56,068 nt of DNA from Deltaproteobacteria bacterium (lineage in GTDB: Bacteria; Bdellovibrionota; JACOXK01): contig JACPKQ010000021.1 of assembly GCA_016186995.1 (NCBI GenBank), positions 1-56,068 of the forward strand. The letters run 5' to 3'. Each line of letters starts with the position of its first letter. The stretch's first letter is position 1. The notes under the pieces were generated by a model. That model did no database searches. It was not told the DNA's origin and saw only the letters and a list, made by a program, of their open reading frames with translations. The position numbers were made by a program, and so were the translations under genes. This document shows, piece by piece, positions 1-56,068 of this stretch.

Positions 1-214
1 GAGGATTTCATCCAGGAGCACAGCGCCTGCTAAAATAATATCGGCCCTTTTTTCCTGCATACCGGGTATTTTAATCAGCGCTGAAAGTGTGAGAGACTCC
101 ATCTTTTCAATAAGTTTTGAAAGATCTTTTTCAAAAAAAGGTTCTGTAGAATATCCCATTTCACTTAAAATGCTTGCTAAAGCTTTAATGGTTCCACTTG
201 AAATCAGGCTGTCC
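1..214 (-). pseudogene. ppx: Ppx/GppA exopolyphosphatase, internal-to-C-terminal fragment (second copy, runs off left edge)
   Basis: Read on the minus strand from just after the phoU stop, this frame encodes DSLISSGTIKALASILSEMG and then the motif SALIKIPGMQEKRADIILAG, the second-domain signature of Ppx/GppA phosphatases (compare the SGTI and PG..E.R motifs of the family). An in-frame TAA lies only a few codons upstream, so no start codon or ASKHA N-terminal domain is present. Bases 1-112 are identical to 6700-6811, inside the other ppx locus; upstream of that the two copies differ. This copy carries the middle segment that the 6.6-7.4 kb copy lacks. It may be a real duplication remnant or a contig-edge assembly artefact. 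Confidence 0.75.
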
Positions 215-898
215 CTAAAAGAGACTGTCTCTTTTTAGTTTCTCTTGATGGCGGACGGAAACACCTGTGACGAGATAAATCACTTCCTCACAAATATTGG
301 TGGATTGATCGGCAATACGTTCTAGCTTTGAAGACACAAGCAAAAGAGCACTCGCACTTTCAATATTTTTTTGATCTTTAAGCATATCATTGAGTAAGTT
401 TTTATAAATCGTACTTTGTAGCTCGTCTACTTCTTCATCTCTTCGAATGACTTCGAAAGCTAAATCTTTATTCTTTTCCAAAAAAGCTTTAAGACTGTCT
501 TTCATCATAGTCTGTGTTTTTTCAGCCATAAGAGGAATATTGACTAAAGGCCGAATCCAACGTTTTTTTGAAGATAAAAAGATGGCTTGTCTGGCAATGC
601 TTTCAGCATAGTCTCCCATTCGCTCGAGTTCGTTAATAATCTTCATGCCAGAAATAATAAATCTTAAATCCGTTGCTTTAGGTTGTCTTAAGGCAAGATA
701 GGTAAAACAAAGATCATCAATTTTGAGCTCTTGAATATCAATTTCTTTATCATATTGGATTACCTCTTGAGCCAATCTTGTGTTGAAATCCTTAAGAGCC
801 ACAATGGAGCTTGAAATTGCTTTTTCAACCATGCCTCCCATTTTTAAAAGCTCTTCATAAATTTGTTGTAATTCTTTTTCAAACGATAGCTGTGTCAC
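215..898 (-). CDS. phoU: Phosphate signalling complex protein PhoU
   Basis: Protein of 227 aa, the usual PhoU length, made of two three-helix bundles. The metal-binding signatures are visible as ELERMGDYAESIARQ in the first half and KLERIADQSTNICEE in the second. PhoU restrains PhoR kinase activity when the Pst transporter is saturated and limits uptake. The start is a GTG two bases after the pstB stop, so it is almost certainly translated from the same mRNA and is the last intact gene of the ppk1-to-phoU operon. Function is well supported by both sequence and context. Immediately downstream the operon runs into a broken ppx fragment. Confidence 0.95.
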   Translation of the reverse strand: MTQLSFEKELQQIYEELLKMGGMVEKAISSSIVALKDFNTRLAQEVIQYDKEIDIQELKIDDLCFTYLALRQPKATDLRFIISGMKIINELERMGDYAESIARQAIFLSSKKRWIRPLVNIPLMAEKTQTMMKDSLKAFLEKNKDLAFEVIRRDEEVDELQSTIYKNLLNDMLKDQKNIESASALLLVSSKLERIADQSTNICEEVIYLVTGVSVRHQEKLKRDSLF

Positions 899-900
899 GA

Positions 901-1665
901 TTATCCAAACCTCCCTGTAATATAATCCTCTGTTTTTTTAACTTTAGGATTTGTAAATAAAATATTTGTTGTTTCAAATTCTACTAATTCTCCCAAATAA
1001 AAGAAAGCAGTATAATCTGAAACCCGAGCAGCCTGTTGCATGTTATGGGTTACAATAATAACAGTATACCTCTCTTTTAAAACTTGAATCAACTCTTCAA
1101 TTTTCTGTGTGGCTATAGGGTCTAAAGCTGAAGTGGGTTCATCAAAAAGAACAATGTCAGGATCAACAGCCAATGCCCTTGCAATACATAAACGCTGTTG
1201 CTGCCCCCCTGAAAGCTGAAATGCAAGATCAGAAAGCCTGTCTTTAACTTCATCCCACAGCGCTGCATTCTTTAAAGCTTCTTCAACCTGATCATCCAGA
1301 AAAGAACGTTTTTTTACCCCGCGTATCCTCAATCCATAAGCAACATTTTCATAAATAGATTTTGGAAAGGGATTGGGTTTTTGAAAAACCATACTGATTC
1401 GCATTCTGAGCTCTATGGGATCTACGTTTTTATGCAAAATATTTTGATTCTCAGGCAGAAGAATAATTTCTCCTTCATACCGATTTCCTGGATAAAGATC
1501 GTGCATCCTGTTAAAACATCGAAGAAGTGTCGTTTTTCCACACCCTGAAGGGCCAATCATGGCAGTGACTTTATTTTTAAAGATAGGAAGTGAAATATTT
1601 TGCAATACTTGAGTTTCTCCATAATAAAAATTGAGATTTTTTATGATAGCTCTTTCGTTTACCAT
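901..1665 (-). CDS. pstB: Phosphate ABC transporter ATP-binding protein PstB
   Basis: ATPase of 254 aa that powers high-affinity phosphate import at the inner face of the membrane. Walker A is GPSGCGKTT (near residue 38), the ABC signature is [15 protein letters not shown], Walker B is [13 protein letters not shown] and the switch histidine is in [18 protein letters not shown]. The phosphate-specific feature is the NRMHDL segment after Walker A. It overlaps the end of pstA by seven bases, consistent with translational coupling, and is followed two bases later by phoU. Length and all motifs are normal for the family. Confidence 0.97.
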
Positions 1666-2516
1666 TTTATCCTCTTTCTAAACTGATATCTCATGTAAAT
1701 AGCTAAAGCATTCATTGTTAATGTTAAACCAATAAGAACAATGCCGGCGGCAGCTGCGTTTTGATGAAATTCTTCTTGAGGACGTGACACCCAATTAAAC
1801 ATTTGAATAGGAAGCACTGTAAAAGGATCCATAATCGAACTGGGTAAAAATGCAATAAAAGTTAAAGCTCCAATAGTAATAAGGGGTGCCGTTTCTCCAA
1901 TAGCGCGAGACAATGCAATGATAACACCTGTTAAAATTCCACCCATTGAGTAGGGAATGGTATGATCTCTCATCACCTGCCAGCGAGTTGCCCCTAATGC
2001 ATAGGCCGCCTCTCTCATGGTTGTGGGAATGGTTCGAAGAGCTTCACGAGTGGTTACAATAATAATAGGAAGCACTAAAAGCCCCAAAGTAAGTCCTGCG
2101 GTTAAAATGCTTTGTCCTAAGTGCATCTGATATACAAAAATTCCTAAAGCCATCAATCCATACACAATGGACGGAACCCCTGCTAAATTAGAAATATTAA
2201 TTTCAATAATAGAAGTTAAAAAGTTTTTAGAAGCGTATTCTTCTAAGTAAAGCCCGGCTAAAATACCCACGGGAACAGCAACAACAGCAGTCACAGACAT
2301 TACTGTTAAAGTACCCACCCATGCCGAGAGGATTCCTGCTTGCTCTGCAAACCGCGATGGAAAGGATACGAAGAAGGCTACGTTCAAACGAGGAACACCT
2401 TGTATTAAAAGACTCATCATAAGTGAAAAAAGAGTAAGGAGTGAAAAAAATAAAACTAAACCGCTTAACCACACAAAAATAGCATCATAGGCTTTTCTTC
2501 GTTTAAGCGGAATCAT
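1659..2516 (-). CDS. pstA: Phosphate ABC transporter permease PstA
   Basis: Membrane permease of 285 aa with about six hydrophobic segments. The inner-membrane-component loop (EAA motif) is [20 protein letters not shown], which docks PstB. The segment [19 protein letters not shown] forms the last helix. The ATG overlaps the pstC stop as ATGA, so the permease pair is translationally coupled. PstA and PstC form the heterodimeric channel of the Pst importer. The hydrophilic start [14 protein letters not shown] is typical of the family. Confidence 0.95.
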
Positions 2517-3427
2517 TCGTAAACCTCTCGGGTGAGTTTTTTCATCACATGTCCAAAAATATTAAAAACAAATGTCATTAAAAAAAGAATGAGTCCACAC
2601 ACAAAAATGGTTTGATACCCAACTGTTCCATGGGGAAGGTCTCCAAGGCTTACTTGTACGATATAAGCTGTAAGGGTTTGAGCTGGTTCCCTTGGATCTA
2701 AAGTCAAATTGGGTTGCATTCCTGCAGCAATAGCTACAATCATGGTTTCCCCTACTGCCCGTGACAAAGCTAAAATATAAGCAGCAACAATACCTGAAAT
2801 AGCTGAAGGAAAAATAACCCTTAAAGAAGTTTGAAGTTTTGTAGCCCCCATAGCCAATGAACCCTCACGCATATACATAGGAACAGCCCGCATCGCATCT
2901 TCACATAAGGAGCTCACATAGGGAACAATCATAATTCCCATCACAAACCCAGCACTCAACATATTAAAGCCAGAAAGTTCAGGAAATATCTTTTGAAGAA
3001 GAGGAGTTACAAATAAAAGCGCAAAATAACCATAAACAACCGTTGGCACTGCACTTAAAAGTTCTAAAATAGGTTTGATGGTTTCACGCACATGATGAGA
3101 GGCATACTCACTCAAATAAATAGCAATGATACTTCCCAATGGAATTGCAAAACTTAAGGCCACAAAAGTTGTAACCATGGTTCCTAAAATCAAGGACGCA
3201 ATCCCATAGTGCGCATCAAAAAAAAGTGGTGTCCATTGTGGATCTGTTAAAAAATCCCGTATGGACACCTCACGAAAAAAAGGAATAGATTCAGAAATAA
3301 GAATAAAAACAATCCCTAAAGTAATAAGAATAGAAAGAAAAGCACAAAGAAAAAGCCCGACCTCAATCAACCTTTCTTTAAAACAAAGAAGTTTTTTTGA
3401 GTTCTTATTAAAGGTTTGGAATTTCAC
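2513..3427 (-). CDS. pstC: Phosphate ABC transporter permease PstC
   Basis: Permease of 304 aa and partner of PstA. Visible landmarks are the periplasmic loop after the first helix (DPQWTPLFFDAHYGI), the PTVVYGYFAL segment, and the EAA loop MREGSLAMGATKLQTSLRVI that contacts PstB. The start used is a GTG at 3427, lying inside the last codons of pstS (20-base overlap). The stop overlaps the pstA start. Six or so transmembrane helices are evident. Family assignment is secure because PstC and PstA are clearly distinct and adjacent. Confidence 0.95.
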   Translation of the reverse strand: MKFQTFNKNSKKLLCFKERLIEVGLFLCAFLSILITLGIVFILISESIPFFREVSIRDFLTDPQWTPLFFDAHYGIASLILGTMVTTFVALSFAIPLGSIIAIYLSEYASHHVRETIKPILELLSAVPTVVYGYFALLFVTPLLQKIFPELSGFNMLSAGFVMGIMIVPYVSSLCEDAMRAVPMYMREGSLAMGATKLQTSLRVIFPSAISGIVAAYILALSRAVGETMIVAIAAGMQPNLTLDPREPAQTLTAYIVQVSLGDLPHGTVGYQTIFVCGLILFLMTFVFNIFGHVMKKLTREVYE

Positions 3428-4394
3428 GCTTTAATAACTCCTCTACTTTAAGCCCTATCTCTGCTTTTCCCCCAAAGACGGTTCCACGTTTTTCTTTCTT
3501 TAAATTTTCAAGTGCTAATGTGTAAAGTTTTTGAGGTAGTGGAACATATTTAACTTGTTTTGCAAGTTTATAAGCATTGTGTAAATAAAATTCTGAAAAG
3601 CTCTTAACCTCTTGTTTTTTAAGGGCTTCCGCACTGACATAAATAAAAATAGGCCTGGAAAAGGGTGTGTAAGTTCCTTGTTCAATTGTTTGTTCCGAAG
3701 GAAAAACTCCTCCTACTGATAGTGCTTTAAGTTTTTTCTTATTTGCTTCGTAATAAGAAAAAGGAATATATCCCAAGGCTTGAGGGTTAGAACTCACCCC
3801 CAAAACAAGAGTGTTGTCATCTTCGCTTGCTGTGTAATCTCCACGCGAGGATTTAGATTTTCCTGTAACTGCTTCTGTAAAATAATCAAAGGTACCGGAA
3901 TCAGAGCCTGCTCCAAAAAGCTTAATGGGTTTGTTAGGCCATTCTGGAAGAACATGGTTCCACTGGGTTATTTTCCCCTGGGCGCCCGGCTCCCATAAAG
4001 TTTTAAGAGAAGCAACGGTGATATTTTTTACCCATGTGTTTTGATGGCTTACAATAATCGTAATAGCATCATACGCGATAGGAAGTTCAATATAAGAAAT
4101 TCCTTGTGCTTTACATATTTCCATTTCTGATTTTAAAATAGGCCTGGAAGCATCTTGAATGTCTGTTTCACCTCGACAAAACTTTTTAAATCCACCGCCT
4201 GTTCCTGAAATGCCGACCGTTACTTGTACTTTTCCTTTTTGTTCTTTTTGAAACTCTTCTGCCACTGCTTCTGTAATAGGAAATACAGTACTTGAACCAT
4301 CTATTTTAACAACACGCCGCTCGGAAGCTGCAAAGATGCTACTCAAGTAAAATAAGACAACCACAACACTTACAAAACCCATTCTTTTCTTCAT
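3408..4394 (-). CDS. pstS: Phosphate-binding periplasmic protein PstS
   Basis: Solute-binding protein of 328 aa, exported by an N-terminal signal peptide (MKKRMGFVSVVVVLFYLSSI, cleavage after IFAA). Phosphate-contact motifs are KIDGSSTVFPI, GISGTGGGFKKFCRGETDI, and GAGSDSGTFDYFTEAV. There is no lipobox cysteine, so it is soluble rather than a lipoprotein. A good ribosome binding site (AAGGAG) sits seven bases before the ATG. A 188-base gap holding repeat elements separates it from phoR, so it may have an internal promoter, although I could not identify a Pho box. Confidence 0.96.
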   Translation of the reverse strand: MKKRMGFVSVVVVLFYLSSIFAASERRVVKIDGSSTVFPITEAVAEEFQKEQKGKVQVTVGISGTGGGFKKFCRGETDIQDASRPILKSEMEICKAQGISYIELPIAYDAITIIVSHQNTWVKNITVASLKTLWEPGAQGKITQWNHVLPEWPNKPIKLFGAGSDSGTFDYFTEAVTGKSKSSRGDYTASEDDNTLVLGVSSNPQALGYIPFSYYEANKKKLKALSVGGVFPSEQTIEQGTYTPFSRPIFIYVSAEALKKQEVKSFSEFYLHNAYKLAKQVKYVPLPQKLYTLALENLKKEKRGTVFGGKAEIGLKVEELLKREIPNL

Positions 4395-4431
4395 TGTTTT
4401 TCTCCTTTATTTATCCATCCTGTAACCCATT

Positions 4432-4514
4432 GTCATTCCCGCACTAGCGCCTAGCGCACAAGCGGGAATCTAGATTCTGGATTCCAGACAGTCCTTCGGA
4501 CTTCTGGAATGACA
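4432..4514. repeat. Tandem pair of dispersed palindromic repeats between phoR and pstS
   Basis: Two elements in a row. The first reads gtcattcccgc ... gcgggaatct (4432-4471); the second reads ggattccagac ... cttctggaatgacag (about 4478-4515). Each is an inverted repeat bounded by gtcat/atgac or ggattcc/ggaat. Together they fill most of the pstS-phoR gap and could attenuate transcription or stabilise upstream mRNA. Same family as copies elsewhere in the window. Confidence 0.75.
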
Positions 4515-4582
4515 GAAGGGCTCGTGATGACAAAAACGACCCTATCTTTTCAATGTTAAGATTTTATTAAGAAAATAATAAA

Positions 4583-5875
4583 TTAAAATAAAGGAATAAG
4601 AATACTAAAAAGACTACCCTTTCCTTGTTCACTTTCAACTTCAACACTGCCCCCGTGTAAAAGGGCAATGTGTTTAACAATAGCAAGACCCAGGCCAGTG
4701 CCTCCCATTTCTCGATCCCTTCCCTTATCAACACGGTAAAACCGTTCGAAAACACGTGGAAGATGGGTTGAGTGAATACCTAAACCTGAATCTTCGACAG
4801 CAAGCTTAAGAAATCCTTTCTCTTCTTGAATAGAAAGGGTAATCACGCCACCCTTTTCTGTATATTTCATGGCATTGTCTAAAAGATTATAAAGAGCCTG
4901 GTGAAGTTTGGGTTCATCAGCTGTCATCGACTCTACTTTAATATGAGTTTTTAAAGTAATTTCTTTTTCCTGAGCTTGTTTTTCAAACTCTAACATGAGT
5001 TTTTCGACAAAGGGTTGTATCTTAAAGCATAACTTATGAAACATCACCTCTGATTCCAAACTTGAAAGACTTAAAAGGTCTTTCATAAGATAACTTAAAC
5101 GTTCTACATTCTGTTTAATAATTTTTAAAAACTTTTCTTTTTGAGTTTGATGAATGTCTTTGTCATTTATCAAAGTATCTGTAAACCCTAAAATAGAGGT
5201 GAGGGGCGTTTTGAACTCATGAGAAACATTAGCTACAAATTCAATCCGCATCTGTTCAACTGATTTTAAATCTGAAATATCATGAAAAATAGCAACAACA
5301 CCCCACATATTTTCTTGATCTTGTTGCAAGGGTGAAACAACAATCTCGTAATGTTTAACTGTATTATCAATTATTTTAATTTGTTTTTGAAAAATTTTCT
5401 TTTCTTTTAAAGCCCTTTCAAAAAAAGAAATAACATCCGGGTTCTGAATAAACTCGAGAAGAGAACGTCCCCTTACATCACCCTCTTTTAAATGAAAAAT
5501 TTCTTTGACCCTTTTATTATAAAGAATAATTTTTTTATTGGGGTCAATGGCAAGAACCCCATCATACATACCTGATAAAAGAGAAGAAAGTTTTTGTTTT
5601 TCTTGCACAAGATCTAAAAACAGAGAAGACAATTGATCTTTCATAGAATTTAAAGAGTTGGCTAAAGCACCCAACTCATCACGAGAACGAATATTTAAAG
5701 AGTGATTAAAATCCCCCTCGGAGATTTTTTTAGAAAATTCAGTCATTTTCTGAACCGATTTTTTAATAGTTTGAATCGTTTTAAAATGGAGAAAAAGAAA
5801 AAAAAGAATCACAAGAAGAAGAGCTAAAGTGTGATAGTCATAAAAGAAAGCAAGCATCAACTGCATACTACTCAT
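4583..5875 (-). CDS. phoR: Phosphate regulon sensor histidine kinase PhoR
   Basis: Membrane histidine kinase. Near the N-terminus is one clear hydrophobic stretch (LALLLVILFFLFLHF), then a HAMP-like linker (SRDELGALANSLNSM), a PAS domain (GMYDGVLAIDPNKKIILYN), the dimerisation and phosphoacceptor motif FVANVSHEFKTPLTSILGF (His about residue 219 from this start), and the ATPase boxes LLDNAMKYTEKGG, DSGLGI and GGTGLGLAIVKH. There is no sizeable periplasmic domain, as expected for a PhoR that reads Pst/PhoU rather than a ligand. I chose the ATG at 5875, which overlaps the phoB stop (ATGAGTAG). A TTG at 5893 is an alternative. Paired with PhoB. Confidence 0.93.
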   Translation of the reverse strand: MSSMQLMLAFFYDYHTLALLLVILFFLFLHFKTIQTIKKSVQKMTEFSKKISEGDFNHSLNIRSRDELGALANSLNSMKDQLSSLFLDLVQEKQKLSSLLSGMYDGVLAIDPNKKIILYNKRVKEIFHLKEGDVRGRSLLEFIQNPDVISFFERALKEKKIFQKQIKIIDNTVKHYEIVVSPLQQDQENMWGVVAIFHDISDLKSVEQMRIEFVANVSHEFKTPLTSILGFTDTLINDKDIHQTQKEKFLKIIKQNVERLSYLMKDLLSLSSLESEVMFHKLCFKIQPFVEKLMLEFEKQAQEKEITLKTHIKVESMTADEPKLHQALYNLLDNAMKYTEKGGVITLSIQEEKGFLKLAVEDSGLGIHSTHLPRVFERFYRVDKGRDREMGGTGLGLAIVKHIALLHGGSVEVESEQGKGSLFSILIPLF

Positions 5876-6551
5876 CTTGAAGGCGGTAGCCAATACCTCG
5901 GATGGTTTCGATAAACTGTCCCCAGTTTTTAAGCTTTTTACGAAGGGCTAAAATATGAACATCAATCGTTCTATCAATAACAGCTGTATCATGACCCACA
6001 ACCATATCTAATAGTTTATCGCGTGTTAAAACCCTTCCGTGGTTTTCAACAAGCGCTTTTAAAATTTTAAACTCTGTCAATGTTAAGTGAACTTCTTCTT
6101 TATCTACAAAAATCTTATGCCTTGCCCAATCAGCTTTTAAACCTTTGTAAGAAAAACTTTCTTCACTTTTTCTTTTGTGAAACGCTCTTCTTAAAACTGC
6201 CTTTAATCTTGCCACCACTTCGCGAATATCAAACGGTTTTGTAATATAATCGTCGGCCCCCAGTTCAAGCCCGTAAACAATATCAGCTGTTTCAGATTTT
6301 GCTGTGAGCATCACAACCGCCATGTTTTTAGTATTTTCTTGAGTTTTTAATTCCTCGCACAGTTCAAGACCTGACATCTGAGGCAACATGAGATCTAAAA
6401 TAACAAGATCGGGTAGTTTTTGAGTTATTTTCTTTAAACCCTCTTCAGCATTTAAAGCCTGGGTAACCTCAAAGTTTTCTTTATTTAAGTGATAGACCAA
6501 AAGATCATTAATATCTTTTTCGTCTTCAATAATAAGAATATGATTTTTCAA
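5868..6551 (-). CDS. phoB: Phosphate regulon response regulator PhoB
   Basis: OmpR/PhoB-family transcription factor of about 227 aa. The receiver domain has the acidic pocket IIEDEKD, the phosphoacceptor Asp in DLVILDLMLP (about residue 53), and the switch residues in MLTAKS and DYITKPF. The winged-helix DNA-binding domain is the C-terminal 100 aa, with recognition-helix region DRTIDVHILALRKKLKNWG. I place the start at a TTG (6551-6549) because AAGGGGA lies just upstream and it gives the family-typical MKNHILIIEDE. An in-frame GTG 30 bases upstream would add ten atypical residues. Expected to activate pst, phoA and ppk genes. Confidence 0.94.
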   Translation of the reverse strand: MKNHILIIEDEKDINDLLVYHLNKENFEVTQALNAEEGLKKITQKLPDLVILDLMLPQMSGLELCEELKTQENTKNMAVVMLTAKSETADIVYGLELGADDYITKPFDIREVVARLKAVLRRAFHKRKSEESFSYKGLKADWARHKIFVDKEEVHLTLTEFKILKALVENHGRVLTRDKLLDMVVGHDTAVIDRTIDVHILALRKKLKNWGQFIETIRGIGYRLQDE

Positions 6552-6591
6552 AATATCCCCTTGTACAGACTTTAAACCCACTCTAATCCGA

Positions 6592-6805
6592 TTATGTTAA
6601 GAATTGATTAAGATTGTTGAGCTTTTCAAGTTCTCTTACAAACAAACCATCTCGAAGTGAATAATCTGTTGTATATACTTTTTTAATTTCAAGGGTTTTG
6701 AGGATTTCATCCAGGAGCACAGCGCCTGCTAAAATAATATCGGCCCTTTTTTCCTGCATACCGGGTATTTTAATCAGCGCTGAAAGTGTGAGAGACTCCA
6801 TCTTT
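6592..6805 (-). pseudogene. ppx: Exopolyphosphatase Ppx, 3' piece of a broken gene
   Basis: From the ATG at 6801 the frame encodes a 69-aa piece of the Ppx second domain (SALIKIPGMQEKRADIILAG, then YSLRDGLFVREL at the C-terminus, the conserved S.R.G motif of the family). It is in a different frame from the N-terminal piece upstream. Relative to the copy at 1-214, the sequence jumps straight from RSYIY to EKMESL, so roughly 50 residues containing SSGTIKALA are missing. It is followed closely by phoB. Without the N-terminal domain it cannot be a functional phosphatase on its own. Confidence 0.8.
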
Positions 6806-7369
6806 TCAATATATATAACTTCTTAGAATGTCGATGGCATTTTTCTTGAGAGGTGGGTTTCGCTTCAAAAAAAGCTGATGAAGGCGATGTGCTCCTAAAT
6901 TTAAACTGGTGGCAAAAAAAAGTTCATGCCCACGAGAGAGAGAAATCTCTGTACTTCCCCCACCTATATCCACCAATAAAGAAAAGCCTTGGGGCATTTT
7001 CTCATAAGATAAAATGCCCTGGGCAATGAGCTCTGCCTCTTTCAGGCCTGAAATAATTTTAAGTTGAATGCCAGTTTCTTTGTGAATGATTTTTTTAAGC
7101 CTTTGAGCATTCGTTGCCACCCTCATAGCACTCGTTCCAACAGCTATCACACGCTCTACTTTAAACTCATATAAAATATCTGAAAAGTCTTCAAAGGTGT
7201 GGAGTGTTCTCTGCATTACGTTTTTTGTTATATATTTTTTTTGAAAAAGCCCCTCACCTAAACGAATCATCACTCTTTCACGCAGAAGTTGAAAAATCTT
7301 TTTTTGATTCATTTCATAAACATCAATACGGACTGAATTAGTACCTAAATCGATAATAGAAAAACGCAT
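6806..7369 (-). pseudogene. ppx: Exopolyphosphatase Ppx, 5' piece of a broken gene (ASKHA domain)
   Basis: N-terminal 187 residues of a Ppx/GppA phosphatase. Phosphate-binding loops of the ASKHA fold are visible as IIDLGTNSVRIDVYEM at the start and LLVDIGGGSTEISL near residue 125, along with the VGTSAMRVATNA and GLKEAELIAQGIL motifs. It ends abruptly at ILRSYIY followed by TGA, where an intact protein would continue for another 110 or so residues. I chose the ATG at 7369 (MRFSIIDLG) over one 39 bases upstream that lies inside sixA. The break is an internal deletion plus frameshift, real or due to assembly. Confidence 0.8.
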
Positions 7370-7377
7370 GATGACAC

Positions 7378-7878
7378 CTAAGATCTTAAAATACGAGGAG
7401 GCAACCAAAAAACAAGCTGTCCTTTCCCAAACTGAACTTTATCAATAAACTCCAGCAATCCTACCCCTCCCTTTTTGAGCAATAAAAAGCTTTTACTTTC
7501 TGCATGACTTAAAAGCTTGGATGTTAGGAAACTTAAATGGGGTTCATGTCCTATAATAGCAACTACCTCTTTTGTCTTGTGTTCCAGAAGCCAATCTAAA
7601 AATAGTTTAAACGGCGCATCAGGTTCAAGTTCTTTAATTTTATAAATGTTTTTCTTTCGGTACACATCTGCACATATTTCTGCTGTTTGAAAAGCTCGAA
7701 CATAGGGACTTGAGGCTATAAGATCTACATGAGGTAAAATATACTTTAAGCCTTCAAAGTTTTTTCTTGTTTTTTTTCGTCCCCTTTCTGTTAAAGGACG
7801 AAGTTCATCTTTTTTACCTGATTCTGAAAAAAGCTCTCGATCTTCTGCAACACCATGCCTTACAATAAGAAGCTTCAT
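7378..7878 (-). CDS. sixA: Phosphohistidine phosphatase SixA-like
   Basis: Histidine-phosphatase-superfamily protein of 166 aa. The catalytic RHG motif is at the very N-terminus (LLIVRHGVAED), the second arginine is in SSPYVRAFQTAEI, and the second histidine is in IIGHEPHLSFLTS, the pattern that defines SixA. SixA enzymes remove phosphate from phosphohistidine residues. It is wedged between ppk1 (four-base ATGA overlap) and ppx, so it is cotranscribed with polyphosphate genes. Since PPK1 works through a phosphohistidine, PPK1 or PhoR is a plausible substrate, but this is inference. Confidence 0.85.
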   Translation of the reverse strand: MKLLIVRHGVAEDRELFSESGKKDELRPLTERGRKKTRKNFEGLKYILPHVDLIASSPYVRAFQTAEICADVYRKKNIYKIKELEPDAPFKLFLDWLLEHKTKEVVAIIGHEPHLSFLTSKLLSHAESKSFLLLKKGGVGLLEFIDKVQFGKGQLVFWLPPRILRS

Positions 7879-9971
7879 ACACCTTGTTCCTTTCTGTTTT
7901 CATTGAAATAAGTAGAATAATAAATCATAAGTTTTTCCTGAACACCTAACTCTTCCGGTGATCTGGGTTGCCTTAAGGTGTACTCTCCATTGGGTTGTAA
8001 ATCCCATGTTTGTTTTTGGTTTTGAAGCAATAGTCTCTGAAGGGCCCAACATTGCTTTTTAAGATCAGGGTCTTCAATGGGAACAGCTGTTTCAACTCTG
8101 CCAAGCAAGTTTCGTGGCATCCAATCTGCTGAACCCATGTAAAATATCCCTTGATGCGGTTCTTCGGAGCCATTTCTAAAATAAAAAAAGCGTGAATGCT
8201 CAAGAAAACGCCCTATGATAGAAGTAACCCGAATATTTTCACTTAAAGAAGGAACTCCAGGTCTTAAAACACAAAATCCTCTCACAATAAGATCAACGTG
8301 AACCCCTGCATTTGAAGCCTCATAAAGTTTATCACAAATATCTTTATCTTCTAAACTGTTCATTTTTGAAAAAATAGCAGCTGGTTTTTTATTTTTCATA
8401 TTGTCTATCTCATTTTGAATAAGATTTAAGAAACGCTCTTTCATGTTAACGGGGGCTACTAAAAATTTTGTAAACTTCTTTTTGAAAGAAAGACAGGTGA
8501 GGTAATTAAAAATATCAATCACCTCTAGTGCCAATTCTTTTTTGGCAGAGAAAAGACCCAAATCTGTATAAAGAGAAGCTGTTTGATTATTGTAATTTCC
8601 TGTTCCGATATGCACATAAGTTTGAATATCATCTTTTTCTTTTCTAATAATAAGTAACATCTTTGCGTGTGTTTTAAGCCCTACAATGCCATAAACAACA
8701 TGAACACCGGCTTGTTCTAACCGTTCACTCCAGTAAATATTTTTTGCTTCATCAAAACGGGCTTTTACCTCAACAACACACACCACTTGTTTCCCTTGGC
8801 TGGCTGCCTCAATAAGCATAGGAATGAGAGGGCTTTCCTCTCCTAAACGATAAACCGTCATTTTAATAGCAAGCACATTTGAATCTTCCACCGCAACTCT
8901 CACAAGTTCTTCGACAGAGGCAGAAAAACTGTGGTAGGGGTGATGCACTAAAATATCCTTTTTCTGAATCACTGAAAATAAATGTGAACCTTTCGATTGA
9001 AAGGCACCCGGCACCTGCGGCACCCAAGGTTTAAATTTAAGATCTGGAAAGTGCAAATCAGCAATATGAGAATAGCTGCGATGGGACATTTCACCCGACA
9101 CTTGAAAAAGATCTTCTTCTGAAAGTTCAAGTTCACTTGTAAGTACTCTCAATATCCAAGGGTCTGGATGGGGCTCGTGTTCCAACCTTACAACACGCCC
9201 CATTCTTCGCTGGCGCAATTCTTCTTCAACCACATCCACCAAATCATCGGCTTCTTCGTACTCATCGATTTGAGCATCCACATCCGCATTACGAGTCACT
9301 CTAAATGTTGTCATGGCTTGAATTTTAAAATCTGGAAAAAGCTTTGAAATATAAACTTTAATAAGTTCTTCCAAACGGATCATTCTGTGCGGAGGAACTC
9401 CCATGTTTTTTCCAACGTAAACCCAAGGGGATAAAACATCAGGTATCTTCACCCGAGCAAAACTGGGTTGTTTACTTCCAAGTTCACAGAGTTTAAGTCC
9501 AATGGATTGAGAAAGATTCGACAAAAAAGGAAATGGGTGCGCAGGCCCTACTGCCAAGGGTGTTAAAATAGGAAAAATAGAATTTAAAAAATATTCTTCC
9601 AATGCATCTTTTTCTTTTGTTTCTAATTCATCCCATTTTACAAGATAAATTTCATTGGCTTTAAGCTGAAAAAGTATTTCTTCTTTAAAAATTCGATCTC
9701 TTTGTTGATACAAGGTTTCTATTTTACGATAGATAAGGGCTGCTCGCATTTGAAGAGAAAATCCATCTTCTCGGATAGCAGTCGGATTATTATGTTTTTG
9801 TGTTTTTAAACGCCACATTCTCTTCATGAAGAACTCGTCAAGGTTGGAAGTGAAAATGGAAAGGAAACGAATGCGTTCTAAAAGCGGATTGGTTTTATCT
9901 TGGGCCTGGTAAAGAACCCTTTTATTAAAGGCTAACCAACTTAAATCTCTATTAAAATATCTAACTGCCAT
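7875..9971 (-). CDS. ppk1: Polyphosphate kinase 1
   Basis: Enzyme of 698 aa that reversibly makes polyphosphate from ATP. N and head domains begin FNRDLSWLAFNKRVL and SIFTSNLDEFFMKRM. The autophosphorylated histidine lies in GLKTHAKMLLI and the second conserved histidine in RFLEHSRFFYF; the HIGTGNYN motif is also present. Length matches the family. I chose the ATG at 9971; the longer frame starts with TTG two codons upstream. It is the first gene of the phosphate operon, and its stop overlaps the sixA start (ATGA). Phosphate imported by Pst can thus be linked to polyphosphate storage. Confidence 0.97.
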   Translation of the reverse strand: MAVRYFNRDLSWLAFNKRVLYQAQDKTNPLLERIRFLSIFTSNLDEFFMKRMWRLKTQKHNNPTAIREDGFSLQMRAALIYRKIETLYQQRDRIFKEEILFQLKANEIYLVKWDELETKEKDALEEYFLNSIFPILTPLAVGPAHPFPFLSNLSQSIGLKLCELGSKQPSFARVKIPDVLSPWVYVGKNMGVPPHRMIRLEELIKVYISKLFPDFKIQAMTTFRVTRNADVDAQIDEYEEADDLVDVVEEELRQRRMGRVVRLEHEPHPDPWILRVLTSELELSEEDLFQVSGEMSHRSYSHIADLHFPDLKFKPWVPQVPGAFQSKGSHLFSVIQKKDILVHHPYHSFSASVEELVRVAVEDSNVLAIKMTVYRLGEESPLIPMLIEAASQGKQVVCVVEVKARFDEAKNIYWSERLEQAGVHVVYGIVGLKTHAKMLLIIRKEKDDIQTYVHIGTGNYNNQTASLYTDLGLFSAKKELALEVIDIFNYLTCLSFKKKFTKFLVAPVNMKERFLNLIQNEIDNMKNKKPAAIFSKMNSLEDKDICDKLYEASNAGVHVDLIVRGFCVLRPGVPSLSENIRVTSIIGRFLEHSRFFYFRNGSEEPHQGIFYMGSADWMPRNLLGRVETAVPIEDPDLKKQCWALQRLLLQNQKQTWDLQPNGEYTLRQPRSPEELGVQEKLMIYYSTYFNENRKEQGV

Positions 9972-10056
9972 AATCAAAACTCCACGGGAGCCTAGACTAT
10001 TTTGAAAAGTAATACAATTTTAACATTTGATGAGCGGATTTTACTTTTAAAAAGGA

Positions 10057-10075
10057 CTGCCTGTTTTTTAGGCAA
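10057..10075 (-). terminator. Weak hairpin after phoA
   Basis: On the minus strand a five-base stem (TGCCT / AGGCA) with an A-rich loop is followed by CTTTTT. It lies directly downstream of the phoA stop and upstream of ppk1. The short stem makes it only a possible intrinsic terminator. Confidence 0.35.
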
Positions 10076-10079
10076 AGAC

Positions 10080-11276
10080 CTAAAGAGCTTTCTTCATAAT
10101 TTTGAAAATATCTGTATTATCAAGCGTTCCCTGAACCACTTCACTTCCCACACCCCATCCATAAAGGTAAACATCAACACCTGAATGAGCTGAATAATCT
10201 CGAAGAAAGGCCGCAGGTTGTTTTTCTGTAAAAAGCCCTTGAGCCGTTTCTTTAACTCCAAAACCTGGACCTGTAGCCCATGTTAACACAGGGTAATCAA
10301 GCTTTTTATCACCCTCTTTAACATGTTCAAAAAGGCCAATGCCAAGGTTTGGGTAACCATTAATAGAAAGTCCACCTGTTTCATGATCAGCTGTGACTAA
10401 CACAAGTGTGTCTTTAGATGTAACTACCAATTGATAAGCAGCAATAGCTTTATCAAAAGCAATGGTGTCATGAATCGCTCGGAGTGCATCATTTTCATGC
10501 CCTGCATGATCAATACGCCCACCTTCTACCATTAAAAAATAACCCTTTGGATTTTTCTTTAAAACTTCATGAGCCTTTAAAACAAGCTCTGTGAGACTGG
10601 GTTCTTTAATATTGGCTGATGTTCTGTCAAGTTCATAAGCTAAGTGAGAATCTGACAAAAGCCCAAATAATTTTTGAGTTTTTTTTGAATCTATTTTATT
10701 AAACTCTTCTAAAGTTTTTACAACAGTGTAATTTTGTTTTTTAAGCTCCTCCTGCATTTCTGGAGTAAAATATTTAAGCCCGCCGCCCAACAGGACATCC
10801 ACTCCACTTTTAATAAGTTGATGTGCAATTTCTTGTTCATCATCTCTTGAGTTTGTATGGGCATAAAAGGCAGCTGGTGTTGCATGGGTAATACGTGTTG
10901 TTGTTACAAGCCCTACACTCATTCCCTTTTGTTTTGCAAAATGCACGATCGAATTAACTTTTTTTCCATCTTTTTGCATGAAAACGGCTGTATCATCCTC
11001 TCCCAAAACCCCATTATTTGTTTTAACACCACAAGCAAAAGCAGTGGCTGAAGCAGCAGAGTCTGTCACAACAGAATCGGCTGCAAAGGTTTGAACAATA
11101 GCTATTTTTTTAAAAGTATCTAAATGAAGTTTTTGTTTTTTCTCACGAAGATAAAGTCTTGTTGCTGTAACATAGGTAGGCCCCATTCCATCCCCTACAA
11201 AGAGCACTATGTTTTTTGTATAACCTATTGAAAATACAAGCAAAACAGAAATTGATATAAAAAGAGCTTTTCTCAT
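10080..11276 (-). CDS. phoA: Alkaline phosphatase (PhoA family)
   Basis: Secreted phosphomonoesterase of 398 aa. An N-terminal signal peptide (MRKALFISISVLLVFSIGYT) is followed by the metal-site motif IVLFVGDGMGPTYV, the nucleophile serine in VTDSAASATAFACGVKT, the zinc ligands in EGGRIDHAGHENDA, and VTADHETGG; a last histidine is in YSAHSGVDVYLYG. The ATG at 11276 is chosen because AGGAGG lies just upstream; the longer frame starts in the divergent promoter area. It releases phosphate in the periplasm for capture by PstS, and so belongs functionally to the adjacent Pho operon, although it has its own promoter. Confidence 0.95.
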   Translation of the reverse strand: MRKALFISISVLLVFSIGYTKNIVLFVGDGMGPTYVTATRLYLREKKQKLHLDTFKKIAIVQTFAADSVVTDSAASATAFACGVKTNNGVLGEDDTAVFMQKDGKKVNSIVHFAKQKGMSVGLVTTTRITHATPAAFYAHTNSRDDEQEIAHQLIKSGVDVLLGGGLKYFTPEMQEELKKQNYTVVKTLEEFNKIDSKKTQKLFGLLSDSHLAYELDRTSANIKEPSLTELVLKAHEVLKKNPKGYFLMVEGGRIDHAGHENDALRAIHDTIAFDKAIAAYQLVVTSKDTLVLVTADHETGGLSINGYPNLGIGLFEHVKEGDKKLDYPVLTWATGPGFGVKETAQGLFTEKQPAAFLRDYSAHSGVDVYLYGWGVGSEVVQGTLDNTDIFKIMKKAL

Positions 11277-11312
11277 CCTTTCCTCCTGTGTTAGGATCAC
11301 GGCTCTACTATC

Positions 11313-12593
11313 ATGAAAACACAAGTGCCGCTAGCAGAAAGAATGCGCCCTCAAAATTTAAGCGAGTTTTTTGGGCAAACTCATCTTGTAGGGGAAGGAA
11401 AAATCCTTCACAAACTTCTTTCTCAAGATAAGCTGTTTTCTCTTGTTTTTTGGGGCCCGCCAGGAAGTGGTAAAACAACTTTAGCCCATATTATTGCGCA
11501 CTCTACACAATCCCTTTTTGCACCTCTTTCAGCTGTTACATCTGGAAAAAAAGATTTACAAAAAATTTTTGAAGAAGCGAAAGCGAAGATGGATTCCCTT
11601 TGCCAAGGGAATGACAGAAAAAAAACGATTCTTTTTGTTGATGAAATACACCGTTTTTCAAAAACACAACAAGATGCTCTCTTACCCTATGTAGAAACTG
11701 GCATTGTTACTTTTATTGGAGCTACAACTGAAAACCCTTCTTTTAGGATTATTTCTCCTCTGCTCTCTCGCTCGAGAGTTCTTGTTTTAAAAAAGCTAGA
11801 CGAAAAACAACTTCGGAATATTGCCCTTCAAGCACTGCAAAGTGAAAAAGGGCTTCACAATAAATTTAAACTAGAAGAAAAGGCCCTTACATATCTCTCT
11901 AGTATTTGCGATGGAGATTCAAGAATACTTTTAAACACACTTGAGGTTGCAAGCACTTTATGTACTCAAAACACTATCACTCTTGAAGATGTTTCAGAGG
12001 CTATTCAAAAAAAAGCGCTTTTCTATGATAAAAATGCTGAAGAACATTATAATATTATTTCAGCTTTTATTAAGAGTTTGCGCGGTAGTAACCCCCATGC
12101 CGCTTTATACTGGCTTGCTCGCATGATTGAAGGGGGCGAAGATCCACTCTTTATTGCAAGACGCCTTGTTATTTTTGCTTCAGAAGATATTGGAAACGCA
12201 GACCCGCTTGCTCTTCAAGTAGCAACAAGTTCACTCCATGCGGTTCAGTTTGTAGGGCTTCCGGAATGCAAACTGACCTTGGCACAGGCAGTGACGTACT
12301 TATCCTCTGCCCCTAAAAGTAATGCTTCTTATACGGCCATTTTAGAAGCCATTAAAGATGTTGAAAAATATGGAGCCTTACCAGTGCCGCTTCACATTCG
12401 AAATGCACCTACACAACTTATGAAAGATCTCGATTATGGAAAAGGTTATCAATACCCTCATGATCATAAAAATGGAAAAGCATCTCAGGAGTATTTACCA
12501 GAAAAACTCAAAGGCAAAAAATACTATCATCCTAAAAACATAGGATTTGAAAAAAATATTATTGAAAGGCTTAAGTTTTGGGAGAAAGAATAA
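11313..12593 (+). CDS. rarA: Replication-associated recombination protein A (RarA/MgsA), with in-frame repeat insertion
   Basis: Clamp-loader-like AAA+ ATPase of 426 aa that acts at stalled replication forks. Starts with the family hallmark PLAERMRPQNLSEFFGQ, has Walker A GPPGSGKTT, Walker B ILFVDEIHRF, sensor 1 GATTENPSF and the C-terminal tetramerisation region (PHAALYWLARMIEGGEDP, YQYPHDHKNG). Between the AAA subdomain elements, residues 93-102 (DSLCQGND) are encoded by a dispersed palindromic repeat (11591-11616) lying in a loop that varies in the family. Divergent from phoA; the two ATGs are only 36 bases apart. Confidence 0.95.
   Translation: MKTQVPLAERMRPQNLSEFFGQTHLVGEGKILHKLLSQDKLFSLVFWGPPGSGKTTLAHIIAHSTQSLFAPLSAVTSGKKDLQKIFEEAKAKMDSLCQGNDRKKTILFVDEIHRFSKTQQDALLPYVETGIVTFIGATTENPSFRIISPLLSRSRVLVLKKLDEKQLRNIALQALQSEKGLHNKFKLEEKALTYLSSICDGDSRILLNTLEVASTLCTQNTITLEDVSEAIQKKALFYDKNAEEHYNIISAFIKSLRGSNPHAALYWLARMIEGGEDPLFIARRLVIFASEDIGNADPLALQVATSSLHAVQFVGLPECKLTLAQAVTYLSSAPKSNASYTAILEAIKDVEKYGALPVPLHIRNAPTQLMKDLDYGKGYQYPHDHKNGKASQEYLPEKLKGKKYYHPKNIGFEKNIIERLKFWEKE
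11591..11616. repeat. Palindromic repeat inserted in rarA
   Basis: ggattccctt tgcc aagggaatgaca: inverted arms ATTCCCTT / AAGGGAAT with the gtcat/atgac edge of the window-wide family. It keeps the rarA frame open and adds about nine residues. Confidence 0.7.
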
Positions 12594-12603
12594 CAAAAAG
12601 ATT

Positions 12604-12712
12604 GTCATCGCGAGGGTTCTGAAAGAACCCGTGGCGATCTCAACACGTTAGTGTTGGCTTAGAATTGCTTTAGCAATTCTAAGAGATTGCTTCGGCTTCG
12701 CCTCGCAATGAC
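12604..12712. repeat. Composite palindromic repeat (gtcatcgcgag ... ctcgcaatgac)
   Basis: About 109 bp bounded by gtcatcgcgag and cctcgcaatgac, inverted relative to each other. It contains internal hairpins: GGGTTCTGAAAGAACCC, AACACGTTAGTGTT, TTAGAATTGCTTTAGCAATT and a TTCGGCTTCG loop near the right end. Sits between rarA and resB and could end rarA transcription. A second member with the same ends is inserted at 41943-42023. Confidence 0.8.
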
Positions 12713-12791
12713 AGCAGTTTTTCAATATATGACTTAGCTCATTTTTTTACTGGAAAAACAGGCTAAAGATGGCTATTAAATAGATACTACC

Positions 12792-14612
12792 ATGATGAAA
12801 AAACCTCTTCAATTTTTGGGGTCTGTGCAATTAGCCATTGCCCTTATTATTGGGCTTGCGCTGACCTTAACTGTTGCCACATTTTATGAATCTCTCCATG
12901 GCACAGCAGCAGTTCAATATCTATTCTATAAAACATGGTGGTTTGGGCTTTTACTCCTCTTAATAGGAATCAGCGTCACTTTTGCTGCCTTAAAAAAATA
13001 TCCCTGGAAGGTTCACCAAACAGGGTTTGTCATCACACACTTGGGCATTATTATTCTTATTATTGGGTCTTTTCTGACTTTTTGGTGGGGAATTGACGCG
13101 AACCTTCCTCTTTATAATGGAGAGGAAAAAAATTATATTTTTACACATGAAGAAACTATTGAAATGAGTCAACCTTTGCAAAACAGAAAATATACAAAAA
13201 CTTTAGAATTAGGCCCTTATCCAAAACTTGAAACCATTCCTCTTTTATCTGATAAAAAAATTTCTATTGCCATAGATCAGTATCTTCCCTTTGCACGAGA
13301 AGTAAATCACGTAGTACCTTCCAAAACTTCGAAAAAAGAAGCTATACAAATCAATCTGGCTAGCAGTTTCTTTAATGTAGATGAGTGGATTCTTATGAAT
13401 GAAGAAGGTCTTCAAAAAATAGACTTGGGGCCTGCAAAAATTATTTTCAAAAAAATAAAAAATGAAAAAGATCTTCAAAAATTTTTAAACCCTCAAAAAC
13501 AAAAAAAAGAAGGTGTCATTGGGAAAATCCGTATTCACACAAAAGATCAAGAATGGGTTTTAGACATTCACAAAAAAGACATCGGAAAAACTTTCGGGCT
13601 GCACAATTCTCATCTCACTCTTACCCTTCTTGAATATTTACCACATGCTTTAGTAGAGAATAATAAACTCGTTAATAAATCGGATAAAGCTCTTAATCCT
13701 GCTTTAAGAACCCTGATTTCTGGAAAAGAGGGATCTGAAGAGCACATGAGTTTTAGTCTTTTTCCAGAATTTCCTTCTCTTCATCAAAAAACAAGTATTT
13801 ATGGTGCGAGACTACTTCTTGAATCTGAAGACTACACGGATAATTCAAAAAGCCTTTTTATAGGCATCACTGAATACAACCAACTTTATTATCAAGTCGT
13901 ATCCTCCAAAGGAATACACAGTGGCAAGGTTGAATTAGGGAAAAAATATAAAACCCATTGGATGAATGCAGAGTTTTCAGTGCAAGAGTTTTTACCTCAA
14001 GCTAAACAATGGACTCAATTTCACGCAATAGAAGTACAAGACCCTAACAACCCTAAAGCACCCTCTGCTGTAAGGCTCCGCCTCCTTTGTCATTCCTGCG
14101 AAAGCAGGAATCCAGAAACTGAATACGTGTGGTTGGCTTTTAGTGAAACTAAAAATATAAACTTTCAAGGAGAACCTCTCATCCTCGCTTATCACCCCAA
14201 GACTTTAGCACTGCCTTTCAATATACATCTTGAAAAGTTTGAAATGGGAACAGATCCGGGTACAAACAACCCAGCTTCTTATCAAAGTCGTGTTATTTTA
14301 AAGGACGATTCACAAGAGCTTACAAGAAAATTTCTGATTAGTATGAACGAACCTTTAACTTATGGTGGATATACTTTTTATCAATCAAGTTATCAAACAG
14401 ATGAAAATGGCACGCCCACAGGAAGCGTTCTTTCTGTTGGGTACGATCCAGGACGCTCTGTAAAATATGCGGGTTCTATCATTATGGTTTTAGGAATTCT
14501 TCTCATGTTCTTCTTTAAGAATGCCTATGTGAATGCTTATAAAGAACTCATGCGTCGAAAAGAGCTTAAAATTCAAAAACAAAAAGGGGTTTCTCATGCG
14601 ATTTTATCATAA
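12792..14612 (+). CDS. resB: Cytochrome c biogenesis protein ResB (Ccs1), with in-frame repeat insertion
   Basis: Membrane protein of 606 aa of system II cytochrome c maturation. It passes haem with CcsA and holds apocytochrome. Four hydrophobic helices are visible: three near the N-terminus (LAIALIIGLALTLTVATFYE, WWFGLLLLLIGISVTF, FVITHLGIIILIIGSFL) and one at the C-terminus (SIIMVLGILLMFFF). The C-terminal motif LTYGGYTFYQSSYQ is characteristic of ResB. The large middle part is periplasmic. Residues about 433-442 (CHSCESRNPE) are encoded by a repeat (14089-14115) and fall in this periplasmic part; its CxxC-like spacing is coincidental. Overlaps ccsA. Confidence 0.9.
   Translation: MMKKPLQFLGSVQLAIALIIGLALTLTVATFYESLHGTAAVQYLFYKTWWFGLLLLLIGISVTFAALKKYPWKVHQTGFVITHLGIIILIIGSFLTFWWGIDANLPLYNGEEKNYIFTHEETIEMSQPLQNRKYTKTLELGPYPKLETIPLLSDKKISIAIDQYLPFAREVNHVVPSKTSKKEAIQINLASSFFNVDEWILMNEEGLQKIDLGPAKIIFKKIKNEKDLQKFLNPQKQKKEGVIGKIRIHTKDQEWVLDIHKKDIGKTFGLHNSHLTLTLLEYLPHALVENNKLVNKSDKALNPALRTLISGKEGSEEHMSFSLFPEFPSLHQKTSIYGARLLLESEDYTDNSKSLFIGITEYNQLYYQVVSSKGIHSGKVELGKKYKTHWMNAEFSVQEFLPQAKQWTQFHAIEVQDPNNPKAPSAVRLRLLCHSCESRNPETEYVWLAFSETKNINFQGEPLILAYHPKTLALPFNIHLEKFEMGTDPGTNNPASYQSRVILKDDSQELTRKFLISMNEPLTYGGYTFYQSSYQTDENGTPTGSVLSVGYDPGRSVKYAGSIIMVLGILLMFFFKNAYVNAYKELMRRKELKIQKQKGVSHAILS
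14089..14115. repeat. Palindromic repeat inserted in resB
   Basis: gtcattcctgc gaaa gcaggaatccag: arms ATTCCTGC / GCAGGAAT. In frame with resB; encodes CHSCESRNPE, a peptide not expected in the family. Confidence 0.75.
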
Positions 14613-16377
14613 ATTTTTTGTTTCATTTTTTATTATAACTTCATGCGCCTTTGCTTTGGAGGCAACACCCTCTGTCATCCCTGTGAAGACAGGGATCTTA
14701 GATTCCCGCCTTCGCGGGAATGACAGCGCATTTGATACTTTACGTGCCCTTCCTATTCAACACGGAGGGCGTTTAAAGCCACTTGATACTTTTGCACGAG
14801 AAGCAGTTCAAAACATTACTGGAAAAACCCACTTCAATAAATTTGACCCTGTAGAACTTGTTTTTTCCTGGTATTTTGATCCTACTTCATGGAAAGAGGT
14901 TTCTCTTATTCTCATAACTTCTTTAGAGCTTAAAGAAAAACTAGGCCTTGTACAAAATCAAAAATATTTTTCACTTCTAACACTAGAAAATATAAAAGAA
15001 CTGAATGTGCTTATTCAAAATATTCATGAAAAAAATCAGAGAGAAGAAAAGCTTTCTCCATTTGAAAAAAATGTTGAAAGCCTTGCAACACAAATGATTA
15101 TTCTTAAAAGAATCTTTTCTGGAGAGCTCTTAACTCTTCTTCCCCATCCTACTCAGTCAAAAAAAGATTGGGTACCACTTCACTTACTTTCTGAAATTGA
15201 CTTTTTAAAAACTCTTTATACAGAAGAAGCACAAATAGAAAAATTAAAAATTCTTCAAGGTATTCTTGCCACACTTAAAAAATCTTACCTTGAAAATAAC
15301 CCTCAAGATTTCGAACTTTCCACTCTTAACTTTAAACACACATTAGCCAATCTTTCTTTAGAACAGGGCTATCCATATACAACGAAAATAAATCAAGAAA
15401 TCTTTTATAATCGTTTTCGCCCTTTTCGTTTTGCTTGGATTTTTTACCTTGTTGCTTTTATTTTTCTGGGTCTTTTTTTTCTTACCTCTCCTCGTCATTC
15501 CCTTGGAAAAGGGAATCCAGTTTTAAAAATTTCGGGTCTTTCATTTTCAGTTTTGGCCTTCTTAACTCATGTACTCGGATTTTATTTACGCTGTTCTATT
15601 ACAGGACATGCACCTGTTGGAAATATGTATGAATCCGTTGTGTGGGTGAGCCTGGGTGTTGTCTTTTTTGGGTTTATTCTTCTTTATTCTTATAAAAACT
15701 TTATTGTTCTCAGTTGTGCTGCAGTTATTGCAACAATAGGCCTTATTCTAGCAGACAACCTTCCTATTATTCTCAATCCAACCATTCAACCTTTGGCACC
15801 TGTTTTAAGAAGCAACTTCTGGCTCACCATCCACGTTCTCACCATTACTTTAAGTTACTCAGCCTTTGCCCTTGCTTGTGGTCTAGGAAATTGGACTCTT
15901 TTTAAATTTATAAAATTAGATTCCCGCCTTCGCGGGAATGACAGTGGGAATCGCGGGAATGACAGTGGGGATGAAATAAAAAAACTGACGACTTTTAATT
16001 ATCGCTCAATTCAAATTGGAACCCTTCTTTTAGCAGCAGGTACTATCCTAGGGGGCGTGTGGGCTGATTACTCTTGGGGGCGCTTTTGGGGCTGGGATCC
16101 TAAAGAGGTGTGGGCCTTGATTGCACTTTTATTTTACCTGGCTGTCATTCACGGAAAAAAAGCAGGATGGCTTCAAGATTTTGGAATAGCGGCAGGCTCT
16201 GTACTTGCTTTTCAAGGGGTTTTGATGGCCTGGTATGGCGTTAATTTTATACTCGGTGTAGGGCTTCACTCTTACGGTTTTGGAAGTGGTGGGCTTTCTT
16301 ATGTGCTTACTTATCTTGCACTTCAAATTATATTTATTTTTTATGCTTGGAAAAAAACAAGATTAAGTAAAAAATAA
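14596..16377 (+). CDS. ccsA: Cytochrome c biogenesis protein CcsA (ResC), with three in-frame repeat insertions
   Basis: Protein of 593 aa. After a signal-like helix (HKFFVSFFIITSCAFA) comes the domain typical of large CcsA proteins (ALPIQHGGRLKPLDTFAREAV), then a multi-helix core with the haem-handling tryptophan-rich motif WGRFWGWDPKEVWALI and flanking histidines (LRSNFWLTIHVLTITL; GVGLHSYGFG). Works with ResB. I start at the ATG 14596, preceded by AAGGGG and overlapping resB by 17 bases. Three palindromic repeats interrupt it: residues 27-43 right after the signal peptide (PVKTGILDSRLRGND), about 300-308 (HSLGKGNP) and 442-458 (SRLRGNDSGNRGNDSG). All keep the frame and fall in loops. Confidence 0.92.
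   Translation: MRFYHKFFVSFFIITSCAFALEATPSVIPVKTGILDSRLRGNDSAFDTLRALPIQHGGRLKPLDTFAREAVQNITGKTHFNKFDPVELVFSWYFDPTSWKEVSLILITSLELKEKLGLVQNQKYFSLLTLENIKELNVLIQNIHEKNQREEKLSPFEKNVESLATQMIILKRIFSGELLTLLPHPTQSKKDWVPLHLLSEIDFLKTLYTEEAQIEKLKILQGILATLKKSYLENNPQDFELSTLNFKHTLANLSLEQGYPYTTKINQEIFYNRFRPFRFAWIFYLVAFIFLGLFFLTSPRHSLGKGNPVLKISGLSFSVLAFLTHVLGFYLRCSITGHAPVGNMYESVVWVSLGVVFFGFILLYSYKNFIVLSCAAVIATIGLILADNLPIILNPTIQPLAPVLRSNFWLTIHVLTITLSYSAFALACGLGNWTLFKFIKLDSRLRGNDSGNRGNDSGDEIKKLTTFNYRSIQIGTLLLAAGTILGGVWADYSWGRFWGWDPKEVWALIALLFYLAVIHGKKAGWLQDFGIAAGSVLAFQGVLMAWYGVNFILGVGLHSYGFGSGGLSYVLTYLALQIIFIFYAWKKTRLSKK
14674..14726. repeat. Tandem palindromic repeats inserted in ccsA (site 1)
   Basis: Two elements: gtcatccctgtgaagacaggg and gattcccgccttcgcgggaa followed by tgacag. 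In frame just after the signal peptide. Confidence 0.8.
15494..15520. repeat. Palindromic repeat inserted in ccsA (site 2)
   Basis: gtcattccctt ggaa aagggaatccag; arms ATTCCCTT / AAGGGAAT. In frame in a loop between helices. Confidence 0.75.
15919..15970. repeat. Duplicated palindromic repeat inserted in ccsA (site 3)
   Basis: gattcccgccttcgcgggaa tgacag followed by a partial second copy of the right arm (tgggaatcgcgggaatgacag). The partial duplication suggests slippage or renewed insertion. In frame, in a hydrophilic loop between helices. Confidence 0.8.
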
Positions 16378-16390
16378 TAAAGCCATATAA

Positions 16391-16419
16391 CGAAAAAGGT
16401 GATAGATTCACCTCTTTCG
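16391..16419 (+). promoter_or_regulatory. Hairpin abutting the typA start codon
   Basis: Inverted arms CGAAAAAGGTG (16391-16401) and CACCTCTTTCG (16409-16419), 10 of 11 bases complementary, loop of seven, ending two bases before the typA ATG. The only Shine-Dalgarno-like sequence (AAGGTG) is buried in the left arm. It may regulate typA translation or act as a terminator for ccsA; no strong T-run follows. Confidence 0.45.
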
Positions 16420-16421
16420 TC

Positions 16422-18203
16422 ATGAATATTAGAAACGTAGCCATTATTGCGCACGTCGACCACGGTAAAACGACCCTGGTTGATGCCCTTTTGCGCCAAT
16501 CAAAGACAAAACTCAATAAAGAAGTCGCTGATACAGTATGCATTATGGATAGTAATGAAATTGAACGAGAGCGCGGCATTACTATTTTTTCAAAAAATGC
16601 CTCGGTAGAATGGCAAGGAAATAAAATCAATATTATAGATACCCCAGGCCATGCTGATTTTGGGGGTGAGGTTGAACGTGTTTTATCCATGGCTGATGGA
16701 TGTCTTTTATTGGTTGATGCCAAAGAAGGCCCCATGCCACAAACACGATTTGTTTTAAAACAAGCACTCGCCTCACAATTAAAAATTATTGTTGTCATCA
16801 ATAAAATTGATAAACCCAATGCAAGACCTGAAATCGTTTTAGATAAAGTTTTTGATTTATTTATTGAATTGGGTGCCGATGATGACACTGCCTATTTTCC
16901 TGTTGTATATGCAAGTTCAAAACTAGGAAAAGCAGGGCTTACACCTGATCTAGAAAAAATGACTGATATCACTCCTATTTTTGAGGCTATTTTTAAACAT
17001 GTTCCTCCTCCTTCTCACGATGTTACAAAACCTTTACAAATGCGAGTTTCAACAATCTCTGCAAATAACTTTAAAGGCCGTATCGCCACAGGAAGAATTG
17101 AGAATGGAACACTTCACAAGGGACAAAAGATTATACATATGACCCGTACGGGTGAAATGAAACCTTACAAATTAACATCCATTATGATGTTTCAAGGCCT
17201 TGAACATGTTGAGGTGGAAAGTGCACAAGCCGGCGATATTGTGGCCATTTCAGGCATACCCGATATCACCATTGGAGAAACAGTTGCAGATAGCACTAAC
17301 CCCCAAGCACTTCCTGTTTTGGGTATTGAAGAGCCCACCCTTCGCATGACTTTTAGTGTTAATGCCTCTCCTTTTGCCGGACGTGAAGGAGAATTTAAAA
17401 CCTCACGACAAATCAGAAGCCGACTTTATAAAGAATTAGAAAACGATGTTGCTTTGAGAGTAGAAGATCTTCCTGGGGGATCGTGGATGGTTTCTGGAAG
17501 AGGAGAATTACACCTTTCTATTTTTATTGAACGCATGCGACGTGAAGGTTATGAATTTGAAGTTTCTCGCCCACAAGTTATTACAAAAATCGTTAATGGA
17601 GAAACCTATGCCCCCTTTGAAAGAGTTTTTATTGAGGTTCCTGAAAGCTACTCTGGCATCATTATGCAGAAAATGGGTGTTCGACATGCAGAGTTAGTCA
17701 ACATGACTTTGGAAAATGGAATTGCTTTTTATGAATTCACCGTCTCTACCCGAGAGCTTTTTGGTTTTAGAGGAGAATTTCTGACAGATACCAAAGGGCT
17801 TGGCATTATGAACACTCAGTTCTACCAATATCAACCTGATATTGGTGTTTTAAGAGAAAGAGACCGGGGCTCCCTCGTTGTTCACGAAGATGGTATCACC
17901 AATTTGTATGGTTTGGTAAATACCCAAGAAAGAGGGACTCTCTTTGTAGGCCCTGGAGTGCCTGTGTATAAAGGCCAAATCGTAGGACAAAATTCAAGAT
18001 GGAATGACCTGCATGTCAACGTGTGTAAAGAAAAACATCTTTCAAACATGCGGTCTAAGGGTGAAGGTGGAGTTGAGCATTTTAACACACCCAAAATAAT
18101 GGATCTTGAGGATTGTTTAGAATACATTAATGATTCAGAAGTTGTCGAAGTAACGCCTAAGAATGTGAGAATGCGAAAAAAAATAGAACTCAAAGTATAT
18201 TAA
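16422..18203 (+). CDS. typA: Translational GTPase TypA/BipA
   Basis: Ribosome-associated GTPase of 593 aa, EF-G-like, involved in ribosome assembly and stress or cold growth. G1 is AHVDHGKTT, G2 region ERERGITIFSKNA, G3 DTPGHADFGGEVERV, G4 INKIDKPNARP. The BipA-specific C-terminal domain is present (STRELFGFRGEFLTDTKG; NMRSKGEGGVEHFNTP). Length is normal. The start MNIRNVAIIAHVDHGK is the family start, although no free Shine-Dalgarno sequence is seen because a hairpin precedes it. Followed ten bases later by an M3 peptidase. Confidence 0.97.
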   Translation: MNIRNVAIIAHVDHGKTTLVDALLRQSKTKLNKEVADTVCIMDSNEIERERGITIFSKNASVEWQGNKINIIDTPGHADFGGEVERVLSMADGCLLLVDAKEGPMPQTRFVLKQALASQLKIIVVINKIDKPNARPEIVLDKVFDLFIELGADDDTAYFPVVYASSKLGKAGLTPDLEKMTDITPIFEAIFKHVPPPSHDVTKPLQMRVSTISANNFKGRIATGRIENGTLHKGQKIIHMTRTGEMKPYKLTSIMMFQGLEHVEVESAQAGDIVAISGIPDITIGETVADSTNPQALPVLGIEEPTLRMTFSVNASPFAGREGEFKTSRQIRSRLYKELENDVALRVEDLPGGSWMVSGRGELHLSIFIERMRREGYEFEVSRPQVITKIVNGETYAPFERVFIEVPESYSGIIMQKMGVRHAELVNMTLENGIAFYEFTVSTRELFGFRGEFLTDTKGLGIMNTQFYQYQPDIGVLRERDRGSLVVHEDGITNLYGLVNTQERGTLFVGPGVPVYKGQIVGQNSRWNDLHVNVCKEKHLSNMRSKGEGGVEHFNTPKIMDLEDCLEYINDSEVVEVTPKNVRMRKKIELKVY

Positions 18204-18212
18204 GAAAGAAAA

Positions 18213-19928
18213 ATGCAAATCGAAAAACCTTGGTTAAAACAATATGAAAGAATATTTATTCCAAAAAATTTTAAATTATCCGATTGGGACACGCTCGAAC
18301 CCTTCTTTGAAAACTTAGAAAAAGCTCAGTTAAAAAATACAAACTATCTTGAAAAATGGCTTGATAACACAAGTGAGCTCTCATCTGTTATTGGAGAAGA
18401 AGGAACTGTGCGCTACACACAGATGACATGCCATACAAATGATGAAGAAAAGAAAAAAGCTTATCTTCAATTTATAAAAGAATTTCAACCAAAACTCTTA
18501 GAATGGAGTAACAAACTTGATAAAAAATATTATAAATGCTCTTCTCGAAAGAAATTACCACAAAAAGAATATGAAGAATATAATAAAAAAATTGAAACTG
18601 CCATTCTCCTTCACTCACCAAAAAATATTCCCTTAAGCACAAAACTTTCAGAGCTTTCCCAAAAACATCAAGAAATAACAGGTAACTGGGTTGTTGATTT
18701 TGATGGAAAAGAAAGAACTATGCCAGAAATGGGAAAATTACTTTTATCGCAAGACAGAAGCGTGAGAGAAAAAGCCTGGTTTGCGGCTGCACAAAGAAGA
18801 CTTCAAGATAAAAACACACTTGAAAACCTGTATGATGAAATGCTTCACACAAGACAAGAGTTTTCACATAATTTAAATCTTAAAGATTATAGAGAATACT
18901 GCTTTAAATCAAAACTTCGCGTTTATACGGAAGATGATTGCTTTAAACTTCATGAGGCAATCGAAAAAGCTGTTGTGCCGCTTGTTCGAAAAATGAACGA
19001 AGAAGGAAAAAAAGAAATGAAGCTAAAAACCCTAAAACCCTGGGATTTAAGTGTGGATGCCAGTGGAAAACCGCCCCTTGAATCTTTTAAAAATATTCAA
19101 GAACTACAAGACGGGGCTGAAAAAATTTTTTATAAAATTGATTCTCGTCTAGGGGAGAGATTTCATTCCATCCGCCCTTATATGGATTTAGACAGTCGTA
19201 AAGGAAAAGCACCCGGGGGATACCAAGCTTGCTACAGCGAAAGAAGGCTTCCTTTTATTTTTGCAAATGCAACAGGAGTTCACAATGATGTCAGAACACT
19301 TCTTCATGAGTCAGGACATGCTTTTCACACCCTGCAATGTCGAGATCAAAAATTGATATCTTATAGACACGGCCCCATGGAATTTTGCGAAGTAGCTAGC
19401 ATGACTCAAGAGCTTTTAGCCCTTCCCTATTTAGGAGTTTTTTATTCTGATAAAGATGATTATAAAAGAGCTTGTGAAGAACAACTTAAAGGTACTATCA
19501 CCATTCTACCCTGGATTGCTCAAGTCGATGCTTTTCAACATTGGATTTATACACATCCTCAACACACAATCGAAGAAAGATCACAAACCTGGATTGCACT
19601 TTCAGAACGTTTTGAAAAAGATATTGATTGGAAAGATATTCCAGAAGAAATAAAGGCCCATAGCTGGCACAGGCAACTTCATATTTTTCAGGTTCCTTTT
19701 TACTATATTGAATATGCTATTTCTCAATTAGGAGCTCTTCAAATTTATAGAAACTATAAAAAGAACCCAAAAAAGGCCCTTTCTCAATACCTCAATGCTT
19801 TAGCTTTAGGTGGAAGCCGTAACGTCAAAGAGCTTTTTAAAGAAGCAGGTATTCAATTTGATTTTAGTATTGATCTTATCCAAGAACTGACTCACATGGT
19901 CGCAGACGACCTGTCCCTGTCACCCTGA
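18213..19928 (+). CDS. M3 family oligoendopeptidase (PepF-like)
   Basis: Zinc metallopeptidase of 571 aa, cytoplasmic (no signal peptide). The active site is LLHESGHAFHTLQ (HExxH at about residues 365-369), with the third zinc ligand in the GPMEFCEVASMTQELL segment. Family features include LYDEMLHTRQEFSHNLNL and the C-terminal FYYIEYAISQLGALQIYRNY. Such enzymes degrade short peptides. The final residues LSLSP and the stop codon come from a dispersed repeat (begins at 19919), so the original 3' end has been replaced by repeat sequence. Probably cotranscribed with typA. Confidence 0.9.
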   Translation: MQIEKPWLKQYERIFIPKNFKLSDWDTLEPFFENLEKAQLKNTNYLEKWLDNTSELSSVIGEEGTVRYTQMTCHTNDEEKKKAYLQFIKEFQPKLLEWSNKLDKKYYKCSSRKKLPQKEYEEYNKKIETAILLHSPKNIPLSTKLSELSQKHQEITGNWVVDFDGKERTMPEMGKLLLSQDRSVREKAWFAAAQRRLQDKNTLENLYDEMLHTRQEFSHNLNLKDYREYCFKSKLRVYTEDDCFKLHEAIEKAVVPLVRKMNEEGKKEMKLKTLKPWDLSVDASGKPPLESFKNIQELQDGAEKIFYKIDSRLGERFHSIRPYMDLDSRKGKAPGGYQACYSERRLPFIFANATGVHNDVRTLLHESGHAFHTLQCRDQKLISYRHGPMEFCEVASMTQELLALPYLGVFYSDKDDYKRACEEQLKGTITILPWIAQVDAFQHWIYTHPQHTIEERSQTWIALSERFEKDIDWKDIPEEIKAHSWHRQLHIFQVPFYYIEYAISQLGALQIYRNYKKNPKKALSQYLNALALGGSRNVKELFKEAGIQFDFSIDLIQELTHMVADDLSLSP

Positions 19929-20006
19929 GTGTAACGAAGGGTATGGCGCGAAGAGGGATGCTCAGAATGACAAGGAGTGTCATCCCGAGTGGGTCTTGGG
20001 ATCCAG
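19919..20006. repeat. Dispersed repeats after the M3 peptidase (gtcaccctgag type plus gtcatcccgag type)
   Basis: First element: gtcaccctgagtgtaacg, gaagggt, ending ctcagaatgacaagg (19919-19973). Second element: gtcatcccgagtgggtcttg and ggatccag (19979-20006). The first element provides the stop codon of the upstream gene. The same subfamily recurs at 23191-23296 and 24674-24736. Confidence 0.8.
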
Positions 20007-20091
20007 TTCTCTATAACACCTTAAAATTATTGATAAAAATATATTCTCACCCCCCATGATTCAGGCATAAAAATTGCTTCACTTCTTACCG

Positions 20092-21183
20092 ATGAACAAA
20101 GTATTCACTTTCATGCTGTTTTTGGGGTTGTTGCCCATCCCCACACTCAGCCCTGCACAATCGTCAAAAAAACCAGTCATTATTGCTGTTTTTGACTCAG
20201 GGATTGATGAGACACATCCCTTCTTAAAAGATCATCTTTGGATCAACCCCGGAGAAATTCCGGACAATAAAATCGATGATGAGGGTAATGGCATCGTTGA
20301 TGACGTTCATGGGTTAAATTGGACCCACAAAAACGGAGATATCAGAGACGATCAGGAGTATGGTCATGGCACCCATGTCTCTGGAATTGTGCTGGGAAGT
20401 CATAAAAAAACGATTTCTGAAAATATCACAATCATCTCTCTTAAATACAATGAGCTGAATCCAGGGGAGTCCCTTTTAAAATCTTTAGAGTACGCAGAAA
20501 AAAATGGGGTACTTCTTTTTAACATTAGTTATTATCTTGAACCCAGACATTGGCGATTAACAAGACCTGAAGTTGAAAAGTTATCTGATTATGACCGCGC
20601 ACAATTAATTCCAATAATGAAAGAATTCTATAGACGGCAAGATAAAATTATTATTATTCGTGATTCTTCAGAATTTGTTAACTGGTATTTAACCTATCAA
20701 TCCGATTTTATGTATGATTGGAATCAGGCAATGGCAAAAATAAAACAACTTCAAGATAAAATGTTGATCATCGCATCTGTCGGTAATTATAATGGAAATT
20801 TAAATGAGATAGACCTTGAACCGGCCACCCTCTCCTCTTCCAATATTATTTCTGTGATGAATCTTGATAAAAATTATCGTCGGTTTAAAAATACCCACTA
20901 TGGTTCTGATTATGGAAATAAAAAGGTCTTACTCGGGGCTGTTGGAGAAGATGTCTTAAGTACCGTTCCGAGAAGGGTCCACCCATCAGGTTGGTTGAGA
21001 TCCTCGGGTGCTTCAAGTGCTGCGCCAAAGATTACCTATCGATGTGCCCAGATTGTGCTGGATCTTAAAAAAAGAGGAATGGTGCCGACGCCAGAACGAA
21101 TCAAAAGAGAGCTCCTCGGTGAGCTTCCAGTATCTGAAGATCTCAAGCGATATACGATAACCGGGAAATATTTAGAAGAATAG
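20092..21183 (+). CDS. Secreted S8-family serine protease (subtilase)
   Basis: Protein of 363 aa with a signal peptide (MNKVFTFMLFLGLLPIPTLS, ending about PAQSS). The catalytic triad is visible: Asp in IAVFDSGIDETHPF, His in YGHGTHVSGIV and Ser in SSGASSAAPKI (GASSAAP instead of the usual GTSMAAP). The oxyanion asparagine is in IIASVGNYNGN. The calcium-type motif PDNKIDDEGNGIVDDVHG follows the Asp. An extra charged segment of about 70 residues lies between the His and the Asn. There is no recognisable propeptide. Converges with the next gene, leaving five bases. The natural substrate is unknown. Start at ATG 20092; an upstream TTG frame is less likely. Confidence 0.88.
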   Translation: MNKVFTFMLFLGLLPIPTLSPAQSSKKPVIIAVFDSGIDETHPFLKDHLWINPGEIPDNKIDDEGNGIVDDVHGLNWTHKNGDIRDDQEYGHGTHVSGIVLGSHKKTISENITIISLKYNELNPGESLLKSLEYAEKNGVLLFNISYYLEPRHWRLTRPEVEKLSDYDRAQLIPIMKEFYRRQDKIIIIRDSSEFVNWYLTYQSDFMYDWNQAMAKIKQLQDKMLIIASVGNYNGNLNEIDLEPATLSSSNIISVMNLDKNYRRFKNTHYGSDYGNKKVLLGAVGEDVLSTVPRRVHPSGWLRSSGASSAAPKITYRCAQIVLDLKKRGMVPTPERIKRELLGELPVSEDLKRYTITGKYLEE

Positions 21184-21188
21184 AATTT

Positions 21189-22664
21189 TTATCGAGATTT
21201 TTTCTGCCTTTCTTTTCGCCGCTCTTTTTTCTCATGTGTCCATCGCCGAATTTTTGCTGGCTGACTTTCAGGAGTGAGTGCATCCCATATATTTCCAGGA
21301 AGATTTCTAAAATTCTTCCAAAATTGTGAGGGCTTTTGAGAAACGACTTCTTCTCTTCTTTGAGGAGGCTTTAGAGCTTCAGCCTCTTTTTTTTCCTTTT
21401 CCCGTGTAAGGGCTTTTTCTTCCAAATCCACGACAACCTCTCTCATAAATCTTTCCTCTGACCAGGGTGTGCAAAAGAGATTATGAAGCTGTGTGCACCA
21501 TTGTTTATTGAGAGCAAATTTGGGAACATAACTTGTGGCACAATTAAGAAAGCCTGTGCTATTACTCTGACTACAATACGTATGAGCCTCGCTGAGTCGA
21601 TGTGTGGAGAACAATGTTTGTGAGCCGCTCTTACTTTGTATAGTGGCTAATGCCCCTGAAATAAATTCAGGATTCCAATTTTGCTCAACATCTTTATAAC
21701 CCTGCTGATCTTTTATGTACTCCCCCTTGAGGACAACGCTGGCAGCGAGCTCTAAACGAGTTAATTTATCATTATCAAATGTATCATCGGAAAGATTGCG
21801 ACATGCTGCTTCTATCTTTTCATCTGGACTGGCCGCCAATGCAGCTTTCGGCCGCTGATATTTTACCACTGCAGACAACGGACGACACTCCGGTTGCTTT
21901 AAAAACTCTGGAAGGCTTTCTTCATCTTCAAATAAAAGATCCGCCTGAGTGACTCTGTCGATGGCTTTCTCAACAATGGACGGCTCGCCGCTGCAAAATT
22001 TCTCAAAAAATTCTTGTCTCCTATCAGGGACCTTCTGATAAACATGCTCCATAGCGAGCAAAAGATCGCGATGTCGAATGGCTCTATCATCCATTCTGTC
22101 ACCCATTCTGTGCGATAAAAGCTCAAGATACTTCAGAGGATCAGGGGGGTTTCGAAACTCCCGACGATCTTCGACAGTATAAAAAGCATCTTTAGCATCA
22201 AACCCCCAAAATTTTTGTGCTCGAAGGGGTTCTAGTTTTTCATAGTAAGCTTTTGTCTCGTGAGTCATGTCTACAAATTGTGAGTATCGCTCCGGAAATG
22301 GGTCTCTATCTTTTCCTGCCATAAATCGTCGATGCCTTTCGCTCTCAAAATCATAGGTAACCATATCATTCTCATTTTCATACTGCGAAATGGCCGTGGG
22401 GTTAGAGATGCGATCTATATCCTTGGCAAACTGTCCCATATGGATTTTAAATTTTGTGCCATCTTCGGTTTGATACTGAACACCCCCTTGTCGCTCAGGA
22501 ACAATCATATAAAATAAGAGCTCAACAGCGGCATCTTCCTTCTGTTTATCAGTCATAAGGTCATAGCTTTGGGGATCCGGGATGTATTTTCCTGAATGGG
22601 CTGTCTCTTGAAACAACACGAAAAGGGAGAGAAAACAGACAATGAGGCTGATTCTTCTTATCAT
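21189..22664 (-). CDS. Secreted protein of unknown function
   Basis: Protein of 491 aa that I do not recognise. It has a signal peptide (MIRRISLIVCFLSLFVLFQE, cut near AHSG), a long hydrophilic middle rich in acidic and aromatic residues (several RDPFPERY- and FRNPPDPLKYL-type segments), a cluster of cysteines near residues 365-410 (HTYCSQSNSTGFLNCATSY; WCTQLHNLFCTPW) that could form disulphides, and a strongly basic tail (KKERRKERQKKSR). AAGGAGG lies two bases before the chosen ATG; another in-frame ATG is 21 bases upstream. It is tail-to-tail with the subtilase. Confidence 0.7.
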   Translation of the reverse strand: MIRRISLIVCFLSLFVLFQETAHSGKYIPDPQSYDLMTDKQKEDAAVELLFYMIVPERQGGVQYQTEDGTKFKIHMGQFAKDIDRISNPTAISQYENENDMVTYDFESERHRRFMAGKDRDPFPERYSQFVDMTHETKAYYEKLEPLRAQKFWGFDAKDAFYTVEDRREFRNPPDPLKYLELLSHRMGDRMDDRAIRHRDLLLAMEHVYQKVPDRRQEFFEKFCSGEPSIVEKAIDRVTQADLLFEDEESLPEFLKQPECRPLSAVVKYQRPKAALAASPDEKIEAACRNLSDDTFDNDKLTRLELAASVVLKGEYIKDQQGYKDVEQNWNPEFISGALATIQSKSGSQTLFSTHRLSEAHTYCSQSNSTGFLNCATSYVPKFALNKQWCTQLHNLFCTPWSEERFMREVVVDLEEKALTREKEKKEAEALKPPQRREEVVSQKPSQFWKNFRNLPGNIWDALTPESQPAKIRRWTHEKKERRKERQKKSR

Positions 22665-22718
22665 GACCTCCTTATCGGATGTCATTGATATTAAGTTAAA
22701 ATCTGTTATAAACCTGCT

Positions 22719-23168
22719 GTGAAAAAAAGATTGCTGACTTTATTGGCTCTCGTATTGTTTGCCACTTTCTCTTTTGCAGCAGAAACAATGAACGGCGATT
22801 TCATGGTGAGCAGTGGAAATGATTTCTGTCAAAAATTAAATTCTTTTTTAAATGATTTAAACAAATACACAGACTTAAATGTTAAGATAATCCAGTGTAA
22901 GCCTCACTATGGATATTGGATGTGGGAACAAGACAGAACCCATATAACTCTTTCTTATGAGCCACTAGAAAACTCAGCGGATCAAACTGAAAGTTTTCAT
23001 ATTATTCAGTTCGAGTACATGGGTGTTCATTACATCAATCAAATTAAGAAAATTATAGAAAGTCTCGGCCTCAAGTTTATTTCTCAAACGCTAGACTCTT
23101 CAATTACATCGCTCGCTAATGAAGGTCGCTTTCGCTTATCTATTGGAATACCTCATCAGTGTAATTAA
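22719..23168 (+). CDS. Small secreted protein of unknown function
   Basis: Protein of 149 aa starting at GTG, with a textbook signal peptide (KKRLLTLLALVLFATFSFA). The mature part has three cysteines (DFCQKLN, IIQCKPHY and a C-terminal HQCN), a YGYWMWEQ aromatic patch, and alternating patterns suggesting a small alpha/beta fold. No family recognised. It is divergent from the 491-aa secreted protein, with their starts about 54 bases apart, so they may share a regulatory region. The stop is followed directly by repeats. Confidence 0.6.
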   Translation: MKKRLLTLLALVLFATFSFAAETMNGDFMVSSGNDFCQKLNSFLNDLNKYTDLNVKIIQCKPHYGYWMWEQDRTHITLSYEPLENSADQTESFHIIQFEYMGVHYINQIKKIIESLGLKFISQTLDSSITSLANEGRFRLSIGIPHQCN

Positions 23169-23190
23169 GGCCCTTCCTGAACGTTTTTTC

Positions 23191-23303
23191 CTGTCACCCT
23201 GAACGCACATCTGTCACCCTGAACGCACATCTGTCACCCTGAACGCAGTGAAGGGTATAATCACGAAGTATATTCTTCGCGTTACTCAGAATGACAAAAG
23301 AAC
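23191..23303. repeat. Triplicated 20-bp unit plus dispersed repeat body
   Basis: ctgtcaccctgaacgcacat occurs twice in full (23191-23210, 23211-23230) and a third time in part, then the body gaagggtataatcacgaagt ... ctcagaatgacaaaagaac follows to 23303. The body is nearly identical to 24692-24745. This is local expansion of a dispersed repeat end, not a CRISPR (no spacers). Confidence 0.85.
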
Positions 23304-23371
23304 ACGACAAGGCATTCAAAGCAGCCGACACAGTATTTGACTGTTTTAAAGTAGTGGTTTAAAATAGTCTA

Positions 23372-24568
23372 ATGAATATAAAGAGAAGTATTTTCAATAA
23401 CTTAACAACCCAAATTCAAAGACCAGAAATTTCAATCTTACTTGGGGCACGTCAAGTTGGAAAAACATTTCTGATGAATGAGCTAGAAAGTTATTGTAAA
23501 AATCTGGGTTATTCTACTTATTTTCTTAATTTAGAAATACCCTCTCACTTAAGAGAAATTACTGGCACAGATGAAGATGTTTATAATCATCTCAGTTCAA
23601 AAAAAGGCATTATATTTATTGATGAGTTTCATTACCTAAAAAATGCGTCAAAAATTTTTAAAGCTATTTATGACAGTAAGAGTGGTATTAAAATTTTTGC
23701 TTCCGGTTCATCTTCTATTGAAATACATAAACATCTTAAAGAAAGCCTTGCTGGGCGATTGTGGAAAAATAGAATATACCCCTTAACCCTTCATGAATAT
23801 TTACAAAACAAAACTCTTTCTACTGAATCATTTTACCAGTTTGGAGGTTTACCTGGCCTTATTAATGAAAAAAATAATGATAATAAAATAAAAATACTTG
23901 AAACAATAGTTGAAACATACATTAGCAAAGATATCAAAAATTTAATTAAAGAAGAAAATATTAGAGCTTTTAATCACATGTTGTATCTTCTTGCACAATT
24001 TCAAGGTTCTATTGTTACCTCAAAATCTTTATCCAATGAAATAGGTTTATCAATACCAACAATTAATAGAAATCTTGATATTTTGAGTCATACCTATATT
24101 TGTTATCCTTTATATAGTTATTCTAAAAATTTAGGAAATGAACTCAAAAAATCTCGGAAATATTATCTGTACGATTTGGGAATCCGAAATATGCTGTTGA
24201 AAAATTTTAACACACTTAAAAAAAGAGATGATACCGGGATGATGGGTGAAACTTTTGTATTTCACAATTTGATTCATCAACAAAAAAGTAATATGGAAAT
24301 TCGTTTTTGGAGAACTAAAAGTGATTATGAAGTTGATTTTATTGTACTCAAAAACCAACTTCCTTATCCCATTGAAGTTAAAACAACTTTAGGAAAAGCA
24401 CATATACCTGAGGGTCTTAAAAAATTTATTGATACCTACCCCGAAACTCAAGAAGCTATTATTTTTTGCAAAGACGTCCGGAATGTGACTCAGTATAAAA
24501 CTACAAAAATTCATTTTTTACACTGGGAAGAATCTCAAAACATCCCATTCATGGAATCAGCTTTTTGA
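23372..24568 (+). CDS. AAA_14/DUF4143 ATPase
   Basis: Protein of 398 aa. The N-terminal P-loop domain has Walker A LLGARQVGKT (about residue 25) and Walker B IIFIDEFHYL, followed by the sensor-like IFASGSSSIEI and the AGRL motif (LAGRLWKNRIYPLTLHEYL). The C-terminal DUF4143 domain has the restriction-endonuclease-like signature EVDFIV ... YPIEVKTT, though nuclease activity is not established for the family. Such proteins are common in accessory DNA and their biological role is poorly known. Base composition looks more AT-rich than its neighbours, and nearly identical repeats flank it, which suggests acquisition. Confidence 0.85.
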   Translation: MNIKRSIFNNLTTQIQRPEISILLGARQVGKTFLMNELESYCKNLGYSTYFLNLEIPSHLREITGTDEDVYNHLSSKKGIIFIDEFHYLKNASKIFKAIYDSKSGIKIFASGSSSIEIHKHLKESLAGRLWKNRIYPLTLHEYLQNKTLSTESFYQFGGLPGLINEKNNDNKIKILETIVETYISKDIKNLIKEENIRAFNHMLYLLAQFQGSIVTSKSLSNEIGLSIPTINRNLDILSHTYICYPLYSYSKNLGNELKKSRKYYLYDLGIRNMLLKNFNTLKKRDDTGMMGETFVFHNLIHQQKSNMEIRFWRTKSDYEVDFIVLKNQLPYPIEVKTTLGKAHIPEGLKKFIDTYPETQEAIIFCKDVRNVTQYKTTKIHFLHWEESQNIPFMESAF

Positions 24569-24577
24569 ATACCCTCT

Positions 24578-24628
24578 GTCATTCCTTTCCTGTTATTCCA
24601 GCGCAGGCTGGAATCCAGGGTTTATGGT
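24578..24628. repeat. Palindromic repeats downstream of the ATPase
   Basis: gtcattcctttcctg followed by ttattccagc gcag gctggaatccaggg, with arms ATTCCAGC / GCTGGAAT. Confidence 0.7.
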
Positions 24629-24673
24629 TCGCTGTACCACCCTCTCTCTCATGGATTCGAATTCTGTCACCCT

Positions 24674-24745
24674 GTCACCCTGAGTGTAACGAAGGGTATA
24701 ATCACGAAGTATATTCTTCGCGTTGCTCAGAATGACAAAAGAACG
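24674..24745. repeat. Dispersed repeat (gtcaccctgag ... ctcagaatgacaaaagaac)
   Basis: Near-identical to the body of the repeat at 23231-23303: gaagggtataatcacgaagt is shared exactly and the right end differs by one base. Same orientation, so the two copies directly flank the AAA/DUF4143 gene. Confidence 0.85.
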
Positions 24746-24789
24746 CTCAAGATGACAAGAAGATTCGAGTCTATGAGAGAATTGGCTTC

Positions 24790-25938
24790 TCACCTTGCTT
24801 TAAATATCCTTGGCTCTCCAGTGCGAACATCAGTACAATCAAACCCAATAGCAGAAGAAGTGTAAAAAAATGTTCCATTGCTACATGGGTTCGCCTGATT
24901 TTTCAAGTAATCCACTGCCATCACCTTGCCAGTAGAGTCTGTTGAGAGACTTGATTGATAAGTTAAATCTAAGTAGTATCTACCACTAGAGAACGTGAAC
25001 CCATAACTAAAATGAGCTTTTATGAGCTCTATCCTATTACCAGCAGTATCTACGCGAGTGATCGTCTCATCACCTTCATATATACCGGTAAATATATTAT
25101 AAACTCTTTCAATGACAAATTGAAAAGGTGGATCTGTCATCTGGGAACCAAAGCCCAGAACTATTCCCATTGTCTCTAGCTCAGCAAACTGGAGTGGACT
25201 ATTTGTTTTATCAATGGTGAGAACCCATCCTCCTGTTAATAATCTTTCTGGAGCAGGGCCAGCACCAACATCTGCAAAATATTGCAGGTACCCCAATTGT
25301 GGATATTGTGGATCTAAACAACATTCAAAGCTCCCTGCACTAAAATTATGAATGTCTGGAAAAGGGGACAGAGAGTTGGGTGCAAAAGCAGGATAATTAA
25401 GAACAAGATCAAAGAAGCCTGTTGTTGGATTTTGTTTAACTGAATCCACAGTAAACCTCCAGGCATCTTTTTCCTCCATCAGAGGAAACTGTGGTGACGG
25501 CGTTGCCAATGGCTGAGTAGAAAATAAATTAAAGCGCCATCCTCCGTATACTTGAGCACTCTCATCGAACGTAAAGCCCAATATTTCAATTGCAGAGGTA
25601 TAAGGAGTTCCAGGTAAAACGCAATACTTTGGATCAGCAATACAAAAAAGTACTGGATCAATTTTTACCCACCAAACCCTCACTTGAGTTAAGTCATGTA
25701 AAAATTGTTGCTCATCCGGGGTCAAGACTACATTGGCCAATGCTCCTCCAAGTACGGTAGGAACAGTAGCTGTTGTCGAAGGTGATGAAGAGGGCGGTGG
25801 TGAACCGCCAGGTGTTGTTGAAGCAACGGTACCGGGTGGTGGAACACCACCTGGTTGAACACCAGGTTCTCCTTTATTTCCGCAACCTAAAATCAGTGCA
25901 AGAGCAACAAAAACCATACTACGTAGAAAATGACTCAT
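24790..25938 (-). CDS. Lipoprotein of unknown function
   Basis: Protein of 382 aa with a type II signal peptide (FVALALILGCGNKG, lipobox LILGC, Cys about residue 19). It is followed by a low-complexity Pro/Gly/Ser/Thr linker of about 45 residues (PGGVPPPGTV, GGSPPPSSSPSTTATVP), then a globular domain rich in aromatic and beta-type segments (VYGGWRFNLFSTQP; AHFSYGFTFSSGRYYLDLTY). Two adjacent cysteines (FECCLDP) and a further pair near the C-terminus are seen. I recognise no domain. It points towards the HTH-Fic cassette but is on the opposite strand, with nearly 400 bases between starts. Confidence 0.75.
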   Translation of the reverse strand: MSHFLRSMVFVALALILGCGNKGEPGVQPGGVPPPGTVASTTPGGSPPPSSSPSTTATVPTVLGGALANVVLTPDEQQFLHDLTQVRVWWVKIDPVLFCIADPKYCVLPGTPYTSAIEILGFTFDESAQVYGGWRFNLFSTQPLATPSPQFPLMEEKDAWRFTVDSVKQNPTTGFFDLVLNYPAFAPNSLSPFPDIHNFSAGSFECCLDPQYPQLGYLQYFADVGAGPAPERLLTGGWVLTIDKTNSPLQFAELETMGIVLGFGSQMTDPPFQFVIERVYNIFTGIYEGDETITRVDTAGNRIELIKAHFSYGFTFSSGRYYLDLTYQSSLSTDSTGKVMAVDYLKNQANPCSNGTFFYTSSAIGFDCTDVRTGEPRIFKAR

Positions 25939-26238
25939 AAATAACCCCTCGTTATTTTTTCATTTAATTTTCAAGTGGAAAGAAACGACACTCAGAAAGA
26001 AACTTCCACACAACGTACCACTTCCTCTATTATACTAAAAAATGCTCATATATTCTATTACTGATCTCTCACATCAAAAGATCTTTTTATTTCAACAACT
26101 TAGAAAGCTGAGGAGAGCCTTCCGACACCCATATTTTTCTTTGGCAACTCGCATATGGTGGGCGATGCCCTAAGCTATGCGAACCGGTATTGGCAAGGGA
26201 CTCGTTCCCATTTAAAAATGCTTATAAAGCCCAATAAT
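25939..26238. other. Intergenic region with a hairpin at 26150-26181
   Basis: No ORF of note. A compound palindrome is present: CGCATA (26150-26155) pairs with TATGCG (26176-26181), and inside it GGGC GAT GCCC forms a second stem. Part of it, TATGGTGGGCGA (26154-26165), is identical to 27455-27466, the 3' end of the tRNA-Val gene with its CCA. A short GGGACTCGTTCCC hairpin follows. The rest shows nothing I can name. Confidence 0.5.
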
Positions 26239-26334
26239 ATAATCAGGGAATACCCTTATATTTCATATTTTAATATAAGGTTATATCCTAATTTTTATAT
26301 TGACATAATCAGGATATAGCCTTATTATATAAAC
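26238..26334 (+). promoter_or_regulatory. Promoter with three operator-like copies before the HTH-Fic cassette
   Basis: A near-consensus sigma-70 promoter: TTGACA (26300-26305), 17-base spacer, TATTAT (26323-26328). Operator-like copies: aatcagggaatacccttata (26241-26260), ATAAGGTTATATCCT (26275-26289, inverted) and AGGATATAGCCTTAT (26311-26325). The last two are inverted copies of each other with one mismatch, and the third lies inside the promoter spacer. This strongly suggests autoregulation by the HTH protein encoded immediately downstream. Confidence 0.75.
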
Positions 26335-26811
26335 ATGGTTAAGAAAAAAGAAGATATAAAAATGATACGATCTCAATTAGATAAACGGCTCTCCATCTTA
26401 AGAGAGCACTTTAGAATTATGCCCCCTCTCATAGGTGGATGGATTAGTCTCATCCGAAAGTCTTTGGGTATGACTCAGGTACAACTGGCAAAACGACTTG
26501 GCATAACTCCTCAAACACTTTCTGAAATTGAAAAATATGAACAAAAGGATACCATTACTCTATCCACTCTCAAAAGAATAGGCCATGCTTTAGAATGTTC
26601 AGTCTATGTAACCTTTATTCCCAAAATGCCTTTAGAAAGTATCGTTACAGAACAAGCAAAAAAAACAGCACAAAAAATGGTAAAACAAGCAGCACATACG
26701 ATGGCATTAGAAAAGCAACAACCCTCTGAAAAATATCTCGACAAACAGGTGGAAGAGCTGGCAGCTGAATTAATTAGATCTCAAGATAAACGTATTTGGG
26801 AAGATTCATGA
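26335..26811 (+). CDS. Mobile mystery protein A (Xre-type HTH regulator)
   Basis: Protein of 158 aa with an HTH_3 domain at about residues 45-95 (LGMTQVQLAKRLGITPQTLS, then STLKRIGHALECSVYVTFIP), an N-terminal segment (SQLDKRLSILREHF) and a helical C-terminus. This architecture, directly upstream of a Fic protein, matches the TIGR02612 'mobile mystery protein A' family. Likely antitoxin or repressor. From the promoter's -10, transcription would begin about at the first ATG, making a leaderless start. The ATG at 26362 (MIRSQLDKRL) is a good alternative that leaves a short leader. Its stop overlaps the next start (ATGA). Confidence 0.82.
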   Translation: MVKKKEDIKMIRSQLDKRLSILREHFRIMPPLIGGWISLIRKSLGMTQVQLAKRLGITPQTLSEIEKYEQKDTITLSTLKRIGHALECSVYVTFIPKMPLESIVTEQAKKTAQKMVKQAAHTMALEKQQPSEKYLDKQVEELAAELIRSQDKRIWEDS

Positions 26812-27413
26812 AGTTTCAAAATCCTCCAGGAGCAACACCCTTAAATGATACTGAAGGACTCATTCCAAAACATATTACAACTCAAGAAGAGCTTAATGAA
26901 TATGAACAAAATAATATTCTAAAAGCCACAAGAAAACTGATGATCAGTCGATATCGAAAAAAAGAATGGTTAAATATTCAGCTTATTAAACACGTTCATA
27001 AAGAGATGTTTAGTGAAACATGGGAATGGGCAGGAGAATTTAGAAAAATTGAAACAAATATGGGACTGCCTCCTTACCAAATATCTTCTGAAATCAAAAA
27101 ACTGTGTGATGATATAAACGTTTGGCCGATTGAACCAGAAAAGCAGGTCATTGAAAATGCAGTGAAACTTCATCATCGTCTTACACATATTCACCCATTT
27201 AAAAATGGAAATGGTCGACATGCACGACTCATGGCCAATCTCTATTTATACAATCATCATCTTTCTTTACTTCCTTGGGGTGCATGTCCTCTCAATAAAA
27301 AGGATGCCACAAGGAAAAAATATTTAATCGCACTCAAAGAAGCGGATAAAGGAGAATTTAATAAATTAATACAATTCGCAAAATCAGAGTTCAGGGAAAA
27401 GTCTAGAGTTTGA
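26808..27413 (+). CDS. Mobile mystery protein B (Fic family)
   Basis: Protein of 201 aa with the Fic core motif HPFKNGNGRHARLMAN (about residues 130-145), which transfers AMP or a related group from a nucleotide to a target hydroxyl in characterised Fic enzymes. The histidine, GNGR and following Arg are intact, so it is likely active. The flap region precedes it (EWAGEFRKIETNMG). It matches TIGR02613, always found with protein A. The ATG at 26808 overlaps the upstream stop; this pair probably acts as a toxin-antitoxin or mobile-element module. No inhibitory (S/T)xxxE(G/N) helix was confidently identified. Confidence 0.85.
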   Translation: MKFQNPPGATPLNDTEGLIPKHITTQEELNEYEQNNILKATRKLMISRYRKKEWLNIQLIKHVHKEMFSETWEWAGEFRKIETNMGLPPYQISSEIKKLCDDINVWPIEPEKQVIENAVKLHHRLTHIHPFKNGNGRHARLMANLYLYNHHLSLLPWGACPLNKKDATRKKYLIALKEADKGEFNKLIQFAKSEFREKSRV

Positions 27414-27430
27414 CAATGATGGTCGATGCG

Positions 27431-27447
27431 AAGCTCTCGCGAGCTTT
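27431..27447. terminator. Short hairpin between fic and tRNA-Val
   Basis: AAGCTC TCGC GAGCTT, a six-base stem with four-base loop, between convergent fic and tRNA-Val. Followed on the plus strand by only a short T-run, so a weak bidirectional terminator at best. Confidence 0.4.
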
Positions 27448-27456
27448 AAGAACGTA

Positions 27457-27532
27457 TGGTGGGCGAAACAGGGCTCGAACCTGTGACCCCCGCCTTGTAA
27501 GGGCGGTGCTCTACCAACTGAGCTATTCGCCC
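27457..27532 (-). tRNA. tRNA-Val (anticodon TAC)
   Basis: 76 nt including an encoded CCA. The acceptor stem GGGCGAA pairs with TTCGCCC; the D arm contains GCTCAGTTGGTAGAGC; the anticodon stem CCGCC/GGCGG encloses the loop CTTACAA (anticodon TAC); the T arm is ACAGGTTCGAGCCCTGT. All four stems close. Transcribed leftward, towards the Fic cassette. Its last 12 bases plus flank (TATGGTGGGCGA on the plus strand) recur at 26154-26165. Confidence 0.97.
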
Positions 27533-27602
27533 GTGTTATTCAAACACAGTACTCAAAAAAAAACATTAAATACTTAAGTATGCTTCTTTGACAAGGCATT
27601 TT

Positions 27603-28157
27603 TCATTTCCACTTAATATTACAACCCATGCTTGGCTTTTGATCTTTGGAAATAGGTTTTTCACTTAAAAGAGCATCGAGTGCCATTTTTAAATCTTTTC
27701 CTGTTACAGGAATATTATTACCAGGAGAAGATTCATCCATCCTTCCTCTATAAACACATTTAAGATCTTTACCAAAAATATAAAAATCAGGAGTACAAGC
27801 TGCTTGATAGGCTTTGGCAATACTTTGAGTTTCATCAAAAAGATAAGGAAATGAGTATCTCCACTTTTTGGCTTCTTTTTTCATGTTTTTTGGAGAATCT
27901 TCTGGATAATTTTCAATATCATTTGAATTAATACCTACAAATGAAATTCCTTTCTTTTTATACTCGTGCGCCAATTCTACCAAGTCTTTTTGAATATGCT
28001 TTACATAAGGACAGTGATTACAAATAAACATCACAACAGTTCCCTTCTCTGATTGAAGCTCCTCAAGACTTAAAACTTTCCCACTCACCACATCCGGTAG
28101 GTTAAATGATGGGGCCTTTGTACCTAAAGGCATCATATTTGATTGTGTAAGTGACAT
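27603..28157 (-). CDS. Thioredoxin-like/redoxin family protein
   Basis: Protein of 184 aa with an AhpC/TSA-thioredoxin fold. Motifs: PLGTKAPSFNLPDVVSGK at the N-terminus, redox-active FICNHCPYVKH (CxxC), FVGINSND and the cis-proline loop AACTPDFYIFG. The C-terminal tail MGCNIKWK carries an extra cysteine that recurs in this subfamily. No signal peptide, so cytoplasmic. Probably a thiol reductase or peroxiredoxin-like enzyme; the substrate is unknown. It follows the MDR oxidoreductase by 17 bases, suggesting an operon. Confidence 0.87.
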   Translation of the reverse strand: MSLTQSNMMPLGTKAPSFNLPDVVSGKVLSLEELQSEKGTVVMFICNHCPYVKHIQKDLVELAHEYKKKGISFVGINSNDIENYPEDSPKNMKKEAKKWRYSFPYLFDETQSIAKAYQAACTPDFYIFGKDLKCVYRGRMDESSPGNNIPVTGKDLKMALDALLSEKPISKDQKPSMGCNIKWK

Positions 28158-28174
28158 TTTCGCTATAAAAAAAA

Positions 28175-29200
28175 TTACATTTCTAAAACAATTTTTCCAA
28201 ATTGCTTTCGATTTTCCATATACTGATGAGCTTGTTTCACCTGTGCAAATGGAAACACCTTATCAACAACAGGTTTTAATTTTCCTTGATCTACATATTT
28301 AAGAATTTCTTTAAGCTCAGAATAAGTACCCATGGTAGAGCCTAAAATAGAAAGCTGCCTGAAAAACACATGTCTTAAATCTGTAACTGCTTCATAACCC
28401 GTCGTTGCACCACAAGTAACAATAACACCATTATTACACACTGATTTAATAGATTTTTCCCATGTAGTGCTCCCTGTGTGTTCAAAAACAATATCAACTC
28501 CTCTTTTGTGGGTAAGCTCTTTAACCTTTTTTGAGAAATCTTCTTCCCTGTAATTAATAACAAAATCAGCCCCTAGAGACTTTGCTAAATCTAACTTTTC
28601 TTCTGTGGAGGCTGTAGCAATAACGTGGGCGTGAAAAAGTTTTGCAATTTGAATGGCTGCGCTTCCTACCCCACTTCCAGCTGCTAAAACTAAAACCCAA
28701 TCTCCTTTTTTGATTTTCCCTTTTGCTACAAGCATGTGCCATGCTGTGACAAAGGTAAGAGGAATAGCTGCTGCCTCTGTGAAAGAATAGTTTTTTGGAA
28801 AAGGAAGAATATTTTTTTCTGAAACTGAAATAAGCTCTGCATAACCACCAGAAATTGTTTCACCCACAATACCATAGTGTGGACATTCGTTATCTTTTCC
28901 TTCTCTACATTTTTCACATTCATAACAAGGCAACCCTGGAGAAATAAGAACTTTTGATCCTTTTTTAACATTCTTGACTTCACCCCCCACCTCTTTCACA
29001 ATACCCGCTATATCGCACCCTAAAATATGGGGATAGGTTATTTTTATGGGTAGCCCTTTTCTCACCCAAATATCAAGGTGATTGAGAGCACAAGCCTTAA
29101 TTTCAACAAGAACCTCAGTGGGTTTTGGGACAGGAGAAGGTACATCTTCAAAAAGAAGCTTTTCCACTCCACCATGTTCGTAAATGACCCAAGCTTTCAT
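28175..29200 (-). CDS. Zinc-dependent medium-chain dehydrogenase/reductase
   Basis: Protein of 341 aa in the MDR (alcohol dehydrogenase/quinone oxidoreductase) superfamily. GroES-like N-terminal domain with CALNHLDIWVRKGLP; the structural-zinc cysteines are CYECEKCREGKDNEC; the Rossmann glycine motif is AAGSGVGSAAIQIAKLF. The catalytic zinc Cys is replaced in CALNHLD, as in quinone-reductase-like members, so a catalytic metal is doubtful. I use the ATG at 29200 (MKAWVIYEHGG), since the upstream extension is a hydrophobic run not found in the family. Substrate cannot be predicted. Confidence 0.88.
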   Translation of the reverse strand: MKAWVIYEHGGVEKLLFEDVPSPVPKPTEVLVEIKACALNHLDIWVRKGLPIKITYPHILGCDIAGIVKEVGGEVKNVKKGSKVLISPGLPCYECEKCREGKDNECPHYGIVGETISGGYAELISVSEKNILPFPKNYSFTEAAAIPLTFVTAWHMLVAKGKIKKGDWVLVLAAGSGVGSAAIQIAKLFHAHVIATASTEEKLDLAKSLGADFVINYREEDFSKKVKELTHKRGVDIVFEHTGSTTWEKSIKSVCNNGVIVTCGATTGYEAVTDLRHVFFRQLSILGSTMGTYSELKEILKYVDQGKLKPVVDKVFPFAQVKQAHQYMENRKQFGKIVLEM

Positions 29201-29562
29201 AACTATTGCATAACATGTAAAAAAAAAGGTGAAAAGCAAGAAAGTGCGAGAGATCAAAAAGACTTTACTATCAAGATCTTAACAAAATCTTAAAAAATCC
29301 ATTGTCAGAAAAACGGGTTTTTATTATACTTGTAGAACGGGCTCCCTCTATAACCACTATATATAGTGGTTTTTCTTGATTTTAACAAAAAATAATACTA
29401 TATATTGATTTTTTGTTTGACATTTTTTAAGTTATTTCTCATGATAGAAATTGTAAGGTCAGTTGTTGAACTTAAGTCATTCACCTAAAAAAATTGAGAA
29501 AAAAACATTTTCGCAATTGTGAAAAAAGGTGTTTTTTTGTGTAAAATGAGGAGACAAACAAA
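29201..29562 (+). promoter_or_regulatory. nrdJ upstream region with two NrdR-box-like palindromes
   Basis: A perfect 20-bp palindrome AACCACTATATATAGTGGTT (29352-29371) and a weaker relative ATACTATATATTGATT (29395-29410) match the known NrdR box pattern (acaCwATATATwGtgt). Their centres are 41 bases apart, close to four helical turns. A promoter-like TTGACA (29417-29422) with a poor -10 (CATGAT, 29440-29445) follows. A GAGGAG Shine-Dalgarno sequence precedes the nrdJ ATG. The region also has A/T-rich runs. No B12 riboswitch was seen. Confidence 0.7.
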
Positions 29563-32500
29563 ATGAAAATTAAAAGGCATTTCACAAAAAAACTCAAAGA
29601 TCCCTTTGAAGGAATTCGTTTTGTTAAAAGACACTCAGAACTTAAAAACCCAGATGGGTCCGTGGTCTTTTCCTCAAATGATGTTACTGTTCCTGAGACG
29701 TGGTCTCAAGTGGCTTCAGACATCTTAGCCCAAAAGTATTTTAGAAAAGCAGGTCTTTCTAAAGCCTCTAAAAAATCTCCTTATGGAAACATTGAAGATG
29801 ATGGTGAAACTGATGTAAGACAAGTTGTTCACCGCATGGCTGGATGTTGGCGCTATTGGGGAGAAAAACAGGGTTATTTTTCTTCTACAAAAGATGCAGA
29901 GAACTATTACGATGAAATGGCTTATATGCTTGTTCATCAAATGGCGGCTCCTAACAGCCCCCAATGGTTTAACACAGGTATTCACTGGGCTTATGGCATT
30001 GATGGAAAAAGCCAAGGCCACTACTACGTTAATCCTGATAATGAAAAACTAACACGCTCAGAATCAGCATATGAAAGGCCACAACCTCATGCCTGCTTCA
30101 TACAATCTATTAGGGATGATCTCGTCAACGATGGTGGCATTATGGACCTGTGGGTGAGAGAAGCTCGCCTTTTTAAATATGGATCAGGCACAGGAAGTAA
30201 TTTTAGTTCTATCCGAGGATCTGGAGAAAGGCTTTCAGGAGGTGGGGTTTCATCAGGGCTTATGTCTTTCCTTGCCATTGGAGATAGAGCTGCTGGTGCC
30301 ATTAAAAGCGGGGGAACAACCCGCCGCGCTGCCAAAATGGTATGTTTAGATTTAGATCATCCTGACGCTCTTCATTTTATTGATTGGAAGGTTCGAGAAG
30401 AACAAAAAGTTGTTTCACTTGTCGCGGGCTCTCAAACCACAAAAATGTTTCTCCAAAAAATTATAAGTAGCTGTCACTCAGAAAAAAAACAACTTGGAAA
30501 TAACGCCTTTGATATTAAACACAATAAAAAATTGCTTGAAGCCTTGAGAGAAGCTGCACAAGCCAAAATTCCAGTTAACTATACTTATCGTGCTATTCAG
30601 TTAGCAAGCCAAGGCTTTACCTCTATTGAATTTGTTGATCTTAACACAGATTGGAACTCTGAGGCTTATTTGAGCGTAGGGGGACAAAATTCTAATAACT
30701 CAGTTCGTGTCCCTAATACATTTTTTGAAGCTTTGGAAAGGGACGATTACTGGAACATGACTTCTCGTACCAACGGAGAAACTGTTCATTCGATTAAGGC
30801 CAGAGAAATGTGGGATCGCATCTCTTATGCTGCCTGGTCTTGTGCTGATCCTGGACTTCAATACGATACTACCATTAATGAATGGCATACCTGCCCTGAA
30901 GATGGTCGTATTAACGCCTCCAATCCTTGCTCAGAATATATGTTTCTGGATGATACAGCATGCAATTTAGCTTCTTTAAATCTCACTCGCTTTTATGATA
31001 TTCAAACCGGGGTTTTTGATGTTGAAAGTTTCAGGCATGCTACAAGACTGTGGACCATCACACTTGAAATTTCTGTTCTCATGGCCCAGTTTCCAAGTCA
31101 AGAAATAGCGCAAAGAAGTTTTGAGTTTAGAACTTTAGGCCTTGGCTATGCTAACATTGGTGCCCTTCTTATGATGATGGGGATGGCTTACGATAGTCAC
31201 GAGGCCCGTGCTATGACGGGAGCCCTCACCTCTATTATGTGTGGTGAGTCTTATTTAACTAGTGCGATGATGGCAAAAAAACTAGGTGCATTTGCTAAGT
31301 TTGAAAAAAATAAAAATCACATGCTTCGCGTCATAAGAAATCACAGACGTGCTGCCTACAATACCCAGCATGACGAATATGAAGGGCTCACGATAACACC
31401 TGTGGGTATCGACCCTGAAACATGCCCTGAATATTTACTGACTCCTGCGCGTAGCGTCTGGGATGAAGCTCTGGAGCTTGGTGAAAAACATGGTTTTAGA
31501 AACGCGCAAGTAACCGTCATTGCCCCTACAGGAACAATCGGGCTTGTTATGGATTGTGACACTACGGGAATTGAACCTGACTTTGCCCTTGTTAAATTTA
31601 AAAAGCTAGCAGGCGGTGGTTATTTCAAAATTATTAATCAATCTGTTCCTCCTGCCCTTGAAAAATTAGGTTATACACCTAAACAAGTTGAAGACATTAT
31701 TACTCACTGTAAGGGCGCTGGAACTTTAAAAAATGCACCTCATATCAATCACACAACTCTTAAAGATAAAGGCTTTACAAAAGAAATTCTTGAAAAAGTT
31801 GAAAAAGAATTACCTACGGTTTTCGATATTAAGTTTGCTTTCAACAAATTTACCTTAGGCACAGAGTTTTGTGAAAACCAACTAGGTATAGGCCCCGATC
31901 AATTAAATTCATGGAACTTTAATCTTTTACAAGAGCTTGGTTTTACCCGTACAGAAATTCAGGAAGCCAATGATTACTGTTGTGGAACCATGACTTTAGA
32001 AGGTGCTCCCCATCTTAAAGAAGAGCACAACTGCGTTTTTGACTGTGCCAATAAGTGTGGAAAATATGGAAAAAGGTTTATCAATTACAACGCACACATT
32101 AAAATGATGGCAGCTGCACAGCCTTTTATTTCAGGGGCTATTTCAAAAACCATTAATATGCCACATAACGTAAGCGTAGAAGATGTTCAAAGCCTTTATT
32201 ATGATTCTTGGCGCCTTATGATTAAGGCTGTGGCTCTTTACAGAGATGGCTCTAAACTTTCACAACCTTTAAATGCAACAGCTGAAGAGACAGACCTTCT
32301 CTTGACTGATTCACAGCATGAAAAAATAGAAAAAGTTATAGAAAAAGTAATTATAAAATATGTTGCTAAGAAAAAACCTCTTCCTAATAGAAGAAGTGGC
32401 TATACTCAAAAAGCTCAAATTGGAGGCCATAAAGTTTATCTGCGCACAGGTGAATACGAAGATGGCTCTCTTGGAGAAATTTTTGTTGATATGCATAAGG

Positions 32501-33075
32501 AAGGAGCTGCCTTTCGAAGTGTGATGAACTGTTTTGCTATCGCAGTTTCTTTAGGTCTTCAATATGGAGTTCCTTTGGAAGAATTCGTAAACCAGTTCTC
32601 ATTCACTCGCTTTGAACCTAACGGCATTGTCACAAACCATGACCATATTAAAATGGGAACAAGCATTGTTGATTATATTTTTAGAGAACTTGCTATGACT
32701 TATTTAGGGCGTTATGATCTTGTTCACGTTTCTCCAGAAGATGAGGCACAACTTAAACCACGCTCAAACTCAGTCACGCTTCAAAAAGCTAAAAAACAAA
32801 AAGAAGAAGCTTCTTGTTTTGAAGTTCCAGCTTCTTCAGATGTACCAGCACAAGCAACCTATACCCATGGACATTCTGCTACAACGAATGGCAACGGAAA
32901 TGGGAATGGAAATGGAAAGCAACATGCCACCTATGTACAAGAAGAGCACATAGCCATTGCACAAATGAAGGGGTACGAAGGTGATGCCTGTAATGAATGC
33001 GGGCAATTTACTATGGTTCGTAATGGTTCTTGTTTAAAATGTAATTCTTGTGGATCGACTTCTGGGTGCTCCTAA
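29563..33075 (+). CDS. nrdJ: Vitamin B12-dependent ribonucleotide reductase (class II)
   Basis: Enzyme of 1170 aa that reduces ribonucleotides with adenosylcobalamin. N-terminal landmarks are [16 protein letters not shown] and [16 protein letters not shown]; the active site includes [20 protein letters not shown] (catalytic cysteine and glutamate) and [20 protein letters not shown]. After a low-complexity linker ([12 protein letters not shown]) the C-terminus has a zinc-ribbon-like motif CNECG ... CLKCNSCG and the final redox cysteine(s) SGCS. This fits the large NrdJ type. Being B12-dependent it works with or without oxygen. No class I or III genes are in the window. Confidence 0.96.
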
Positions 33076-33081
33076 AAAAAT

Positions 33082-33618
33082 TTACCATTCAATATGAACT
33101 TGGGTCTCTTGTGAGATAAGAGGCCACAGTTCATCGATATGTTCATTTTTAATAACGATACACCCTCTTTTAAATTTTTTATCTTCTGGAATTTCTCCAT
33201 GGACAGCAATCAGCCCCCCTAAGTTGGTAGAATGAGGGGGGCATTTTTTATTAAGAAGAGCATCCATAATTTGTGTGTATTCTATTTGCGTAATAATTCC
33301 TTTTTTGAGAGCTTTTTCAGCATGTCTTTCTGAAGGATAACTGAGTTGAAAAGCTTTATAATAACGACTTTTGGGATTTTTATGACACACAAAAAAATCT
33401 CCATGAGGAGTTCGGTAATGTTCAGGATGGGAATCACTTCCCTTTATTTCTTTATCCTCTCTTGGATTTTCACCTAACTCTAAAATAGGAATTTTTTTGA
33501 CAACTTCACCCTCTTTCAAAAGACGAAGTTCTTTTTCAGATTTTTTAATAGAAATAGAGTATTCTGCATGTGAAAAACTTGTCAGAAAAACAAAAAGAAA
33601 AAAGAAGAGCTTATGCAT
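33082..33618 (-). CDS. L,D-transpeptidase (YkuD-domain)
   Basis: Protein of 178 aa with a signal peptide (MHKLFFFLFVFLTSFSHA). The YkuD catalytic region is GGLIAVHGEIPEDKKFKRGC followed by IVIKNEHIDELW: the conserved HG and the nucleophile Cys of the xRGC motif are present, with Lys replacing the usual Ser before RGC. TPHGDFFVCHKNPKSRYYKA is the typical upstream strand. Such enzymes crosslink peptidoglycan or attach proteins to it. Converges with nrdJ with a six-base gap. An isolated gene downstream of its neighbour by 36 bases. Confidence 0.87.
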   Translation of the reverse strand: MHKLFFFLFVFLTSFSHAEYSISIKKSEKELRLLKEGEVVKKIPILELGENPREDKEIKGSDSHPEHYRTPHGDFFVCHKNPKSRYYKAFQLSYPSERHAEKALKKGIITQIEYTQIMDALLNKKCPPHSTNLGGLIAVHGEIPEDKKFKRGCIVIKNEHIDELWPLISQETQVHIEW

Positions 33619-33653
33619 TATTAAAATAGTAACATAAATAAAAGAGGATGTGG

Positions 33654-35000
33654 CTAATATTGAAGATGCGTTACTTCTTTGCCAACAACTTTGGTAAGTT
33701 CTGAAAGAGCCATATTATAATCAAACAAAGCCATGTAGTAATCTTTTGTCATCATGGCAATGGCTGCAGCACTTTCCAAAACTTCTTTCACTTCGCCAAT
33801 ACCAAAAGCTGTGCCCATACCTGATTGCAAAAACCATTTTTCTGCATATTTTTTACCTTCTTTAGAGTATTCAATATTTTTTGCTTGCTCTTCTACAGCG
33901 CTATAGGCTTTTCTCACCTGCATAGGAATTCCACGTACAGCATATTCATTTTTAGCTAAGAGTGCGCTGTGCTCTGCTTTAAGCTGTTGTATCTTAGCCC
34001 GTGTTGTTAAAAAATCGAGATCCCACTTAAAGGCAAGGGCTGCTCCTACCGTACCTTCATTATAAATATCATAAGCAAAATAACTTTGTTGATTTTGAAC
34101 AAGAGGTGCTGTTGCAGCAGCGTATTTAAACCCTAAAGCGATCATAGGAAAATAACTTGCCCGTTCTGCTTTGACCAAGGCATCACGCGCCATGAGCCCA
34201 TGCTTTAACTGGCCCATTTCAGGACGATTTTTTAAAGCAAGATCTGCGTAGTCATCTAAAGACTGTAAATCAGCCTTTTCTATTTGAACACGATGTTTTT
34301 TAATATCAAAGTCAGCATCTCTATTAAAACCGATTTGCATTTTTAAAGCATTTTGAGCTAATCCTTGACCTGTTTGAGCTTTATTAAGTTTTGAGAGCCC
34401 AGCAGACTTAAAAACACGAAGTTTATAAAGATCAACCCGTGTTACTTCACCCGTTTCTTTTTTGACAAGATCTTCAGCCTTATTAATAATTTTATCAATT
34501 TTTTGCATGATGTTATCGCCCTCTTTGGTAAGTGTCCAAGCAAGCTGAAAGCTGTAATAATATTCTTTCGTTTTATAAACCACCTCGTGCGCTGTTTCTT
34601 CAGTCTTCAATGTATCCACTTGAATTTTGTTACTCGCTGCCATTTTAAAACTAGAAATTTTTTCAAAGGTATAAAGAGGAACATAACCCTTACCCTCGGA
34701 ACGGAAAAAATAACTCCAGGAATCTCTATCTTTGGTATCGCCCAAAGCATTTCCTGTAATTTTGTACATAGGAGCTAGGAAAGAAAGTGTTTCAAGTTTT
34801 GGCCATTGCGCTGCTTTAGCTTCTTCTAATTGGCCTTTTGAAACGCCAATCAATTCCTTTTTTTCTCTAATTTCTGGATTTTTTTTAAGTGCTAATGTGA
34901 TAGCTTCTTCTAAATCAACCTCAATTTTAGCTGCTTGAAGTGAAAAACCTAGAAAAAGCGCTGTGAGACAGAGCCACCCATACCTCATGTTAAGTTTCAT
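33654..35000 (-). CDS. TolC family outer-membrane factor
   Basis: Protein of 448 aa with a signal peptide (LCLTALFLGFSLQAA). It has the repeated OEP architecture: LEEAITLALKKNPEIREKKE near the N-terminus and a second half starting around YADLALKNRPEMGQLKHGL, each with long helices of the periplasmic tunnel. Long coiled-coil stretches (KIINKAEDLVKKETGEVTRV) are evident. It lacks adjacent adaptor or pump genes; the partner must be elsewhere. A tunnel-type efflux or secretion outer-membrane channel is the best call. An ATG four codons in (34988) is an alternative start. Confidence 0.82.
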   Translation of the reverse strand: MKLNMRYGWLCLTALFLGFSLQAAKIEVDLEEAITLALKKNPEIREKKELIGVSKGQLEEAKAAQWPKLETLSFLAPMYKITGNALGDTKDRDSWSYFFRSEGKGYVPLYTFEKISSFKMAASNKIQVDTLKTEETAHEVVYKTKEYYYSFQLAWTLTKEGDNIMQKIDKIINKAEDLVKKETGEVTRVDLYKLRVFKSAGLSKLNKAQTGQGLAQNALKMQIGFNRDADFDIKKHRVQIEKADLQSLDDYADLALKNRPEMGQLKHGLMARDALVKAERASYFPMIALGFKYAAATAPLVQNQQSYFAYDIYNEGTVGAALAFKWDLDFLTTRAKIQQLKAEHSALLAKNEYAVRGIPMQVRKAYSAVEEQAKNIEYSKEGKKYAEKWFLQSGMGTAFGIGEVKEVLESAAAIAMMTKDYYMALFDYNMALSELTKVVGKEVTHLQY

Positions 35001-35061
35001 TTTAATTTGTTTCTGAGTAAAGTCAAAAAATTCTTATTGGGCCATAATATTTTTTACGACT

Positions 35062-35730
35062 TCACAGGGATGTTTGTGGACACATACTTTGAAGAGAACA
35101 ATCTCCACAACGAGGTTTTGATTTTTTACATATATTTTTTCCATGATGAACAATGAGCGCATGATACTCGTTATAAAGAGAAGTTTTTTGTGGCAACTGT
35201 GTCATGAAAATGGATTGAAGGTCATAATAAGAAACACTTTCACGACACAGGCTTAAACGAGAAAAAATTCTTTTTGTGTAAGCGTCAATGACAAATATAG
35301 GTTTTTCTAAAGCATAAAGTAAAATAGAATCTGCTGTTTCTGGCCCAATACCATTAACCTCTAAAAGCTCATTTCTTAATTTTTCAACACTTTCTTTTTT
35401 CATTTTTTGAACAAAAAATCCATATTTATTTTTAAAAAAATTTAAATAATTTTTAAGTTTGTTTGCTTTTTGGTTAAAATAACCTGAAGGCCTGATCAGC
35501 TTTGCAAGCTGCGTGTTATGAACCCTGAGCATTTTATGTGGATCTAAAATTTTTTTATTTTTTAAATTAAGAATAGCTTTTTCGACATTCGTCCAAGAGG
35601 TATTTTGGGTGAGGATGGCACCTATCATGACTTCAAAAGAAGTCTCTCCTGGCCACCAATTTTGTGGCCCGTGTTGTTTCAAAAGGAGATCAAAAACACG
35701 CTTAAATTCCATAGTATACAAAACACTCAT
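35062..35730 (-). CDS. HhH-GPD DNA glycosylase with Fe-S loop (endonuclease III/MagIII-like)
   Basis: Protein of 222 aa. The helix-hairpin-helix is NGIGPETADSILLYAL and the catalytic aspartate is in FVIDAYTKRIF. The position of the endonuclease III lyase lysine is Glu (GPETAD), so it is probably a monofunctional glycosylase, as in Helicobacter 3-methyladenine glycosylase MagIII, with which it shares RPSGYFNQKANKL. Unlike MagIII, it keeps the four-cysteine Fe-S loop (CKKSKPRCGDCSLQSMC). It probably removes alkylated or damaged bases. A second ATG at 35712 is possible. Stands alone. Confidence 0.83.
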   Translation of the reverse strand: MSVLYTMEFKRVFDLLLKQHGPQNWWPGETSFEVMIGAILTQNTSWTNVEKAILNLKNKKILDPHKMLRVHNTQLAKLIRPSGYFNQKANKLKNYLNFFKNKYGFFVQKMKKESVEKLRNELLEVNGIGPETADSILLYALEKPIFVIDAYTKRIFSRLSLCRESVSYYDLQSIFMTQLPQKTSLYNEYHALIVHHGKNICKKSKPRCGDCSLQSMCPQTSL

Positions 35731-36031
35731 ATGCCTTCATCTCCTCTCTGTCATCCGTGAAGACAAGACCCGTCCTCACAAGGACTGTCTTAACATGGAC
35801 AGCTATTTTTTAGGCAATTGATGTAAGTTTTGTAATCATACTAACTTATTAATTTTACTCATCTTTTTTAAGATGCTAAAAATCGACTAATAAATAAACA
35901 AATGTCAGATGTGTAACATGCCTTCAACAACCCAACTTAACACACCCTAACCAGTTGAAATCTAATGGTTTTTTGTGGCTTTAGAATTTTTGGCATGAGG
36001 GTTGCTCATTAATACTGTGAAGGTGAGGGCC
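35731..36031. other. Divergent intergenic region, 301 bp
   Basis: Holds a degenerate repeat-like segment (gtcatccgtgaagacaagac, about 35753-35772) and a hairpin GTCCTCACAAGGAC nested in AAGAC ... GTCTT (35759-35791). The rest is AT-rich; no clear promoter can be defined for either flanking gene. Confidence 0.4.
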
Positions 36032-36694
36032 ATGTTAAACAAATTTTCTCTATTTCTTATGATTTCATTATTTATTGTATCTTGTGCTAAGGTACAGCCT
36101 GTAGATCAAGCTATGAGCCAAGTTAGAGCCATTGGTACTGGTACAAGTAATAGTAGTAGCTCTACACAAGTCACAAACGTAAATATCATCCCATTTTCTG
36201 CTCTGGCTTCAGCTACCATAAACAACCCAGAAAAATGTTATCTTATTATCAAAACTTTTGTTCTTATTACGTGGAGTTGGTGGAAGCAATTTTGCCCTCC
36301 TCCTACTACTGGTGGTGGTGGAACTGGTGGATTCGGAGAAACCCCTATGCCTTCAGAACCCATTACTGGCGACTTAGGGCCTTATAGTTATTTAGGCACT
36401 ATGACACATGGTCAAATTGCACGAGATACTCAAGATCCAAATATGTTCATTATGGCTCTTGATCCTAATGACCCTACTTTTGTTCAGTACAGAAATAGTT
36501 TTTTGGAAAACAACATTTACCAAGATATGAATAGTGGTGCTTATGCCGTGTGGTCAGAACCTATTCCAGGTGTTTCTACCCCTGGTGGTGGTTTTACTCC
36601 TGGTGGTGGTGGTGGGTGGTGGATTGGTGGTGGCGGAACCATTTTCAGTGCTAATACTACTAATATGCAACAAGTGCCCTGCCCAAAACCTTAA
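36032..36694 (+). CDS. Gly-rich lipoprotein of unknown function
   Basis: Protein of 220 aa with a type II signal peptide (KFSLFLMISLFIVSCAK, lipobox IVSC). The mature part starts with a Ser/Thr-rich stretch (SNSSSSTQVTNVNI), has a WSWWKQFCPPP segment, a Gly-rich linker, a compact middle domain (GDLGPYSYLGTMTHGQIARD), and ends in a tryptophan/glycine-rich tail (GGGGGWWIGGGGTIFS). The start at 36032 is chosen because GGTGAGG precedes it and gives a clean signal peptide. No known family recognised. The second C near the end could form a disulphide. Confidence 0.65.
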   Translation: MLNKFSLFLMISLFIVSCAKVQPVDQAMSQVRAIGTGTSNSSSSTQVTNVNIIPFSALASATINNPEKCYLIIKTFVLITWSWWKQFCPPPTTGGGGTGGFGETPMPSEPITGDLGPYSYLGTMTHGQIARDTQDPNMFIMALDPNDPTFVQYRNSFLENNIYQDMNSGAYAVWSEPIPGVSTPGGGFTPGGGGGWWIGGGGTIFSANTTNMQQVPCPKP

Positions 36695-36756
36695 CATTCA
36701 ACCTCTCAACCCTTAAGCTTAGTAAAAAATGAAGCTTTATGTTATAAAGCCCAAGG

Positions 36757-37764
36757 ATGAGTTCTTATAAAGAAGCAGGGGTGGATATTAAAAAGGCAGA
36801 TGCTGTTGTCTCTTATCTTAAACCTCTTGCAAAAAAAACTTATACAAAAGACGTTTCAGGCCACTTAGGTGGTTACGGTGCTTTGTACCACCTCGATATC
36901 AAAAAATATTCTGATCCTGTCATTGTCACAACTACAGACGGAGTGGGAACAAAACTTAAAATCGCTTTTTTAGCACATGAGCACTCAAGCGTGGGGATCG
37001 ATCTTGTCGCCATGTGTGTGAATGACCTTCTGTGTTGTGGAGCAGAACCCAAACTTTTTTTAGATTATTACGCAACAGGCACACTTCACGAAAAAACTTC
37101 ACGAGATATTTTAAAAGGTATTGTGAAAGGTTGTGAAATGGCAGAATGCTCTCTTGTAGGCGGAGAAACAGCAGAAATGCCAGGCTTTTACCAAAAAGGG
37201 GAATACGACCTTGCTGGTTTTGCAGTGGGTGTTGCCAATAAAAAAGATATTTTTAATCCAAACACAGTGTGCAAAGATGATGTTCTCATTGCGCTTTCTT
37301 CAAACGGACTCCACAGCAATGGTTTTAGTTTAGTAAGAAAAATCATATTTCAAGATCTTAAAATGAATATTAACGACCCATTTCATTTTGAAAACCTCTC
37401 AACTGTCAAAGAAGAACTTCTAAAACCCACTCGTATTTATGTTTCTCTTTTTAAAATATTAAGAGAAAAGTTTAAGCTTAAAGGAGCTGCACATATTACG
37501 GGAGGCGGCATTACAGAAAACTTACCCCGTATTTTTCCAAAAAACCTTCAAGCCCACGTTGATCTTTCTTCTTGGAAAATACCTAGTATTTTTAGATTTC
37601 TTCAAGAAAAGGGGAAAATCTCTCACAAAGAAATGCTTAAAACTTTTAACTGTGGTGTTGGGATGGTTCTTATTATATCCCCCAAGGAAGCACCCAAGGT
37701 TCTTTCTTATCTTAAAGAAAAGAAAGAATTAGCCTGGGTTATCGGAAAAGTTATTGATTCATGA
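36757..37764 (+). CDS. purM: Phosphoribosylformylglycinamidine cyclo-ligase PurM
   Basis: AIR synthetase of 335 aa, fifth step of de novo purine synthesis. Landmarks: YKEAGVDIKKADAVV at the N-terminus, VTTTDGVGTKLKIA (ATP/phosphate loop), GIDLVAMCVNDLLCCGAEP, VGGETAEMPGFY and GAAHITGGGITENLPRI near the C-terminal domain. Length matches the family. Overlaps purN by four bases (ATGA), forming a purine operon. A 7-bp hairpin (36734-36750) lies just before the start, and the Shine-Dalgarno-like AAGG directly abuts the ATG, an unusually short spacing. Confidence 0.97.
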   Translation: MSSYKEAGVDIKKADAVVSYLKPLAKKTYTKDVSGHLGGYGALYHLDIKKYSDPVIVTTTDGVGTKLKIAFLAHEHSSVGIDLVAMCVNDLLCCGAEPKLFLDYYATGTLHEKTSRDILKGIVKGCEMAECSLVGGETAEMPGFYQKGEYDLAGFAVGVANKKDIFNPNTVCKDDVLIALSSNGLHSNGFSLVRKIIFQDLKMNINDPFHFENLSTVKEELLKPTRIYVSLFKILREKFKLKGAAHITGGGITENLPRIFPKNLQAHVDLSSWKIPSIFRFLQEKGKISHKEMLKTFNCGVGMVLIISPKEAPKVLSYLKEKKELAWVIGKVIDS

Positions 37765-38381
37765 AAAAAATTCTTGTTTTAGCAAGCGGACGGGGCTCCA
37801 ATTTTCAGGCCATTATTGATGCCTCTCGCACACAAAAAATAAAGGGTGAGATTATTGCTCTTATCACCAATAATATTTCTGCCAAAGCGATTGGGAGAGC
37901 CAAAAAACATCATATTCCTGTTTACGTTATTCATTCTCAGAAAAACCTGGATCCCCGCCTTCGCGGGGATGACTTGACGTTTGAGAAAAAGCTTCTCACG
38001 CAGTGCCAAGAACTTAACCCTGATCTTATTGTTCTTGCAGGATATATGAAAATACTTCCTCAAAACTTTATTAAACATTTTAAAAATAAAATTATAAATA
38101 TTCACCCTGCACTTTTGCCTCAATTTCCAGGTCTTCACGCACAAAAACAGGCTCTACAAAATGGAACGAAAGTATCGGGTTGTACAGTCCATTTTGTCGA
38201 TGAAGGAGTGGATACAGGCCCTATTATTCTTCAAGAAAAGGTTCCTATTTTAGGGAATGACACCGAAGAAACACTCTCAGATCGTATTCTTCAAAAAGAA
38301 CATCTTACACTTGTTTCTGCCATAGAACTCTTCTGTAACGATAAGCTTGAGGTCAAAGAGGGTAAGGTTTATATTAAGTAA
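37761..38381 (+). CDS. purN: Phosphoribosylglycinamide formyltransferase PurN, with in-frame repeat insertion
   Basis: GART of 206 aa, third step of purine synthesis. Motifs: LVLASGRGSNFQAIID, NPDLIVLAGYMKILP and the formyl-folate site IINIHPALLPQFPGLHA (His catalytic), then GCTVHFVDEGVDTGPII (Asp). Residues about 63-71 (DPRLRGDDL) come from a palindromic repeat (37949-37973) inserted at a surface loop between the nucleotide-binding and catalytic parts; the gene otherwise aligns normally. Translationally coupled to purM and followed three bases later by an unknown gene, then argS. Confidence 0.95.
   Translation: MKKILVLASGRGSNFQAIIDASRTQKIKGEIIALITNNISAKAIGRAKKHHIPVYVIHSQKNLDPRLRGDDLTFEKKLLTQCQELNPDLIVLAGYMKILPQNFIKHFKNKIINIHPALLPQFPGLHAQKQALQNGTKVSGCTVHFVDEGVDTGPIILQEKVPILGNDTEETLSDRILQKEHLTLVSAIELFCNDKLEVKEGKVYIK
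37949..37973. repeat. Palindromic repeat inserted in purN
   Basis: ggatccccgc cttc gcggggatgac, arms ATCCCCGC / GCGGGGAT. In frame; encodes DPRLRGDD. Confidence 0.8.
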
Positions 38382-38384
38382 GAA

Positions 38385-39545
38385 ATGTTCCAAGACATAT
38401 TTAAAACAGTTGTTATCGGAAATGATATTTTAGCCTATTTGATTGCAACAGAGCTCACTCTTAAAAAAGAAAAAGTATGTCTCATTATACCCCCAACACT
38501 TACCCCCTCTCATCTTTACTTAAGACGGTTTTCAGAGGTTCAACAATTTTTAAGCCACATTGGTATTTCTCGTTTTGAATCTCAGGCATTCACCCAAAAA
38601 CCAAGTTGCTTTCAAATTATAAGTAAAAACATGCGTTTTGATTGTCATACTAAAAATAAAGATTTTCGCTTTGAGTTTGAGCGTGAGCTCAAAAGACCTA
38701 CAACAATAGAAGAGGTTCAAAAATTTCTCACCCCCTCGCCCACCCTTTTGAAAAAAAGATTTTACAAAGAAGTGATTAAAACATTTGAAAAAAAAGAAGA
38801 CTGGGCACAAAAACTTTCTTATCCTTTTGCACCCCTTCCGTACTTGCAAAACTTTTTTCTCTTTCAAAAAGATGGCATTTTTATTTCAAAAGATAAACAT
38901 GTTCGTCTCATAAAAAAATTAAGAATGAATCTTGAAAAGGCCGGTGGTATTATCAAAGAAACAGAAATACTTAAATTTACAAAAACCTTTGAAAGATGGA
39001 TTTTAAACACAAAATCCCACGAGGGAACTCTTTTTTGCAATCAAATTATATCCACCTCTCCTTTAAACACCATCCAACATAACAAAAGAAAAATAAGACG
39101 CTTTCGAAGACGAGGAGAATACCTCCCCCTTTATTCTTCATCCTTTTACTTTAAAGCCAATAAAAAACCTGTGGGTTTAAAACAGCACTTTTCTTTTATT
39201 GAAGATCTTAAGAAAAAGTCTTTGGCGGATAACGTATGGAACGCTTCTTTAAAAGATAACAAACATGAATGCCGCATCGATGTTACCTTTTCTTCACACA
39301 AACCCCAAGAAACCATAACACTTATCAATGATAGCTTGCACAAACTCATTCCCTTTAGTCGCATTGAAAGGGAAAGCAAAATTATAAATCACCCGCATTT
39401 TTATCACAGCTTTACCTGTGAAAGAAATTATAATCCAAGGCTTTGTAAAATCGATCGAAACTGGCATCACTTTGGACCCGAGGTAGGTGCTTGGCTGGGC
39501 TTAAGCACCCAAATAAAACTATGGAAAGATTTTACAAATGAATAA
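38385..39545 (+). CDS. Uncharacterised protein, possible FAD/NAD(P)-binding fold
   Basis: Protein of 386 aa. The N-terminus (TVVIGNDILAYLIATELTLK, followed by EKVCLI) has a loose resemblance to the dinucleotide-binding strand-loop-helix of FAD-dependent oxidoreductases, and GPEVGAWLGLSTQIKLWKDF near the C-terminus resembles their final motif, but the key glycines are only partly present. The middle is Lys/Phe-rich and very AT-biased. It overlaps argS by eight bases and follows purN closely, so it is cotranscribed, although the function is not evident. No membrane segments. Confidence 0.5.
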   Translation: MFQDIFKTVVIGNDILAYLIATELTLKKEKVCLIIPPTLTPSHLYLRRFSEVQQFLSHIGISRFESQAFTQKPSCFQIISKNMRFDCHTKNKDFRFEFERELKRPTTIEEVQKFLTPSPTLLKKRFYKEVIKTFEKKEDWAQKLSYPFAPLPYLQNFFLFQKDGIFISKDKHVRLIKKLRMNLEKAGGIIKETEILKFTKTFERWILNTKSHEGTLFCNQIISTSPLNTIQHNKRKIRRFRRRGEYLPLYSSSFYFKANKKPVGLKQHFSFIEDLKKKSLADNVWNASLKDNKHECRIDVTFSSHKPQETITLINDSLHKLIPFSRIERESKIINHPHFYHSFTCERNYNPRLCKIDRNWHHFGPEVGAWLGLSTQIKLWKDFTNE

Positions 39546-41232
39546 ATATCAAAAAGAAATTCTAAAAATCCTTCCTCCACAATGGGAAAAGAAAAAAATA
39601 GAGTGGCATGATTTTTTGGAAAAACCTAAAGATCTATCTCAAGGAGATTATGCTATTGCCTGTTTTCGCCTTGCCAAAGATTTTAAAAAGCCACCTCAAA
39701 AGTTGGCTCAAGAAATTGGGAAACAACTTAAAACCACAAAACTGATTCCACGCATCCATGTTATAGGCGCTTATATTAATTTTTTTATTGAATCCACAAC
39801 TCTTACTCAAGAAGTATTAGAAGCAGCACTTTCACAAAAAGAAAAATACGGTTCTTCCTCTTTTGGAAAAGGAAAAACCATTGTTATTGATTATTCAGCC
39901 CCAAACATTGCAAAACCCTTTCATATGGGGCATCTGCGATCTACCATTATTGGCCAATCTCTCTATAATATTTATACATTTTTAGGTTTTAGAACCATAG
40001 GAATTAATCACCTGGGTGATTGGGGCACTCAATACGGAAAACTTATTTATGCCTTTCAAATGTGGGGAAACGAAAAAGAATACAAACAAAAAGGCATCCC
40101 CTACCTTCACGAACTTTATGTTCGTTTTCACAAAGAGGCTAAAGGTAATGAATCTTTAGAAGAAGAAGCACGAAAAGTTTTTAAAAAGCTTGAAGAGGGC
40201 GACAAAGAAATACAGAAAATATGGAAAATTTTTAAAGAAGAAAGCCTTAAAGAATTTGAAAAAACTTATAAACGATTGAGCATCAGTTTTGATTTTACAC
40301 TAGGAGAAAGTTTTTATACCGATAAAATAGAAGCGGCGTTGAAAAAAATTAAAGATTCTAAACTTTCTCAAAAAAGTGAAGGAGCACTCATCGTTCCACT
40401 TGAAAAATACTCACTGTCACCTTGTTTGCTTCGAAAAAATGATGGCACAACACTTTATGCCACACGTGATATTGCAACAGCGCTTTATCGCTATGAAAAA
40501 CACCACTTTACCACCATGATTTATGTCGTAGGCCAAGATCAAACTCTTCATTTTAAACAGGTTTTTAAAGTTTTAGAACTTATGGGGCTTCAATGGGCAG
40601 AAAACTGTATTCATCTTCCTTTTGGTCTTGTCAGTTTTAAAGAGGGGAAAATGTCGACACGCGAAGGAAAAGTGATCCTTCTTAAAGAAGTTTTAGATAA
40701 AGCAAGAGATCTTGCTCTTAAAAATATTGAAGCCAAAAATGAAAAACTTAAAAATAAAGAAGAAGTTGCAGAAAAAATAGGAATCGGAGCTATTATTTTT
40801 GGTGATCTCTCTCAAAAAATGATGAGAAACATAAGCTTTGATTGGGATGAAATTTTAAGTTTTGAAGGTGAAACTGGCCCCTATCTTCAATACACTTACG
40901 CCAGAGCAAGAAGTATTTTAAGAAAATCAAAGGAAAAACCAAGTATTAAAAACACAGAACTTCTTAAAGAAGAATTAGAGCTTCTTCTTATAAAGCTTCT
41001 TTTTCAATTCTCTGAAACTTTAGAAGCTGTTCTTAGATTTAATGAACCTTCTATTTTAGCCAATTATCTTTTAGATGTTACAAAAACATTTAATCGTTTT
41101 TATTTGCACCACAAAGTTGTAACTGAAGAAGCAGAACTTCAAAAAGCAAGACTAGCGCTTGTTGAATCCACCTGCCACGTTTTAAAAAATGGTTTAGGTC
41201 TTTTAAACATCCCCGCTCCTGAAGAGATGTAA
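39538..41232 (+). CDS. argS: Arginyl-tRNA synthetase
   Basis: Class I synthetase of 564 aa. The HIGH-like signature is PNIAKPFHMGHLRSTIIGQS, the KMSKS-like loop is FKEGKMSTREGKVILL, and the N-terminal Add-1 domain and C-terminal anticodon-binding helices (LQYTYARARSILRKS; FNRFYLHHKV) are present. Standard length. Charges tRNA-Arg in the cytoplasm. It begins inside the last codons of the unknown upstream gene and ends 53 bases before the efflux operon. The conserved serine of KMSKS is retained and the last lysine is replaced by Arg/Glu context, as is common in ArgRS. Confidence 0.97.
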   Translation: MNKYQKEILKILPPQWEKKKIEWHDFLEKPKDLSQGDYAIACFRLAKDFKKPPQKLAQEIGKQLKTTKLIPRIHVIGAYINFFIESTTLTQEVLEAALSQKEKYGSSSFGKGKTIVIDYSAPNIAKPFHMGHLRSTIIGQSLYNIYTFLGFRTIGINHLGDWGTQYGKLIYAFQMWGNEKEYKQKGIPYLHELYVRFHKEAKGNESLEEEARKVFKKLEEGDKEIQKIWKIFKEESLKEFEKTYKRLSISFDFTLGESFYTDKIEAALKKIKDSKLSQKSEGALIVPLEKYSLSPCLLRKNDGTTLYATRDIATALYRYEKHHFTTMIYVVGQDQTLHFKQVFKVLELMGLQWAENCIHLPFGLVSFKEGKMSTREGKVILLKEVLDKARDLALKNIEAKNEKLKNKEEVAEKIGIGAIIFGDLSQKMMRNISFDWDEILSFEGETGPYLQYTYARARSILRKSKEKPSIKNTELLKEELELLLIKLLFQFSETLEAVLRFNEPSILANYLLDVTKTFNRFYLHHKVVTEEAELQKARLALVESTCHVLKNGLGLLNIPAPEEM

Positions 41233-41285
41233 AGGAGAGTTTGACAAGGAGTTGAAAGAGGCAATATCCTGAACTGAGGGGATAG

Positions 41286-42659
41286 ATGTTCTTTAAAAAA
41301 AACTTTTTTCTTGCTTGGTTTTTTATACTTCCTTTTTTAAGCTTTGCAGATACACAAAACCTAACATGGGATCAATGTGTAGATCTTGCTCTTAAAAACA
41401 ACCCAAGTCTTAAAGCGAAAGAGCACGAGGTCAAAAGCTCAGGTTTTGGCATTACAAAGGCTCGAGCTGGGTACTTTCCAGATTTAACCTTAAGTGGAAC
41501 CCTCAAACGCTTTGAAGACACTTCAAGTACTTCAACAACAGGTGTCAACACCTCCCAAACCTACACAAGCAAAGCAACGCTTGAAATTTTTTCAGGCTTT
41601 GAAACGGTCGCCTCCGTCCATGAAGCAGAAGCCACACTTCACAAATCAGAAAGTTCACTTTCCCAAATAAAAGTAAATCTTTTAGCTGATTTAAGAACAA
41701 CCTTCTCAGAAGCCCTTTATGCTCAAGAAAATATCATTTTATCCGAAAAAATAGAGAAGAGACTTAAAAAGAATGCCAGCTTTTTAAAGCTACGCTACGA
41801 AGGTGGGTTAGAAGCACGCTGGGCATATCAAAAAGCCCAAGCCGATTGGAAAGAAGCTCTGTGGGAAGCGGAAAAAGCACAGCAAGAGTTAAAAGTAACT
41901 CAGAAAAAATTATTTAAAGTTTTAGGTCTAGCTTCGCATTCTGTCATCACGAGGGTTTCTTCGAAACCCGTGGTGATCTCATCGCTACGCGATGGGATTG
42001 CTTCGGCTTCGCCTCGCAATGACGGCGGGGATGATATGGATGTCAATTTTAGAGTTTCAGGAGATTTTACAGTGCCAAAGCTTGTCACATTAGAAAATTT
42101 AAGAAATACGGTTCTTCAAAATCATTCTTCACTTGCCTTTCAGTATTTTCAAAGAGAACTCACACGCGCCACAATCGAAAAAGAAGAAAGTGATTTTTGG
42201 CCAACCGTTTCACTTTTCGCTGATTATTCTATAAAGGGAACAAATAGCAATCCTAATAAAAAAGCGTGGAGTTACGGGCTTGAATTTAGCTGGGCACTTT
42301 TTTCTGGGCTTGAAACCTATGCTGCAACAAGAGCAGCGAAAGAAAATTATGCTAAAGAAGATTTTACTCTTCAAAACACAGTGTTATCCATTGATAGTGA
42401 TTTAAAAGAAACCTACACAAATTATAAATTTGCAAAAGAAAAAGTAGAAATTAAAAAATCTCAACTTGAGGCAGCTCTTGAAAGAGCGGCTGTTGTGGAA
42501 GAAGAGTATTCATCTGGCCTTAAAAACTTTTTAGATTGGGAGCAATCACAATCCATCCTGACCCAAACAGAGCGACAATATCTTGTAGCTCAAAGAGATG
42601 CCTTAAATGCTTTAGCAAGTTTTGAGAAAGCGCAAGGAAAGGAGTTATCTAGAAAATGA
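41286..42659 (+). CDS. TolC-like outer-membrane factor with in-frame repeat insertion
   Basis: Protein of 457 aa with a signal peptide (NFFLAWFFILPFLSFAD). OEP-type halves begin WDQCVDLALKNNPSLKAKEH and, after the break, LVTLENLRNTVLQNHSSLAF, each followed by long tunnel helices. Forms the outer-membrane channel of the efflux system encoded downstream (adaptor overlaps by four bases). Residues about 220-246 (VITRVSSKPVVISSLRDG etc.) are encoded by an 81-bp repeat (41943-42023), exactly 27 codons, placed in the linker between the two halves, where extra sequence is tolerated. Confidence 0.86.
   Translation: MFFKKNFFLAWFFILPFLSFADTQNLTWDQCVDLALKNNPSLKAKEHEVKSSGFGITKARAGYFPDLTLSGTLKRFEDTSSTSTTGVNTSQTYTSKATLEIFSGFETVASVHEAEATLHKSESSLSQIKVNLLADLRTTFSEALYAQENIILSEKIEKRLKKNASFLKLRYEGGLEARWAYQKAQADWKEALWEAEKAQQELKVTQKKLFKVLGLASHSVITRVSSKPVVISSLRDGIASASPRNDGGDDMDVNFRVSGDFTVPKLVTLENLRNTVLQNHSSLAFQYFQRELTRATIEKEESDFWPTVSLFADYSIKGTNSNPNKKAWSYGLEFSWALFSGLETYAATRAAKENYAKEDFTLQNTVLSIDSDLKETYTNYKFAKEKVEIKKSQLEAALERAAVVEEEYSSGLKNFLDWEQSQSILTQTERQYLVAQRDALNALASFEKAQGKELSRK
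41943..42023. repeat. 81-bp composite palindromic repeat inside the tolC-like gene
   Basis: gtcatcacgaggg ... cctcgcaatgac, with internal hairpins GGGTTTCTTCGAAACCC, ATCGCTACGCGAT and GCTTCGGCTTCGC. Same ends as 12604-12712 but a different interior. Its length is a multiple of three and the frame is open. Confidence 0.85.
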
Positions 42660-43609
42660 AGCTTCACAAGAAAAAAATAATAATATTAGGATCTCTCTTT
42701 TTACTACTCGGCATTTTCTTTGCCACAAAACTCTTCACAGGCAAAGAAAAAATTGAATATGTCAAAATTGCTATTAAAAAAAATCCGCTTTTAGTCACCA
42801 TTCAGGCTACAGGGAATGTAGAACCTATGAATAAGGTTGAAATACTTCCACCAGTTCCCGGCCGCATCGATTCCATCGCAATAGAAGAAGGCGATCTTGT
42901 AGAACAGGGTAAAATAATTGCCTCTATGAGTTCTACAAACCGCGCTGCCCTTTTAGACATTGCTCGAAGTAGAAACCCTGGTGAGTATAAAGAATGGGAA
43001 GAAATGTACCAACCCACACCCATTATTGCTCCTGTTACAGGACGTATTATTTCTAAAAAAATAGTTCCGGGTCAAACGGTGGGAACTCAATCTGTACTTT
43101 TTGAAATGTCTGACAAGCTTGTCATTCGAGCCCAAGTTGATGAAACAGATATTGAAAAAATAAAACCTGGAATGGACGCAGTGATCACAGTGGATGCTTA
43201 CCCAAATAAAAATTTTGGTGCTCACGTTGATAAAATCAGTCATCAATCAGAACTCATCAACAATGTTAATATTTATTCTGTAGAACTTGTGCTTTACAAA
43301 CAACTCCAAGAACTCCGATCAGGCATGACAGCTAACGTTCATTTTATTATTAAAGAAAAAGAAAGTGCTCTTGTAATCCCTGTATGGGCTGTTCAAGGCA
43401 GAGAAGAAGAAGATTTTACAGTTTTAGATAAAAACAAAAAACCTAAAATACTTTCTCTAGGTCTTTCTGACGGTCAAAACGTAGAAATTTTATCTCCTAT
43501 TCAAGAAGGTGAAGAAATCTTTGTACAACAATTTCAATTTAAATCTAAAAATGGAAGCACTTCCCCCTTCTCTCCATTCGGCGGAGGAAGAGGAAAAAGA
43601 CAAAAATGA
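42656..43609 (+). CDS. MacA-like periplasmic adaptor (membrane fusion protein), short hairpin
   Basis: Protein of 317 aa anchored by one N-terminal helix (IIILGSLFLLLGIFFATKLF). The barrel-sandwich halves are VEILPPVPGRIDSIAIEEGD and APVTGRIISKKIVPGQTVG, then beta-barrel and membrane-proximal domains (VLYKQLQELRSGMTANVHFI). Between the two lipoyl halves only about 35 residues are present (SSTNRAALLDIARSRNPGEY and on) instead of the long coiled-coil hairpin of MacA. It bridges the MacB-like pump and the TolC-like channel; overlaps both neighbours by four bases. The short hairpin is genuine, not a deletion artefact, as the frame is uninterrupted. Confidence 0.87.
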   Translation: MKLHKKKIIILGSLFLLLGIFFATKLFTGKEKIEYVKIAIKKNPLLVTIQATGNVEPMNKVEILPPVPGRIDSIAIEEGDLVEQGKIIASMSSTNRAALLDIARSRNPGEYKEWEEMYQPTPIIAPVTGRIISKKIVPGQTVGTQSVLFEMSDKLVIRAQVDETDIEKIKPGMDAVITVDAYPNKNFGAHVDKISHQSELINNVNIYSVELVLYKQLQELRSGMTANVHFIIKEKESALVIPVWAVQGREEEDFTVLDKNKKPKILSLGLSDGQNVEILSPIQEGEEIFVQQFQFKSKNGSTSPFSPFGGGRGKRQK

Positions 43610-45591
43610 ACCTTATTCACATCCACAATCTTAAAAAAATTTACAAACCAGAGGTTAAAAACGGCGAACAAGCTATTGAGGTTCAAGCCCTTCAAGGTGT
43701 CAATCTCACCATCTCTCAAGGGGAATATGTTTCCATTATGGGCCCTTCAGGATCAGGCAAATCAACACTGATGCAAATATTAGGGCTTTTAGATAGGCCC
43801 ACCTCTGGAGAATATTTATTTTTGGGCAAAGACGTTTCAAAACTTTCTGGGGAAGAGCTTGCTTATTTAAGATCACGATATGTGGGTTTTGTTTTTCAAT
43901 TTTTTAACCTTTTGGCACGCACTTCAGCTTTAGAAAACGTTGAACTTCCCCTCATTTATTCACACGTGCCTCAAAGCAAAACAAAGGCACAAAAGGTACT
44001 CACCCAAGTAGGCTTACAAGATAGATTACATCATGCACCCCACCAACTTTCAGGCGGGCAACAGCAAAGGGTCGCCATTGCACGAGCTTTAGTAAACAAT
44101 CCAAAAATTATTTTTGCAGATGAGCCCACAGGAAATGTCAACCAAGAACAAGCTAAAGAAATTATGAAAACGCTTTCAATCCTTCACGCCCAAGGTGTCA
44201 CTATTGTTCTTGTAACACACGACCCACAAGTTGCCTCACATGCAGAAAGAACAATCAAAATAGTTGATGGAAAGATTTTTTCTGATGAATCAAAAAAAAT
44301 AACACCTCGTGTTCATGAAGAATTAAAACCTCCTCAGATTAAAAAATTTGGTCTCATGAATAGTGCTGAAATGAAGGAAAACTTTAAAATGGCTGTGGGT
44401 TCCTTGAAGCTTAATAAATTAAGAACTGGCCTTACCATGTTGGGTATTATCATTGGAGTTGCCGCTGTGATTACGATGGTGGCTTTGGGACAAGGGGCTC
44501 AAAAATCCATTGAGGAAAGCCTTAAATCACTAGGTTCGAACCTGCTTATGATCCGTCCTGGAAGCCCCAAATTAGGCCATGTAAGAAGAGAATCAGGAGA
44601 CTCCACAAGAATCACCCTTGAAGATGCTAAGGCCATCAAAAGCTTGAAAGAAGTAGGCTTACCTATTGATGATATTTCAACAGAGGTTACAGGACAAGTT
44701 CAAGTTGTGTACGGAAATAAAAATTGGAATACACGTTTACAAGGTGTTTCAGCCAACTATGCAGAACTTCATGCTTCGAACCCAACGATAGGACGTTTTT
44801 TTTCAGAAGCTGAAAATGAAACCAAAAAAAGAGTGTGCGTTTTAGGAAAAACAGTTTATGAAAACCTTTTTGAAAACGGACAAAACCCTGTTGGCTCTAT
44901 TATTAAAATTAACCGAGTTAATTTTAAAGTTTTAGGAATTTTACCCGCTAAAGGTGGAAGTGCGTGGGGAGACAGAGACGATGTGATTGTCACTCCTGTC
45001 ACCACAGCCATGCAACGAATTTTGGGAAAGGATTATTTAAATTCTATGGATGTGCAAGTGACTGACGCAGAATCCATGGACAGAGCGATTGCTGGTATTT
45101 CTGAACTCCTTCGGAAAAAACATCGTTTGTCTCAGGGGCAAGAAGACGATTTTTCAATTAGAAACATGGCTGAAATTCAAGAAGCCCTTTCATCCACAAC
45201 AAAAATTATGGCTCTTTTATTAGGTGCCATTGCTGCCATTTCTCTTTTTGTGGGTGGCATTGGAATTATGAATATTATGCTTGTTTCTGTAAAAGAGAGA
45301 ACAAAAGAAATTGGTTTGAGAAAAGCTCTCGGTGCACGACAAAGTGATGTTTTGCTTCAGTTTCTCATTGAAGCTATTATGATTGGTCTTGTGGGCGGAG
45401 CCATTGGTATTTTTATGGGTGGCATTTCCTCATTTTCTATTAATATTATTTTTGGTTGGGCTACTCATATTTCTATTTCAGCTGTTATTATTTCTTTTTT
45501 ATTTTCTTTTGCTATCGGAGTTATTTTTGGATTCTGGCCAGCCCGCCAAGCCTCGCTCTTAAGCCCTATCGAAGCCCTACGATATGAATAA
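43606..45591 (+). CDS. MacB-like ABC transporter, fused ATPase and permease
   Basis: Protein of 661 aa. ABC domain (about 1-235): Walker [21 protein letters not shown], signature [15 protein letters not shown], Walker [14 protein letters not shown]-loop VTHDP. Then the MacB architecture: one helix ([20 protein letters not shown]), a large periplasmic domain (about 290-525), and three C-terminal helices with [16 protein letters not shown]. Length and order fit MacB. Exports or secretes macrolides, lipopeptides or similar via the adaptor and TolC partner. Substrate cannot be predicted. Overlaps the adaptor by four bases (ATGA). Confidence 0.92.
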
Positions 45592-45808
45592 GTAACAAAC
45601 ATCGTCAATCGAGGCGTTTAAGATTCAAACACAATCTAAACTCTTAATATTAAATAACTTTTCTAAACTGCTCTTCTTTCTCTTCAACATATTTCTAAAA
45701 ACTTAGACAAAAACACACTTAAAAGCACCCTTTGAGACCAAAAATATCTCATTATTTCAATAAGTTAGAATTTTATTGTTGGCATACCTGTTGCTTATAA
45801 ATAAGTGT

Positions 45809-45834
45809 GGATTCCCGTGTTCACGGGAATGATG
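45809..45834. repeat. Palindromic repeat before the outer-membrane protein gene
   Basis: ggattcccgtg ttca cgggaatgatg; arms ATTCCCGTG / CACGGGAAT. Lies 17 bases upstream of the next ATG, between its Shine-Dalgarno sequence (gaggagag) and any promoter. Confidence 0.75.
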
Positions 45835-45850
45835 TTTTTGAGGAGAGAGG

Positions 45851-46894
45851 ATGTTTCGACATTTTACATGGGCCATAGGCCTTACTTTTATTGCTACAAG
45901 TGTGGCTTTCGCAACCAATATTGATGGAAAGCTGGGTGGCTTTCGGGTTCAATCCGCAGAAGAAATAGAAAAAGGTTATGCATCACTCTCCTATTTCGCA
46001 GAATATTTTTATCAAGACACTCTGTATTTTGGCACACAAAAACATAAATTAAGTGACAACCTCTTTCTTCAAATTGCACCCACTAACAACTTTCTCCTTT
46101 ATACAGGCCGAAAAACAAACACCATTTATTCAGAAAGTGGTTATTATTCTAATTTTACAACAAGTGGAATTTTAGATTTTGGTTTTATGACGAGTAAAAA
46201 GAAATCAGAAAAACTCGTCTATGGTTTGGATATGGGAGCCCTTCTTTATTATGGTACAAAAATTTCTTTAGATGACACCCTTTCTCCACATGCCAAATTT
46301 ATTTTAAGCCATAGAATCAACAACCCAACAAGTAAAAATCTACTTTTTTTACACAATAACTTTCAATATAAATACAACCTCTCTCATAAAGCTACACAGG
46401 ACATTTCACCATCTTTAGGTAACCACCTGATCATACCTAAACAAACGTACCATCACCTTAAAGGTGCTGTTGGGCTTGAATATCAAACAACGTATGTTGA
46501 TCTTATTTTAGAATACACCTTGGAATATCTTATAAATAGCAATACCTCTCTTTTTAAACATCCTCATTATGTAACAACTGGTCTAAAAATAAAGCCTTTC
46601 AAGGATAAAAACTTGAAGTTCCATTTAGGAGCTGATTTTGGTCTTAATAAAGGAGATTATTTGATTTTTGGTTATGAGCCTGCTTTTGATTATAATATTT
46701 TTGCAGGTATTTCTTTAGAACTTGGAAAATCCTCTAAAAAAGAAGAAACTATTATTTCTGTTACAGAAACACTCCCCCCACAACAAGAACCCATCCAAGA
46801 AGTTGAAATTGAAGTGGAAGAAAACAAAAATCTTCTTCTTAAGTTTAGAAAACCAGGGGATAACCAAAGGCTGCTTCTTAAGTTTAGAAAATAA
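45851..46894 (+). CDS. Putative outer-membrane beta-barrel protein
   Basis: Protein of 347 aa with a signal peptide (FTWAIGLTFIATSVAFA). The mature part has alternating, aromatic-rich segments (YASLSYFAEYFYQDTLYFG; KLVYGLDMGALLYYGTKIS; YVDLILEYTLEYLI) ending FDYNIFAGISLELG, which is typical of beta-barrels. The C-terminal tail is acidic (EVEIEVEENKN) followed by a duplicated octapeptide LLLKFRKPGDNQRLLLKFRK, encoded by an exact short direct repeat. The family is unknown to me. A Shine-Dalgarno sequence (gaggagag) precedes the ATG. Converges with a SRPBCC gene, with only a repeat between them. Confidence 0.65.
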   Translation: MFRHFTWAIGLTFIATSVAFATNIDGKLGGFRVQSAEEIEKGYASLSYFAEYFYQDTLYFGTQKHKLSDNLFLQIAPTNNFLLYTGRKTNTIYSESGYYSNFTTSGILDFGFMTSKKKSEKLVYGLDMGALLYYGTKISLDDTLSPHAKFILSHRINNPTSKNLLFLHNNFQYKYNLSHKATQDISPSLGNHLIIPKQTYHHLKGAVGLEYQTTYVDLILEYTLEYLINSNTSLFKHPHYVTTGLKIKPFKDKNLKFHLGADFGLNKGDYLIFGYEPAFDYNIFAGISLELGKSSKKEETIISVTETLPPQQEPIQEVEIEVEENKNLLLKFRKPGDNQRLLLKFRK

Positions 46895-46900
46895 AATACT

Positions 46901-46926
46901 GGATCCCGCATCAAGTGCGGGATGAC
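46901..46926. repeat. Palindromic repeat between convergent genes (possible bidirectional terminator)
   Basis: ggatcccgca tcaag tgcgggatgac; arms ATCCCGCA / TGCGGGAT. It occupies nearly all of the 35-base gap between the outer-membrane protein gene and the SRPBCC gene and could end transcription from both sides. Confidence 0.75.
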
Positions 46927-46929
46927 ATT

Positions 46930-47358
46930 TTACAAAGATTCTGCATGTTCTTTAAATGCATGAAGCATTTTAGGTAATTGGGCAGAAACAATTTTATTTA
47001 AAATGATTGAAGGTACAAAAATCTTAAAATCGCATTCAATATAATAAGTAGCTTCTATTTCATTTTCACTCAGCTCTTTGAGGTTCCAACCACCATTATT
47101 CACTTTAAAAGCATCACTCTCAACAAGTGACCACTTTATTTCATAAGGAGCATTTACTTCTTCAATCTTCAAAGTATAAGTCACAGGTTTAATAATTGTA
47201 ACGTTAAAATTAACTATTTTTATATTTCCTTCTTCTTCAACAATTTGGGTTTCTGTCATCTCTTGTAAGAACTCTGGATACTTCTCATATTGAGTTATGA
47301 CATTAAAAAAATCTTGAATAGAGACACCTACTTTTTCAACTGCTTGTGCACTTGCCAT
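46930..47358 (-). CDS. SRPBCC family protein (coenzyme Q-binding/polyketide cyclase-like)
   Basis: Protein of 142 aa from the ATG at 47358, which lies one base after the glpX stop. SRPBCC fold features: AQAVEKVGVSIQDFFNVITQ, then YEKYPEFLQEMTETQIVEEE, and the long C-terminal helix ILNKIVSAQLPKMLHAFKEH. The KYPEF motif resembles the COQ10 and START-like ubiquinone-binding branch. Small hydrophobic-ligand binding in the cytoplasm is the family theme; the ligand is unknown. It is the downstream partner of glpX. A longer frame from 47388 overlaps glpX and is less likely. Confidence 0.83.
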   Translation of the reverse strand: MASAQAVEKVGVSIQDFFNVITQYEKYPEFLQEMTETQIVEEEGNIKIVNFNVTIIKPVTYTLKIEEVNAPYEIKWSLVESDAFKVNNGGWNLKELSENEIEATYYIECDFKIFVPSIILNKIVSAQLPKMLHAFKEHAESL

Positions 47359-47359
47359 T

Positions 47360-48304
47360 TTACTTAAACCTCTCTTTTGGATGATCATGAGTGATCTTTG
47401 CTATCGTTCCTGTTTTAGAACGCAAGACTAAAGATTGTGTTCTATATTTTGTTCCTAAATCTTTCACACCCTGAAAAAGACTTCCATCAGTAACACCTGT
47501 AGCACAAAAAACAATGTCTCCTGCTACAAGTTCTTCCATTGTGTAAATCTTATCTAAATCCTCAACACCCATACGTTTAGCACGTTCTTTTTGTCTTTCA
47601 TTATTTCCAAAGTGAAGAATTCCTTGAAAATTACCCCCCAGGCATTTTAGAGCTGCAGCACCCAATACACCTTCAGGGGCTCCTCCAATACCTAAAAGTA
47701 AATCAACAGGAGAATCTTCTAAACATGTTTCAATCGTAGCTGCAACATCAATATCTCCTATTAATTTTACCCTCACACCCAATTCTCTTAAATTTGAAAT
47801 AAGCTCTTCATGGCGAGGACGATCTAAAACAACAACTGTCATTTCACGCATATCTTTTTCTAAAGCATCGGCAACATTGTGAACATTTTCTCGAACTGAT
47901 TTTCGGATATCAATAGCATCTTTGGCTTTAGGTCCTACTGCTATTTTATTCATATAAACATCAGGGCTATGCAAGAACTTATCTTTATCTCCGGAAGCCA
48001 AAACAGACATAGATCCTAAGTTTGCCTTAGTACAAACCGTTGTTCCTTCTAAAGGGTCCAAAGCAATATCAACTTTAAGTCTTCCCCCAGGACGCCCTAC
48101 TTCTTCTCCAATATAAAGCATAGGGGCTTCATCTCTTTCCCCTTCTCCAATAACCACAGTTCCTTGAATATCAAGCTTATTAAGCGCCCCTCGCATGGCT
48201 GTAACAGCTGCCTGGTCTGCCTGCCTTTCATCACCCCTCCCAATCCATTCGTAACAAGCAATAGCAGCAGCCTCTGTAGCACTTAAAAAATCAATATTTT
48301 CCAT
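47360..48304 (-). CDS. glpX: Fructose-1,6-bisphosphatase class II (GlpX)
   Basis: Enzyme of 314 aa of gluconeogenesis. Metal/substrate motifs: VVIGEGERDEAPMLYIGEEV, DIALDPLEGTTVCTKANLG and LLLGIGGAPEGVLGAAALKC. The starting helix (FLSATEAAAIACYEWIGRGD) is typical. Length slightly below some orthologues but complete. Metal-dependent, cytoplasmic. It sits between a small EF-Tu-domain-2-like gene and the SRPBCC gene. No class I FBPase is in the window. Confidence 0.95.
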   Translation of the reverse strand: MENIDFLSATEAAAIACYEWIGRGDERQADQAAVTAMRGALNKLDIQGTVVIGEGERDEAPMLYIGEEVGRPGGRLKVDIALDPLEGTTVCTKANLGSMSVLASGDKDKFLHSPDVYMNKIAVGPKAKDAIDIRKSVRENVHNVADALEKDMREMTVVVLDRPRHEELISNLRELGVRVKLIGDIDVAATIETCLEDSPVDLLLGIGGAPEGVLGAAALKCLGGNFQGILHFGNNERQKERAKRMGVEDLDKIYTMEELVAGDIVFCATGVTDGSLFQGVKDLGTKYRTQSLVLRSKTGTIAKITHDHPKERFK

Positions 48305-48357
48305 ATATTCTTAGGTACTCATAGATGATAAAATAGTCAACGGAGGGGATTAAGGAT

Positions 48358-48687
48358 TTAAGAAAGCTCCTTGTAGACCTTATCGCCTGTGCGAACACGG
48401 GCCCCAACCTTCATCCCAATTTGATACCCAGCCGGAGCTTTTGAAATTGGCTCATGGTTGTACTCTATAGAACGCACTCTTTGACGAAAACGTGTAGAAC
48501 TTCCTTTAATGAAAAGAACATCTTGAAGTTCAATATGATTTTCTTGCACTTCAATAATAGCAACTTCTATCTTTCCATAATAATGCATCACAACCCCTAC
48601 AGGCAGTAGTTTTATCTTTTTTTTCTGAGGTGTCTCTTTCTGAGTTTTTTTCCCGATAATGCGATTTTTAATAAAATCGAAAAACAT
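48358..48687 (-). CDS. Translation elongation factor-like (EF-Tu domain 2-like) small protein
   Basis: Protein of 109 aa. After a basic N-terminus (FFDFIKNRIIGKKTQKETPQ) comes a small beta-barrel: PVGVVMHYYGKIEVAIIEVQ, then DVLFIKGSSTRFRQRVRSIE and IGMKVGARVRTGDKVYK. This resembles the domain-2-like module seen at the end of U32 peptidases and as stand-alone 'EF-like' proteins. The role is unknown, possibly RNA or ribosome contact. It is 53 bases upstream of glpX in the same direction and is probably cotranscribed. Confidence 0.72.
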   Translation of the reverse strand: MFFDFIKNRIIGKKTQKETPQKKKIKLLPVGVVMHYYGKIEVAIIEVQENHIELQDVLFIKGSSTRFRQRVRSIEYNHEPISKAPAGYQIGMKVGARVRTGDKVYKELS

Positions 48688-48765
48688 GTCTTTTATTATA
48701 TTATCCTTTGGTCATCCCGGAACCACTATGTTCTTATTTCCATTATGAAACAATTTTTAAAATAT

Positions 48766-49974
48766 TCAAGAAAAGATTATTTTTAAGAATTTACGCTTAC
48801 CCACTTGAAGAAGCATTGCTCCTTGTGTAGGTACATGATGATTTTTATCTATTACTTTCTCACCATTGATTCGAACAGCTCCGGCCTCAATGAGACGACG
48901 AGCCTCAGAATGAGAAGGTGCCAAATCTGTATCTTTGAGCAGTGAAAATAAAGCGATTTCTTTCACTTTAAGTTTTAGTTTTTTCTCAGGAACTTCTGAA
49001 AGGCCTACCCCTTCTTTAAAAACTCTATTAAATTCTCTCTCTTCTTTATCTGCTGTTGTGAGGTCGTAATAACGTGTTACAATTTCTTTTGCGAGATCTA
49101 TCTTCACAGCCTTAGGATGTTTTTTCTCTTGTGTGACTGCATTTTTTAAACTTGCAATATCCTCTTTTGAAAGTTCACTTAAAAGTTCGTAATAACACCA
49201 CATCATTTCATCTGAAAGACTCATTAATTTTCCAAAAATTTCTTTTGGGTCTTCTTGAACTCCAATGTAATTACCTAAAGATTTGCTCATTTTCTGAATC
49301 CCATCGGTTCCTAAAAGCAAGGGCATCATCATAATAACCTGAGATTCTTGTCCGTAAGCACGTTGAATTTCTCTTCCAACAAGTAAATTAAATTTTTGAT
49401 CTGTGCCCCCAAGTTCTATATCTGCCTTAATATGATAAGAGTCATATGCCTGAAACAAAGGATAAAGAAACTCATGGATGGCAATAGGCGTTTGCTCTTT
49501 AAATCTTTTTTTAAAATCATCTCTTTCAAGCATACGAGCTACTGTTTTATGAGAGGTAAGATGAAAAATATCTTGAGCTGAAAGCTTTCCGAGCCACTTG
49601 TGATTATACGCAACTTCTGTTTTCTTTTTATCTAAAATTTTAAAAGCTTGTTTTGCATAAGTTTTTGCATTTTCCTGAACTGTTTTTTCATCAAGTTGTT
49701 TTCTTATCACATCTGCACCTGAAGGATCTCCAATCATAGCTGTGAAAGAACCTACAATAAAAATAACATCGTGCCCCAAATCCTGGAATTGCTTCATTTT
49801 ATTCATGATGACCGTGTGCCCTAAATGAATATCAGGGGAGGTCGGATCAAAACCTGCTTTAATTCTTAAAGGTTTGCCGCTTCCTAACTTTTTAAGTAGC
49901 TCTTCTTCAGAAACTATTTCAGAACAACCTTTTTTAAGGATTTCTAATTGTTCGATTGCACTTTTTCTTGCCAT
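48766..49974 (-). CDS. tyrS: Tyrosyl-tRNA synthetase
   Basis: Class I synthetase of 402 aa. The HIGH motif is [16 protein letters not shown], with [13 protein letters not shown]; the KMSKS motif is [15 protein letters not shown]; the substrate loop is [18 protein letters not shown]-terminal S4 RNA-binding domain ([19 protein letters not shown]) is present. It charges tRNA-Tyr. The start overlaps the end of ymdB by 31 bases, so translation may be coupled. The sequence is of the TyrZ-like bacterial type. Confidence 0.96.
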
Positions 49975-50753
49975 TGAACTCTCTCAATTGAAAGTGCTTT
50001 ACCTGTTTTATCTTCAACATCAACAATAACACCACATAAAATGACGTTATCTTTTGCAGGCTCATAGCGCACTTTCGTTCCCGTTAAAAATTTCTGAATA
50101 GCCTGATCTTTCTTAGAACCTATCACAGAATCATAAGCCCCTGTCATACCCGCATCACTAATAAAAGCAGTTCCTTTTTCCAAAATTCTTTCATCCGCTG
50201 TTTGCACATGAGTGTGGGTTCCAAAAACACCACTTACCTCTCCATCTACATACCAAGCCAAGGCCTGTTTTTCAGCGGTTGTTTCTGCATGTACATCCAC
50301 AAAAATGAGTGGTGTTTCTTTTTTAAGGATTTCTATTTCTTCCACTACTTTTTTAAAAGGACAATCAATATTTTGCAGAAAAACCCTTCCTTGAACATTA
50401 ATAACACCCACTTTTAAATTGTCTTTTTTAAAAATAACACTTCCCTTACCAGGTGTTGGAGCTGCTTCAAAATAAGGATAATTAGCAGGTCTTAAAAGAT
50501 AGTAATATTTTTTAAAAGCAATATGAGCCTCTTCTTTTTTATCCCAAGCATGGTTGCCTGAGGTCATGACATCGACACCACTTTTAAAAAGCTCTTCAAC
50601 TGTTTCAACAGTAATACCAGCACCCCCTGCAAGGTTTTCAACATTGACAATAACAACATCAATATTTTGTTTTTGTCTTTCTTGGCTCAAGTAGCTTTTA
50701 AGAACTCTTCTTCCAGGTTTAGCAAAAACATCCCCAACAAATAAAGCTCTCAT
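49944..50753 (-). CDS. ymdB: YmdB-family metallophosphoesterase
   Basis: Protein of 269 aa (TIGR00282 family). Metal ligands: [53 protein letters not shown] and [13 protein letters not shown]. The Bacillus homologue hydrolyses 2',3'-cyclic nucleotides and influences biofilm and RNase Y function. Here it overlaps rny (ATGA), supporting a joint role in RNA turnover. The C-terminal segment ([18 protein letters not shown]) matches the family. No signal peptide. Confidence 0.95.
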
Positions 50754-52312
50754 CGTGCAATCTCAACTACTCTTGTCTCACGAAGAACATTAACCCTAAT
50801 TTGCCCAGGGTAAGTTAAATCACTTTCAATTTTTTTGCTAATATCTCTTGCAAGCATCACAGCATCTTCGTCACTGATTCTTTGATGGTTCACAAGAACT
50901 TTAATTTCTCGCCCTGCCTGAATGGCAAAGGCTCTTGTAACACCTTCAAAAGTTCTTGCGATTGCTTCTAAATCTTCAAGACGTTTCACATAAGCTTGGA
51001 GATTTTCTCGTTTAGCACCAGGCCGTGAAGTAGAAAGTTGATTAGCAGCTGCCAAAACATGCGCTAAAACTGTTTGGGGTTTGACTGCACCTTCATGGCT
51101 TCGAATGGCATGCACAACTTCTTCAGGCTCTCCATATTTTTTAACAAATTGAGCACCGATCTCAGCGCTCGAACCTTCTTGCGTGTGATCGAGTGCATGC
51201 CCTATATCATGTAAAAGCCCTGCTCTTTTTGCTATCTGTGTATCAAGCCCAAGCTCTCCTGCCATCATACCGCATAAAAATGCTACTTCGATACTATGGT
51301 GAAGAATGTTTTGTCCGTTATTGGTTCTGTATTTTAAAGAACCTAAAACATCTAAAATATCTTGATGAATTCCATGCACCCCTACTTCAAAAGTGGCCTG
51401 CTCTCCTGCATCTCGAATAGAGCTTTTAACTTCTTCTTCAACCTTTACAACCACTTCTTCAATGCGGCTTGGATGAATACGCCCATCTTCTATCAACCTT
51501 TCAAGAGAGATTTTAGCAACCTCACGTCGGATAGGATCAAAGCTTGAGAGAATAACTGTTTCAGGTGTGTCATCAATAATAACATCAACACCTGTAACTT
51601 GTTCAAAGGTTCGAATATTTCGCCCTTCCCGCCCTATAATTCTTCCTTTCATCTCGTCACTGGGTAAGCCCACAGTTGAAACTGTATGAGCTGTGACAAA
51701 TTCACCCGCATATCGTTGAATGGCAAAACTAATAATATGTTTCGCTTCTTTTTCACTCTCTTCTCGAGCCTCTTCTTGAATTTTTTTCACTTGGATAGCC
51801 GCTTCTTTTTTAGCCATATCTTCAATTTGTTCTCGAAGCTTTCTTTTAGCCTCTTCTGCTGTCATGCCAGCTATTTTTTCAAGTTGAGTACTGATCGATT
51901 GAGTCAATTTTTCATACTTTTGCTTTTGCAGTTCACATTGTTCAGCTTGGGTAAGTAAATACTTTTCTTTTCGACTTATTTCAGCTTCTTTAGAATCAAT
52001 AATATTAACTTTTTTATCAAGGTTGCTTTCCTTTTGAAGAAATTTCCTTTCCAATTCTTGAGCTTCTTTTCTTTTTTCTTTAATTTCCTCTTCACATTCG
52101 GCACGTGCTTGAATAACAATCTCTTTCGATTCTAAATGAGCTTCATCTTCAATGTTTTTTGCTTTTTTTCGAGCCTCTTCGATAATTTCTTCAGCTTCAT
52201 CTTCCATTTTTTTAACAAGCGAAAGCGCTTTTGAACGACTTACAACAATACCAACAATAGCCCCTACAACCACCGACCCTAAAAGTATGATTAATGAAAT
52301 ATTAGTTCCCAT
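50750..52312 (-). CDS. rny: Ribonuclease Y
   Basis: Endoribonuclease of 520 aa that starts mRNA decay. One N-terminal membrane anchor (LIILLGSVVVGAIVGIVVS), a long charged coiled coil (about residues 30-190), a KH domain (GRIIGREGRNIRTFEQVTG) and an HD domain (GLLHDIGHALDH, with VHAIRSHEG). The order and length are those of RNase Y. The stop overlaps the ymdB start, and fau lies four bases upstream. It suggests an RNase Y-centred degradosome in this organism; no RNase E gene is seen in this window. Confidence 0.97.
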   Translation of the reverse strand: MGTNISLIILLGSVVVGAIVGIVVSRSKALSLVKKMEDEAEEIIEEARKKAKNIEDEAHLESKEIVIQARAECEEEIKEKRKEAQELERKFLQKESNLDKKVNIIDSKEAEISRKEKYLLTQAEQCELQKQKYEKLTQSISTQLEKIAGMTAEEAKRKLREQIEDMAKKEAAIQVKKIQEEAREESEKEAKHIISFAIQRYAGEFVTAHTVSTVGLPSDEMKGRIIGREGRNIRTFEQVTGVDVIIDDTPETVILSSFDPIRREVAKISLERLIEDGRIHPSRIEEVVVKVEEEVKSSIRDAGEQATFEVGVHGIHQDILDVLGSLKYRTNNGQNILHHSIEVAFLCGMMAGELGLDTQIAKRAGLLHDIGHALDHTQEGSSAEIGAQFVKKYGEPEEVVHAIRSHEGAVKPQTVLAHVLAAANQLSTSRPGAKRENLQAYVKRLEDLEAIARTFEGVTRAFAIQAGREIKVLVNHQRISDEDAVMLARDISKKIESDLTYPGQIRVNVLRETRVVEIAR

Positions 52313-52315
52313 TTT

Positions 52316-52894
52316 TTATCCCTCTGTGTGACAATGAATAATCCTTTTATCAGTTATAAGCTTTTTTACTTGAATATCATGCTCCTCATTACGAACTAAA
52401 GGCACAATTTGAAAATCGTAAGCAAGGCCAAAAATATCCACATACCTCTTCACCTTTGAAAAATAAACATCATAACAACCACTTCCATACCCCACACGAA
52501 ACCCTCTTTGGTCATAAGCCACCCCTGGCACAAAATAAACATCGATATCTTCTGGGCTTACCTCTAAACACTCTAAAGAAGGTTCTAAAATACCAAAACG
52601 ACTTTTTTTAAGAAGAGGTAAATCTTCTACTTCATAAAAACGAATGGCACATTTTGGATCAGAATAGTTTCTTGGATAAACAATTGTTTTAACTTTAGGT
52701 TTTAAATAATAAAAAAGATCATGAGTGGGTACTTCATTTTTAAAATCTGAATAAAGTGCTACCACTTTATTCTCAAAAGAATAGTTTAAAGACTCAATTC
52801 TCGGAATAAAATTTTCGCTCACTTGGCGGATATAACTTTCTTGAAGCGCAAGCCTTTGATCTAAAATGTGGTTTCTTAAAACTGATTTTTCCAT
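52316..52894 (-). CDS. fau: 5-formyltetrahydrofolate cyclo-ligase
   Basis: Protein of 192 aa (YgfA/Fau family), which converts 5-formyl-THF to 5,10-methenyl-THF with ATP. The signature is VPGVAYDQRGFRVGYGSGCY, then DVYFSKVKRY, and the N-terminal RNHILDQRLALQ holds the conserved R. Located between zapA and rny, as in many Gram-negative bacteria where zapA and fau are neighbours. Short distance to rny (three bases) indicates cotranscription. No clear 6S RNA lies in the 108-base gap to zapA. Confidence 0.93.
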   Translation of the reverse strand: MEKSVLRNHILDQRLALQESYIRQVSENFIPRIESLNYSFENKVVALYSDFKNEVPTHDLFYYLKPKVKTIVYPRNYSDPKCAIRFYEVEDLPLLKKSRFGILEPSLECLEVSPEDIDVYFVPGVAYDQRGFRVGYGSGCYDVYFSKVKRYVDIFGLAYDFQIVPLVRNEEHDIQVKKLITDKRIIHCHTEG

Positions 52895-53002
52895 AAATTT
52901 ATATTTATGGAAGTCGAAAGCAGGAACTTAAAGCATATGTTAAAGGTAAGAACTACATCAATTTGAGTGAAAATAATATTTTCAATTTTAACCTTTTACC
53001 AT

Positions 53003-53317
53003 TTATACCCACGGTTCAGAACCTTTAACGTTTTTCAACTGATTATCAATCCAACCCAAAACCTCTTTTGATCTTTTAAGTACTCCGTTGTGATAAGTCT
53101 GTTGCTGCTCCTTTAACTTAAAGTATTCACCTGCAATATTCAGCGCTGCCAAAATGGTGGCATTTTGCACTGATAAAGATTTCGACTTCTTTAAAACCTC
53201 CTGTAATTGCTGATTAACATAGTCTTCAATTTCTTTAACACGATTCTGTGTCTCTTCACTTTTAATAGTATATTTATTTCCTAAGATACTAATTTCACAG
53301 ACTTTTTTCGACATAGA
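53003..53317 (-). CDS. zapA: Cell division protein ZapA
   Basis: Small FtsZ-associated protein of 104 aa. The family core is CEISILGNKYTIKSEETQNR, then an alpha-helical region (VKEIEDYVNQQLQEVLKKS) and NATILAALNIAGEYFKLKEQ as the dimerisation coiled coil. I use the ATG at 53317, with GAGG eight bases upstream; the longer frame (53359) adds atypical residues. It promotes FtsZ bundling at the division ring. Followed by fau, the common zapA-fau order. Confidence 0.9.
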   Translation of the reverse strand, partial: SMSKKVCEISILGNKYTIKSEETQNRVKEIEDYVNQQLQEVLKKSKSLSVQNATILAALNIAGEYFKLKEQQQTYHNGVLKRSKEVLGWIDNQLKNVKGSEPWV

Positions 53318-53373
53318 AGACCTCACTCTGACTATAAAATTCCACCCCCTAAAAGTCAAACTAAAAAATGGGG

Positions 53374-55008
53374 TTAAAGTCTTTCGACTAAAAGATAGGC
53401 TATATTGGAGATATTACTACTAATATTTTTTAAGTGGGTAAGAAGCTCTAAATGGAGAGAGGTAGTTAAAATAGTGCTTTTTTGACCTTCTGAAAGCCTT
53501 TGAAAGTGCTTTTCTCGCAGTTCAAACTCAAAGTCTTGAATATTTTGCCTGTTTTCAAGCACCTTAATAGAAAGTTGTTTGTCCATCATGGCAAAGGCAG
53601 AAAGAGAAAGTTTAAAGTTCTCAAGGATCTTATCATAAAAATTTTCAATCTCTAGAAGCCCGTCTTTCGAAAACTCAACCTGTTTGCGCTTTTTTTTCTC
53701 AATAATTCTTAAAATGTTTTTTGTAATAGTATCACCAACATGTTCTAAATCAGAAGAAAGGCTCACAAGTTCATGTTCAATACAAGCTTGTTCTTCAGTT
53801 AAACTTTCTTGGGTAATACGAGCTAAGTAAAATTTAATATTTCGATTGAGAAGGTCTACTTTATCATCATCTCTATTAATTTTATCCATTAACTCTTCAT
53901 CATTCACTTTAAGAACTTGTAAAGTTCCGCCTAACATTTTTTGAACAATTTCTCCCACTCTTAAAACTTCTCTGGTTGCCTGACCCAAAGCAAACGAAGG
54001 GGAAGAAATAGCTCCTTCGTCTAAATAAAGAGGGCCAAATTCCTGTTTTTTAAGTGGGGTAGGAAAAATCTTTTGGATCAATTTTCCCCAAAGTCCTAAA
54101 CCAGGTAGAAAAATGAGTGCGTTAATAAAATTAAAAAACGTATGTGCGTTTGCTATTTGATGGGCAATAAGAGCTTGTTCTCCCATTACACTCTCTGCAA
54201 TAGAAGTGCTCCACACCACAAAATCTCTAAATAAAAACAAAAAAGGAAAGAATAAAAGTGCACCACTTGTTTTAAAAAAGAGAAAAGCAAAAGCAACTTG
54301 ACGCCCTTTAACGCTTGATTTTAAGCTTGCAATAAGAGCTGTAATACATGTACCCACATTAGCTCCCAGCATAAAAGGTATGCTTTCTTCTAAAGTTAAA
54401 ACCCCTGCACTTCCTAAAATAATAAGCACCCCCAAAGTGGCTGCACTTCCTTGAATAAGTGCAGTAAAAAGGGCTGCAAAAATAAATGCAAAAAAAGGAG
54501 ATTCAGCTAAAAACTTTAAAAGATCTAGAAAAAGTTTATTTTCTTTGAAAGTTAAAGTTGCATCTCCCATAAGATTCATTGAAAAAAACACAAGACCAAA
54601 TCCAAAAATAACCATTCCTAATTGGCGCCCCATTTTTTTATAAACGGTAGAAATAAAAAATCCGACTGCAATCAAAAGAAGTGCATACTTTCCAATCTTA
54701 AAAGAAATAAGCTGTGCTGTGATGGTAGAACCTACGCCAGCTCCTAAAAGAAACCCCAAAACCTGATCAAAAGTCATAAGGCCTAGTCCCACAAAACTTA
54801 CAACTAAAACAGAACTTGCAGAGCTTGATTGAAGAAGCGCTGTAACACCCATACCTGTGACAAAGGATTTCAATCTATTATGTGTGAGTTGAGATAGAAA
54901 TACTTTTAATTGAGAACCTGCTAATTGTTGAAGATGGTAACAAGCAATCTGGATGCCGTAGAGAAAAAGACAAATACCTCCAATAAGCTCGAGCACATGA
55001 AGATTCAC
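53374..55008 (-). CDS. Na/phosphate cotransporter with PhoU-like domain (NptA/YjbB family)
   Basis: Protein of 544 aa. Two inverted membrane repeats, each with a Na/Pi-II signature: GVTALLQSSSASSVLVVSFV and ALIQGSAATLGVLIILGSAG, plus GAGVGSTITAQ and GANVGTCITALI. The C-terminal 200 aa are soluble and PhoU-like (LVSLSSDLEHVGDTITKNIL; LHLELLTHLKNISSNISNIA). These proteins move phosphate with sodium, often outward or inward depending on species. The start is a GTG at 55008. Upstream of zapA in the same direction. Functionally it links to the Pho system at the other end of the window. Confidence 0.92.
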   Translation of the reverse strand: MNLHVLELIGGICLFLYGIQIACYHLQQLAGSQLKVFLSQLTHNRLKSFVTGMGVTALLQSSSASSVLVVSFVGLGLMTFDQVLGFLLGAGVGSTITAQLISFKIGKYALLLIAVGFFISTVYKKMGRQLGMVIFGFGLVFFSMNLMGDATLTFKENKLFLDLLKFLAESPFFAFIFAALFTALIQGSAATLGVLIILGSAGVLTLEESIPFMLGANVGTCITALIASLKSSVKGRQVAFAFLFFKTSGALLFFPFLFLFRDFVVWSTSIAESVMGEQALIAHQIANAHTFFNFINALIFLPGLGLWGKLIQKIFPTPLKKQEFGPLYLDEGAISSPSFALGQATREVLRVGEIVQKMLGGTLQVLKVNDEELMDKINRDDDKVDLLNRNIKFYLARITQESLTEEQACIEHELVSLSSDLEHVGDTITKNILRIIEKKKRKQVEFSKDGLLEIENFYDKILENFKLSLSAFAMMDKQLSIKVLENRQNIQDFEFELREKHFQRLSEGQKSTILTTSLHLELLTHLKNISSNISNIAYLLVERL

Positions 55009-55074
55009 AAGTAGAGAATATCATATATCCAAAGAACAAAAAAGAACCTTGGTTCTGAGTAGGGAAACCCTCCT

Positions 55075-55102
55075 GTCATTCCCGGCAAGAGCGGGAATCC
55101 AG
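55075..55102. repeat. Palindromic repeat upstream of the Na/Pi cotransporter
   Basis: gtcattcccgg caag agcgggaatccag; imperfect arms ATTCCCG / CGGGAAT. Directly to the left of the structured block. Confidence 0.7.
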
Positions 55103-55114
55103 GGTTTATTCGAA

Positions 55115-55470
55115 CTTAAGTTCTTGATGGTCACCTCATATAAAGTTCCCTAGTATATTTTTCAGGCACAGCGGTTGTTTTTCCCTGCGAGAAAAACACC
55201 GCACGCCTCTCGGCCTCGCTCTTTTTTACTGTATAGGAAAGGCTAACTTAACTACAGGAGTAACTTTTTTATGAATCATTTTTGTGAAACTAAAAAATGA
55301 TTCATAAAAGCCTAGGGCCCGCTTAAGCCTCCGAGACGGCCTTCAAAACATACTAGGTAACTTTATGTTGCATTCGAGTCTATGTAAAGATGACCTGAAG
55401 AGTTTTTCAGGGAGGATCCACACCGGGCGGAGGGGCACTGAAAAACTCTTTAGGTCATCAAGAACCTAAG
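55115..55470. ncRNA. Candidate large structured RNA or palindromic element, family unknown
   Basis: ORF-less block with nested complementarity. Outer arms CTTAAGTTCTTGATG (55115-55129) and CATCAAGAACCTAAG (55456-55470), 14/15. Next TAAAGTTCCCTAGTAT (55141-55156) with ATACTAGGTAACTTTA (55350-55365), 15/16. Hairpin GCGGT-GTTTTT/AAAAACACCGC (55171-55202). GCCTCTCGG (55205-55213) with CCGAGACGGC (55331-55340), continued by AGGCT/AGCCT (55240-55244, 55326-55330). A perfect 17-bp hairpin (55267-55283 with 55293-55309). A 22-bp hairpin with one G-U pair (55389-55410 with 55438-55459) and a GC-rich 27-base loop. The strand is undetermined. I see no hallmark of tmRNA, RNase P, SRP or 6S RNA. The last helix and outer arms share four bases, so they may be alternatives. 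Confidence 0.5.
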
Positions 55471-55520
55471 TATCGGAAACAAAACACCCCCTCTACTCTC
55501 TCATGAATACGCTGATCAAT

Positions 55521-56068
55521 TTAATTTAAAATCTCTGAAACATAGATTTGAGGATCGAATTGAGAAAAGTCGTTGAGAGTCTCACCTGTGCCAATAAAGT
55601 AAACAGGAAGGTGATATTGATCGACAATGGGTAAAAGAATACCCCCTTTGGCACTCCCATCAAGTTTAGTCATAATAATACCCGAAATAGGCACCACTTT
55701 TCCAAATTCCTCAACCTGTTTAAGAGCATTCTGACCCATAGTTGCATCCAAAACTAAAAGCATTCTCACCTCACAAAAATGACTTGCTTTGTATGCAGCA
55801 TTTTTTTCGGCGCGATTTAAGCCGTGAATGTTCACGCCCACGGTGAGGCCAAGGAAGTGGTAGAGACCGCCCATCCATTCGGCGTCACGATTTGCGAGGT
55901 AGTCGTTTACTGTGACCACGTGTACGCCTTTGCCTTCAAGCGCATTTAAGTAGACCGGAAGGGTGCAGACCAGAGTTTTCCCTTCCCCGGTTTTCATTTC
56001 CGCGATTTTTCCTTCGTGCAGGGCGATTCCCCCAATGAGCTGCACGTCGAAGGGCACCATGTCCCAGG
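55521..56068 (-). CDS. Chimeric open frame: SecA N-terminal part joined to FtsY C-terminal part (partial, runs off right edge)
   Basis: On the minus strand, from the edge to about 55790, the protein is Sec[21 protein letters not shown], Walker [38 protein letters not shown]. SecA would next continue with a DITYGTNNE-type motif. Instead, from about residue 97 on, it becomes the C-terminal GTPase part of Fts[42 protein letters not shown]. The SecA part is clearly richer in G+C than the FtsY part. A natural SecA-FtsY fusion is not known to me; a contig misjoin is the likely cause. Read as two partial genes: secA (about 55790-56068) and ftsY 3' end (55521 to about 55789). Confidence 0.8.

Follow-up and report, generated by a model that had tools for sequence, protein, structure and literature searches.

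The block of inverted repeats at positions 55,115 to 55,470 of the window (the whole stretch of 56,068 nucleotides that was analysed, which is one entire contig, C17, of a deltaproteobacterial genome of 1.68 Mb in 30 contigs, 93% complete) is probably a set of selfish palindromic elements, nested in one another and without genes of their own, in which a core spreads and the arms are written from the host flanks. We favour this interpretation because of the copy numbers of two repeat families, here called A and C, their covariation, in-frame insertions in either orientation, the exchange of A and C at orthologous sites, and net gains of in-gene insertions that are the size of the core. A preliminary description of the block had proposed either a palindromic mobile element or a new large structured RNA. 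The former comes close; the latter is unsupported, the parts occurring separately and the copies lying in both orientations.

The helices named at that stage were recovered computationally. No open reading frame of at least 60 aa overlaps positions 55,009 to 55,520, in agreement with the view that the block is non-coding. The perfect 17-bp hairpin (55,267-55,283 with 55,293-55,309), the 22-bp hairpin (55,389-55,410 with 55,438-55,459; 95%) and the 16-bp long-range helix (55,114-55,129 with 55,456-55,471; 94%, arms 326 nt apart) are all present, and the second long-range helix appears in the computed fold at about 55,139-55,157 with 55,349-55,367. When both strands of the region 55,100-55,490 were folded, the energies were -136.9 kcal/mol on the forward strand and -148.8 kcal/mol on the reverse strand, compared to means of -92.6 and -96.7 kcal/mol in shuffled controls (z of -8.9 and -9.4), and none of 100 shuffles folded as well. 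A covariance-model search of the block against Rfam (15) returned zero matches at the gathering threshold, in accord with the earlier failure to recognise a known RNA family; neither family A nor family C was found in Rfam, and a search of seven related loci that admitted E values as high as 1 yielded a single weak, unrelated match and nothing else. The repeat block is thus real, but the limits first assigned to it, 55,115-55,470, are too narrow, the sequence that is repeated in the genome spanning approximately 55,037 to 55,509. Directly to the left of the block as first delimited, at 55,073-55,105, lies a short repeat, TGTCATTCCCGGCAAGAGCGGGAATCC, that by eye resembles the dRS3/CGTC-type REPs.

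The block reads as an element of family C interrupted by one of family A that is itself interrupted by an insert, B; this order is read off the sequences. The features, with their strands, are as follows.

55,037-55,509, no strand assigned: full span of the sequence that recurs in the genome (from a blastn comparison of the intergenic region with other genomic loci).
55,114-55,129, forward strand: left outer arm of C, severed from its hairpin by A; pairs with 55,456-55,471.
55,139-55,368, forward strand: family A element, structured core and outer arms (about 55,139-55,157 and 55,349-55,367); match to model R1 at 55,148-55,361, 106.6 bits.
55,171-55,202, forward strand: hairpin P2 of A, with compensatory stem changes.
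55,231-55,316, forward strand: B, inserted in the fourth stem (P4) of A; copies of A that lack B join 55,230 to 55,317 across 15-16 bp.
55,389-55,459, forward strand: family C hairpin with 22-bp arms; match to model R2 at 55,392-55,456, 72.3 bits.
55,456-55,471, forward strand: right outer arm of C; pairs with 55,114-55,129.

The long-range helix between the two outer arms of C arises because A separates the left arm from the C hairpin; in another copy (L041), the C stem extends outward unbroken into the outer arm (TTCTTGATGG...TCATCAAGAA). What had been described as one closed multi-branch structure accordingly resolves into two dispersed elements, one within the arm of the other, and a hairpin inserted in the first. 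The loop bases of P2 (about 55,187-55,189) form a covarying contact with a motif near the 3' end of A (about 55,316-55,318). The fourth stem of A is a short hairpin in most of the compared copies and carries B in the window and at four other loci (L009-L012); elsewhere in the genome, the closest copies of the window's A element are 94-95% identical to it. Insert B is 86 bp long and houses the perfect 17-bp hairpin, with a conserved tip, TTTTTGTGAAACTAAAAAA; the same hairpin occurs at four further loci in other sequence surroundings and in the sister genus (G001), where the stem is changed and the pairing kept. The apex of C, GGGAGGATCYACACYGGGCGGAGGGG, at 55,410-55,435, is near-invariant and is met across distant bacteria.

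The possibility that a poor contig edge produced the block as an artefact of assembly or amplification merits next to no weight, although the edge was rightly suspected. A single reverse-strand ORF at 55,521-56,060 joins a SecA domain (first 92 residues) to an SRP54-type, FtsY-like GTPase (last 80 or so residues; both by Pfam), and because of this fusion the right end of the contig is probably an assembly chimera; moreover, contigs C1, C3, C13, C18 and C24 of the source genome start or end within copies of A, B or C, so that these repeats evidently break the assembly. However, similar copies sit deep inside other contigs of the genome, the best matches of parts of the block reaching 94-95% identity over 220-280 bases, so we consider the block itself to be sound. 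The same cores and orthologous-site insertions are found in metagenome-assembled genomes (MAGs) that, by their record titles, come from separate sampling projects, and copies lie deep inside contigs and in frame in conserved genes; for families A and C, an artefact is already excluded.

Family A (model R1) was detected in all eight genomes of the source genome's class, with 5 to 26 copies each and the maximum of 26 in the source genome, and family C (model R2) in six of the eight, with 17 copies in the source genome, compared to 0 of 70 other genomes sampled from the phylum. Across 84,980 species, the exact pattern of the C apex had 93 matching stretches; those listed come from Omnitrophota, from bacteria of the UBP18 and CSMAG records, and from 'Deltaproteobacteria' records, genomes of the source class among them. 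Family A is present as well in 11 of the 23 C-bearing genomes outside the class, and both families recur in Omnitrophota MAGs, where the core or apex is conserved and the stems vary by locus or lineage. The arms on either side of the core or apex are almost perfectly complementary, and in many genomes each locus has its own. Their outer ends vary from one locus to the next in related genomes, yet are common to copies within the source genome, where the A copies have one arm sequence; likewise, C copies in UBP18/CSMAG-type genomes have almost constant arms. A viral or plasmid origin was considered and rejected, since neither the C apex nor one A motif had an exact match in viral contigs, and the block had none among plasmids. 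The part of the literature that was covered offered nothing relevant on repeats of this kind from Omnitrophota or from candidate phyla.

The pairing in both families is real, and it covaries very strongly among homologues. In an alignment of 52 C loci, 18 of 21 pairs were doubly changed, with a covariation of 0.657 compared to 0.194 in shuffled and at most 0.246 in slid controls; the stem sequence is arbitrary but paired, and the apex is near-invariant, these loci having been chosen by their apex. For A, an alignment of 52 loci that was fitted to the model, and is hence biased towards it, showed double changes in 45 of 46 pairs (covariation 0.801; 0.187 shuffled, at most 0.184 slid), and an unfitted alignment of 17 sequences showed them in 34 of 46. 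The loop contact, which links one position of the P2 loop to one position of the AUG(C/G)CC motif, is G-C in 38 copies and C-G in five, with no exceptions among the copies readable at both positions; because the five come from three genomes, the C-G state represents fewer than five events, and both states occur within one genome. Among 2282 cells of A consensus pairs, 2134 are Watson-Crick, 29 GU and 47 AC. The scarcity of wobble pairs in A was considered as a clean sign of pairing at the DNA level, but was weakened by comparison of the strands, the share of GU being 2.1% in folds of one strand, 6.0% in folds of its complement and 7.0% in folds of the tRNAs of the same loci. Mismatches in C arms favour GU over AC by 35 to 12 and those in A arms AC over GU by 26 to 11, biases that hint at a folded single strand, either RNA or DNA, and are merely suggestive because related copies are not independent.

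The window's own copy of A is intergenic; in relatives from the class, A is inserted in frame in long ORFs, including those for PurL (three genomes), an LpxB-LpxK fusion (five), PabB (two), a penicillin-binding protein, COX15, a kinase and a glycosyltransferase, in either orientation even at orthologous sites. These genes were named from their translations, with solved relatives in the case of PurL, PabB, COX15 and the glycosyltransferase; genes of the window were named by Pfam. In this class, lpxB and lpxK form a single open frame of approximately 770-830 aa (L192, L183, L203, L273, L342). In about ten genes, A lies just before the hydrophobic core of a signal peptide (L180, L188, L199, L251, L270, L276, L278, L281, L284, L285). 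The purL genes of two genomes (G005 and G006) hold an in-frame remnant consisting of the A core and the right arm only, and the element is intact in G007, of the same genus. Sites are also shared between the families: one orthologous intergenic site has C in G006 and G007 and A in G005, another has C in G004 and A in G006, and the interval between purS and purQ carries C in G005 as well as in G004, genomes of two different genera; these are individual observed cases. Other palindromes occur at such sites too. In the purL of G003 (L321), two tandem hairpins with perfect arms of 22-23 bp and a common loop, CGGCATTGCAATTCGAG, lie in frame at the site occupied by A in other genomes and apparently represent another element family; in the pabB of G007 (L331), a different palindrome with 22-bp arms and a 37-nt centre occupies the linker that holds A in G002 and G005.

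Insertions that can be compared with empty homologues provide a measure of how the arms originate. Near residue 187 of LpxB, the gap between anchors is 39 aa in four empty genomes and 74 aa in G004, a gain of 105 nt for an insertion with a 104-nt core and 30-bp arms with zero mismatches. Relative to the empty PurL of G004, the gains are 105 nt (core 100) and 90 nt (core 92), and the solved Thermus PurL has a similar 22-residue linker; relative to the LpxB-LpxK linker, which is 132 aa long in both empty genera, they are 108 (core 110), 114 (core 116), 135 (core 98) and 147 nt (core 110). Of the seven in-gene alleles for which the empty baseline is firm, five show a net gain equal to the core alone to within 5 nt, the two arms of these alleles summing to 38-70 nt, that is, 19-35 bp each; in the other two, the gain exceeds the core by 37 nt. 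In pabB, with a single empty homologue as the baseline, the gain is 87 nt compared to a core of 104 nt. In every in-gene allele measured, the gain is less than the core and two arms. Insertion into pre-existing palindromes was rejected, the empty LpxB-LpxK linkers having no palindrome longer than 10-11 bp. Because the gain is the core only and the empty linkers lack longer palindromes, one arm or both took the place of a stretch of host DNA of similar length in these five alleles, and the arms of 19-35 bp were probably written over host sequence.

Under the explanation that we favour, the spreading part would be the core, moved by a putative enzyme acting in trans. The hairpin of an inserted core may induce a template switch by DNA polymerase, so that each flank in turn could serve as the pattern for an inverted copy in place of its partner, whereby host sequence would be overwritten into long arms that later mutate in concert; insertions would last where the protein or intergenic region tolerates them, and decay via in-frame deletion. 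Several observations speak against this explanation: the common A arms in the source genome, which indicate that the unit can also carry its arms along, the two alleles with the additional 37 nt, and the 87 against 104 nt of pabB. Neither a transposase nor a nick site nor a target duplication could be assigned to A or C in searches that covered Y1 transposases, reverse transcriptases and, unsystematically, target duplications; the in-gene evidence comes from relatives and not from the window's own copy; and the mismatch biases of the arms hint at a folded single strand. A broader proposal, which we put forward tentatively and with some doubt, is that there exists a new class of mobile elements in which the structured core alone moves and host flanking DNA becomes the arms, the termini of each element thus being made out of its target, with several unrelated cores sharing this habit and these sites, and with cores crossing phyla.

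It is unlikely, in our estimate, that A and C are ordinary non-autonomous mobile palindromes, MITE-like or RPE-like, in which a transposase moves the whole hairpin with its arms and the arms diverge under selection for pairing. The uniform arms of A in the source genome and the nearly constant ones of C in UBP18/CSMAG-type genomes are what such elements would show, but the gains short of core and two arms and the variation of arm ends between loci of related genomes are not, and neither a Y1 transposase nor a reverse transcriptase is common to the class, so both were rejected as partners. The Y1 (RAYT) transposase is missing from the source genome, at 93% completeness, and occurs in four of the eight class genomes though A occurs in all eight. 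Still less probable, and indeed very unlikely, is that selection keeps A and C as functional structured RNAs, either ribozyme-like or involved in mRNA processing, with the long stems as a scaffold. The very strong covariation, the covarying loop contact, the near-invariant apex, and the position of C between purS and purQ in two genera would all fit such RNAs. However, both families lie in either orientation relative to genes, A occupies in-frame positions inside genes and has decayed in purL of sister species, and its wobble pairs are few by count, though strand-dependent in the folds. Copies in both orientations, intergenic and in genes, fit neither one RNA gene nor a fixed mRNA element; a single large new RNA was rejected given the separate occurrence of its component parts, and so were terminators or UTR elements given the varying orientation and position and the A copies inside genes.

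Among known systems, the closest kind is the Rickettsia palindromic elements (RPE), which are 100-150 bp or more in length, form several families per genome, and in many cases lie in frame in unrelated genes (PMC10969869). Family A similarly lies in frame in unrelated genes of relatives (PurL, LpxB-LpxK, PabB, COX15, kinase, signal peptides); the likeness is one of habit. A and C differ from RPEs in that they occur in other bacteria, their conserved centres are common to distant lineages, their arms are matched at each locus mostly without added length, and the families swap at the same sites. RPEs have been reported to lose arm identity over time, and in the mitochondria of Nematomorpha long perfect inverted repeats occur in genes, with template switching proposed as the cause (PMC6649704); no conserved core has been described for the latter, whereas in A and C a common structured core separates the arms. 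The REP/BIME and GTAG/CGTC repeats, with or without an associated RAYT, are dispersed intergenic hairpins, some in genes, and REPs measure 20-40 bp (PMC3733652). A and C, in contrast, span about 70-230 bp and have long stems of arbitrary sequence, a conserved centre and outer ends that vary between loci of related genomes, and they lack the 20-40 bp hairpin with a GTAG (or CGTC) end tag; their membership in the REP/RAYT group is not supported. MITEs are short, non-coding, palindromic mobile units with conserved terminal repeats recognised by a transposase. A and C resemble them in being short, non-coding, palindromic and mobile, and differ in that the centre is conserved and the outer ends vary, although within the source genome the ends are common to the copies.

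To our knowledge, palindromic insertions in genes are known mainly from Rickettsia; families A and C show an RPE-like habit in other bacteria, with conserved cores common to distant lineages, and their in-gene alleles beside empty homologues make the origin of the arms measurable. Strong covariation is the usual proof of a structured RNA, and these families give warning that it may also arise in elements with arms matched at the DNA level.

The repertoire of the source genome includes further repeat families beyond A, B and C. More palindromic repeats, of the type CACCCTGAGTG...GAAGGGT...CTCAGAATGACA, flank copies of A and C (L012, L015, L024).
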